The notes under the pieces were generated by a model. That model searched no databases. It saw only the letters and a list, made by a program, of their open reading frames with translations, and was not told where the DNA came from. A DNA stretch of 36,027 nucleotides from a virus: positions 1 to 36,027 of the IMG/VR virus record IMGVR_UViG_3300022851_000050; one strand, written 5' to 3'. The position numbers and the translations under genes are program-made. This document shows positions 1 through 36,027 of the stretch, piece by piece (position 1 is the first letter of the stretch; every line of letters starts with the position of its first letter).

Positions 1-16
1 CAACAAGGAGGTGATG

Positions 17-304
17 ATGCCTAGTCTACAACAAGGAGATATTATCACAATCAAACTGATGAGTGGTGAAGAAGTGTTAGCCAAATTGATTGAAATTACA
101 CAAGATTCAATTAAAATATCAAAACCAAGAGCAGTGGTTAATATTCCCAACAAAGGAATAGGTCTTGGACCATTTGTGTTCACTGTGCCTCAAAATGCTG
201 ATGTAGAGATATACAAAAATAATATTGTGTGTTTCACAGAAACAGAAGATGGTATGGCACGTCAGTACAGAGAAGGTACATCAGGATTAACATTACCTAA
301 ATAA
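17..304 (+). CDS. Small beta-rich protein, possible Sm-like fold
   Basis: A 95-residue protein that I do not recognise firmly. Its first half (GDIITIKLMSGEEVLAKL, then a second strand pattern) alternates hydrophobic and polar residues as in a small beta barrel, and the GDxIxIxLxSGEE pattern resembles Sm/LSm-type RNA-binding phage proteins; that is inference. The frame is also open from GTG 11 and ATG 14. ATG 17 is chosen because the strong Shine-Dalgarno AAGGAGGT at 5-12 is then well spaced. Its stop TAA shares one base with the ATG of the next gene, so the two are probably translationally coupled. No membrane segment or cysteine cluster is seen. Confidence 0.75.
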   Translation: MPSLQQGDIITIKLMSGEEVLAKLIEITQDSIKISKPRAVVNIPNKGIGLGPFVFTVPQNADVEIYKNNIVCFTETEDGMARQYREGTSGLTLPK

Positions 305-894
305 TGAATAAAATTATAGCAATAGATTGTGATGGAGTGCTACTCAATTGGGAGCAATCATTCGACGAATGGATGGAATTTCAAGGCTTTCCTAAACATG
401 CCAGTGATCATTATGAAGTGAATATGAACTATCACATGAACAAAGGTCAATGTGAAGTGCTGGTAAAGATATTCAATGAAAGTGCATGGATGAAGTCATT
501 AAAACCTATGGAAGGTGCTGTTGAAAATGTTAAAAAAATAGCAGAACTAGGATATAAGTTTTATGTGATCACCAGTCAAACATTGGATAAGAAAGCCAAT
601 CTGTTGAGAGAAGAGAATCTTAAGCAAGTGTTTGGTGATGTGTTCGAACATATTGAATGTTTAGACACAGGAGCAGACAAACACGAAGCTCTATCTAAAA
701 TACCGGAAGGCACATTTTGGATAGAAGATAAACCTGCTAATGCACAGTTGGGTTATGATATGGGTTTGGTAGCATTGCTACTTGACCTTCCTCACAATAC
801 AATGTATAATGAGGATAAGGATTCGGTTCAACGAGTAAAAAGTTGGGCTGAAATTTATAACGTTATAAAGGAGAAAAATCATGGCGACTCATGA
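304..894 (+). CDS. HAD-superfamily hydrolase, 5'(3')-deoxyribonucleotidase-like
   Basis: Predicted phosphatase of the HAD fold, best matching the small 5'-nucleotidase type C group, which removes phosphate from (deoxy)nucleoside monophosphates in the cytoplasm. HAD motif I is DCDGV at residues 8-12 (nucleophile Asp8, acid/base Asp10). Motif II is the T-S pair in VITSQT at about 90-91. A lysine near 126 could serve motif III, and motif IV is WIEDKPAN with Glu141-Asp142. At 196 residues the size fits the family. Substrate is inferred; a role in recycling nucleotides during phage replication would be typical. It starts on the last base of the upstream stop codon (TAATG). Confidence 0.8.
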   Translation: MNKIIAIDCDGVLLNWEQSFDEWMEFQGFPKHASDHYEVNMNYHMNKGQCEVLVKIFNESAWMKSLKPMEGAVENVKKIAELGYKFYVITSQTLDKKANLLREENLKQVFGDVFEHIECLDTGADKHEALSKIPEGTFWIEDKPANAQLGYDMGLVALLLDLPHNTMYNEDKDSVQRVKSWAEIYNVIKEKNHGDS

Positions 895-1057
895 AGAAAT
901 AAAAGAAGCATACGAAACGTACATTGCTGAATCTGAAGCATTCGAAACAAAGGGTGTTAAAGCGGCGGCGGCTAGAGCGAGAAAAGCTCTTGGTACTTTA
1001 GGTAAAGCGACCAAAACAAGAAGAAAAGAAATACAAGAGAAAAAAAACTCATTGTAA
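881..1057 (+). CDS. Hc1-like small basic histone-like protein
   Basis: A 58-residue protein. It has an acidic N-terminal half (EEIKEAYETY) followed by a strongly basic C-terminal half rich in Ala, Arg and Lys: GVKAAAARARKALGTLGK, then KTRRKEIQEKK. This layout matches the short Hc1/histone-H1-like proteins found in chlamydiae, some marine bacteria and marine phages, which are thought to bind and compact nucleic acid. A good Shine-Dalgarno AAGGAG lies at 868-873, seven bases before the ATG. The gene overlaps the end of the HAD gene by 14 bases in another frame. Assignment is from composition and motif pattern only. Confidence 0.7.
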   Translation: MATHEEIKEAYETYIAESEAFETKGVKAAAARARKALGTLGKATKTRRKEIQEKKNSL

Positions 1058-1116
1058 TCTTATTGATGTTGCGGGTGTAAAAATCCGCAACACAACACAC
1101 AAATTTCCAAAAAAAT

Positions 1117-1124
1117 AATAAATA
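1117..1124 (+). promoter_or_regulatory. Late-type promoter box upstream of cold-shock gene
   Basis: AATAAATA followed by C lies in an AT-rich gap 30 bases before the cold-shock ATG. It resembles the T4 late -10 box TATAAATA and belongs to a set of such boxes in this window. No -35 element is expected for this promoter class. Confidence 0.45.
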
Positions 1125-1153
1125 CAACACAAGAAAACAAGAAACAAAGTAAT

Positions 1154-1372
1154 ATGGCAACAGGTAAAATTAAATGGTTCAATTCAGCAAAAGGATTTGG
1201 ATTCATTACACCAGACGATGAAGGCAAGGATGTTTTCTTACATATCTCTGCTCTTAAAGCCGCTAACCTTAAAGAGGTTATGGACGGTGATGTTGTAGAA
1301 TATCAATTACAAGAATTCAGAGATAGACAAGTTGCTACTGATATCAAAGTAATCAAAAACTTCAATCAATAA
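1154..1372 (+). CDS. Cold-shock protein, CspA family
   Basis: A complete 72-residue cold-shock domain. It opens with GKIKWFN, carries RNP1 (KGFGFI, residues 13-18) and RNP2 (VFLHI, residues 27-31), and ends in the usual short beta strand. CspA-type proteins bind single-stranded RNA or DNA, melt RNA secondary structure and can antitermination-regulate transcription in the cytoplasm. Length is typical (CspA is 70 residues). No clear Shine-Dalgarno is visible; a late-type AATAAATA box sits 30 bases upstream. It lies between a histone-like gene and the tmRNA region, so this stretch is rich in nucleic-acid-binding products. Confidence 0.95.
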   Translation: MATGKIKWFNSAKGFGFITPDDEGKDVFLHISALKAANLKEVMDGDVVEYQLQEFRDRQVATDIKVIKNFNQ

Positions 1373-1382
1373 TAATCACTGC

Positions 1383-1411
1383 TTGACATTTTAGTGTGTG
1401 TATGCTACATT
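1383..1411 (+). promoter_or_regulatory. Sigma70-type promoter, probably giving a leaderless mRNA
   Basis: TTGACA at 1383-1388, a 17-base spacer, then TACATT at 1406-1411. The next ATG (1418) is seven bases after the -10 box, where transcription should start. The same geometry recurs at 8496, 11734, 14457 and 27530. Confidence 0.7.
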
Positions 1412-1417
1412 AAGCAT

Positions 1418-1621
1418 ATGACAGTTAAAATACAAAAGAATAAGATTGTGATTAACGACTTCCAACACTATTGGCAGTCTGCAACTGAACACGGACATGA
1501 GTTCACTTTCGCATATGACAAGGAATTCAAAAACTCCAAAAAATTCACCATAGAAGTAAAGCATTCTGACAAGTTAAGAAGCAAAGATGGTAGATGGTCT
1601 CCAATTAAAATTAAGTCTTGA
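1418..1621 (+). CDS. Hypothetical 67-residue protein
   Basis: I do not recognise this protein. It is charged and Lys-rich, with a short beta-like start (VKIQKNKIVIND) and a middle rich in aromatic residues (FQHYWQ, FTFAYDKEF). It lacks signal peptide, cysteines and membrane segments. The frame is open upstream to 1394, but ATG 1418 is chosen because that ATG falls where transcription from the TTGACA/TACATT promoter should begin; no Shine-Dalgarno precedes it. Its stop codon TGA overlaps the -35 box (TTGACA) of the tmRNA promoter. Confidence 0.6.
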   Translation: MTVKIQKNKIVINDFQHYWQSATEHGHEFTFAYDKEFKNSKKFTIEVKHSDKLRSKDGRWSPIKIKS

Positions 1622-1646
1622 CATTTACCCAATAATCTGTTTAAAT
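1618..1646 (+). promoter_or_regulatory. Sigma70-type promoter of the tmRNA gene
   Basis: TTGACA at 1618-1623, a 17-base spacer and TTAAAT at 1641-1646 put the transcription start near 1653, just upstream of the tmRNA acceptor piece. The -35 box overlaps the stop codon of the preceding gene. Confidence 0.6.
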
Positions 1647-1652
1647 ACACTG

Positions 1653-1967
1653 TAGACGTTGAAGTGTGTGCAATACACTTTTGGGACGAGGGTTCGACTC
1701 CCTCCACCTCCACCAACACTCATTTGAAATAGGCTGGTTTATTTCGAGGGGGTGTACTTGGTTTCGACCGGAGCATAAAAGCACATGGAGTTTATCAGTC
1801 TGATCTCTGTAAAGGATCTTACAAATGCAAACGCATTTAAACCAGAAGTGACAGTTCCAGTTAGCATATTTGCTGACGCGGAATTGGTTGCCGCTTAATA
1901 CCGGCCACTTGGCGGTTGATCTACCGGGCAACAGAACAGATCAAGTGTGGGAGTTTCGGCTCCCACA
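1653..1967 (+). ncRNA. ssrA: Circularly permuted (two-piece) tmRNA
   Basis: tmRNA rescues stalled ribosomes and tags the nascent protein for proteolysis. The gene order is permuted. The acceptor piece comes first: T arm GAGGG-TTCGACT-CCCTC at 1688-1704, 3' acceptor strand CACCTCC 1705-1711, discriminator A and CCA to 1715. After a 32-base intervening segment the coding piece begins with the 5' acceptor strand GGGGGTG (1748-1754). The two strands pair over 7 bp with a G-U at the third pair, the alanyl-tRNA synthetase identity element. The D-region GGTTTCGACC follows. A tag frame runs GCA 1827 to TAA 1898 and reads ANAFKP...AELVAA (23 codons), ending in a Clp-type degron. The 5' boundary of the acceptor piece is estimated from the promoter. 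Permuted ssrA is known from alphaproteobacteria and some cyanobacteria. Confidence 0.93.
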
Positions 1968-1973
1968 TTTCAC
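1946..1973 (+). terminator. Hairpin at the end of tmRNA, terminator-like
   Basis: An 8-bp perfect stem TGTGGGAG/CTCCCACA (1946-1953 with 1960-1967) with loop TTTCGG is followed by ATTTCACTTTC. The U tract is weak, so this may terminate transcription or be the structured 3' end of the tmRNA coding piece. Confidence 0.6.
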
Positions 1974-2010
1974 TTTCATTAAGTATTCATTTAAGTTTAT
2001 AATTGTAGTA

Positions 2011-2018
2011 TCTAAATA
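2011..2018 (+). promoter_or_regulatory. Late-type promoter box
   Basis: TCTAAATA eight bases upstream of the ATG at 2027. With T4-like spacing, transcription would start only a few bases before the start codon. Confidence 0.5.
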
Positions 2019-2026
2019 TTACTGTT

Positions 2027-2293
2027 ATGCCTAAACTTAAAAAGAAAACAACTGCTTGGCAAAAGTGGAAAAAGAAAGCACCCAAAGTGCCTGATATCAC
2101 TTGCCCCATCATAGACGATGTACTCATACGAATAGACAAATTCCAAGATCGTAACACAGTAATTTCAAAGTATCAATGGAACCTACTACACAAGAGAATG
2201 GAAAGACTCCGAATTGATAACGAATTATTAAGAGAAAGCGGGCAATATTGGTACGAAATTTGCAAACAACACCTAAAAAATCCAAAGAAATAG
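2027..2293 (+). CDS. Hypothetical basic protein, 88 residues
   Basis: I do not recognise this protein. The first 20 residues are very basic (KLKKKTTAWQKWKKK), which could bind nucleic acid or membrane surfaces. A middle stretch (DDVLIRIDKFQDRN) is followed by a long amphipathic helical region (residues 46-75) rich in Arg, Glu and Leu, suggesting a short coiled coil. There is no signal peptide or membrane segment. It stands alone between the tmRNA and a peptidoglycan hydrolase gene, preceded and followed by late-type TCTAAATA boxes, so late expression is likely. A virion or assembly role is possible but unproven. Confidence 0.6.
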   Translation: MPKLKKKTTAWQKWKKKAPKVPDITCPIIDDVLIRIDKFQDRNTVISKYQWNLLHKRMERLRIDNELLRESGQYWYEICKQHLKNPKK

Positions 2294-2318
2294 CGGCATC
2301 TTTACACTTGATTTAATA

Positions 2319-2326
2319 TCTAAATA
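2319..2326 (+). promoter_or_regulatory. Late-type promoter box for the glucosaminidase gene
   Basis: TCTAAATA ends one base before ATG 2327, so a transcript starting about six bases downstream could not use that ATG. The next in-frame ATG at 2342 then follows a leader of only about ten bases. Confidence 0.5.
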
Positions 2327-2341
2327 ATGTATAATAATATT

Positions 2342-3064
2342 ATGGCTATTTGGTATAAAAAACATTTAGATAAATTTTTACAGTTTTTATTAACAGTAAA
2401 ACGAGAACTAACACCATCTAATAGAACCGTACGCAAAGTAAAAGTGTTCTGTTACAAAGTATTAGCATTGGCTGGTGTTCTTTTATTAGCATACACCTAC
2501 GGAACATTCAATCCCAACAGCATTGTAGAGAAAAAAATTCGTAAACAAGAAGACAAAAGAATGGTAGAGATAGCAAAGAGTTTTGGACTACATGAACCTG
2601 AGTTCAAGTTTGACGGACCCAAAACCTTTGTTGTAGCAATGAATAACTGTATCGATTATATCAATTGGACACTACCAATGGATCAAAGAATACCCAGAGA
2701 CATATTGGTGGCAATGGCAATTGTGGAATCAGCTCATGGTACTAGTAGATTTGCCACAGAAGGTAATGCCATGTTTGGTGTGCGAACCTGGAGTTTAGAT
2801 GAAGTACCACACATGAAACCTGCGTCTATTCCTAATGCTAAATTTGGTGTTAAGAAATATGAAACCAAATGTCAAAGTGTACAAGATGTAATCGCAATCA
2901 TAAACAGACATCCTGCTTACAAAGAGTTTAGAGCAGAAAGAGATTTAGACAAACACGAGCCCAATATTACCAAAATGGTGTTTGGACTGAGTGCTTGGAG
3001 TACCAACGAAGAATACCCTCAAATCATACTTCGAAAAATTGAAGACTTGACAAACAGTAAATAA
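2342..3064 (+). CDS. Membrane-anchored Bax-like N-acetylglucosaminidase (peptidoglycan hydrolase)
   Basis: Predicted lysozyme-fold enzyme that cleaves peptidoglycan glycan strands. The C-terminal half carries the Bax/glucosaminidase signature AIVESAHGTSRFATEGNAMF (residues 127-146), with Glu129 as the likely catalytic acid and NAMFGVRTW matching the family's G-N-x-x-F-G block. Residues 37-53 form one hydrophobic segment (VLALAGVLLLAYTYG) after a basic N-terminus, so the enzyme is probably anchored in the inner membrane facing the periplasm. That would suit host lysis or a membrane-bound helper role. ATG 2342 is preferred to ATG 2327 because the promoter box ends at 2326. Membrane anchoring is unusual for a phage endolysin and suggests a spanin- or SAR-like delivery route (inference). 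Confidence 0.82.
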   Translation: MAIWYKKHLDKFLQFLLTVKRELTPSNRTVRKVKVFCYKVLALAGVLLLAYTYGTFNPNSIVEKKIRKQEDKRMVEIAKSFGLHEPEFKFDGPKTFVVAMNNCIDYINWTLPMDQRIPRDILVAMAIVESAHGTSRFATEGNAMFGVRTWSLDEVPHMKPASIPNAKFGVKKYETKCQSVQDVIAIINRHPAYKEFRAERDLDKHEPNITKMVFGLSAWSTNEEYPQIILRKIEDLTNSK

Positions 3065-3081
3065 CACAATACAATATTAGA

Positions 3082-3465
3082 ATGGGATTTATTATTTTGA
3101 AACAACCTAAAAAAATCAACCACAGATTACCCGACACAGCATCACTGCGAAAAGCTCGTGAGGAACATCAGGAATGGTTAAAAGAGAGGGGGTTGGACAA
3201 GATTAAGTTTAGAAAAAAGAAATCAGAAACATTGGTGATCGAACCTATAGAAGACAGACAAGGAGTACCTTGTGGTGACAAAGTACCTGTGATGGAAAAA
3301 GGTGCTGGCAGTAAAAGAGAAGAAATGCGTTACACAGGAGAACGTAGATTGATTGGTATTGCAACCATGCACAAGAGTAATCAAGTGCCAGTGTTTGCAG
3401 ATGACGATGATATAACAGGACGTAAGGCGGCGACAGAGATATCCTTAATGAAAGGCAACAAATAA
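3082..3465 (+). CDS. Hypothetical protein, 127 residues
   Basis: I do not recognise a named family. The N-terminal half is basic and helical (residues 18-50, Lys/Arg/Glu rich), and the C-terminal half has a compact conserved-looking block (YTGERRLIGIATMHKSNQVP) followed by an acidic DDDD and GRKAATEISLMKGN. The HKSNxVP block with a short basic tail looks like one found in proteins of other marine T4-like phages, but I cannot name a function. It has no signal peptide or membrane segment. Its stop overlaps the ATG of the next small gene by one base (TAATG), implying coupled translation. Confidence 0.65.
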   Translation: MGFIILKQPKKINHRLPDTASLRKAREEHQEWLKERGLDKIKFRKKKSETLVIEPIEDRQGVPCGDKVPVMEKGAGSKREEMRYTGERRLIGIATMHKSNQVPVFADDDDITGRKAATEISLMKGNK

Positions 3466-3644
3466 TGTCAGACCAAGAAGAATTATGGAATTGGATTTGT
3501 TGGACTTGTAAATGGAGAGGTGTTGCACAAGAACTAGACAAAGACGAATCACTAGAAGAATGGTATTGTTGTCCTACATGTTGTAGTGAAGAAATAGAAG
3601 ACATAGGATGGCATCAAGGTAATGAAAAGTATAAAGGAGCATAA
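3465..3644 (+). CDS. Small Cys/Trp-rich zinc-ribbon-like protein
   Basis: A 59-residue protein starting on the last base of the previous stop. It holds two cysteine pairs, CWTC (residues 13-16) and CCPTCC (35-40), about 20 residues apart, the layout of a minimal zinc ribbon. Five tryptophans and a high Asp/Glu content make it acidic overall. The function is unknown; small zinc ribbons often mediate contacts with nucleic acid or polymerase. Its stop overlaps the start of the next mini-gene (TAATG), so three genes in a row are coupled. Confidence 0.6.
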   Translation: MSDQEELWNWICWTCKWRGVAQELDKDESLEEWYCCPTCCSEEIEDIGWHQGNEKYKGA

Positions 3645-3775
3645 TGGAAATTGGAGCGGGATTAGGTTTGTTCTTTTTAGGTATGATAGTTTCAGTGGTT
3701 GTATTAACAGTGGTTGTATTAACTGTGTTAATTAAAATAAGAAAGTATGATGATGTCGATCACAACAAAGATTAA
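3644..3775 (+). CDS. Single-span membrane miniprotein
   Basis: A 43-residue protein dominated by one hydrophobic segment (residues 4-30, with VVVLTVVVLTVLI), followed by a charged tail KIRKYDDVDHNKD. The positive charges after the helix suggest the tail is in the cytoplasm. It begins with TAATG overlap to the upstream gene and has AAAGGAG at 3633-3639 as Shine-Dalgarno. Function is unknown. Holin-like or regulatory single-span proteins have this shape, and a peptidoglycan hydrolase lies 0.6 kb upstream, but that link is speculation. Confidence 0.6.
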   Translation: MEIGAGLGLFFLGMIVSVVVLTVVVLTVLIKIRKYDDVDHNKD

Positions 3776-4265
3776 AAAATGGTTCGATTTTGATTGGCTT
3801 AAAAAAACCGAATTGGTCGAACTGCACGAAGTAGATTGTACAAAGGATCCTGTTCGTCCTGAACTGGATATAAAATTTAGAACTTCATACGGTAGAAAAA
3901 TTTACGGACTTAAACACGGCGAAGATATTATGGCTGTGATGTGTTTTGCATTCACTAATGAAATTCCAAAGACTGTTGAAGAAATGGATGTGTTAAGCAA
4001 AGACGCCGCCATGCAGGCAGTACACAGAGCGGGAGTGCAGGGCTCGATAGCGATAGCATACACTGTGTGGAGTCTCAAAAAAGGTGGTGGTAAAATGATT
4101 GTGAAAGAAGTTTACAAAATGATTAAACAATCGAATCATTTGAATAGATTGGTTACACTGTCTCCACTCACAGAAATGGCAGAAAAATTCCATTTAAGAA
4201 ATGGTGCCAAATTGATTCAAAAGAATGAAACCACTCAAAACTTCGAATACGTGATACTCAAATAA
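3747..4265 (+). CDS. GNAT-fold acetyltransferase-like protein
   Basis: A 172-residue protein with features of the GNAT fold. A central strand (DIMAVMCFAFTN) is followed by GSIAIAYTVWSLKKGGGKMI and a helix, and the C-terminal block HLNRLVTLSPLTEMAEKFHLRNGAKLI resembles GNAT motif B, where the LxPxTxxAxxFHxxNGA pattern occurs. The usual Q/RxxGxG/A acetyl-CoA loop is not clear; KKGGGK may replace it. The substrate cannot be predicted. Three consecutive in-frame ATGs (3747, 3750, 3753) are possible starts. The beginning overlaps the membrane miniprotein gene by about 29 bases in another frame. Confidence 0.6.
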   Translation: MMMSITTKIKKWFDFDWLKKTELVELHEVDCTKDPVRPELDIKFRTSYGRKIYGLKHGEDIMAVMCFAFTNEIPKTVEEMDVLSKDAAMQAVHRAGVQGSIAIAYTVWSLKKGGGKMIVKEVYKMIKQSNHLNRLVTLSPLTEMAEKFHLRNGAKLIQKNETTQNFEYVILK

Positions 4266-4328
4266 TATTTTGGTAACATCAATTGCAAAAAATCAATGAA
4301 TACGCCATTTATTTTTGGTAGGTAATGC

Positions 4329-4357
4329 TTGACTATTTTGGCAATTTCATATATAAT
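4329..4357 (+). promoter_or_regulatory. Sigma70-type promoter of the lipoprotein cluster
   Basis: TTGACT at 4329-4334, a 17-base spacer and a perfect TATAAT at 4352-4357. The leader then carries a strong AAAGGAGG Shine-Dalgarno before ATG 4379. A very similar layout (TATAATTTAAACTTACAA, then GGAG) precedes the QueD-like gene at 25771. Confidence 0.8.
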
Positions 4358-4378
4358 TTAAACTTACAAAGGAGGCTT

Positions 4379-4966
4379 ATGAAAAGGCACATTAATATAA
4401 TAATGGTACTTGTATTGGGTTTTGTTCTAACTGCTTGTTCAGGTAGAATGGTACAGTTACCAACAGAAAACATAAAAGCAAAGAAGGTACCGGCTTGGTA
4501 TCTTAACCACGAAGATACTGGCAAAGAAGGATTCATCTTTAGAGATGGGTTCTATTATGCAGTAGCAGTAGCAGTATCTCCAGATATGGAAATGTCTCAG
4601 AAGAAGGCAGTTCTTAAAGCAAAAGCGAAGATCACTGATAGAATAAATGGTGAGATGAACAATAAAACATCTATCAACTATTCTGAAAAAGGTGCTTCTG
4701 AGTCAATGATTGGCACAGTAGAAGCTCAAGATGTGATTGTTAATATGATTAAACAGACTGTGTTAAGAACATATTCTGTTGAAAAGAAATTAACGATATA
4801 CAACACTGAGAAGAGCAATTACAGATCATTTGTTTTGATGAAGATATCCAAGAAAGATGTTGAAAACATAGTTAACCTTGTTGAAGATAAAAACAACAAG
4901 AAGTTAATTAGCAAGTTAAAAATCAGCAACACCTCGGATAAAGTGTTAAAGCAATCTGACAAATAA
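4379..4966 (+). CDS. LPP20-family-like lipoprotein
   Basis: Predicted lipoprotein of 195 residues. The N-terminus is a type II signal peptide with lipobox LTAC (Cys20). The mature part contains FYYAVAVAVSPDMEMSQKKAVLKAKAKI (positions 59-86), which fits the LPP20 pattern of a YAVG-like strand, then D/E and an Ala/Lys-rich helix. These proteins sit in the outer membrane or periplasm; the molecular role is poorly known. ATG 4379 is chosen over an upstream open frame because the sigma70 promoter lies at 4329-4357 and AAAGGAGG is ideally spaced. It opens a run of three exported-protein genes. A phage changing the surface of its host (superinfection exclusion or envelope stress) is a reasonable inference. 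Confidence 0.75.
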   Translation: MKRHINIIMVLVLGFVLTACSGRMVQLPTENIKAKKVPAWYLNHEDTGKEGFIFRDGFYYAVAVAVSPDMEMSQKKAVLKAKAKITDRINGEMNNKTSINYSEKGASESMIGTVEAQDVIVNMIKQTVLRTYSVEKKLTIYNTEKSNYRSFVLMKISKKDVENIVNLVEDKNNKKLISKLKISNTSDKVLKQSDK

Positions 4967-4967
4967 T

Positions 4968-5318
4968 ATGAAGGCAATATTATACACAATCGCTCTGATT
5001 ATGTTAGCACTAGGTTTGATACTGTTTGTCGTTGGTTCGTCTGCTCAAGCAGGAGGACCGTGGTCAGATCAATACTGCAATGTTAAAACAGAAACTGTTA
5101 TCACAAAAGACACACAAGGAAAGATTATTGACAAGCAGATAGTTGAAACTTTGGTGTGTGATGATGGAGCAAAAGACTTTTTGGCATACTCAGGTATAGC
5201 CAAAGATTGCAAAGAGTATTGGTTCGATATGTATATCAATCAACAATGGATAAGGAAAAAAGGATATGTTTGTCAAAAGTTTGATGGCTCGTGGGAAATG
5301 GTTAATCCTATTAGGTAG
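4968..5318 (+). CDS. Exported protein with Cys-containing beta domain
   Basis: A 116-residue protein beginning one base after the previous stop codon. Residues 3-28 are a signal peptide or membrane anchor (hydrophobic core ALIMLALGLILFVVG, then SAQA as a plausible signal peptidase I site). The mature part has four cysteines, spaced as two pairs (Cys37/Cys64 and Cys80/Cys101), which could form disulfides in the periplasm. I do not recognise the family. It overlaps the next lipoprotein gene, so the three exported-protein genes probably form one operon from the promoter at 4329. Confidence 0.65.
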   Translation: MKAILYTIALIMLALGLILFVVGSSAQAGGPWSDQYCNVKTETVITKDTQGKIIDKQIVETLVCDDGAKDFLAYSGIAKDCKEYWFDMYINQQWIRKKGYVCQKFDGSWEMVNPIR

Positions 5319-5715
5319 TTTGTTATTAACTGCCTGTGGAACAACTGCCACTACCAATAAAAGTATAAGCAGTCAGAATAGTGTGAGTCATAATTATACT
5401 CATGCAGGTACCAGTGTAGAAATTTGGTATAATTTTATACGAAACAATATGGGTAAGTTATCCAAACAAGATCAAAAGAAGCAGGCTCAGGCTGTGTATT
5501 TTGCCTTGGACAACCTAGAAGAAGGTAAAGTGGTTGCATGGCATACTATGAAGGCTGATACACATGGTTTTGTAAAAGTGGTTGCAAGTTATCCGCATGG
5601 TGGTGGTTATTGCAGGGTTATTTTTACACAGATTAAAAAGAAAGACAAAATAAGAGACTTTAAAGAAACTGCCTGTAAAGATGTTGCATACCACGGCTGG
5701 CAATTTATTAGGTAA
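5284..5715 (+). CDS. Lipoprotein related to rickettsial 17 kDa surface antigen
   Basis: A 143-residue lipoprotein: signal peptide with lipobox LTAC (Cys18), a Ser/Thr/Asn-rich linker, then a C-terminal domain. That domain has QAVYFALDNLEEGKVVAWHT, then GFVKVVASYPHGGGYCRVIF and KETACKDVAYHGWQF. The order AL-x-NLE-G, W, then GGYCR and ETAC matches the C-terminal domain of alphaproteobacterial 17 kDa surface antigens, which are outer-membrane lipoproteins. The two cysteines GGYC and ETAC may pair. ATG 5284 is chosen so the signal peptide has a short basic N-region; the frame is also open from ATG 5266. It overlaps the upstream gene by 35 bases. Probable host-derived gene, supporting an alphaproteobacterial host. 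Confidence 0.72.
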   Translation: MARGKWLILLGSLLLTACGTTATTNKSISSQNSVSHNYTHAGTSVEIWYNFIRNNMGKLSKQDQKKQAQAVYFALDNLEEGKVVAWHTMKADTHGFVKVVASYPHGGGYCRVIFTQIKKKDKIRDFKETACKDVAYHGWQFIR

Positions 5716-5720
5716 AATTA

Positions 5721-5728
5721 GGTAAATA
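5721..5728 (+). promoter_or_regulatory. Late-type promoter box
   Basis: GGTAAATA lies 23 bases before the ATG of the large membrane protein. The leader holds a Shine-Dalgarno-like AAAGGAAA. Confidence 0.4.
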
Positions 5729-5751
5729 TAGCATACGAAAAAGGAAACAGT

Positions 5752-7356
5752 ATGTTATTTGGACTTATCACATTTCTTACAGCACTCACTATATCAGGTG
5801 TAGCAATCTATTACTCAGTGGCTGGACTAGTGGCAATTTTTGCCGCGGCGGCTGTGCCAATCATTATAATGGGTACTGCCTTAGAAGTAGGTAAGTTGGT
5901 AACGGCTGTGTGGCTTCATAGGTATTGGAGCAAAGCGGCTTGGTGGTTACGAACCTATCTATCAATAGCAGTATTAGTTTTAATGCTGATCACTTCCATG
6001 GGTATATTTGGATTCTTATCCAAAGCACACGTGGACCAAAATTTATCCTCAGACACAGTCACACAAAGAATTGAAATCATAGACAACAAAGTAAGAGCAG
6101 AGAACAGTTATATAGACCGTCAAAAGGACGTGTTAGAGCGTCTAACAGGGCAAAGCACGGGCAGTAATGACAGGTTTAATCAAGACATACAAATAGAACA
6201 AAAGAAGATAGATGATGCTTACAAACGTCTAGAAGTATTAGATGCAGATGTTAAAGCATACACTGATCAAGGTAAAGGTTTATTTAAAGGAGACAACATC
6301 AAACGTGGACTGGAAGTACGTAAAAGTCAACAAGTAGAAAGAGACAGAATTAATCAACAAGTATCGGATGCTCAAGAAAACATCAACAAGTTAAGAGCTC
6401 AAATCAACAACTCCTTAGATAAAAATGATGTTTCTATACAAACATCAGAAAAAAATATATTTGATGCACAAGGCAGAATAGAACTGTTAATCATAGAGCA
6501 AGAACCATTAAAAAGTCAGTTAATGAAACTGGAATCAGAAGTAGGTCCTATTAGATATATTGCTGAATTTGTGTATGGCGAACAAGCAGATAGAAATTTA
6601 TTAGAAGAAGCAGTGAGATGGGTAATCATTACAATTATATTTGTGTTTGATCCATTAGCAGTATTATTGTTGATTGCTTCGCAGTACACATTTAGATGGA
6701 GATATATTGAAAAGCATGGCGAATTACCACCAGCACCTAAAACGCCACCCACAACTCCACCAGCACCCACAACTCCACCGGCTCCGTCAGGCGGACAGAG
6801 TTTAACTAAAATTGTGAAAAAACAAAAAGAAGTACACATAGCAAATCCTTTAAAAGCCAATAAGAAAGTATCCACAATTAAATTGAGCGATATTGCTGAA
6901 AAGAAACCAGTATCTACAATTCCTAGTGCTGAAAAACTTGCAGAATTTAAAAAACGTGAACAAGAAGAACTAAAAGCATTAGAAGAATATTCATATAAGG
7001 CTGAAGTAGAGCCACCAATGCCATTGGAACAATGGAATCAAATGATTGAAGAAGCAGAAAAAGAAGTATCAAAAGAAGTAGATGGGTTCAACGAAGAAGC
7101 AGAAAAAGAAGTATCAAAAGAAGTAGATGGGTTCAACGAAGACGAAGTAAAATACGATGTTCAAGAATCTAAGCCAATAGAAGAAGTTGATGAAAACAAT
7201 GATGGCATAGACGATAATACCGGGAAACCAATTACTGGTATTGTACCAACTAAAGGCACATTTGCAGAGGCAGAAGCACTTCAAAAAAAAAAGAGTCTTT
7301 CGTACATAATGAGAGAACGGAACCAGCAAGTCAAAAAAGAACATCAGGAAGAATAA
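5752..7356 (+). CDS. Large membrane protein with coiled coil and proline-rich tail
   Basis: A 534-residue protein of a type seen in marine T4-like phages but without known function. Three N-terminal membrane segments (about 5-20, 25-45 and 68-92) are followed by a long charged coiled coil (about 100-265) and a fourth membrane segment at about 293-314. The tail is cytoplasmic: a proline-rich run of PPTTPPAPTTPPAPSGG type (323-345), a Lys/Glu-rich region, a perfect 15-residue duplication, and DENNDGIDD, which resembles a calcium-binding loop. Both membrane blocks flank the coiled coil, so that coil may lie in the periplasm. The zero frame ends at 7356, but a run of ten A's at 7283 could move ribosomes into a longer -1 frame (see the next entries). 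Confidence 0.85.
   Translation: MLFGLITFLTALTISGVAIYYSVAGLVAIFAAAAVPIIIMGTALEVGKLVTAVWLHRYWSKAAWWLRTYLSIAVLVLMLITSMGIFGFLSKAHVDQNLSSDTVTQRIEIIDNKVRAENSYIDRQKDVLERLTGQSTGSNDRFNQDIQIEQKKIDDAYKRLEVLDADVKAYTDQGKGLFKGDNIKRGLEVRKSQQVERDRINQQVSDAQENINKLRAQINNSLDKNDVSIQTSEKNIFDAQGRIELLIIEQEPLKSQLMKLESEVGPIRYIAEFVYGEQADRNLLEEAVRWVIITIIFVFDPLAVLLLIASQYTFRWRYIEKHGELPPAPKTPPTTPPAPTTPPAPSGGQSLTKIVKKQKEVHIANPLKANKKVSTIKLSDIAEKKPVSTIPSAEKLAEFKKREQEELKALEEYSYKAEVEPPMPLEQWNQMIEEAEKEVSKEVDGFNEEAEKEVSKEVDGFNEDEVKYDVQESKPIEEVDENNDGIDDNTGKPITGIVPTKGTFAEAEALQKKKSLSYIMRERNQQVKKEHQEE
7048..7137 (+). repeat. 45-bp perfect tandem duplication inside the membrane protein gene
   Basis: Bases 7048-7092 are repeated exactly at 7093-7137, each copy encoding EEAEKEVSKEVDGFN. 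The lack of any substitution suggests a recent duplication, and the unit length keeps the frame. Confidence 0.95.
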
Positions 7357-7448
7357 AACCAGACTTAACTGAGGTTGTGTATCCAAAATCATACAGCCAA
7401 AACGAGGAACAATCACCACAATCACATTGGAAGAAACTGTACGAATAA
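7283..7448 (+). other. Candidate -1 ribosomal frameshift site and alternative C-terminus
   Basis: Ten A's (7283-7292) followed by G contain the heptamer A-AAA-AAG in the gene's own phase (7287-7293), the slippery sequence known from E. coli dnaX. After a -1 shift the codon following the slip is GAG 7293 and the frame stays open for 51 codons to TAA 7446-7448. This fills the gap before the next gene at 7465, while the zero frame stops at 7356. The -1 extension (ESFVHNERTEPASQ... to ...HWKKLYE) looks like ordinary protein. An AGAGG about 15 bases upstream could act as an internal Shine-Dalgarno stimulator. A genuine indel or homopolymer sequencing error would look the same. Confidence 0.6.
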
Positions 7449-7464
7449 CAGCATAATTATTTGT

Positions 7465-7863
7465 ATGCCAAAACTAAACTTAATCACTGAACCAGATAAA
7501 CTTTTTAACGGTAATACTAGTGTGTTGATGATAAACCCTAGAACAGTTGTCAAAGAAGACTTTAATCAGAAAGCATTAAAATTTAAGAACGATATCAATT
7601 TGTATATGTTTGGAGTAGAAGATCCTGATGAACAACAAGATATCAAATGGTTAATTGAAATTATAAATTCTGTTGATGTTATCATATTAGATGTGAATGG
7701 TACTTTTAAAGATAGATGGCTATTGGGATATATTTTAAACAAACCAAACTGTTATTATTTTTATGACGGCAGTGATGCGTTTGCTTATAACCTAATCAAC
7801 AACAACAAAATATACGACCTAGAATTTTTGCCTAGCAAAATAGAAGAATTGGAGAAAAAATAA
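7465..7863 (+). CDS. Hypothetical alpha/beta protein, 132 residues
   Basis: I do not recognise this protein. Hydrophobic strands alternate with helices: SVLMINPR, INLYMFGVED, SVDVIILDVNG and NCYYFYDGS, an arrangement like a small Rossmann-type or flavodoxin-like fold. The DVIILDVNGTFKDRW and YILNKPNCYYFYD pieces recall nucleoside 2-deoxyribosyltransferase-like proteins, but catalytic residues cannot be confirmed by eye. The frame is open from 7375, but ATG 7465 is chosen because the -1 extension of the upstream gene runs to 7448. Its stop overlaps the start of the oxygenase gene (TAATG). Confidence 0.6.
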   Translation: MPKLNLITEPDKLFNGNTSVLMINPRTVVKEDFNQKALKFKNDINLYMFGVEDPDEQQDIKWLIEIINSVDVIILDVNGTFKDRWLLGYILNKPNCYYFYDGSDAFAYNLINNNKIYDLEFLPSKIEELEKK

Positions 7864-8507
7864 TGACAGTCAAAGCAGACTTGTGGTTTCCTACTGTGAT
7901 ATGGAATGACGAATTGAAACAGATTAATAATTCAGAATTAAAAGAATATGTAATTAAGTTAAAAGCACAAGATGAGCAAGGTAAAGTAGCATCTAACTAT
8001 GGCGGTTGGCAAAGTAAATCGTTCGACATACTGGATGAGAGACCAATCACTGTGGAAAGGTTTATACAAAGTATTCAAAACTCTATTAACGAATGTACCA
8101 AGATGGCAGGACTAATGGATTTACAGATAAGCGATTACTGGTGGAATATCAATAGCAAAGGTGATTACAATCATCCACACGATCATAGAGACAGTATATT
8201 GAGTGGTGTGTATTACATCGATATACCAAAAGAAAACATGGGCAATATACATTTTGAAAGGGAAGACAATGCACAATTTTTCTTACCAAGAGTGATGCCA
8301 AAAAGAAATCACATCAGTGCAGTAAGAGCCACATACAAACCAATAAGTGGAGGTGTATTAATTTTTCCAAGTTGGGTTAAACATTCTGTGGACGGCAACC
8401 AATCAGACAGTGCCAGAATATCAATGAGCTTTAATACTTCAATAGCCATGTCCAAAGACAACGATGAATTGGCAAAGTTGAATGGCTATCCACCATTGAC
8501 AGAATAG
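7863..8507 (+). CDS. 2-oxoglutarate/Fe(II)-dependent oxygenase-like protein (copy 1)
   Basis: Predicted dioxygenase of the phage-rich 2OG-Fe(II) group (2OG-FeII_Oxy_5 type), which hydroxylates an unknown substrate using 2-oxoglutarate, iron and oxygen. A metal-binding cluster HPHDH (residues 104-108) precedes the family block LSGVYYI. The distal histidine is His174 in FPSWVKHSV, and Arg185 in RISMSFN would bind 2-oxoglutarate. At 214 residues it is typical. Two further relatives occur at 21784 and 26958. It is followed by a beta-rich protein whose paralogue also neighbours an oxygenase at 21.1-22.4 kb. The substrate is unknown; cell-surface or nucleotide modification is possible. Confidence 0.78.
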   Translation: MTVKADLWFPTVIWNDELKQINNSELKEYVIKLKAQDEQGKVASNYGGWQSKSFDILDERPITVERFIQSIQNSINECTKMAGLMDLQISDYWWNINSKGDYNHPHDHRDSILSGVYYIDIPKENMGNIHFEREDNAQFFLPRVMPKRNHISAVRATYKPISGGVLIFPSWVKHSVDGNQSDSARISMSFNTSIAMSKDNDELAKLNGYPPLTE

Positions 8508-8524
8508 AACATTTGTGTTACATT
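8496..8524 (+). promoter_or_regulatory. Sigma70-type promoter, leaderless geometry
   Basis: TTGACA 8496-8501, 17-base spacer, TACATT 8519-8524, then six bases to ATG 8531. It lies over the end of the oxygenase gene. Confidence 0.65.
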
Positions 8525-8530
8525 GATACA

Positions 8531-9244
8531 ATGGCAACAATTCAAGAAAAACGCAACTTTTTAGAACACATAAAAAACGAAACCAAGCATTACGAAATTA
8601 GACTCGAAGGTGTTGGTTGTGAAAGTGTGATAGGAGTTATCACTCCCCAAGTATACAAATACTGGAACAAGAAAACAAATACAAAACTTGGAAGTTATAT
8701 GGCTGAGTATCGAGATATCAACATGCTAGGAAAAGTTCCTGCAAACGCACAGTTGAACAGAGAGTGGTATGAGTATGATGACGTTGCTCATGTGTCGGGT
8801 ATTGTTTTAAACCGTGACAACACACTGTACATTGATAGATATGATAAAAAATTTCGTTTGGAAGAAACTGTGTTAAGATTAGACTTAGATAAACAACAAT
8901 TAGAAAAAGAAGGTGTACGAATAGTTAGCACCAGCACTTATAACTATGACTCAGCTCAATTATTGGACAAGCACTATTTCTACGGAATCAGCAATGAAAA
9001 AGGTGTTTGGTACACAGAAGAAAAAATTCAATCAAAACTGTATAACTTTGACCTTGCAAATTTATGGTTAAGATACAGCACAATTGCCGGTGTGGATGTT
9101 GTTCACGAAATAGAATATGATGGTTTGGATTATTCTTTAACAGCAGACACCAAAGGTTTAGAGTTTAATATTGGAGTAAAACAAGGAATCAGCAAGAAAG
9201 ATTTTGGTAAAATTAATAACAAAAATCCATGGATAAGCTCTTGA
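8531..9244 (+). CDS. Beta-rich protein, paralogue A of a duplicated family
   Basis: A 237-residue protein without a recognised family name. It is related to the product at 21086: both share VPxxAQ-x-R, then DDVAHVSG/DDICHISG at about residues 80-95, KHYFYG/KHYMFG, and GVWYTEE/GGWYTED near 155-170. The order and spacing are kept while the sequences have diverged widely, so the duplication is old. The content suggests a beta-rich cytoplasmic or virion protein; there is no signal peptide. The start is the ATG at 8531, where transcription should begin, rather than the upstream open frame at 8513. It directly follows a 2OG oxygenase gene, as its paralogue directly precedes one. Confidence 0.7.
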   Translation: MATIQEKRNFLEHIKNETKHYEIRLEGVGCESVIGVITPQVYKYWNKKTNTKLGSYMAEYRDINMLGKVPANAQLNREWYEYDDVAHVSGIVLNRDNTLYIDRYDKKFRLEETVLRLDLDKQQLEKEGVRIVSTSTYNYDSAQLLDKHYFYGISNEKGVWYTEEKIQSKLYNFDLANLWLRYSTIAGVDVVHEIEYDGLDYSLTADTKGLEFNIGVKQGISKKDFGKINNKNPWISS

Positions 9245-9270
9245 TTTTTTCCATAGAGTTGTTATATAAT
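9241..9270 (+). promoter_or_regulatory. Sigma70-type promoter of hsp20
   Basis: TTGATT 9241-9246, 18-base spacer, perfect TATAAT 9265-9270. It predicts a leader of about 85 bases before the Hsp20 gene. Confidence 0.65.
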
Positions 9271-9292
9271 ACAGTATCACAAAAAATAAAGT

Positions 9293-9300
9293 GATAAATA
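9293..9300 (+). promoter_or_regulatory. Late-type promoter box in the hsp20 leader
   Basis: GATAAATA downstream of the sigma70 promoter gives hsp20 a possible second, late promoter. Confidence 0.4.
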
Positions 9301-9304
9301 TTAG

Positions 9305-9329
9305 TGTAAGATGCTTGATAGGTCTTACA
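9305..9329 (+). other. Inverted repeat in the hsp20 leader
   Basis: TGTAAGA (9305-9311) and TCTTACA (9323-9329) are perfect 7-base arms around an 11-base loop. It could be an operator for a dimeric regulator or a leader hairpin. It does not cover the AAGGAGG ribosome site at 9350. Confidence 0.6.
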
Positions 9330-9362
9330 TTATATAAACTTGCTTAACAAGGAGGAAAAGCG

Positions 9363-9806
9363 ATGACAAACAAAACACTATCTATATTCAATCAATTAAG
9401 ACCCGTAACAGTGGGATTTGACAATGTGTTCGATCATTTCGAAAGAATGATGGATGATCACAATTTCAACACCATGACTGCTACAAACTTCCCACCGTAC
9501 AACATAGTGAAGACTGGTGAATACACTTATGACGTGGAACTTGCACTTGCAGGTTTTTCAAAAGACGACATAGAGGTAGATTACCAAGACAGTATGTTGA
9601 CTGTTAAATCTAAGGAAAAAGCCAAAGATGCAGACATAGACGGTATGCTTCACAGAGGCATCAGTAAGAGATGGTTTTCTAAAGCCTTTACTATTGCTGA
9701 CGATGTGGAAGTAAAAGGAGCAGAACTTAAAGATGGTTTGCTAAAAATATCTATGGAAAGAATTGTTCCAGAAAGTAAAAAAGCAAGATCAATCGAAGTA
9801 AAGTAA
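9363..9806 (+). CDS. Small heat-shock protein, Hsp20 family
   Basis: A 147-residue Hsp20 (IbpA-type) chaperone that holds unfolded proteins and prevents aggregation without ATP. The alpha-crystallin domain spans about residues 42-140, with PPYNIVKTGEYTYDVELALAGF, then the DDIEVDY strand, and GLLKISMERIVPE near the end. The C-terminal tail has SIEV, the I-x-I/V motif that locks dimers into oligomers. A strong AAGGAGG precedes the ATG. Upstream lie a sigma70 promoter, a late-type box and an inverted repeat, so the gene may be expressed in more than one phase. It lies next to clpS. Confidence 0.95.
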   Translation: MTNKTLSIFNQLRPVTVGFDNVFDHFERMMDDHNFNTMTATNFPPYNIVKTGEYTYDVELALAGFSKDDIEVDYQDSMLTVKSKEKAKDADIDGMLHRGISKRWFSKAFTIADDVEVKGAELKDGLLKISMERIVPESKKARSIEVK

Positions 9807-9817
9807 CTTGGAATATG

Positions 9818-9839
9818 GGTAGGGTGGCAACACCCTACC
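9818..9839 (+). other. GNRA-type hairpin between hsp20 and clpS
   Basis: A 9-bp perfect stem GGTAGGGTG/CACCCTACC closes a GCAA tetraloop. No T run follows, so it is a poor intrinsic terminator. It could slow exonucleases, lower read-through into clpS, or act as a partial terminator. Confidence 0.75.
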
Positions 9840-9861
9840 TAACTAACAATAAGAAGGAAAT

Positions 9862-10167
9862 ATGACAACTGATTTAGAAGTAAAAGTAGATTCGAAAATA
9901 AAGCAAATTTTAAAGACACCAAAAGATTACAGTGTTATCATGTTGAACGATGAAGTAACTCCAATGGATTTTGTTATAGAGCTATTGGTTACAGTTTTCA
10001 AACACACTCCAGAAACAGCCAAAGACATAACAATCAAGATTCACAAGGAAGGTTCTGCAGTAGTAGGTTTATATACATATGAATTAGCAGAGCAAAAAGG
10101 AACTGAAGCCACTAATATAAGCAGAGACCGAGGTTTTCCTTTGCAAATAAAAATAGAACAAGAATGA
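9862..10167 (+). CDS. clpS: ClpS, Clp protease adaptor
   Basis: A 101-residue ClpS homologue, about the usual length. ClpS binds proteins with destabilising N-terminal residues and hands them to ClpAP. The core YSVIMLNDEVTPMDFVIELL (23-42) matches the family block, with Asn29-Asp30 corresponding to the pocket residues that hold the substrate N-terminus. His61 in KIHKEGSAVVG is the third conserved position. The C-terminal LYTYELAEQK is the ClpA-docking strand region. A phage copy could redirect host ClpAP or bring substrates to the phage's own ClpP-like protease 2.3 kb downstream. Its TGA overlaps the next mini-gene. Confidence 0.93.
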   Translation: MTTDLEVKVDSKIKQILKTPKDYSVIMLNDEVTPMDFVIELLVTVFKHTPETAKDITIKIHKEGSAVVGLYTYELAEQKGTEATNISRDRGFPLQIKIEQE

Positions 10168-10307
10168 ACAAATATTATTTTTGGGTAACACTAGAAAACA
10201 AAGCACCAATGAAAGTAGCAGAAGAAGGCAGAACAGCATCAGAAGCCAAATCAATTGTTGAAAGTAGATTTCCAAATGCCAAAGTAATGTTTGCGGAAGG
10301 ATTTTAA
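10164..10307 (+). CDS. Mini-protein, 47 residues
   Basis: I do not recognise this product. It overlaps the end of clpS by 4 bases (ATGA) and ends in TAATG with the heme oxygenase gene, so it is wedged in a coupled operon. It begins with an aromatic strand (NKYYFWVTLEN), has a helix (RTASEAKSIVESRF) and then a strand (AKVMFAEGF), a beta-alpha-beta pattern. Homologues of such compact proteins with V-T/E-x-x-T-A-x-E-A-x patterns occur in other phages, but no function is assigned. Confidence 0.6.
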   Translation: MNKYYFWVTLENKAPMKVAEEGRTASEAKSIVESRFPNAKVMFAEGF

Positions 10308-10855
10308 TGGGACTGAAAGAGTTAACAAAAGAAGTACACCAAGATGCAGAACGACAAGGATTTGTCAAAGTATTAATGAGTGGACAAATGAGTGAAGAAT
10401 TGTATGCAGAGTTCTTGTACAATCAACATGCCATATACAATTTATTAGAAGCCTGTGCAATGTCGCATGGACTACTCAACGACTTTCCACAAATACGTAG
10501 AGCCCCAAGCATATTGGCTGACTTTCAAGAACTTTGGACAAAAGAAGATATGCCAGAACTTGCTCCTAGCACTGAACGATATATTCAACACATGTACACA
10601 ATCAAAGAGGATCCTAAAAAATTAATGGCACACATCTATGTGAGACACATGGGAGATTTAAGTGGTGGACAAATGATTAAGAAAAAAGCACCCGGCAGTG
10701 GCACAATGTATGAGTTCGGAAGAGCAGACGTTAAAGAAATTAAAGAAAGAATCAGAAACAAAACAGACGACAGTATGGCAGATGAGGCTAGACTGTGTTT
10801 TGAATTTGCTACAGAATTATTCAAAGATTTACACAATGCCCAAGAAACAAATTAA
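10307..10855 (+). CDS. Heme oxygenase (biliverdin-forming)
   Basis: Predicted heme oxygenase that opens heme to biliverdin IXalpha, CO and iron with reduced ferredoxin. The distal-helix signature HIYVRHMGDLSGGQMI lies at residues 109-124, and His11 in VHQDAE is the probable proximal heme ligand. It is a soluble helical protein of 182 residues, shorter than plastid or cyanobacterial HO (about 215-240), as phage versions tend to be. A bilin reductase gene follows 176 bases later, so the pair should make a phycobilin from heme. Cyanophages carry ho1 with pebS; uncultured oceanic phages also carry ho with pcyX. Confidence 0.93.
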   Translation: MGLKELTKEVHQDAERQGFVKVLMSGQMSEELYAEFLYNQHAIYNLLEACAMSHGLLNDFPQIRRAPSILADFQELWTKEDMPELAPSTERYIQHMYTIKEDPKKLMAHIYVRHMGDLSGGQMIKKKAPGSGTMYEFGRADVKEIKERIRNKTDDSMADEARLCFEFATELFKDLHNAQETN

Positions 10856-11027
10856 AGACTTTCCTGGTAATTTAATTAGAGTTAAAATTTTAGAAGACGA
10901 AATTAAATATTTCAAAAGTTTAATTCAAGAAAGTGATACTGGACATATCTATACAACAATAGACAGTTTAACGACCAGAGTAAAAGCATTGAAAGGAATA
11001 AAAACAGACGATCCATTTATAAATTAA
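10836..11027 (+). CDS. Small helical protein between heme oxygenase and bilin reductase
   Basis: A 63-residue protein whose start overlaps the heme oxygenase end by 20 bases; an ATG at 10836 is chosen over the longer open frame (from 10698) that would lie fully within the oxygenase gene. It has a basic N-terminus (PKKQIKDFPG), then heptad-like helices (VKILEDEIKYFKSLIQE and IDSLTTRVKALKG), suggesting a coiled coil. No known function. Its location inside the bilin operon is worth noting, although similar small helical proteins occur elsewhere in this window. Confidence 0.6.
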   Translation: MPKKQIKDFPGNLIRVKILEDEIKYFKSLIQESDTGHIYTTIDSLTTRVKALKGIKTDDPFIN

Positions 11028-11030
11028 ATT

Positions 11031-11729
11031 ATGAGCAAAATTTGGGACATATTAATAGATTGTAAAGAGCAAATCATCAAAGAGTTCGATGCCAGAGGCA
11101 CAGAGATTCAAGAAGAAGGTATGGCGCAATTCAATCAGCCAGACAATGGTTGGATCAACAGAGTGTGGAAAACTGAAGATTGTAGACGTTGTCATATAGA
11201 TGTTGTGGATGCTAGAGAATCAAAAGGATTATGGATGATGCACGTGTGTATATTTCCAAACCTAGACAACAACGGACCTATATATGGTTTTGATGTGATT
11301 GCAGGTAAAAATAAAATGACCGGCGCCTTTCATGATTTTTCTAAAAGTTCTGGTGGTGAAGATCACCCATTAATAGATTGGTTTAAAGATGCTGTGGAAG
11401 AATTTATTCCAAGTAAAAAACGTGAATTACCTCAATGGGCATTAAACATATTCAGCGGATCAATGGTTGCCGCAGGTAATGTGAGCAGTGAAGAAGAATC
11501 CAAAGCCATTGTGGATATGGCACTAGAAAATCTAAAAGTGTATTTTGATTCCATAAGTCAATACAACAACACAGCCAAATATGAAGACACAATAGAAGCC
11601 CAAAACTATTACTGTCATAATCAACAACAAAATCCACATACTCCAAGAGTGATGAAGTCGTTGGGACTTAAAGAAGAAGACGTTGAAGTATTCTGCACAG
11701 ATGCACTATTCCCCAAAATTCAAAAATAA
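11031..11729 (+). CDS. Ferredoxin-dependent bilin reductase (PcyA/PcyX/PebS family)
   Basis: Predicted reductase of biliverdin to a phycobilin, using electrons from ferredoxin. Family marks: MMHVCIFPNLDNNGPIYGFDVI (70-90), with His71 and Asp88 spaced 17 residues as in PcyA His88/Asp105; GAFHDFS (98-104); and YCHNQQQNPHTPRVMKSLG near the C-terminus, the family's Q-x-x-N-x-x-T-x-x-x motif. At the place of PcyA's His74-Leu-Glu76 the sequence is HID (55-57), so the Glu that governs vinyl-group reduction is Asp here. This would fit a PcyX- or PebS-like enzyme making phycoerythrobilin rather than phycocyanobilin; that is inference. Length (232) is normal. Confidence 0.85.
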   Translation: MSKIWDILIDCKEQIIKEFDARGTEIQEEGMAQFNQPDNGWINRVWKTEDCRRCHIDVVDARESKGLWMMHVCIFPNLDNNGPIYGFDVIAGKNKMTGAFHDFSKSSGGEDHPLIDWFKDAVEEFIPSKKRELPQWALNIFSGSMVAAGNVSSEEESKAIVDMALENLKVYFDSISQYNNTAKYEDTIEAQNYYCHNQQQNPHTPRVMKSLGLKEEDVEVFCTDALFPKIQK

Positions 11730-11733
11730 ACCG

Positions 11734-11762
11734 TTGACATCAATATCTAGTTGTGTTATTAT
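11734..11762 (+). promoter_or_regulatory. Sigma70-type promoter, leaderless geometry
   Basis: TTGACA 11734-11739, 17-base spacer, TATTAT 11757-11762, then six bases to ATG 11769. No Shine-Dalgarno precedes the ATG. Confidence 0.65.
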
Positions 11763-11768
11763 TAACTT

Positions 11769-11933
11769 ATGTTGAAATATCATAATATACAAGATATCAA
11801 ATTGAAACTGACTGCTATGAAACAGAAAAGCATGGAAGTGGAACAAGCAGTTACTAACAACAAATCAGAAGAAGAAATTAAGTTTCTTGCAGATGAGATT
11901 AAACAAATGGCAATGGAAATTGCTAACTCATAA
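11769..11933 (+). CDS. Small helical protein, 54 residues
   Basis: A charged, Met-rich helical mini-protein (IQDIKLKLTAMKQKSMEVEQ and IKFLADEIKQMAMEIANS). Both halves have hydrophobic residues every three to four positions, so it may form a helical hairpin or short coiled coil. The ATG is placed where transcription from the promoter at 11734 should begin, and its TAA overlaps the ATG of the metallopeptidase gene (TAATG). Function unknown. It might be a leader or partner of the peptidase. Confidence 0.6.
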   Translation: MLKYHNIQDIKLKLTAMKQKSMEVEQAVTNNKSEEEIKFLADEIKQMAMEIANS

Positions 11934-12397
11934 TGATCGTCACAGTTTCGGGTACTAATAAAAAAATTGCAGATTTAACAGAAAGTCTAGTACATTATTG
12001 TGCAGACAAATTAAAAATCAAAGATTCAGTTGTGATAGATGTTGAGTTTTCAAAATCACTCTATAAAGAAGATGGTTTATTAGGTGAGGTTGATTTCGAT
12101 GATTCCAATCATAAGCCAAAAGAATTCACTATCACTGTTGACGGCACAGGTTCTAAACGTAAAATCATGGAGACCATAGCACATGAAATGGTACATGTGA
12201 AACAGTACTCCAAAGGAGAACTAGTGGATCTGTCTAGATCCAACTCAACCAGATGGCAAAACAACATCATCAACAAAGACACAAACTATTGGGATCAGCC
12301 TTGGGAAATAGAAGCTCACGGAAAAGAATTAGGATTGTTTATTAGATGGGCTGAAGACACAGAATTATCTCATCAATCTTGGACTCAAACACAATAA
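11933..12397 (+). CDS. SprT-like zinc metallopeptidase
   Basis: Predicted zincin peptidase of 154 residues. The active-site helix TIAHEMVHVKQY contains HEMVH (residues 84-88), with His84 and His88 binding zinc and Glu85 as base. A third ligand is probably Glu125 or Glu127 in DQPWEIEAHGKE, typical of SprT-like and related proteins. The N-terminal part forms beta strands. It may process protein-DNA complexes or phage proteins in the cytoplasm; the substrate is unknown. No signal peptide. It is coupled to the preceding helical mini-gene and is followed by the ClpP-like gene, so two peptidases lie side by side. Confidence 0.78.
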   Translation: MIVTVSGTNKKIADLTESLVHYCADKLKIKDSVVIDVEFSKSLYKEDGLLGEVDFDDSNHKPKEFTITVDGTGSKRKIMETIAHEMVHVKQYSKGELVDLSRSNSTRWQNNIINKDTNYWDQPWEIEAHGKELGLFIRWAEDTELSHQSWTQTQ

Positions 12398-12437
12398 TTT
12401 CATTAACTACCACTATAACACATTTGATGTGCTAGAA

Positions 12438-12445
12438 TATAAATA
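12438..12445 (+). promoter_or_regulatory. Perfect T4-type late promoter box before the ClpP-like gene
   Basis: TATAAATACTA matches the T4 late promoter core exactly; the 8-mer TATAAATA is 12438-12445, ten bases before the ATG at 12456. Confidence 0.75.
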
Positions 12446-12455
12446 CTAGTACATT

Positions 12456-13016
12456 ATGAAAAAATACGAATTCTACAGTGCAGAAGAGAGAGCAGAAGTA
12501 CAACTGTTTGACAACGATGTTCATTATCTAAACGGAGAAATCACCGAAGAGAATGTTAGCAAAGCAGTCAAATGGATATTGTCTGCCAACCTCACTAAAA
12601 AGCCTAAACGCAAACTGACACTGTATATCAACACGGTGGGAGGCGACTTGTACGAAGCATTTGCATTGATTGATGTTATGAGAAACAGTCATCATCATAT
12701 TTCCACAATTGGTATTGGTGCTGTGATGAGTGCAGGTTTTTTGATATTCGCCAGCGGCAAACACGGCGAACGTTATGTTGGTAAGAACACGGGTATCATG
12801 AATCATCAGCATTCGGATATTATGGAATCGAAGATGCATGACATGAAAGCACAGATGAAAGAAAATAATAACTGTGAACAAAGATGTATGCAGATATTAA
12901 GAGATGCAACAGGTTTTGGTTTAGCCGATGTTCGTAAAAAATTCAACAATCCTTCCGATCAATACTTTACAGCAAAACAATTGGTTGATTTAAAAATAGC
13001 AGATCACATCTTGTAG
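12456..13016 (+). CDS. ClpP-like serine protease
   Basis: A 186-residue ClpP-fold protease. The oxyanion loop is TVGGDLYEAFAL (60-71). Aligned with E. coli ClpP the catalytic triad appears intact: Ser92 in VMSAGFLIFASG, His117 in IMNHQH, Asp168 in PSDQYFTA. ClpP is a barrel peptidase that degrades proteins unfolded by ClpA/ClpX. In T4-like phages a ClpP-like protein can also serve in head maturation, but the tight match here and the presence of ClpS and tmRNA favour a proteolysis role; both readings remain open. A perfect T4-type late promoter box precedes it, which would give late expression. Confidence 0.88.
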   Translation: MKKYEFYSAEERAEVQLFDNDVHYLNGEITEENVSKAVKWILSANLTKKPKRKLTLYINTVGGDLYEAFALIDVMRNSHHHISTIGIGAVMSAGFLIFASGKHGERYVGKNTGIMNHQHSDIMESKMHDMKAQMKENNNCEQRCMQILRDATGFGLADVRKKFNNPSDQYFTAKQLVDLKIADHIL

Positions 13017-13051
13017 TAGATGTCTATTTGTTACTAATCAAAATACAAGTG

Positions 13052-13234
13052 CTATTTATCTGAATCTGGTTTAGTCAGATCATCTAGGGTGATTATATGG
13101 GATTTTGGAAAAGTTGTTGCGCCGTTTTCCGGTTCTTCAATCACACTTTTTGAGTTGTGTCGTGACTGATTCTTGATCTGTTTGTTGGCTTTCTTCTGCT
13201 CTCTACGAATAACTCTGTCAGATTTCTTAACCAT
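13052..13234 (-). CDS. Small basic protein on the minus strand
   Basis: A 60-residue protein transcribed opposite to its neighbours. The first 30 residues are strongly basic (VKKSDRVIRREQKKANKQIK), followed by a polar C-terminal tail ending DDLTKPDSDK. A minus-strand late-type box ATTAAATA (13252-13259) and a GGAG ribosome site lie just ahead of the start, which makes it more credible than a random frame. Function unknown; a nucleic-acid-binding peptide is possible. Confidence 0.55.
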   Translation of the reverse strand: MVKKSDRVIRREQKKANKQIKNQSRHNSKSVIEEPENGATTFPKSHIITLDDLTKPDSDK

Positions 13235-13251
13235 TTTAACATCTCCAAAAC

Positions 13252-13259
13252 TATTTAAT
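13252..13259 (-). promoter_or_regulatory. Late-type promoter box on the minus strand
   Basis: Reading on the minus strand the sequence is ATTAAATA, followed by TTTTGGAG and then the ATG at 13234. It is close to the divergent sigma70 promoter for bS21 at 13266. Confidence 0.45.
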
Positions 13260-13265
13260 TACCTA

Positions 13266-13294
13266 TTGACTTTATGGCTAATTAGTGCTATATT
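13266..13294 (+). promoter_or_regulatory. Sigma70-type promoter of the bS21 gene
   Basis: TTGACT 13266-13271, 17-base spacer, TATATT 13289-13294. The leader of about 45 bases has AGGAG before a TTG start codon. Confidence 0.65.
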
Positions 13295-13343
13295 TTAGTT
13301 AATTTAGTATAACCAACAGTTACAAACAGAAATAGGAGACAAA

Positions 13344-13541
13344 TTGAAAATAGAAGTTAGAAATAATAATGTAGAAAAAGCATTGAGAGTGATGAAAAAG
13401 AAAATGAAACTAGACGGAGTTTTTCAAGAGATGAAAGACAGAGCACACTATAAAAAACCTAGTGAAATTAAAAGAGAAAAAGCAAAAGAAAGAATGGTTA
13501 ACATAAAAAAAGCACAAAAATTAAGAAGAAATTTTTTGTAG
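13344..13541 (+). CDS. rpsU: Ribosomal protein bS21
   Basis: A 65-residue basic protein with the bS21 pattern: VRNNNVEKALRVMKKKMKLDG, then VFQEMKDRAHYKKPSEIKREKAKER and a basic tail. bS21 binds the 30S platform near the anti-Shine-Dalgarno and affects initiation; it exchanges readily, so a phage copy can replace the host's. Several marine phages, including pelagiphages, are known to encode it. The start is TTG (13344), fixed by AGGAG at 13334-13338; there is no ATG in the vicinity. It has its own sigma70 promoter. Alongside many leaderless starts, it suggests that the phage influences initiation. Confidence 0.88.
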   Translation: MKIEVRNNNVEKALRVMKKKMKLDGVFQEMKDRAHYKKPSEIKREKAKERMVNIKKAQKLRRNFL

Positions 13542-13542
13542 T

Positions 13543-13770
13543 ATGATCAGTTGGCTGTATTGGACTGTTCCTAATGAAAGAATAAATCATTACATATTTC
13601 TTAACGGGTTCGTCATTTTTATCTTGCCATACCTTTTTGGAATTAGACTTACTGCCTTTGGCTATCTATTAAATATTATTTGGATTGACATCATATATTA
13701 TGTCAGTTACAAACGATTAGAAGAATTAAAAAACAAACACAAGGATGATGATGGAAACGACACATTTTGA
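13543..13770 (+). CDS. Small two-span membrane protein
   Basis: A 75-residue protein starting one base after the bS21 stop. Two hydrophobic segments are visible, about 15-35 (YIFLNGFVIFILPYLFGI) and 38-58 (AFGYLLNIIWIDIIYYV), followed by a charged cytoplasmic tail (ELKNKHKDDDGND). No family recognised. Small two-span proteins include many phage envelope-acting proteins such as holins. The gene lies in the operon with bS21 and overlaps the next gene by 26 bases. Confidence 0.6.
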   Translation: MISWLYWTVPNERINHYIFLNGFVIFILPYLFGIRLTAFGYLLNIIWIDIIYYVSYKRLEELKNKHKDDDGNDTF

Positions 13771-13987
13771 TGATAAGGTAACAATAGAATGTTTAAAGAA
13801 CGGACAAAAAGTTGAAGCGGCTGTGCTGTCTTTTAGAGAAGAAGAGTTCTTAACTGTGGTGGTACAGAAAACTGCCAAGATCAACATGCAATGGGCTCCA
13901 ACCAAAAACTTATACATCGGTAGACAGGTTGGTTTGGAATTTGTCACACCCGGTCCTGAGAAGTTTGTGAGCAAAACAGGAAGATAG
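13745..13987 (+). CDS. Small beta-rich protein
   Basis: An 80-residue protein, mostly strands (DKVTIECLKNGQKVEAAVLSF, then EFLTVVVQKT and KNLYIGRQVGLEF), that ends in a basic Ser/Lys tail. The compact beta character with GQKVEA and a final GLEFVT resembles small SH3- or Sm-like barrels and parallels the 95-residue protein at 17, but no homology is claimed. Three ATGs (13745, 13748, 13751) are in frame near the start. It overlaps the upstream membrane-protein gene. Function unknown. Confidence 0.6.
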   Translation: MMMETTHFDDKVTIECLKNGQKVEAAVLSFREEEFLTVVVQKTAKINMQWAPTKNLYIGRQVGLEFVTPGPEKFVSKTGR

Positions 13988-14012
13988 TCCACAATTTGGT
14001 AAACCTACCTTA

Positions 14013-14041
14013 TTGACTAATACAACAAAAGAATGTATATT
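14013..14041 (+). promoter_or_regulatory. Sigma70-type promoter
   Basis: TTGACT 14013-14018, 17-base spacer, TATATT 14036-14041, nine bases before ATG 14051. Confidence 0.6.
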
Positions 14042-14128
14042 AGTATTAATATGTTAAACACAATAAAAAAAATGTTTTCAACTGTATCGAATAACGAGCA
14101 GATGATCACAACTAAAGGAGTTAGCTCA

Positions 14129-14392
14129 ATGGCTAAGAAAAAAACTATGACTATACAAAAAAGAGTAGAGACTGCTTTACTTAACGGTGAAGCATTAACA
14201 TCAAATTCTATCAAAAGTAGATTTGGTGCTGGTAACCCAGGCGCAGTAATTCAAGCACTAAGATTCAAAGGTTTACCTGTGTTCTTAAACACTAACAAAA
14301 GAACTGGTGTTAAAGTATACAGAACAGGTAAAGCATCTAGAATGGTAGTAGGCTTAGGTTACAAAGCATTAGCAAAAGGCGTACAATTATAA
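14129..14392 (+). CDS. Winged-helix DNA-binding-like protein
   Basis: An 87-residue basic protein with a helix-turn-helix pattern: MTIQKRVETALLNGEALTSN, then SIKSRFGAGNPGAVIQALRF as the probable recognition helix, and GVKVYRTGK as the wing. Similar small HTH proteins with a GNPxAVIxxLR block are widespread in marine T4-like phages and may act as repressors or transcription modulators; exact role unknown. ATG 14129 is chosen because AAAGGAG (14114-14120) is well placed. An in-frame ATG at 14051 next to the promoter would add 26 residues and is a real alternative. A strong terminator follows. Confidence 0.7.
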   Translation: MAKKKTMTIQKRVETALLNGEALTSNSIKSRFGAGNPGAVIQALRFKGLPVFLNTNKRTGVKVYRTGKASRMVVGLGYKALAKGVQL

Positions 14393-14414
14393 TTGTATAG
14401 TTTTTAACTAGATT

Positions 14415-14442
14415 AAAAAGGCGGCTTCGGTCGCCTTTTTTT
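14415..14442 (+). terminator. Strong intrinsic terminator
   Basis: Stem GGCGGC/GTCGCC with a TTCG loop, extended by A/T pairs (AAAAA/TTTTT), followed by a run of seven T's. This is the clearest Rho-independent terminator in the window and ends the bS21-to-HTH gene group. Confidence 0.92.
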
Positions 14443-14456
14443 ATGACTAAATTGTC

Positions 14457-14486
14457 TTGACAAATCATATTAAAATAATGTATAAT
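14457..14486 (+). promoter_or_regulatory. Sigma70-type promoter, leaderless geometry
   Basis: TTGACA 14457-14462, 18-base spacer, perfect TATAAT 14481-14486, then five bases to ATG 14492. No Shine-Dalgarno. Confidence 0.75.
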
Positions 14487-14491
14487 AAAGT

Positions 14492-14752
14492 ATGAGCGAA
14501 TTTAAACAAGGTATTTTTAATCTACTGAAAAAGTTGATAGGTGGCAGTTCAGTTGGATTGGCAATCATATACACCATAGGACACATTGTGATTGCAATGA
14601 TCTGTAACAATCTAATCACAGGCGCAAGATTTGATTTGGCGGTGATGGATGCCATAATAGAACCCATGATCAACGGTGTATGGTTTTATTTTTTACACAA
14701 ATGGTATCGTAAATTCACAGACAATCCCAAAGCCAACGCATTCCGAGATTAA
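14492..14752 (+). CDS. DUF2061-like small membrane protein
   Basis: An 86-residue protein with two membrane segments (about 22-42 and 48-70). The block YTIGHIVIAMICNNLITGA and AIIEPMINGVWFYFLHKWYRK matches DUF2061 proteins, where two helices are joined by a short loop and end in an aromatic/basic H-x-x-W motif. Their function is not known. The start ATG falls where transcription from the perfect promoter at 14457 should begin, so the message is probably leaderless. The strong terminator at 14415 isolates it from the upstream operon. Confidence 0.7.
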   Translation: MSEFKQGIFNLLKKLIGGSSVGLAIIYTIGHIVIAMICNNLITGARFDLAVMDAIIEPMINGVWFYFLHKWYRKFTDNPKANAFRD

Positions 14753-14768
14753 AAAATCCTCATAAACA

Positions 14769-14812
14769 TTGACATTTTTGGCAGTTGACATTTTCCAATA
14801 AGACAGTATAAT
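14769..14812 (+). promoter_or_regulatory. Sigma70-type promoter with doubled -35 element
   Basis: Two TTGACATTTT copies lie 16 bases apart (TTGACA at 14769-14774 and 14785-14790). The second is 16 bases from a perfect TATAAT at 14807-14812. It drives the ParB-like/HNH pair through a leader of about 65 bases that has no clear further feature. Confidence 0.75.
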
Positions 14813-14883
14813 ATTATTAGCGGTCCTAAAAAAACTGTGTAAATTAACCTTAGGCTGGATATGCCGACAACAGAGGATATAAA

Positions 14884-16011
14884 ATGAGTAAACACGCAGA
14901 TATTGTTAATGAACAATACAATCATAGAGAGAGTAATTTCGTATCTCTACAAACCCGTATAACAGAAGCATTCAAACTGGCACCAAAGTTTGAAGCACAA
15001 CTCGAAGCAGTTGTAGAAGAATTCAAAAGACGTAATAAAGACAATTGGTCATCATTCAGTGAGATGGCATTGGTGCAGGCAATTCCTGTAGATTTTAGTA
15101 AAATACTAATTGACTCCACAATGCAACGTCCAGTGAACATGCGTCATGTATTAAAGATCCTAAACTATTTCAGTCAAACCATGGTAATGCCTATACAGGT
15201 GTACAAAGAAGGCGACAACTATGTTGCATGGGACGGACAACACACCAGTATTGCACTGTACCTTATACTCACAAAAGTTTTTGGTGAACTTCAAGCAAAC
15301 ACAATGATTCCTGTGAACATTTATCCAGTTAAACAAAAACTAGAAATTCGTAGGAACTTCATTTTACTAAACGGTGATGCCAAAGAAAAATTAGATTTTA
15401 TCGATACATATCGTCAAATGGTGTACGGTGCCATAATTGACAACAGTGACGATCCAATTTGGCAAGACACTGCAAAAATTAATGACTTGCTTAAAGACGC
15501 AGGTCTATTTGCCACACACGAAAAGTTTGGTGACGAAAGAGAGCCGGGTGCATTCACATTGTTAGCAGATACCATTATGACCAAGAAGTTGGAAAAACGT
15601 AAAGACGTTGATGTTACTCGTATGTTTGCCAAGTATTGGGTTTATATCAATGAAGAACGTCCAGTACAAGCCAAAGAAGCAAGAATGCTTTATGATTACT
15701 TTGATGCTTGTTTCAAAGATGGAGTCAAAGTGGATGACAAATATCTATTAGACTTCGCATTATTTTGTAAAGAATACTTTGAAGCCAATTGGAGTGAAAC
15801 AGGATCATTCTGGAGCAAGGCAAAACTGTCATATGAAACTTGGTACAAGAAAGCAAATCCAGAAGAGTTTGAAGAAAATGGTTTAAAAGGCTTTGCAACA
15901 GAACCACGTTTTGGTGTACCCTTTCTGATTGCACAAATTAAGAAAAGCACCAAACTTAAAACACCCAAGTACAAACACCTGTATGCAGTTGACAAAAAGG
16001 ATCTTTGGTAA
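14884..16011 (+). CDS. ParB/sulfiredoxin-fold protein
   Basis: A 375-residue protein whose N-terminal third carries the ParB/Srx-like signature. The stretch RPVNMRHVLKILNYFSQTM and then PIQVYKEGDNYVAWDGQHTS (103-122) matches the family's D-G-x-H-R motif region (DGQH, 117-120; the usual Arg is Thr here). This fold occurs in chromosome-partition CTPases, nucleases and phosphotransfer enzymes. The C-terminal two thirds have no recognised domain. It lies directly upstream of an HNH nuclease with no intergenic base, so the two gene products probably act together, for instance on DNA. Promoter at 14769. Confidence 0.7.
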   Translation: MSKHADIVNEQYNHRESNFVSLQTRITEAFKLAPKFEAQLEAVVEEFKRRNKDNWSSFSEMALVQAIPVDFSKILIDSTMQRPVNMRHVLKILNYFSQTMVMPIQVYKEGDNYVAWDGQHTSIALYLILTKVFGELQANTMIPVNIYPVKQKLEIRRNFILLNGDAKEKLDFIDTYRQMVYGAIIDNSDDPIWQDTAKINDLLKDAGLFATHEKFGDEREPGAFTLLADTIMTKKLEKRKDVDVTRMFAKYWVYINEERPVQAKEARMLYDYFDACFKDGVKVDDKYLLDFALFCKEYFEANWSETGSFWSKAKLSYETWYKKANPEEFEENGLKGFATEPRFGVPFLIAQIKKSTKLKTPKYKHLYAVDKKDLW

Positions 16012-16470
16012 ATGATTCGTAATCCAGACAAAGACAAGTTTAAGAGTTCTGCTGTATTAACAGAACAACAACTGAAAGGCAACACCTGTATGTTACAAGA
16101 CTGTGACAACAAGTTGAGTATGTATGAAGGTCCAGGCAGTCAAACATTGTGTAGAGAACATCAATTGGAATGTGTGGAATATGGTGGCATGGGTAAAGCA
16201 GAAAGACCACACACGTTCTACAGAGGTTGGGATTGTGTTAAATGTGGATATGATCCTCGAACAGACGAATTAAGGTTTGGATACATCGATGATGAATATG
16301 ATAAGTTAAGAGCCATGCGTGGTGTAATGCATGGTGACCATATACACCTAAAAAGTCGAGGCGGAGATGACTCCAAAAGCAACATTCAAACCCTGTGTGT
16401 TCTGTGTCATATGGCAAAAACCTATGGTGAAAAAGACTATTTAGGCACAAAAAAGTTATCCACAGACTGA
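16012..16470 (+). CDS. HNH-family nuclease
   Basis: A 152-residue protein with a complete HNH block: GDHIHLKSRGGDDSKSNIQT, then LCVLCHMAKT. Asp109-His110 give the metal/catalytic pair, Asn124 the middle residue and His133 the last. A zinc ribbon is formed by CVKC (75-78) and CVLC (129-132); further Cys pairs (Cys26/31, Cys47/54) may build a second one. HNH nucleases cut DNA; this could be a homing nuclease, host-DNA nuclease or packaging-linked nuclease. It abuts the ParB-like gene (TAA then ATG). Confidence 0.8.
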   Translation: MIRNPDKDKFKSSAVLTEQQLKGNTCMLQDCDNKLSMYEGPGSQTLCREHQLECVEYGGMGKAERPHTFYRGWDCVKCGYDPRTDELRFGYIDDEYDKLRAMRGVMHGDHIHLKSRGGDDSKSNIQTLCVLCHMAKTYGEKDYLGTKKLSTD

Positions 16471-16510
16471 AAACCCGCATAGAATGGGACTTCTTTTAGA
16501 TAACTTTTGG

Positions 16511-16540
16511 TTGACATTTTGGTAGTTCAGACTGTATAAT
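16511..16540 (+). promoter_or_regulatory. Sigma70-type promoter, repeated sequence copy 1
   Basis: TTGACATTTTGGTAG (-35 at 16511-16516), 18-base spacer, TATAAT 16535-16540, followed by AATACTATAA. A nearly identical 40-base element occurs at 17431-17473. Confidence 0.8.
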
Positions 16541-16574
16541 AATACTATAACAACAACTTAACAAAAGGGCACAA

Positions 16575-16970
16575 ATGACACACGTAATATACAGAACAGA
16601 CACAACAAAGATAGTAAGTGAAAAAGACTATTCTTATGGTGGACAAATCCATAAAACAGAAAGTCATGCAAAGGCTTCATTAACAAGAATTAAAAAGAAA
16701 TTCGCACAAGGGTTTGCTAATCAAGAACCTTACAGCAGATTCAAGTTTGAGCATCTTGGTATGAAAGACACAGGTAATGCTCTTCCAAGAGATCACGGTA
16801 ATTTAACAGGTGAAATGGTTGAAATGAAAATCGTTGATTTAGAAACTTACAGAAGTTCAATAGAAGCACAAGAAACAGTTTCTAATATGATGACGGGTAA
16901 GAAGTTCAAACAATCAGTGAACACTCCAGGCTTCATGTCACCAAGTTCAGAAACTTTTTGGAGTATGTAA
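16575..16970 (+). CDS. Hypothetical protein, 131 residues
   Basis: I do not recognise a family. The protein begins with a short strand (THVIYRTDTTKIV) and a helix rich in basic residues (AKASLTRIKKKFAQGF), then a charged middle and a polar, Pro/Ser-rich C-terminus (NTPGFMSPSSETFWSM). No cysteines, signal or membrane segment. It has its own strong promoter and an AAAAGGG Shine-Dalgarno, which implies early high expression. Its TAA overlaps the next ATG. Confidence 0.65.
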   Translation: MTHVIYRTDTTKIVSEKDYSYGGQIHKTESHAKASLTRIKKKFAQGFANQEPYSRFKFEHLGMKDTGNALPRDHGNLTGEMVEMKIVDLETYRSSIEAQETVSNMMTGKKFKQSVNTPGFMSPSSETFWSM

Positions 16971-17428
16971 TGAGTAAATTGATGGAAGAACAAATGGACA
17001 AAATGTACAACCACTTTAAAAAAATAACAACAAAGGAAAACACAATGATAACAGAAGATGTAAAACAAGTAGTAAAATTTGTAAACGCAAAAGTAGAACC
17101 CAGCAAGATATGGTATAACGCCACAACAGTTGCCGTGAAGGCAGTTGACGATTACATGAAAGACAAAGAAGAAGCCATGTACTGTGGTTTCGCCAATGTT
17201 TCGATACACCCAGCCAGAGGAAAATTGGTTAGTTGGTTTAAGAAGTTTGGTATTGGATCAAGCGGATCAAGAGGATACAGAATAAGTTACTACGATATCA
17301 TGCCAAAAGACCACGAGTATAGACACACTCAGTCAATGGATATCAAAGAAGTGGCTTGTGATGCCTTCGCTAAAGTGTTAGAAAACCAGTATGGTTTAAC
17401 TTGTTACAGTGAAAGCAGAGCAGATTAA
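16970..17428 (+). CDS. Hypothetical protein with conserved QSMDIKE block
   Basis: A 152-residue protein of unknown function. Residues 26-75 are helical (DVKQVVKFVNAKVEPSKIWY), followed by CGFANVSIHPARGKLVSWF, a Gly/Ser-rich turn (GSSGSRGY) and the C-terminal block QSMDIKEVACDAFAKVLEN ending CYSESRAD. The order CGFAxVxI, then QSMDxKE and a final SRAD/D recalls a hypothetical protein common in diverse phages, of unknown role. ATG 16970 overlaps the previous stop; ATG 17046 with AAAGGAAA in front is an alternative that removes 25 polar residues. Confidence 0.65.
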   Translation: MSKLMEEQMDKMYNHFKKITTKENTMITEDVKQVVKFVNAKVEPSKIWYNATTVAVKAVDDYMKDKEEAMYCGFANVSIHPARGKLVSWFKKFGIGSSGSRGYRISYYDIMPKDHEYRHTQSMDIKEVACDAFAKVLENQYGLTCYSESRAD

Positions 17429-17432
17429 TTGG

Positions 17433-17461
17433 TTGACATTTTGGTAGTCAGAAACTATAAT
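17433..17461 (+). promoter_or_regulatory. Sigma70-type promoter, repeated sequence copy 2
   Basis: TTGACATTTTGGTAG (-35 at 17433-17438), 17-base spacer, TATAAT 17456-17461, then AATACTATAA as in copy 1. It drives the AAA+ ATPase and perhaps the ligase. Confidence 0.8.
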
Positions 17462-17505
17462 AATACTATAAGGCAAAAATAATTAAGGCAACAAAAAGGG
17501 CACAT

Positions 17506-18510
17506 ATGAAAAACACAATATACGTACTAGAAGGCACTTACAGAAAAACTTCAGTAGAGAATCATACTTTCCAACTTGTAAAAGGTTATCAACCACACCC
17601 TCATAAAGAAGGTGGATTTATTACAGTTAAAATAGAGGACTTGACAAAGTATCCAGGTGCTACAAAAAAACAAATCAGAATTAATGTGGAGAATGAGAAT
17701 CAATTGAGAGACTCTGCTCCAGAACAACCCAAAGAAGAATCAGATGCAGAAACTGTTGAAAGAATGAGACAGAGATTCAACATTTTAACAGACATGACCA
17801 AAGCCACCAAGCGAGGTGATGTGAGAGCAATGATTGTGTCAGGACCTCCAGGTGTTGGTAAATCATTCGGAGTTGAGCAGGTGCTTGACAGATATGGTGT
17901 TGTATCCACATTGGGTAACACAAGACCCAAATACGAAGTTGTTAAAGGTGCAATGAGCTCAATAGGTTTGTATTGTAAATTGTACAACTTTTCTGATCCT
18001 GACAATGTGTTGGTGTTTGATGATTGTGATTCAATATTACTAGACGATTTGAGTTTGAACATATTGAAAGCGGCGTTGGATTCTAAGAAGACTAGAAAGA
18101 TATGTTGGAATACTGATTCACATACATTGAGAAGAGAAGGTGTGCCAGATACATTTAACTTTGCTGGTTCTGTGATTTTTATTACAAACATTAAATTTGA
18201 TAATGTGCGAAGTAAAAAATTAAGAGATCATTTAGAAGCACTGGAATCAAGATGTCATTATATTGATCTAACAATTGACACTATTAGAGAAAAGATTTTA
18301 AGAATTAAACAGATTGTGACAGATGGTATGTTAAAATCATATGCATTGCCAAGCGAAACTGAACAATCAATTGTGGCTTTTATTGATGAGTATAAAAGAC
18401 AATTGAGAGAAATCAGTTTGAGAACTGTGCTTAAAATTGCTGATTTGGCAAAAGCCTTTCCAGAAAATTGGAAAGATGTAGCAAAACAAACAGTATTAAA
18501 ACCAGTATAG
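17506..18510 (+). CDS. AAA+ family ATPase
   Basis: A 334-residue AAA+ ATPase. Walker A is SGPPGVGKS (112-120) and Walker B is VLVFDDCDS (168-176). FITN (about 225) is the sensor-1 strand ending in Asn. The first 100 residues form a separate N-terminal domain, and the C-terminal part is helical. Such ATPases remodel proteins or DNA; no clear clamp-loader or helicase signature is seen, so its role is open. A DNA ligase gene follows 12 bases after, so function in DNA replication or repair is likely. Similar AAA+ proteins occur in marine T4-like phages. Confidence 0.85.
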   Translation: MKNTIYVLEGTYRKTSVENHTFQLVKGYQPHPHKEGGFITVKIEDLTKYPGATKKQIRINVENENQLRDSAPEQPKEESDAETVERMRQRFNILTDMTKATKRGDVRAMIVSGPPGVGKSFGVEQVLDRYGVVSTLGNTRPKYEVVKGAMSSIGLYCKLYNFSDPDNVLVFDDCDSILLDDLSLNILKAALDSKKTRKICWNTDSHTLRREGVPDTFNFAGSVIFITNIKFDNVRSKKLRDHLEALESRCHYIDLTIDTIREKILRIKQIVTDGMLKSYALPSETEQSIVAFIDEYKRQLREISLRTVLKIADLAKAFPENWKDVAKQTVLKPV

Positions 18511-18513
18511 GAG

Positions 18514-18542
18514 TTGACATTTATGACGAAAGATAATAAAAT
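18514..18542 (+). promoter_or_regulatory. Possible internal promoter at the ligase start
   Basis: TTGACA 18514-18519, 17-base spacer, TAAAAT 18537-18542, eight bases from ATG 18550. It overlaps the ligase start region and may be fortuitous. Confidence 0.35.
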
Positions 18543-19884
18543 TAGTACAATGAGAACACAACCGCAAGAAATTATTGCCAAACTAGAAGCAGACAACAGT
18601 AGACTGGCTAAAGAGAAGATCCTGCTGGATGCTATGAACGAAGGTGTGGATGAATTTTTTGAAGGCTTAAAAATGTGTTTGGATAAGTTGTACACTTTTG
18701 GTGTTAAACAAGTGCCCACTAAAGATGATGTGATATCTGCACAAGGGTGTAAATGGGAAGTGTTTAAAGAGCTGGCAGAAAAACTACACGCCAGAGAACT
18801 TACAGGTCATGCGGCAAGAGATGCCATTGAGCTAGTGATGAGTTCAGCAACTGCCGAACAGTGGAATGGTTTTTACAGAAGAATATTAATTAAAGATTTA
18901 AGATGTGGAGTTTCAGAAAAAACTGTGAACTCTGTGGCTAAAAAGAACAAGTTTGGCAAGTACATGGTGCCCGTGTTTACTTGCCAACTTGCTCACGATT
19001 CAACCAATCATGAAAAGAAGTTGGTGGGCAAGAAGATGTTGGAAGTAAAACTAGACGGTGTCAGAGTGGTTACTATTGTGTATCCAGACGGCAAAGTAGA
19101 TATGTTCAGTCGTAATGGTAAAGAGTTTACCAACTTTGGACATATACAAGAAGAAATTTCATCAGTAGTTAAACAGAGTCCTCCACCATATCCAGTTGTG
19201 TTGGATGGTGAAGTGATGAGTGAAAACTTTCAAGACTTAATGAAACAGGTACACAGAAAGAGTGGTGGTACAGCCAAAGATGCTGTGCTTCATTTATTTG
19301 ATTTTTTACCGTTGGAAGATTTTAAAAAAGGTACATGGGACAAAACTCAAACATTGAGAACTCAGATGTTAAAAGCATGGTACGAACAACACAAAACCAA
19401 TTTAAACGCCGTTACAGTGCTGGACCATGAAATTGTAGACTTAGGCACACCTGAAGGTCAAACGACTTATACAGAGGTGAATAAGAGGGCAGTAGAGGGT
19501 GGTTATGAAGGGATCATGATTAAAGATATTGATGCTTCGTACGAATGCAAAAGAAGTCATGCTTGGTTAAAACTGAAACCATTTATAGAAGTAAGTTTAG
19601 AAATCAAAGCCACAGAAGAAGGCACAGGCAGAAATGTAGGCAAACTGGGTGCATTGATTTGTGAAGGGTTAGATGATGGTAAAACAATTAAAACAAATGT
19701 AGGTTCTGGATTGACTGATGATAATAGAGATCAGTTTTGGAAACACAAGGATCAATTGATTGGTCAAATTGTGGAAGTGAGAGCAGATGCTGTCACAAAA
19801 AATCAAGACAGTGATCAAGAATACTCATTGAGATTTCCAAGATTTATGAGATTTAGAGGATTTGAAATTGGCGAAAAAATCTAA
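18523..19884 (+). CDS. ATP-dependent DNA ligase (T4 gp30-like)
   Basis: Seals nicks in duplex DNA with ATP. All nucleotidyltransferase motifs are visible: motif I EVKLDGVR (adenylated Lys about 176), motif III VLDGEVM, motif IV EGIMIKD and motif V WLKLKP, followed by an OB-fold domain. A helical N-terminal domain precedes the core, as in T4 gp30 (487 residues; this is 453). The start is uncertain: ATG 18523 has GGAG nine bases before it, while TTG 18514 touches the Shine-Dalgarno. ATG 18550 would be leaderless if the promoter-like TTGACA 18514 / TAAAAT 18537 is used. The gene lies behind the AAA+ ATPase gene. Confidence 0.93.
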   Translation: MTKDNKISTMRTQPQEIIAKLEADNSRLAKEKILLDAMNEGVDEFFEGLKMCLDKLYTFGVKQVPTKDDVISAQGCKWEVFKELAEKLHARELTGHAARDAIELVMSSATAEQWNGFYRRILIKDLRCGVSEKTVNSVAKKNKFGKYMVPVFTCQLAHDSTNHEKKLVGKKMLEVKLDGVRVVTIVYPDGKVDMFSRNGKEFTNFGHIQEEISSVVKQSPPPYPVVLDGEVMSENFQDLMKQVHRKSGGTAKDAVLHLFDFLPLEDFKKGTWDKTQTLRTQMLKAWYEQHKTNLNAVTVLDHEIVDLGTPEGQTTYTEVNKRAVEGGYEGIMIKDIDASYECKRSHAWLKLKPFIEVSLEIKATEEGTGRNVGKLGALICEGLDDGKTIKTNVGSGLTDDNRDQFWKHKDQLIGQIVEVRADAVTKNQDSDQEYSLRFPRFMRFRGFEIGEKI

Positions 19885-19885
19885 A

Positions 19886-20062
19886 ATGATAGCAGTAGGA
19901 TACGAACATATAAAACTGGATTCTTGGACTGGTCCGCCATACAGTTATTCTGTAAAAGTGAATGGAAAATTAAAACAGATGAGTGGGTTTGATGAAGAAC
20001 ACATAAAGAATCAACTGTATCCTAAAACAGCCACAATGATTAGAAAGATTAAAGATGTATAA
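19886..20062 (+). CDS. Small beta-type protein, 58 residues
   Basis: A short protein right after the ligase. The first part (IAVGYEHIKLDSWTGPPYSYSV) contains a proline/tyrosine-rich loop and the rest two strands and a helix (KTATMIRKIKDV). No known family. ATG 19886 is two bases after the ligase stop; the frame is open from 19862 inside the ligase, but that would overlap. It overlaps the SET gene by 8 bases, so ligase, this gene and SET are probably one transcription unit. Confidence 0.55.
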   Translation: MIAVGYEHIKLDSWTGPPYSYSVKVNGKLKQMSGFDEEHIKNQLYPKTATMIRKIKDV

Positions 20063-20372
20063 ACCATTACCAGACGGTATAACAATTAAAGAGTCAAGTG
20101 TACAAGGCTTGGGTTTGTTTGCCACAAAAGATTTTGATCAAGATGTGGTACTGGGTATTGTGCATATCATGAATAAAAATTTTTCGCACGGAGCAATTAG
20201 AACTGCCTTAGGTGCATTTTACAATCATTCATATAACCCTAATTGTAAGAATCTTGCAGGCTTCTGGCATCAATTGCCAGTAAAATATCTAGTAACAACA
20301 AAACCCATTAAAGCAGGTGACGAACTGACTGCAAAATATTCGTTGTATAATGATTTTAAGGACCAGTGGTAA
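20055..20372 (+). CDS. SET-domain protein (putative methyltransferase)
   Basis: A 105-residue single-domain SET protein. It has the characteristic GLGLFATKDF at residues 17-26, GAFYNHSYNPNCKN near 53-66 (the NHSxxPN S-adenosylmethionine site), and KAGDELTAKYSLYND near 86-99 (the GEELTxxY motif with catalytic Tyr). SET enzymes methylate lysines in proteins. At 105 residues it is near the lower limit, and the substrate is unknown; the Hc1-like histone mimic or ribosomal proteins in this phage or host would be candidates, purely by inference. Confidence 0.85.
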   Translation: MYKPLPDGITIKESSVQGLGLFATKDFDQDVVLGIVHIMNKNFSHGAIRTALGAFYNHSYNPNCKNLAGFWHQLPVKYLVTTKPIKAGDELTAKYSLYNDFKDQW

Positions 20373-20377
20373 TATAG

Positions 20378-20542
20378 ATGACTATGAAGAAATACAATGC
20401 ATACAATCATATGGCTCAATTAGGTAAGGTGTCTGGCTTACTAGAAGCACAGACTAAAATTCAAAACCAATTGATTAAAGAACAAAAAAAATTAAAATTA
20501 TTAGAACAATTAAAATTAGTGAAGAATATTAAAAATGACTAA
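20378..20542 (+). CDS. Small Lys/Leu-rich coiled-coil protein
   Basis: A 54-residue protein, helical throughout: GLLEAQTKIQNQLIKEQKK and LKLLEQLKLVKNIK have leucine/isoleucine spacing typical of a parallel coiled coil. It overlaps the next coiled-coil gene by 8 bases. No known family. Two adjacent small coiled-coil genes could encode a heteromeric complex. Confidence 0.55.
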   Translation: MTMKKYNAYNHMAQLGKVSGLLEAQTKIQNQLIKEQKKLKLLEQLKLVKNIKND

Positions 20543-20726
20543 CGAAGTAGACATAATAAAGAAAGCGATGGCAGACAATAAGAAAGTTTTCTTAAAAGAA
20601 ATGAAACAACTAAACGATAAGATTGATGGGCTGGATAAACGTCTAACCAAACACATTGATTTCATTGAAAAAGTTTATATGCCTTTACAAAATAGTATTG
20701 ATAAGTTTAAAAGGTTTTTCAAATAA
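20535..20726 (+). CDS. Small coiled-coil protein
   Basis: A 63-residue protein, mostly one long amphipathic helix (KKAMADNKKVFLKEMKQLND and KIDGLDKRLTKHIDFIEKVY). The spacing of Leu/Ile/Met positions and Lys/Asp/Glu is typical for a coiled coil or a T4 whisker-like segment. Function is unknown. Its start overlaps the previous gene's end and its stop is one base from the next start. Confidence 0.6.
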   Translation: MTNEVDIIKKAMADNKKVFLKEMKQLNDKIDGLDKRLTKHIDFIEKVYMPLQNSIDKFKRFFK

Positions 20727-20727
20727 T

Positions 20728-21093
20728 ATGTACAAGTTTGTGAAATATCTATTGCCAGAACTTTTTGATGAAGATAAAGCATTCAAAGGAGGATTACCCA
20801 AAGTAACTAGATTTCAAATATTAATGGTGTTAGCAACTATGTGGGCATTCATATTCGCACTTATAACACAGAGTTTCATCAGTATAGGAATAAATGTGAC
20901 TACCAGTGTGATAGCACACGCAATAGTGATTGGTGGTATTATATTCACAAAAAAACAATTAGGTATTAATTATAAATTTGATTCATACCATAGTGTGGGT
21001 AGACAGCGAGGTTATACTTGGGCTAGAGATAAACAAGGTAATCCATACAAGATAGCATTAGATCCTAACGATCCAGGAGGAGAACATGAATAA
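20728..21093 (+). CDS. Two-span membrane protein, 121 residues
   Basis: Two hydrophobic segments (about 31-52, ILMVLATMWAFIFALITQSF, and 55-75, with TTSVIAHAIVIGGIIF) separate a basic/acidic N-terminus from a polar C-terminal tail containing GRQRGYTWARDKQGNPYKI. Both ends should face the cytoplasm. No family recognised. The start ATG 20728 follows the previous stop by one base; the frame is open upstream but that part is covered by the coiled-coil gene. It overlaps the beta-rich paralogue B gene by 8 bases. Confidence 0.65.
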   Translation: MYKFVKYLLPELFDEDKAFKGGLPKVTRFQILMVLATMWAFIFALITQSFISIGINVTTSVIAHAIVIGGIIFTKKQLGINYKFDSYHSVGRQRGYTWARDKQGNPYKIALDPNDPGGEHE

Positions 21094-21784
21094 AACAAAA
21101 AAAGTTAGCAGTAAAAAGAAAAAAGCATTGGTAAAAGCAATCAAAAATCCAATAAGATATTTTAAGTTAGACTTGGCAAGGTACGGAGGTGAGGTGTGTA
21201 TGGGAACCATAACATCGGCACAATTTGAATATTGGTACAACAACGACAAGTTCGAACAGTACATGGTAGACATAGATTTCGATGCCAAAGAAGCCAACAA
21301 GGATGTACCTAAAGATGCACAGTTCGACAGACCATTTCACGAACAGGATGATATCTGTCATATATCTGGACCAGAGCTAGCGGACGGACAGACCATGACC
21401 ATAACGGAAATGGACAAAGATGGTGACACCTTAATGGCTGAGGATGGAGGCTTCCCAGAAGATCAAAAGATAGATTTCGCTGACTTTAAAAAGTTGGGAG
21501 TCAAAATCAAATGTGTAGCCAAGCATAACTCAGGTTCAAAGAGCTGTAAGGATAAACATTATATGTTTGGGCAATACTTCAACAAGGGAGGTTGGTACAC
21601 AGAAGATTTAATTAAAACAGGACCAGACGGCATCAACTTTAAGAAAATGAATATTGATTACGAAGATGCAGACGGATTCAAAGTGTTCAGTCAAGTGACG
21701 ATAGATGGTGTGGACTACTACCTGCAAGAAGACAGCTCAGGCAAAGGTTCAAGTTTCTATGTGATGGAAGGTGACGACGTCTAA
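21086..21784 (+). CDS. Beta-rich protein, paralogue B
   Basis: A 232-residue acidic protein related to the product at 8531. Shared marks are VPKDAQFDR, DDICHISG, KHYMFG and GGWYTED, in the same order. It has a very basic N-terminal 20 residues (KTKKVSSKKKKALVK), absent from paralogue A, and an acidic Asp/Glu-rich middle. Function unknown. A strong GGAGGAG Shine-Dalgarno precedes the ATG. Its stop overlaps the start of a 2OG oxygenase by one base, so in both modules the two families sit side by side although in opposite order. Confidence 0.72.
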   Translation: MNKTKKVSSKKKKALVKAIKNPIRYFKLDLARYGGEVCMGTITSAQFEYWYNNDKFEQYMVDIDFDAKEANKDVPKDAQFDRPFHEQDDICHISGPELADGQTMTITEMDKDGDTLMAEDGGFPEDQKIDFADFKKLGVKIKCVAKHNSGSKSCKDKHYMFGQYFNKGGWYTEDLIKTGPDGINFKKMNIDYEDADGFKVFSQVTIDGVDYYLQEDSSGKGSSFYVMEGDDV

Positions 21785-22371
21785 TGAAAAGACACGAAAT
21801 ATTTCCTGTGCCAATATGGGAATTCACATACAGTGAAGCAGAAATATTTAGAGAAAAAATTGTCCCGTTATTCAAAGAAATTGAAAAGAACAATCCCAAT
21901 AAAGCAATGTCATATACAAAAGAAGGTTATACCAGTTATGGTCCAATCACTAATATATTAGATTATGATGAATGCAAAGACATAAAAAATTTTGTTATGG
22001 GCAATGTTGTTGAAGCAGTGAAGGAGTTAGGTCTTGAAGGTTATTGTAATCTCACAGGCAGTTGGTTCAACAACAATAGAAAATACAGCAGTCACGGACC
22101 TCACAATCATGTTCCAGACACCATAAGCGGAATTTATTATGTACAAGCAGAAGAGAATGATGCAAGAATTAGTTTCCACGATCAGAATAAAATTAGCAAT
22201 TGGCCCTGGAAAGCACCCTCAGTGATCAATGACATGACAAGAAGAACACACAGTTTCACACCTAAAACTGGTAGACTGTTGCTTTTTCCAAGTTACATTG
22301 AACACAGTGTTGAACAGCAGTTGACAGACAATGAAAGGATCAGCATTAGTTTTAATGCTTTTGTGAATTAA
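21784..22371 (+). CDS. 2-oxoglutarate/Fe(II)-dependent oxygenase-like protein (copy 2)
   Basis: A 195-residue relative of the products at 7863 and 26958. The metal-binding region is HGPHNHVPDTISGIYYV (104-120, His107 and His109), the distal His is His174 in FPSYIEHSVE, and the 2-oxoglutarate-binding Arg is Arg185 in RISISFN. An N-terminal FPVPIWEF strand matches the FPTVIW start of copy 1. Substrate unknown. The pairing with paralogue B indicates a duplicated functional unit. Its TAA overlaps the ATG of a tiny hydrophobic peptide. Confidence 0.8.
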   Translation: MKRHEIFPVPIWEFTYSEAEIFREKIVPLFKEIEKNNPNKAMSYTKEGYTSYGPITNILDYDECKDIKNFVMGNVVEAVKELGLEGYCNLTGSWFNNNRKYSSHGPHNHVPDTISGIYYVQAEENDARISFHDQNKISNWPWKAPSVINDMTRRTHSFTPKTGRLLLFPSYIEHSVEQQLTDNERISISFNAFVN

Positions 22372-22445
22372 TGGAACTAATTGTGTTTGCTACAATATTC
22401 ACATTGATAATTTTGTTAACAGGATACATAGGTCCAAAAAAATGA
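22371..22445 (+). CDS. Tiny membrane peptide, 24 residues
   Basis: ELIVFATIFTLIILLTGYIG is almost entirely hydrophobic and long enough to span the membrane once, followed by PKK. The start shares TAATG with the oxygenase stop and its own TGA overlaps the next gene's ATG (ATGA). Such overlaps on both sides support real translation, though the size makes it uncertain. Confidence 0.45.
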   Translation: MELIVFATIFTLIILLTGYIGPKK

Positions 22446-22672
22446 AATCATTTACTGTAGACATCAAAAGAGGCGATAAAATAGAAGTTGGAAGATTTAG
22501 AAATGTTCTAGCCACTGTGCAATCAATTGAAACTGATGAGCACGGACAGCCTGTGATTGTTACTTCTAAAGGCAAAAAGAAGTTGTTTACTTGTAGATTT
22601 ACAAAACTTTCGCCCGGTGCAAAGACACCAAAACAAATACTTTTAGAAAGCAAAAGAAAGAAAAAAACTTGA
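22442..22672 (+). CDS. Small basic beta protein, 76 residues
   Basis: Strand-rich and basic: KSFTVDIKRGDKIEVGRF, then NVLATVQSIETD and PVIVTSKGKKKLFTCRF, ending in a Lys/Arg-rich tail. The GDxIxVGxFxNxxAxVxxI start resembles KOW- or SH3-like RNA-binding modules, but I cannot name it. It follows the tiny membrane peptide with a 4-base overlap. Confidence 0.6.
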   Translation: MKSFTVDIKRGDKIEVGRFRNVLATVQSIETDEHGQPVIVTSKGKKKLFTCRFTKLSPGAKTPKQILLESKRKKKT

Positions 22673-22697
22673 TTTTTCTCTGAAGAGACTATATAAG
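22669..22697 (+). promoter_or_regulatory. Weak sigma70-like promoter
   Basis: TTGATT 22669-22674, 17-base spacer, TATAAG 22692-22697 (or TATATA with a 15-base spacer), eight bases before ATG 22706. Confidence 0.4.
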
Positions 22698-22705
22698 AAC
22701 ATAGT

Positions 22706-23551
22706 ATGAGCGAGATTCAAGAAATAAAAAAACCTACAATTCAGGAACGGATTCAAAAAAGAGTTCATGAAATACTGGAACCAATCGAAGTTTGGTTGGA
22801 TAGATATGTGATTCAACCTGATAAATTTGATCCTGATAAATTTAAATTGGTGGACGTGTTCAAGAAAGAACAAGTAGGCGGTGTACATGCAAGAAAGATC
22901 ATGGAGATGTACGAACCTCAATATCAGGAATATAAGGATCTATTGAGTTTAAGAGAAAAAAATCTTACATTTAAAGAAATTACAGAGGACGAAGATAACG
23001 ATTCGGAAGAGAGACAACTGTTAGAGTCTTATGAAGATGTTGACAATGGTGTGATTCAAAAAGGAATCAAAGCATACGATAATATTTTTGAAGCCTGCGA
23101 CAGAATGATATCAATTGCCAATGCTAATCGTAAGCCACGAAAGAAAAAAGAGAAGTCACCTGAGAAATTAGTATCTAAAATGCAATTCAGATTGGAAGAT
23201 GAAAAATTGTTACTCAAATCAATCGATGCAACAGAAATTATATATGCTGAACAACTGTGGGTGTACAACACCAAGACTAGGAAACTAGGACACTACAAAG
23301 CAAAGGTCTTAGATCCACGAGGGTTGAGCAGACCAGGCACAGGGTTAACAGTAAAAGGAACATCCATAAAAGGATTTGATGAAGAAAACAGTGTTCAAAA
23401 AACACTCAGACACCCTGAACAGCAATTGAAACAGTTTGCTAATTCAGGACCCAAGAAGGTAATAGAGCTGTTTGATGCTGTTAAAACAATGGGCATTAAA
23501 CTGAATGGACGTGTCAATTCTGAAGTCATTTTGTTAAGAGCAGTTAGATAA
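22706..23551 (+). CDS. Hypothetical protein, 281 residues
   Basis: I do not recognise a family. The N-terminal half is helical and acidic, including an Asp/Glu-rich stretch (EDEDNDSEERQ). A basic linker (KPRKKKEKSPEK, about 144-155) leads to a compact C-terminal domain with YAEQLWVYNTKTRKLGHYKA, then DPRGLSRPGTGLTVKGTSIK and VIELFDAVKTMGIKLNGRVN. This C-terminal region looks conserved and may bind nucleic acid; the gene lies just before a fibre-like structural gene. No signal peptide. The stop overlaps a late-type box. Confidence 0.7.
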   Translation: MSEIQEIKKPTIQERIQKRVHEILEPIEVWLDRYVIQPDKFDPDKFKLVDVFKKEQVGGVHARKIMEMYEPQYQEYKDLLSLREKNLTFKEITEDEDNDSEERQLLESYEDVDNGVIQKGIKAYDNIFEACDRMISIANANRKPRKKKEKSPEKLVSKMQFRLEDEKLLLKSIDATEIIYAEQLWVYNTKTRKLGHYKAKVLDPRGLSRPGTGLTVKGTSIKGFDEENSVQKTLRHPEQQLKQFANSGPKKVIELFDAVKTMGIKLNGRVNSEVILLRAVR

Positions 23552-23554
23552 ATA
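23547..23554 (+). promoter_or_regulatory. Late-type promoter box
   Basis: GATAAATA followed by ACTGTAT, then ATG 23562 only seven bases beyond the box. It overlaps the stop codon of the previous gene. Confidence 0.6.
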
Positions 23555-23561
23555 ACTGTAT

Positions 23562-24443
23562 ATGAGCATTAGAGACGACATAATTTCAATTAAAAATGGA
23601 TTAGTAACACTGGGCGATGCAATAGAAAGCCTTAGTGTACACGCATCTGCTGACGAATCAGTTGTAAATTCTACTAAATCAGTTAATTTTGCTGGCTCAG
23701 AAACAACACCAATCTACGGCAAAGGTTTGCAGTGGAGTGGATTTGGCAACACAAAGATGCTGAACTTCCAAGCAAATCCAGATAGATTGTGGAGTTCGAA
23801 CACTTTAGATTTACACAGAGATGCACATTACTCAATTGATAACACACTTGTTCTTTCAGCAGAAGAATTAGGTCCAACAGTTAGAAGATCAAATTTAAGA
23901 TCAGTTGGTGTGTTGAACGGATTAGCAGTAAATGGTGATATGAACATTGATCAGTTTGTCTTCTGGAATTCAGGAATGAATAGATTGGGTGTTGGTATTG
24001 AAGCAGGTAATGGACAATTGTCTGTGGCTTCTAACTATGTTGAATTTAGAGTTCAACCCAATGATGTAGATGCTGAAGTTGGGACATACACAACACACGA
24101 TTTAAGAATTCAAACAGATAGTACAGACAGAATACTTGTAAAAGCAAACGGTGACGTTACTATCGGAACTCAAGGTGGAACAGATAAGAAAGTCAAGATA
24201 CACGGAAAACTTGCAGTAGGCATCAACAACATAAGAGACGATGCAGACTTTGAAGTAGCCGGTCCAGTAAGATTGGAAGGAAAACGTTTCAGTGTTGCAG
24301 ATGACACACCAACAGTTGGTGTCCATGCTAAAGGTGATGTTGTTTGGAATTCTAATCCTGTACCAGGTAGTGTAGTTGGCTGGATATGTGTTAACACAGG
24401 CACACCAGGCGAATGGAAATCTTTCGGAAATATTTCTCAATAA
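23562..24443 (+). CDS. Fibre-like virion structural protein
   Basis: A 293-residue protein. A short helical start (IRDDIISIKNGLVTLGDAIE) is followed by a long Ser/Thr/Asn/Gly-rich beta region with GKGLQWSGFGNTKMLNF and DLHRDAHYSIDNTLVLSAEEL, then GDVTIGTQGGTD, FEVAGPVRLEGK and a C-terminal PGSVVGWICVNTG. This repetitive beta pattern is typical of phage tail fibres or their base parts, and the ending resembles structural proteins of cyanophages. It would act outside the cell on the virion. The late box in front supports late expression. Confidence 0.75.
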   Translation: MSIRDDIISIKNGLVTLGDAIESLSVHASADESVVNSTKSVNFAGSETTPIYGKGLQWSGFGNTKMLNFQANPDRLWSSNTLDLHRDAHYSIDNTLVLSAEELGPTVRRSNLRSVGVLNGLAVNGDMNIDQFVFWNSGMNRLGVGIEAGNGQLSVASNYVEFRVQPNDVDAEVGTYTTHDLRIQTDSTDRILVKANGDVTIGTQGGTDKKVKIHGKLAVGINNIRDDADFEVAGPVRLEGKRFSVADDTPTVGVHAKGDVVWNSNPVPGSVVGWICVNTGTPGEWKSFGNISQ

Positions 24444-24736
24444 AAAAATCAGTAGGCATATGGGAGTGGCTTGGTAAAGTTGCACCATTAACTGCCTTGA
24501 TGATTCTTTGTATCGTACTGGCATTTGATTTTACATCTTGGATCGATTATTTTGTATCTGCAATATCATTGTTATTTGCCATTACAGCATTCACATGGTG
24601 GTGGTGGGTAATTTATGCAGTCAAAGACATATTCAAATTGTTGAATAGTGCAAACAAAAGATTTGCTGAAGTGTTGACAGAACTTAAAAATATCAAAAAA
24701 GAAACAATCAAAATTAAGAAAAGAAAAAACCGTTAA
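24413..24736 (+). CDS. Two-span membrane protein with helical tail
   Basis: A 107-residue protein overlapping the previous structural gene by 31 bases in another frame. Two hydrophobic segments (about 25-42, PLTALMILCIVLAFDF, and 46-68, with TWWWWVIYAV) precede a charged helical tail (NSANKRFAEVLTELKNIKKE) that probably lies in the cytoplasm. It has a clear Trp cluster at the end of the second segment. No family is recognised; a holin-like or regulator role is only a guess. Confidence 0.65.
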   Translation: MEIFRKYFSIKKSVGIWEWLGKVAPLTALMILCIVLAFDFTSWIDYFVSAISLLFAITAFTWWWWVIYAVKDIFKLLNSANKRFAEVLTELKNIKKETIKIKKRKNR

Positions 24737-25170
24737 TAATCAAACAATTTATTTTTGTATTCCACAGTCATGTTGTTGTAGTAACTGCCTTTGTCAAGAT
24801 TTTTCCTAGCATCATTTAATTTTTTTCTTTGTTGCACTAGTAATAAATTGTGCTTGCCATTACTTGTTGTTATGTTTTTCATTTTAGTTTTGGCTTGTCT
24901 ATGATCCGGCAAAAACACAAATTCAGGATATTGTTTTTTCAACTTTGATGCATAAGTTTCTAATCTTGACTTACTAATTTTTTTTGGAAGCACAAATATA
25001 GTGACTTCTTGTTGACATTGGTCAACATCAATGTTCATTCCTTCACACTCAACAATGGACCATGATGCATTTTTGGCATAAGGACAGATTGCAACTCCAT
25101 TGAAACCTTTTTGTGGTTTTACAATTTTAGCCATCCATTCGACCACATCTGTGTAAATAGAACTGTTCAT
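24733..25170 (-). CDS. Hypothetical minus-strand protein (weak DUF1415 resemblance)
   Basis: A 145-residue protein that converges on the membrane-protein gene, overlapping its end by 4 bases. The start is chosen at minus-strand ATG 25170 because a late-type ATTAAATA box lies just upstream; the longer frame would overlap the divergent gene. VEWMAKIVKPQKGFNGVAIC resembles the DUF1415 pattern (hydrophobic helix followed by G-x-x-x-CP-A), and VTIFVLPKKISKSRLET and YPEFVFLPDHRQA follow. The match is weak. The C-terminal half is basic (VQQRKKLNDARKN) and may bind RNA or DNA. Confidence 0.65.
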   Translation of the reverse strand: MNSSIYTDVVEWMAKIVKPQKGFNGVAICPYAKNASWSIVECEGMNIDVDQCQQEVTIFVLPKKISKSRLETYASKLKKQYPEFVFLPDHRQAKTKMKNITTSNGKHNLLLVQQRKKLNDARKNLDKGSYYNNMTVEYKNKLFDY

Positions 25171-25186
25171 TATAAAGGTATTTAAT
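25171..25186. promoter_or_regulatory. Divergent late-type promoter region
   Basis: Between the two start codons only 16 bases remain. On the minus strand they read ATTAAATACC (box at 25179-25186) ahead of the ATG at 25170; on the plus strand TATAAAGG precedes ATG 25187. Both messages would be nearly leaderless. Confidence 0.5.
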
Positions 25187-25780
25187 ATGTTAGTAATAGG
25201 AAATGGCGAGAGTCGAGCAGAACTTGATGTAGAATCATTCAACTTGCCCACAGTTGGTTGCAACGCAATATTTAGAGATGTAAAAGTAGATCATTTAGTG
25301 TGCTGTGACAGACGTATGGTTCGTGAAGCCATCACTCATGTAAACACTCAACAGAGTTGTGTGTACACCAGACAGGATTGGTATGAAGATTTTGACGTGA
25401 TGCCTGTGCCTGATTTACCTTATCATGGTGAACTGAGACAAGATGATCCTTGGCATTGGGGAACGGGTCAGTATGCTCTGTTGATTGCTCTACAGTATGC
25501 TGTCACAGACCATATTCATATTGTGGGATTTGATCTGTTTGGAGTTGAAGGATATGTGAATAATATGTACAAAGATACCAAATCTTATGATGTCAGTTCA
25601 AAACAACAAGTTGATCCATCGTATTGGATATATCAAAATAAAAAAATATTTGAACATTATCCCAAACAAAAATTCAATTACTATGTGGAAGAAAATTTTC
25701 CATTACCAGAAAGTTGGCAAGATATACCAAATTTAAAAATTATTCCCTTGACAGACTTGAAAAAACATATTATAATTTAA
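25187..25780 (+). CDS. Rossmann-like protein, possible glycosyltransferase-related
   Basis: A 197-residue protein. The start MLVIGNGESRAELDVESF resembles the GNGPS loop of GT29/DUF115-like proteins that hold a nucleotide-sugar or related ligand; VGCNAIFRD and VDHLVCCDRRMV continue that pattern, and HIHIVGFDLFG is a second Rossmann-type strand. DDPWHWGTGQYALLIAL forms a conserved-looking middle. Exact activity cannot be stated. It precedes a pterin-synthase-like gene and a glycosyltransferase-like gene, so a role in modifying DNA or surface sugars is plausible. Its final codons contain the promoter of the next gene. Confidence 0.65.
   Translation: MLVIGNGESRAELDVESFNLPTVGCNAIFRDVKVDHLVCCDRRMVREAITHVNTQQSCVYTRQDWYEDFDVMPVPDLPYHGELRQDDPWHWGTGQYALLIALQYAVTDHIHIVGFDLFGVEGYVNNMYKDTKSYDVSSKQQVDPSYWIYQNKKIFEHYPKQKFNYYVEENFPLPESWQDIPNLKIIPLTDLKKHIII
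25748..25776 (+). promoter_or_regulatory. Sigma70-type promoter of the QueD-like gene
   Basis: TTGACA 25748-25753, 17-base spacer, TATAAT 25771-25776. The following TTTAAACTTACAA and GGAG closely repeat the leader at 4358-4376. Confidence 0.8.
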
Positions 25781-25798
25781 ACTTACAAGGAGATTACA

Positions 25799-26248
25799 TT
25801 GGCGAAACATTACAGCACAAAACATTACGGACACAATATAGGTTTATCCGCAGTGTTCCGACAACCCAACGCAGATCATTCACACTGTCATCTGCTACAT
25901 GGGTATTCATTAGCATTTACATTTACATTTGGTTGTGACGCATTAGACAACAAAAACTGGGCAGTGGACTTTGGAGGTTTGAAACCTTTAAAGAAATGGC
26001 TGGAAGATAGTTTTGACCACAAACTTTGTTTAGATATTGATGATCCACATTTAGAAAAATTTAAAGAACTTGAAGCATTGGACTTGGCAGATATTAGAAT
26101 GTTTGATGGTGTTGGTGCAGAGAAATTTGCCGAACACGCCTTTAACTTTGCAGACAAACTTATACGTGAAGCAACAGACAATCGGTGTTATGTGATAAAA
26201 GTTGAATGTGCTGAGCATGGAGCCAACAGTGCAATCTACGAAGGCTAA
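25799..26248 (+). CDS. QueD / 6-pyruvoyl-tetrahydropterin-synthase-like protein
   Basis: A 149-residue member of the PTPS/QueD fold. QueD makes 6-carboxytetrahydropterin on the way to preQ0 and 7-deazaguanine bases. Catalytic-type residues are seen: Cys30 in SHCHLLHGY, Asp73-His74 in SFDHKL, and Glu near the C-terminus (VECAEHG). The zinc site is altered: compared with E. coli QueD His16-x-His31-x-His33, the residues here are Phe20, His34 and Tyr36. It may therefore bind metal differently or act on another substrate. Start codon is TTG with AAGGAG (25787-25792) in front; no ATG fits. TAATG overlap to the next gene. Confidence 0.8.
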   Translation: MAKHYSTKHYGHNIGLSAVFRQPNADHSHCHLLHGYSLAFTFTFGCDALDNKNWAVDFGGLKPLKKWLEDSFDHKLCLDIDDPHLEKFKELEALDLADIRMFDGVGAEKFAEHAFNFADKLIREATDNRCYVIKVECAEHGANSAIYEG

Positions 26249-26961
26249 TGATCAATTACATTGTTTGTTTAAAATGGGGTAACAAGTATGGTCCGGAGTA
26301 TGTGAATACACTGGAACAAATGGTACGTAGATATTGCACTCTACCATTTGAATTTGTTTGCTTTACAGAAAATCCACAAGGATTAAACAGCACAGTCAGA
26401 GTGATGCCTATTGCACAAGGATATGGAGTAAGTGGTTGGTGGCACAAACCATTGTTGTTCAATCCCAGTTTACCTTTAGGAGATCCACAAGGCACAGTTT
26501 TATACATTGATCTTGATGTGATAGTTTTTAGAAGTATAGACAATTTATTAACATACAAACCTAACGAGTTTTGTGTGATTAGAGATTTTAATAGATGCAA
26601 TAATCCTAAATGGAATAGATTCAACAGCAGTGTGGTGAGATGGAACATTGGTCAACATCCTCAAATCTATAGAGATTTTATACAAAACCCAGCCGCACCT
26701 GTGCGTAGATTTCACGGAGACCAAGATTGGCTGTATGCTCAAGTTAAAAATGATTTTAATTTTTGGCCCGATGAATGGATACAGAGTTACAAATGGGAGA
26801 TGCGAGGAAAACCTCCTATGGTACGAAACCAAGACGGAACAAAAGATTTTATATCTCCAGGTGTGCCAAAGATACACCCTCAAACATCTATTGCTGTGTT
26901 TCATGGAGATCCTCAACCTAAACATTGCCAGGATCCCTGGTGTAAGGAGAATTGGAAATGA
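26248..26961 (+). CDS. Glycosyltransferase-like protein
   Basis: A 237-residue protein with a GT-A type pattern. INYIVCLKWGNKYGPEYVNT opens it and TVLYIDLDVIVFRSID (83-98) carries the DxD motif (Asp88, Asp90) that binds the nucleotide-sugar metal. HGDQDWLYAQV and the C-terminal AVFHGDPQPKHC fit the acceptor-side loops of GT8-like enzymes of phages. It would transfer a sugar to DNA, lipid or host surface; the acceptor is unknown. It starts on the previous stop and its TGA overlaps the next ATG, so it is coupled to QueD-like and oxygenase genes. Confidence 0.78.
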   Translation: MINYIVCLKWGNKYGPEYVNTLEQMVRRYCTLPFEFVCFTENPQGLNSTVRVMPIAQGYGVSGWWHKPLLFNPSLPLGDPQGTVLYIDLDVIVFRSIDNLLTYKPNEFCVIRDFNRCNNPKWNRFNSSVVRWNIGQHPQIYRDFIQNPAAPVRRFHGDQDWLYAQVKNDFNFWPDEWIQSYKWEMRGKPPMVRNQDGTKDFISPGVPKIHPQTSIAVFHGDPQPKHCQDPWCKENWK

Positions 26962-27533
26962 ATTACAATATAGCAAACATGTTCGCAACACCTTTGTTAA
27001 AATTTGATTTTGCTGATCACAAAGATAACATAAAACTTTTAGAGCTGATTAAGACTTGGGACACTGGGTCACATGCGTTAGTGTCTGGTGCTCAAAGCAG
27101 TTATATGAAAAGTGATAAACATATTTTGGATCACGAAGATTTAAAGGATTTGAAAGCAGATTTACAACAAGCAGTTGACATTTATTGTGACAAAGTTGGA
27201 TTGGGTAACAATGTTAAAATTGGTATGAGTTGGTTTAATATTTTACAAAAAGGTCAAAGTGTAAATTTACACAGACATGAAGTCAGTGTGGTGAGTGCGG
27301 CATATTATATTAAAGCAGATAAAGACAGTGTGGGACTAAATTTTAAAAGTCCAGTAGACCCTTACAGAATGCACGAGTTCTTTGTTAAGAACACAGAGTA
27401 TAACATTAAAAATGTTGAAGTGGCTTGTGAACAAGGATCGTTGTATCTATTTCCTAGTTGGTTGGAACATTACACCAACCCCAATCAAACAGACGACAGA
27501 ATTACGATCAGTTTTAACACAATGTATGTTTGA
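26958..27533 (+). CDS. 2-oxoglutarate/Fe(II)-dependent oxygenase-like protein (copy 3)
   Basis: A 191-residue relative of the proteins at 7863 and 21784. The metal-binding region is NLHRHEVSVVSAAYYI (104-119, His105 and His107), with the distal His171 in FPSWLEHYT and 2-oxoglutarate Arg181 in RITISFN. A basic/hydrophobic N-terminus (NMFATPLLKFDF) parallels the other two. ATG 26958 is used because its Shine-Dalgarno AAGGAGA lies at 26944-26950 and the ATG overlaps the upstream TGA (ATGA); the frame opens earlier only through a TTG. Follows the glycosyltransferase-like gene directly. Confidence 0.8.
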   Translation: MNYNIANMFATPLLKFDFADHKDNIKLLELIKTWDTGSHALVSGAQSSYMKSDKHILDHEDLKDLKADLQQAVDIYCDKVGLGNNVKIGMSWFNILQKGQSVNLHRHEVSVVSAAYYIKADKDSVGLNFKSPVDPYRMHEFFVKNTEYNIKNVEVACEQGSLYLFPSWLEHYTNPNQTDDRITISFNTMYV

Positions 27534-27558
27534 CAATTACCAAAATGTGTGCTATAAT
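27530..27558 (+). promoter_or_regulatory. Sigma70-type promoter of uvdE, leaderless geometry
   Basis: TTGACA 27530-27535, 17-base spacer, perfect TATAAT 27553-27558, then ACAGC and ATG 27564. Transcription should begin at or next to the A of the ATG. Confidence 0.8.
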
Positions 27559-27563
27559 ACAGC

Positions 27564-28610
27564 ATGATTAGACGTATTGGATTTTGCTGTCAATGGTTCC
27601 ACCATGATAGAACTCTTAAAAAAAAACAGTTAGAAGAAATTGAAAGACCAATGAACACACGTTCAACAACTGTGCGTTGGTTGAATGAACACAAAGACGA
27701 AGCAGAAGAAAAATTAGCCTTTGTCTTTAAACACAACATAGACGGTATTAAGAACTTAATACTGAAGGCTTCCACACTGCCTAAAAGCAGACGCATGTGC
27801 AGAATTTCATCTCCCATATTACCTGTGGCAACGCAGGCTGACTGGCGACACTATTGGAATAAACCAGACGTTATAAAATATTGTGAAAAGCATTTTGCAG
27901 AAGCAGGAGATTTGGCAAGACTGCATGATGTGAAGATCAGTTTTCATCCAGGACAGTTTACTGTGTTAGCAAGTGAAACTCCGGACATTGTGGATCGTAG
28001 CATAGACGAATTTGAATATCATGTGAACATGGCACGTTGGATGGGTTTTGGCAAATCATTCCAAGATGGTTGCAAAATTAATGTACACATCTCAGGCAAA
28101 CAAGGACCAGCGGGTATTATAAAAGTATTATCTCGACTGTCACCAGAAGCAAGAAACTTAATCACCATAGAGAATGATGAAATGTGTTGGGGTTTAGACG
28201 CTTCATTAGAATTAGAAAAACATTGTGCGTTGGTACTAGACATACATCACCACTTGATTCGAGACGAGGAATACATTCAACCCGATGACGACAGAGTTAA
28301 AAGAGTTGTGGACTCGTGGCGTGGTGTGAGACCGACCATGCATTATTCTTATTCTAGAGATGAATGGTTGACGCCAGCATACAGCGATGTAGACACAATG
28401 CACACTGGCTTTCATGATATGGAAACACTGTTATCAAAAGGATGTAAGAAACAAAAACTACGAGCTCATAGCGAACTGTTACCAAATCGTGCTGTGAATG
28501 AATGGGCATTGAGTTTCCTACCACAATTAGACATACAGGTTGAAGCCAAGACAAAGAATCTTGCCGCAGAACAATTACACAATCAGGCTGTTGAGTTGGG
28601 ATTAGTATAA
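27564..28610 (+). CDS. uvdE: UV damage endonuclease (UvdE/UvsE)
   Basis: A 348-residue TIM-barrel endonuclease that cuts DNA 5' to UV photoproducts and some other lesions, acting in repair. Family blocks: MIRRIGFCCQ start, CRISSPILPVAT, SFHPGQFTVLAS (metal His in HPGQF), NVHISGKQG, ENDE, DIHHHL and LRAHS near the C-terminus. Length and order fit UvdE. Marine phages meet strong sunlight, so repair of packaged or replicating DNA is a likely benefit. Its perfect promoter and lack of a leader indicate early transcription with start at the ATG. Confidence 0.93.
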   Translation: MIRRIGFCCQWFHHDRTLKKKQLEEIERPMNTRSTTVRWLNEHKDEAEEKLAFVFKHNIDGIKNLILKASTLPKSRRMCRISSPILPVATQADWRHYWNKPDVIKYCEKHFAEAGDLARLHDVKISFHPGQFTVLASETPDIVDRSIDEFEYHVNMARWMGFGKSFQDGCKINVHISGKQGPAGIIKVLSRLSPEARNLITIENDEMCWGLDASLELEKHCALVLDIHHHLIRDEEYIQPDDDRVKRVVDSWRGVRPTMHYSYSRDEWLTPAYSDVDTMHTGFHDMETLLSKGCKKQKLRAHSELLPNRAVNEWALSFLPQLDIQVEAKTKNLAAEQLHNQAVELGLV

Positions 28611-28611
28611 C

Positions 28612-28619
28612 GATAAATA
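28612..28619 (+). promoter_or_regulatory. Late-type promoter box within a short inverted repeat
   Basis: GATAAATA directly follows the uvdE stop and lies five bases before ATG 28625. AACGATA and TATCGTT form 7-base arms around AA, centred on the box. Confidence 0.6.
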
Positions 28620-28624
28620 TCGTT

Positions 28625-29179
28625 ATGAAACTAGAACATATCACAGAATCAAAACAAAACAGAGAATCAAAACTAGAAGTGGTGAAACTGCCTTTCAAAA
28701 TGAAAGAACTATCACCTGTGTTGTCTGAAGCAAACATTGACTATCATTACAATGTATTAACCAAAGCATATGTGAGAAGATACAATGATGGTGAAGGTGA
28801 TGCAGATTTTAATTACGGTGGAGCAAAACTTCACAATATGTTTTGGCTACAATTACAAGCACCTCGTCCAGGCAATAAACCAACTGGTGAAATTAAAACT
28901 TTAATAGAATCAAAACACAAATCATTTGAAGCATTCAAAAAAGAATTGATTAGATCAGCAATGACCATACAAGGTTCTGGTTGGGTGTATGTTGCCAAAA
29001 CTGGTTCTATCAAAATTACCCCAAATCAATCATACAAAACAGACATTCTGATGCCTGTGGATATGTGGGAACATTCATTTTCGGATTATGTTCCTGCTAA
29101 AGATGCCAAGAAAAAATACATAGAAGGTATGATGAGAATAATTAATTGGGAGTCAATAAATTTAAGACTACAATCTTAA
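28625..29179 (+). CDS. Fe/Mn superoxide dismutase-like protein
   Basis: A 184-residue protein with the Fe/Mn-SOD plan. The four metal ligands can be placed: His41 in IDYHYNVLTKAYV, His70 in KLHNMFW, Asp146 and His150 in VDMWEH. KPTGEIKTLIE, FEAFKKEL and GSGWVYVAK also match the family, and the C-terminal IINWESINLRL corresponds to VVNWxxxxxR. SOD converts superoxide to peroxide and oxygen. The N-terminal 20 residues are extra and there are no extra-membrane signals. Several neighbouring HxxxxH positions common in bacterial SODs (second His pair) differ, so activity should not be assumed. Late box in front suggests a virion-associated or late role. Confidence 0.78.
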   Translation: MKLEHITESKQNRESKLEVVKLPFKMKELSPVLSEANIDYHYNVLTKAYVRRYNDGEGDADFNYGGAKLHNMFWLQLQAPRPGNKPTGEIKTLIESKHKSFEAFKKELIRSAMTIQGSGWVYVAKTGSIKITPNQSYKTDILMPVDMWEHSFSDYVPAKDAKKKYIEGMMRIINWESINLRLQS

Positions 29180-29195
29180 AAAAAAGGAGACTAAT

Positions 29196-29369
29196 ATGAT
29201 CAATCAAGTACAAAAATGGATGAATGCTAGAATCAAAGAAAGAACCACATTGGATGGTGCTCTTTTGATAGTGGCAGGAATCTCATTCCTAATTTTCAAA
29301 CCGATCGCTTCGATTGTTGCTTATGCGGCAATTGTGTATGGTGGTTGGACTATTTGGAAATCAGAGTAA
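29196..29369 (+). CDS. Small membrane protein, 57 residues
   Basis: A basic, helical N-terminal part (INQVQKWMNARIKERTT) and two short hydrophobic segments (GALLIVAGISFLIFKPIAS and IVAYAAIVYGGWTIW). A strong AAAAGGAG precedes the ATG by six bases. It ends exactly where the minus-strand zinc-ribbon gene ends. Function unknown. Confidence 0.6.
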   Translation: MINQVQKWMNARIKERTTLDGALLIVAGISFLIFKPIASIVAYAAIVYGGWTIWKSE

Positions 29370-29657
29370 TCACAATTCACTGATAGGAATATCACTGGAT
29401 GCGTTCATACCCAAAACTTGTCTTTGTTTTACACCCTGTTGTTGAGCAAAACGTTTTGGGTCGCATTCAGAACACACGTGTTTATAAAAAGTAGATAAAC
29501 GCTTTTTTTCAACCTTGCCTTTGGCTCTTTTAAATTCTTTTTCACACGCATCACATTTAAAGACATGAAACGTTTTAGTGCGTTTGCATTGGTGTTTCAC
29601 ACCCAGTTTGCTCACACGTTCTGTCTTGGACACTGTAATTTTTTCACCTAAATACAT
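29370..29657 (-). CDS. Zinc-ribbon protein
   Basis: A 95-residue basic protein on the minus strand. Two knuckles, CDAC (residues 35-38) and CSEC (62-65), are 23 residues apart and should bind one zinc, with a preceding HQCKRTKTFHVFK strand and a basic helix (KRAKGKVEKKRLSTFYKHV) between them. Such proteins usually bind DNA or RNA; similar ones occur in other marine T4-like phages. A late-type box precedes it on the minus strand. The genes on either side run on the plus strand. Confidence 0.75.
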   Translation of the reverse strand: MYLGEKITVSKTERVSKLGVKHQCKRTKTFHVFKCDACEKEFKRAKGKVEKKRLSTFYKHVCSECDPKRFAQQQGVKQRQVLGMNASSDIPISEL

Positions 29658-29662
29658 ACTGG

Positions 29663-29670
29663 TATTTACA
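29663..29670 (-). promoter_or_regulatory. Late-type promoter box, minus strand
   Basis: On the minus strand TGTAAATA, followed by CCAGT and ATG 29657. It is divergent to the plus box at 29690. Confidence 0.5.
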
Positions 29671-29689
29671 TTAGCATTTGTAAAATTTC

Positions 29690-29697
29690 CATAAATA
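29690..29697 (+). promoter_or_regulatory. Late-type promoter box before the IscA-like gene
   Basis: CATAAATA followed by CAAC, 22 bases before ATG 29720. It would also serve the giant fibre gene downstream. Confidence 0.6.
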
Positions 29698-29719
29698 CAA
29701 CAAACGACAACATTGCATT

Positions 29720-30070
29720 ATGGCTATTTTAACACTGACAAGCACTGCACAGACGCAAATTAAAACACTGTGCGAAAAAAACAGCAAGTATGCTGTTAGA
29801 TTGGGTATTAAAGGCGGTGGATGTGCTGGTTTTTCCTATGATTGGAGTTTTGCTGATCAATCACAAATTGAATCAGGAGATGAACTAATCGAAGTTGATG
29901 GTGGGAAATTAGTGATAGATACCAGTAGTGTGATGTTTTTGTTTGGAACTGAGATTGATTACGTTAATGAAGTATTTGGTTCACAGTTTCAAATCAACAA
30001 TCCAAACACCAAGAGTGCTTGTGGTTGTGGAGAAAGCATTCAATTTGATATGGACAGGGTAAATGGCTAA
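29720..30070 (+). CDS. IscA/HesB-type iron-sulfur carrier
   Basis: A 116-residue A-type carrier. Three conserved cysteines are present: Cys35 in GGGCAGFSY and Cys101/Cys103 in SACGCGESI. IscA-like proteins hold and pass on Fe-S clusters. Length and strand pattern fit. It lies upstream of the giant fibre gene with 8 bases overlap (ATGGCTAA), an unexpected coupling of a metal-cluster protein with a structural gene; hesB/iscA-like genes are seen in other marine T4-like phages near structural genes. It could also have been adapted as a virion component, or supply clusters for the bilin reductase's electron donor; both are speculation. Confidence 0.88.
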   Translation: MAILTLTSTAQTQIKTLCEKNSKYAVRLGIKGGGCAGFSYDWSFADQSQIESGDELIEVDGGKLVIDTSSVMFLFGTEIDYVNEVFGSQFQINNPNTKSACGCGESIQFDMDRVNG

Positions 30071-33000
30071 ACAATTTGTTAATATTGGAATAGAAGGGAA
30101 CGACGGTACTGGTGATAGTATTAGAGATGCGTTCAACAAATCCAATGAAAACTTTACAGAGTTATATGCTGTATTTGGACAAGGTGGACAAATAGGTTTC
30201 ACGACATTAAGTGATACACCTGATCAATTAGGCGCAAACAAAATTCCTGTTACAAATTCGGCTGGCACAGCCATTGAGATGAAAGGAATATCTGGTACAG
30301 GTATTTCAGTGAACTTTGCAGATCCTAACAATCTTATACTCACAGTTGATTCTATCAATATTAACACAGACACTGCACCAGACTTAGGTGGACCAATAAA
30401 TGCCAATACATATGCTATCGGTAATGTGGGCATCAGTCAAACAGCAGTGGATGATTTCAACAGCACACACGGAACAAGTATTACCGAAGACGATTTGGTT
30501 ATCGATAAAGGTTATGCAGATAGAAGATATCTTAGAAGTTCAGGAGTTGGTGGTGTTGCTGGAGAAGTTAGAATTCGTACAGAGCCTGCAGATGCAACTG
30601 AATACACAAAAACAATTTCAGCCTATGCAAGTGGAAATTTAAACATTCCAACACACGGATTTACAACAACATCAAATGGGTTACCTTTTGTTTACAATTC
30701 AACTGGAACAGATGCCAACAATGTCACAAGCGGACAAAACTATTATATTAGATATGTTGATGCTAACACAATTTCATTGCACACATCATCAGCAGAAGCA
30801 ACCAATGACAACGATACAACAAGAATTAAAATCACAGTATCAGGAGGTACTGGAGTTCAAACAATAACTGATGGAGCATACAACAGTTCACTTACAGGAA
30901 ATTATCTTTCAACAGAAGCAATACAAAGAACATCTGCAGTAAGACGTCAAGGTGACACAATGACTGGTGCTCTTTACTTGAGTGATCACCCAGGTGATTT
31001 ATCAGGTTCAGGAACTCCAAATAATGCTGATGATTTACAAGCGGCTTCAAAATTTTACGTTGACACAACATCGTATGCTTCTACAACAAATATATTTGTA
31101 AGTCTAGATGGTGATGATACAATGGCAGGAGTTCCTGCTGACAAATATGGTAGATCATTGGCATATGCTTACAAAACTATTTCTAAAGCGGCTCAAAGAG
31201 CAGAACAAATCATTGAAACATCTCCATTTGAAGCAGGACCATACACACAAATAATAACTTTCAACAATGGTTTAGGAAATTCCACAGTAACAACAAAAGG
31301 CATAACAACACCAACAGCACAGACTCAATTAGAATTTTTAATGGCGGCTAACAGAGAGTTCATTATTAAAGAAACAATTGCTTACATAAATGCTACGTAT
31401 CCAAATTTTTCATATGATACAGCATTATGTGAAAGAGATTTAGGATTAATTCAAGATGCTGTGGTTATTGATGTATTGAGTGGTTTAACAGCAAACTCAC
31501 AATCTATTCAAGCAGGAAAAAGATATTACAACAGCAACAGTGGATTAAAAGCAATCAATCAACAATCAACTGAAACACTGGGAGCAATTGTGTTTGCTCA
31601 AAGTTTAGTGGTTAACTTTGTTTTAACTAATACTGCACCTGGTACTTTATATCAGAGTAATGTTACGCAAACAATTGATATCACTAAAGTGGTTCCTCAG
31701 TCAGGAAAAGATTCTGCCAATGCAAAATTTATCATAATAAAAGGGATAATACAAGATTACAATTATATTGTTACAGCAGTGGATGGTAGCACATACACCA
31801 TAACAATTTCAAACGGTAACACAGGTTTTGTAGATCAAAATCAACCAACAAACAAAGATTTAGTTCCAGGAAAACTTATAGTAGGTAAAACTTCTGGAGC
31901 AAAAGGTGAAATAATTTCAGTAACAGCAGGTGCATCCAACGACACAGTACAGATGTTTTTAAGAGAGCCAGTACCTTTCCAAGTTGGTGAACAAATGGAA
32001 TTTGGTAACAAAGTAAAAGAAAAACAGATCACAATTAGAGTTGAATCAGGCATTTACAAAGAACACTTGCCTATTAAAGTTCCTGCAAACGTATCAATCA
32101 AAGGAGATGAATTTAGAAGAACTATAATAAGACCACTAGATGCAATTTCACAATCTCCGTGGGCAAATATATATTTCTTTAGAAACACAACGTTTGATGG
32201 ATTAACAATTGGTACACAAGAATATGGATATCATTATGCACAAGACGTAACAAAACCAATTAACACTTCGGTTCCTCCAGCAAACGCGGCATACAACACA
32301 GCCATTAACAATAAAGAAATGGATGTGTTCTTAATGAACGATGCTTCGGTGATTAGAAATATCACATTCCAAGCACATGGTGGTTTTGCTGAAGTATTAG
32401 ATCCAAATGGACAAGTGCTTACAAAATCTCCGTACACACAAACAGCATCATCTTTTTCACAAAGTGTAAATTCAAAATCATTCAGAGGTGGTATGTATGT
32501 TGATGGTTATGCAGGTAATGTTGAAACCACAGTTACAGGAGTAACCAACGCATTCAATATTCAAGTTGCGTCAACGGCTGGAACAGGATTGTTTTTACGT
32601 AAACCGCAAACACCTTGTCCATTCTACATACTGGGAGCAAGATATCAAGTTGCGGCAATCACAGATTATGATCAAAGCGCCGGAACAGCCACATTATTAT
32701 TGGCGGCGAGTTCTAATGCCACTAATGGTTGGGACGGAACTTATGCCACACCTTACAACATAATAATTCAAACAGCAGGTAACAGATCGTTGCTTGCCAA
32801 TGACTTCGTACAAATAAATGATTTAGCATACGGACTGGTTGCTACCAATGGTGGATTATCTGAACAAGTATCCACTTTCACATATTACACTCACATTGCC
32901 ATGTATGCAAACAACGGTGGACAAATTCGTGCATTGAATTGTTCTTCAGCACATGGTGATTATGGATTAGTTGCTGAAGGTTCTAATCCAAATGAAAAAA

Positions 33001-36000
33001 TTGATGCCATAACATTGGCAGACAACATGACTCAACAAGGAATGGTGTTCGATGACGGTTCAGTAGATTACGATCAACCACTTCTAGGTACAGCAGTGTA
33101 TGTGTTTGATCTAGATTATATTCCATACAGTCAATCAGAAATAGAAATTGATCATGGTGGTGCAGTAGGTATCACAAGATACGAAATAACAAATGTTGAA
33201 TCAACAGTAGCACCTTCACAACCAGCCACAAGAGATGGCACAGTTTACAAAGTTAATTTGGGAACTAGCGGTTCAAATTTAACTTCAACAACTGGATTTA
33301 AAGCACCATTAGTAGATGGTCAAACAGTTACTATTAGATCCAGCAGATCATTTAGATTTGATGACTTAGAAGATGAGTCACCTACAAGACCTTCCACAGC
33401 AATTGTGTTTGATGAATTAACATCTGATGTTTACAGAAGTATATTTTTCCAAAGCAATGATGCTGTTGGAAATCCTTTACCTTCGGGATCGGCAATTATT
33501 GGAATTGACGCACCATTCGACACAGTAAAAATGAATGTCAACCAGACTGAAGTTCAGAACAACACTTATGCAGGATCAGGAACTACAATGGGTGCTACTC
33601 CAGGTGATGTCACTATTGCTATTGATTTATTAACACAAGCATCGGACATAACAAGATTAAACAACGGTGACATGATTTTTGGTTGGGATGGAAAAGTTCA
33701 CAGAATCACAAGTTACACAGACAGAACAACATATGCCACTCTTACAATTCAAGATGTGAGTGATATCAATGCCACTCCAATAGGTGGTGGACTGCACAGT
33801 TCTATGTACAGACTGAATGAATCTGTAAATTTAAGAGCAAACTTGGCGGCAGGAGAAACAGGAACGTTAACTATTTCTATTTCAACTTGTAGAGCCACAG
33901 GACATGACTTCTTAGATATAGGAACAGGCGGATTCAACACAACAAATTATCCTAATGTGGTATTTGGTGATCCACAAGCACCAGTACAAGCACAAGAAGT
34001 TGATGAACGTGGTAAAGGCAGAGTGTTCTATGTTTCAACTGACCAAGACGGATTCTTTAGAGTTGGTAAGTTCTTTACAGTTGACCAAGGAACAGGAAGT
34101 GTAACATTCTCGGCATCAATTGCTTTGAGTAACTTGGATGGTATTGGATTTAAACGTGGTGTTGTTGTAGCAGAATTTTCATCTGACACAGCAATGACTG
34201 ACAATGCTTCTGACACAGTGCCAACAGAATCTGCTGTTAGAGGATATGTCAACAGAAGATTACATTTTGATCACCAAGGACAACTGGTATCAAATCCAAT
34301 TGGAGCAGGTGCTGTGGCAAGAGATGGATCTACTCCATTCACAGACAACATTGGAGCAGGTGGATTCAAAATACAAAATTTACAAGACCCAGGCGTGGAT
34401 CAAGATGCCGCAACAAAATCGTATGTGGACCAAGTTAACTACGACACAGATGAATTAATAGACAACAGAGATGTTAATATTTCAACTCCTATATCATCAG
34501 GACAAATGTTGGTGTTTAACGGAGCAAAAAGAATTTACACAACACCAGCCAATGGTGGATCATTTGGAGGTGGTGAAACAATCACTGGATCAAATTCAGC
34601 GGCAACAGGAGTTATCTATGATTTAATTCAAGAAAATGTTCCTGGTTATGGATTAGCCACAAGAATTTCATACAATCAAACTTCTGTAGCAGATTTCAAC
34701 ACAAATGATTTAATTGATAACGGTTCAGGTGTAACAGCCAATGTGGCCAATGCTGGTATAGATGAAATAGGTAATGGAATTGAAGATGCAGGTTCAGATA
34801 TCACAGTCACTGCCACAAGAACAAATTCACAAACAACAATCAACTTCCAACTCAATGCAGGAACAATCATAAACGCAGATGTATCACCAACAGCGGCAAT
34901 CAGCCAAAGTAAATTGTCAATGCAGGCGGCAACAACAAGAGCCAATGATACAGGTATTACTCAAGCAGATTTAGGTTTAGTAAGTTTTGATTCAGGAGAC
35001 TTCACAGTAACTAACGGTTGGGTAACATTAAAAATTGCTTCAGTAGATTTTGCAGATTTACCTGAATTAGATAATGCATTCGCATTTGGTAGATCAACAG
35101 CAGGCACTGGTGCACCAGAGGCAGTTTCATTTTCAACAATAGTTGGAACAGGTGGTGGACTGGAAGATGGAGATTTTGTAAGTGAAATAGGAGCGGCGGC
35201 TGATCCAGGCAATGCACTGATTAAAACGGGTGCTAACACTTATGCTTACACCAATGTGTCCAACACAGGTGAAGCCAACAGTATTATAAAAACTGATGCC
35301 ACAGGACAATTGGATGTGAGTTCATTAGCAATTGATGGCACATTGGTGTTTGACATTTCTGCTTCCACACTACAAGTAACAACACCAGGTGGAGTCACAG
35401 TTTACACAGCAGTAGGATCAAATGCTAACAACACAGTACAAACTTTCGCTGGAAATCAATTTGGATTTGGTGGAGCAGATGCATCAACATCTCCAAGCAA
35501 CGACAACGGATCAGCACAAAACACAGATCCTGCGTTGGCTTCAACTTACATCTACACAAAATATATTGAATCAGAAGGCAAAGGTGCTAACTTTACAGGT
35601 ATAGCATTGGGATCAGGAAATCCTTACATTGTGGGACTAGACGAATCGTCAGAAGGTCAAATAGCACTTGTGGCAGATGGTGTTGTTCCTGTAATAGCAA
35701 CAGCACAAGGTTTAATTCCAGGTAATGATAACATTGATATTGGTTCATCATCTGGCAAACGATTTAAAAATGTATACGCAGAAATTTTTGATGGCACAGC
35801 CACAAAGGCTCAATATGCTGACTTGGCTGAGAATTATCTTGCTGACAATCAGTACGAAGTGGGAACAGTTTTAATATTTGGTGGAGATGCAGAAGTAACC
35901 ACAACAGCATTAAGAGGCGACACAAGAGTTGCAGGAGTTGTTTCTGAAAATCCAGCACACTTGATGAACACAGCACTTGAAGGTGACAATGTAACAGCAG

Positions 36001-36027
36001 TGGCATTGACTGGAAGAACTCCAATCA
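30063..36027 (+). CDS. Giant tail-fibre-type structural protein, 3' end outside window
   Basis: The frame is open from ATG 30063 to the window's end, at least 1,988 residues. It starts with AKQFVNIGIEGNDGTGDSIRDAF, a block also typical of cyanophage structural proteins, followed by a helix and an enormous Ser/Thr/Asn/Gly-rich beta region. Repeated fibre motifs appear in several places: KGYADRRYLR, AASKFYVDT, SAVRGYVNRRL and AATKSYVDQV, each ending in Y-(V/A)-(D/N). Near the right end GNDNIDIGSSSGKRFKNVY and KAQYADLAENYLADNQYEVG look like the base of an intramolecular chaperone/peptidase S74-like end region. It acts on the virion, probably in host recognition. No other gene was found in these 6 kb; minus-strand frames are shadows. 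Confidence 0.88.
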   Translation, partial: MAKQFVNIGIEGNDGTGDSIRDAFNKSNENFTELYAVFGQGGQIGFTTLSDTPDQLGANKIPVTNSAGTAIEMKGISGTGISVNFADPNNLILTVDSININTDTAPDLGGPINANTYAIGNVGISQTAVDDFNSTHGTSITEDDLVIDKGYADRRYLRSSGVGGVAGEVRIRTEPADATEYTKTISAYASGNLNIPTHGFTTTSNGLPFVYNSTGTDANNVTSGQNYYIRYVDANTISLHTSSAEATNDNDTTRIKITVSGGTGVQTITDGAYNSSLTGNYLSTEAIQRTSAVRRQGDTMTGALYLSDHPGDLSGSGTPNNADDLQAASKFYVDTTSYASTTNIFVSLDGDDTMAGVPADKYGRSLAYAYKTISKAAQRAEQIIETSPFEAGPYTQIITFNNGLGNSTVTTKGITTPTAQTQLEFLMAANREFIIKETIAYINATYPNFSYDTALCERDLGLIQDAVVIDVLSGLTANSQSIQAGKRYYNSNSGLKAINQQSTETLGAIVFAQSLVVNFVLTNTAPGTLYQSNVTQTIDITKVVPQSGKDSANAKFIIIKGIIQDYNYIVTAVDGSTYTITISNGNTGFVDQNQPTNKDLVPGKLIVGKTSGAKGEIISVTAGASNDTVQMFLREPVPFQVGEQMEFGNKVKEKQITIRVESGIYKEHLPIKVPANVSIKGDEFRRTIIRPLDAISQSPWANIYFFRNTTFDGLTIGTQEYGYHYAQDVTKPINTSVPPANAAYNTAINNKEMDVFLMNDASVIRNITFQAHGGFAEVLDPNGQVLTKSPYTQTASSFSQSVNSKSFRGGMYVDGYAGNVETTVTGVTNAFNIQVASTAGTGLFLRKPQTPCPFYILGARYQVAAITDYDQSAGTATLLLAASSNATNGWDGTYATPYNIIIQTAGNRSLLANDFVQINDLAYGLVATNGGLSEQVSTFTYYTHIAMYANNGGQIRALNCSSAHGDYGLVAEGSNPNEKIDAITLADNMTQQGMVFDDGSVDYDQPLLGTAVYVFDLDYIPYSQSEIEIDHGGAVGITRYEITNVESTVAPSQPATRDGTVYKVNLGTSGSNLTSTTGFKAPLVDGQTVTIRSSRSFRFDDLEDESPTRPSTAIVFDELTSDVYRSIFFQSNDAVGNPLPSGSAIIGIDAPFDTVKMNVNQTEVQNNTYAGSGTTMGATPGDVTIAIDLLTQASDITRLNNGDMIFGWDGKVHRITSYTDRTTYATLTIQDVSDINATPIGGGLHSSMYRLNESVNLRANLAAGETGTLTISISTCRATGHDFLDIGTGGFNTTNYPNVVFGDPQAPVQAQEVDERGKGRVFYVSTDQDGFFRVGKFFTVDQGTGSVTFSASIALSNLDGIGFKRGVVVAEFSSDTAMTDNASDTVPTESAVRGYVNRRLHFDHQGQLVSNPIGAGAVARDGSTPFTDNIGAGGFKIQNLQDPGVDQDAATKSYVDQVNYDTDELIDNRDVNISTPISSGQMLVFNGAKRIYTTPANGGSFGGGETITGSNSAATGVIYDLIQENVPGYGLATRISYNQTSVADFNTNDLIDNGSGVTANVANAGIDEIGNGIEDAGSDITVTATRTNSQTTINFQLNAGTIINADVSPTAAISQSKLSMQAATTRANDTGITQADLGLVSFDSGDFTVTNGWVTLKIASVDFADLPELDNAFAFGRSTAGTGAPEAVSFSTIVGTGGGLEDGDFVSEIGAAADPGNALIKTGANTYAYTNVSNTGEANSIIKTDATGQLDVSSLAIDGTLVFDISASTLQVTTPGGVTVYTAVGSNANNTVQTFAGNQFGFGGADASTSPSNDNGSAQNTDPALASTYIYTKYIESEGKGANFTGIALGSGNPYIVGLDESSEGQIALVADGVVPVIATAQGLIPGNDNIDIGSSSGKRFKNVYAEIFDGTATKAQYADLAENYLADNQYEVGTVLIFGGDAEVTTTALRGDTRVAGVVSENPAHLMNTALEGDNVTAVALTGRTPI

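Follow-up and report, generated by a model that had tools for sequence, protein, structure and literature searches.

A circularly permuted tmRNA with a conserved, unusually long tag in a phage that also carries ClpS and ClpP genes

Results and discussion

In a 36,027-nucleotide stretch of viral DNA (IMG/VR record IMGVR_UViG_3300022851_000050, positions 1 to 36,027; the whole stretch is referred to here as the window), we identified a circularly permuted tmRNA gene whose unusual feature is not its two-piece form but its tag, which is about twice the usual length and conserved. Relatives that have a tmRNA of this type often carry parts of the Clp proteolytic system as well, which suggests a possible virus-run route for tagging and destroying proteins. 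A recurring partnership of ClpS and ClpP with a permuted phage tmRNA bearing a long conserved tag was not found described in the literature that we searched. Tail-fibre matches of the window point to marine T4-like phages.

The permuted tmRNA gene and its promoter

The gene occupies positions 1652-1946 on the plus strand and is of the alphaproteobacterial type. The merged Rfam model for permuted tmRNAs (RF04321, tmRNA_permuted) was matched along its whole length, scoring 83.4 bits (E 9.7e-15) against a gathering score of 47. The alpha_tmRNA model (RF01849) scored 59.2 bits (E 4.9e-14), also above its gathering score. ARAGORN predicted a permuted tmRNA as well. The features of the locus are as follows.

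1618..1646, plus strand: sigma-70-type promoter, TTGACA-N17-TTAAAT with a TG-extended -10 (sequence)
1652..1715, plus strand: acceptor piece of the permuted tmRNA (RF04321, RF01849; pairing check)
1688-1704, plus strand: T arm, GAGGG-TTCGACT-CCCTC (direct reading)
1705-1711, plus strand: 3' strand of the acceptor stem, CACCTCC (direct reading)
1712, plus strand: discriminator A (direct reading)
1713-1715, plus strand: CCA (direct reading)
1716..1747, plus strand: intervening sequence that processing is expected to excise (separates the two pieces in the RF04321 alignment)
1748..1946, plus strand: coding piece of the tmRNA, 3' end at about 1946-1967 (RF01849 alignment to 1946)
1748-1754, plus strand: 5' strand of the acceptor stem, GGGGGTG (direct reading)
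1827..1898, plus strand: tag frame ANAFKPEVTVPVSIFADAELVAA-stop, 23 codons (RF04321 alignment; viral homologues; pN/pS)
1943..1970, plus strand: terminator-like hairpin of 12 pairs followed by a T-rich tail

The acceptor half precedes the coding half, and all seven acceptor pairs form, the third being G-U (G3-U70), the alanine identity pair. Across the collected phages we saw nine kinds of acceptor stem; G3-U70 was kept in all nine, and several of the other pairs showed changes on both sides. Two further apparent stems, GGATATT and GGAAGAT, were rejected as chance matches. The length of the intervening sequence differs among relatives.

The -35 element of the promoter (TTGACA, 1618-1623) is separated by a 17-nucleotide spacer from the -10 element (TTAAAT, 1641-1646), which ends 5 nucleotides before the tmRNA, so that the acceptor piece begins at the predicted transcription start. 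A simple promoter scan missed this promoter because it demands A at the second position of the -10 element. The window scored 10.5, and a score of at least 9.5 was reached by 84% of 38 distinct sequences lying upstream of phage tmRNAs versus 4% of shuffled sequences; in the same set of 38, the -10 element mostly ended 5-8 nucleotides before the RNA.

An earlier description made from the letters of this DNA without database searches (the sequence-only reading) had proposed a complete, permuted, phage-encoded tmRNA with its own promoter, and had suggested a covariance-model search as a check. Both Rfam models matched, and together with ARAGORN and direct reading they bear the proposal out; its coordinates and its perfect acceptor stem with a G-U third pair are correct, and the promoter is kept across relatives.

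Which tag frame is used, and selection on it

The tag frame starts with GCA at 1827 and its stop codon ends at 1898; resume codon, stop and a hydrophobic Ala-Ala end are all present. ARAGORN printed only the shorter ADAELVAA (8 codons) for the window, and the reading of 23 amino acids therefore needed support. This came from homologues, from the context of the resume codon and from selection at the codon level. First, in close relatives ARAGORN itself picks the 23-amino-acid frame, starting at ANAFKPE. Second, the RF04321 alignment covers both the resume context UGCAAACG and the UAA that closes the frame; AAAT directly ahead of GCA matches other viral tmRNAs, most viral permuted tags having this or a similar context ahead of a GCN codon, whereas the context before GCUGAC does not. 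Third, a degenerate pattern for ANAFKPEVTVP retrieved 43 IMG/VR contigs with ten DNA versions of the tag, and the tag had 23 codons in every one of them, with three peptide versions. In this family pN/pS was 0.21, and 8 of 13 minimal changes were silent versus 27% expected (p 0.009), with silent changes both before and after the short start. The same kind of excess was seen in a 29-amino-acid and a 22-amino-acid tag family (pN/pS 0.31 and 0.10, respectively).

Judged from these sequence comparisons, the 23-codon tag ANAFKPEVTVPVSIFADAELVAA, which the sequence-only reading had also chosen, is a better reading than ADAELVAA. If the real tag were the 8 codons that ARAGORN selected on the window, the upstream codons would belong to the RNA structure. 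We regard this as highly improbable, given the choice of the same program in close relatives, the fit of UGCAAACG to the family model and to contexts seen elsewhere, and the silent changes on either side of the short start.

The selection on the tag also bears on the possibility that the RNA is a decoy, which would tie up host SmpB and block trans-translation in the host; such a role has been proposed for the tmRNA of mycobacteriophage DS6A, which has no tag. Neither the window nor any of 50 related contigs yielded an SmpB gene, and thus the window tmRNA would have to use, and share, that of the host; in addition, a DS6A-like molecule inhibits tmRNA (PMC4131195, PMC11915505). Against this, a decoy could do without a tag frame, whereas the amino acids of the tag are conserved and its end is degron-like; we give this explanation very little weight.

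Tag length compared with other tags

Tags in the tmRNA database are most often 10 amino acids long (PMC11915505), and the alpha_tmRNA consensus (RF01849) has a 12-amino-acid tag (ANDNYAPVALAA), relative to which the window has 35 nucleotides inserted in the tag region. Among the viral contigs gathered here, permuted tags were mostly 8-17 amino acids long. The window tag of 23 lies outside this range, which is typical rather than defining; separate families of long tags exist at 22 (ANKKALGFADLTVGMSELRLAA), 23, 26 (ANVSTFKFWQSPVSVAANDEAFALAA) and 28-29 amino acids (ANDNALSNVTFVDFSAPVTAVNEDFALAA; ADFKANGNVTFVNFGAKLPTNEEFALAA). All of these long tags end in Val-Ala-Ala or Leu-Ala-Ala. The ELVAA end of the window tag resembles an ordinary degron of the ClpX/ClpA type, and its middle part FKPEVTVPVSIF does not occur in other tags.

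By eye, the inserts of the 22-, 23-, 26- and 29-amino-acid tags seemed to share a stretch rich in Val, Thr and Ser before an acidic residue, for which we claim no common motif. The 22-amino-acid family (ANKKALGFADLTVGMSELRLAA) was seen in other aquatic contigs (L022, L025, L297, L316, L325 and L356), some of which carry ClpS.

Occurrence in phages and origin of the locus

The sequence-only reading had considered a two-piece tmRNA in a phage to be rare, which is wrong for marine and aquatic phages. One restrictive pattern for permuted tmRNAs found at least 120 viral contigs in IMG/VR, and 53 two-piece structures, 50 of which come from marine or aquatic sources, have been reported in phages, a background frequency of about 53 per 18,146 genomes (PMC9004378). 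Thus, sequence and Rfam evidence upheld that interpretation as regards a complete, permuted, phage-encoded gene with a 23-codon tag and its own promoter, and rarity is the part that did not stand.

Chance capture of part of a host gene, or chimeric assembly, would account for the family resemblance to alphaproteobacterial tmRNAs, and it is general knowledge that prophages often use ssrA as their attachment site. However, the gene is intact and under selection, and the same locus, with its promoter and gene order conserved, is found in dozens of contigs that come from different metagenomes. This recurrence refutes chance capture and makes assembly chimerism very unlikely. The identical gene in a host genome, named by the sequence-only reading as a sign of chimerism, was looked for with two DNA patterns only, a degenerate one for the tag and a strict one for the tmRNA gene, and neither had a match among the 84,980 species genomes of bacteria and archaea that were scanned. 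Taken as a whole, an origin by host fragment or chimera seems to us extremely improbable.

Clp genes in the window

The ClpS and ClpP genes of the window are new here, having been missed by the sequence-only reading.

9363..9806, plus strand: Hsp20 small heat-shock protein, adjoining ClpS (PF00011, E 1.5e-17; phrog_432)
9862..10167, plus strand: ClpS adaptor (PF02617, E 2.2e-28; PDB ClpS matches)
12456..13016, plus strand: stand-alone ClpP-like serine protease (PF00574, E 2e-27; PDB ClpP matches)

From their residues, both look like working proteins. The catalytic triad of ClpP (Ser92-His117-Asp168) is present and invariant in 51 relatives. In ClpS, the N-degron pocket (Asn34, Asp35, Thr38, Met40 and His66, E. 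coli numbering) and the equivalent of the ClpA-contact residue Lys84 are invariant in 54 phage proteins, and position 36 is Glu in the window and Asp, Glu or Asn across the phage set.

Several observations were made around these genes. Hsp20 lies directly before ClpS both in the window (9363-10167) and in Pseudomonas phage PA5oct (MK797984 172055-172904), and it is one gene away from ClpS in Sinorhizobium phage Phosso (PV764938 396892-398338); the pair thus recurs in unrelated large phages. Just before ClpP, positions 11933-12397 encode a small protein with a HEMVH zinc-protease-like motif, which has no Pfam match and falls in a PHROG without assigned function. At 10307-11729, a heme oxygenase gene precedes one for a phrog_7278 ferredoxin oxidoreductase that may be bilin-reductase-like; this bilin-synthesis pair is known from marine phages. 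In three related contigs (G083, G084 and G085), the ClpP frame contains one in-frame TAG each, which could reflect TAG recoding or a broken gene.

Association between ClpS and the permuted tmRNA

The association scans were queried with the window's own proteins and hence favour relatives of the window. Among 50 contigs with a relative of the window ClpP, 22 had both a permuted tmRNA and ClpS, none had the tmRNA only, 4 had ClpS only and 24 had neither (Fisher test, 1.7e-10, relatedness ignored). The ClpP tree provided four well-supported independent pairs, all of which agreed (p 0.125). Since significance was lost after correction for kinship, we report the link between ClpS and the tmRNA as suggestive. 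In the four ClpS-only contigs, ClpS is close to the contig end; the tmRNA lies 8-14 kb away in near relatives, and it would therefore be expected beyond the contig.

Further contigs selected by ClpS had a permuted tmRNA in 31 of 41 cases, corresponding to 11 of 14 ClpS clusters at 70% identity. Among ClpS contigs longer than 100 kb the tmRNA was found in 8 of 9, some with the two genes tens of kb apart. When contigs of at least 40 kb were picked by a tmRNA pattern instead, 4 of 13 had ClpS and 9 had none. The counts from both directions indicate that ClpS tends to come with the tmRNA and not the reverse. Several phages with ClpS and a tmRNA carry tags of normal length, and thus a long tag is not needed for the partnership. 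Pseudomonas phage PA5oct and Vibrio phage 2.275.O have ClpS and ClpP and gave no tmRNA match above the cut-off. ClpS phages that lacked a permuted tmRNA gave only sub-cut-off matches to standard tmRNAs; these were probably tRNAs, and none was accepted.

Proposed function

The window probably, if only by a modest degree of confidence, encodes a working two-piece tmRNA that acts through host SmpB, with tagged products possibly passing through a Clp pathway partly supplied by the phage; this reading is drawn from sequence. Transcription would begin at the first base of the acceptor piece, where the promoter places it, and host enzymes would process the transcript to pieces of about 64 and 200-220 nucleotides. 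Host alanyl-tRNA synthetase would charge the tmRNA, and host SmpB, proposed as the carrier because no phage SmpB was found, would deliver it to ribosomes that had stalled on mRNAs broken in the course of infection, where the nascent protein would receive the 23-residue tag. The later steps are less sure. Phage ClpS might shift the preference of the host unfoldase ClpA for SsrA-tagged versus N-degron substrates; in E. coli, ClpS suppresses the degradation of SsrA-tagged proteins by ClpAP and favours N-degron substrates. Handling by ClpX is altered when the distance between the adaptor-binding start of a tag and its LAA end is changed. Phage ClpP might add or replace proteolytic capacity, and the phage could in this way control both ribosome recycling and the fate of tagged products. 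The most economical view is that the tmRNA may keep ribosomes usable while mRNAs break, the fate of the tag perhaps being tuned by the Clp parts of the phage.

A simpler explanation, which we consider quite possible though less than an even bet, is that the gene is an ordinary phage tmRNA serving rescue only, in which the middle of the tag is a quirk of the lineage and ClpS and ClpP are unrelated takeover genes in the same lineages. Permuted tmRNAs are indeed common in aquatic phages (at least 120 IMG/VR contigs here; PMC9004378), most phages that have one lack ClpS, tags of normal length occur with ClpS, and ClpP and ClpS of phages have each been described as takeover genes in their own right (PMC7824862, PMC6102473). 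On the other hand, the extra tag codons keep both their length and their amino acids, and the frequency of permuted tmRNAs in ClpS contigs is far above that of about 53 per 18,146 phage genomes (PMC9004378).

The working tmRNA proposed above might also have a more specialized role, in which the tag is a private degron: its extra segment would be read by phage ClpP, ClpS or another adaptor, or would shift the choice of host unfoldase, and would send products to a protease of the phage's choosing. The sequence-only reading had suggested that products could be rerouted to a chosen protease, and the ClpS and ClpP genes of the window, together with the association between ClpS and permuted tmRNAs among related phages, make such rerouting more plausible. 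We hold the private-degron version to be rather unlikely; if true, products of ribosomes stalled in infection would go to a phage-chosen protease.

Proposals for why phages keep tmRNAs range from ribosome upkeep to the recycling of host proteins. A lineage with a doubled and conserved tag, ClpS and ClpP but no SmpB makes this question testable, including whether the phage alters rescue only or the destination of tagged proteins too. In addition, naturally evolved long tags are now available for comparison with the short bacterial ones.

Comparison with known phages

ClpP and ClpS of jumbo phages have been suggested to act on host proteolysis (PMC7824862; Agrobacterium phage Atu_ph07, PMC6102473), and in the available portions of these accounts no link to a tmRNA is drawn, unlike in the window; Atu_ph07 is listed without a tmRNA (PMC11242549). 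Sinorhizobium jumbo phage Phosso (PV764938), an isolate, has a permuted tmRNA, ClpS and two ClpP genes, and differs from the window in that these genes lie far apart in a 469 kb genome and the tag has 13 amino acids (ANDNVSTKVALAA, read by eye). Its tmRNA (349596-350198, minus strand) is absent from the annotation. Synechococcus phage BUCT-ZZ01, the nearest isolate by ClpP, has a permuted tmRNA and ClpP but no ClpS match; the tmRNA (ON615601 116952-117248, minus strand) is likewise unannotated and is overlapped by an annotated hypothetical CDS.

Methylophilales phage Melnitz and Pelagibacter phage Mosig (MT647606) are T4-like marine phages with a permuted tmRNA of the alphaproteobacterial type, like the window (PMC9004378). 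A glutamine riboswitch was reported in Melnitz (PMC9004378), whereas none was found by Rfam in the window, and the gene downstream of the window tmRNA had no similarity to the late-transcription accessory gene of Mosig. The Mosig tag has 9 amino acids (GEDNFALAA) versus 23 in the window, and Mosig has neither ClpS nor ClpP, whereas the window has both.
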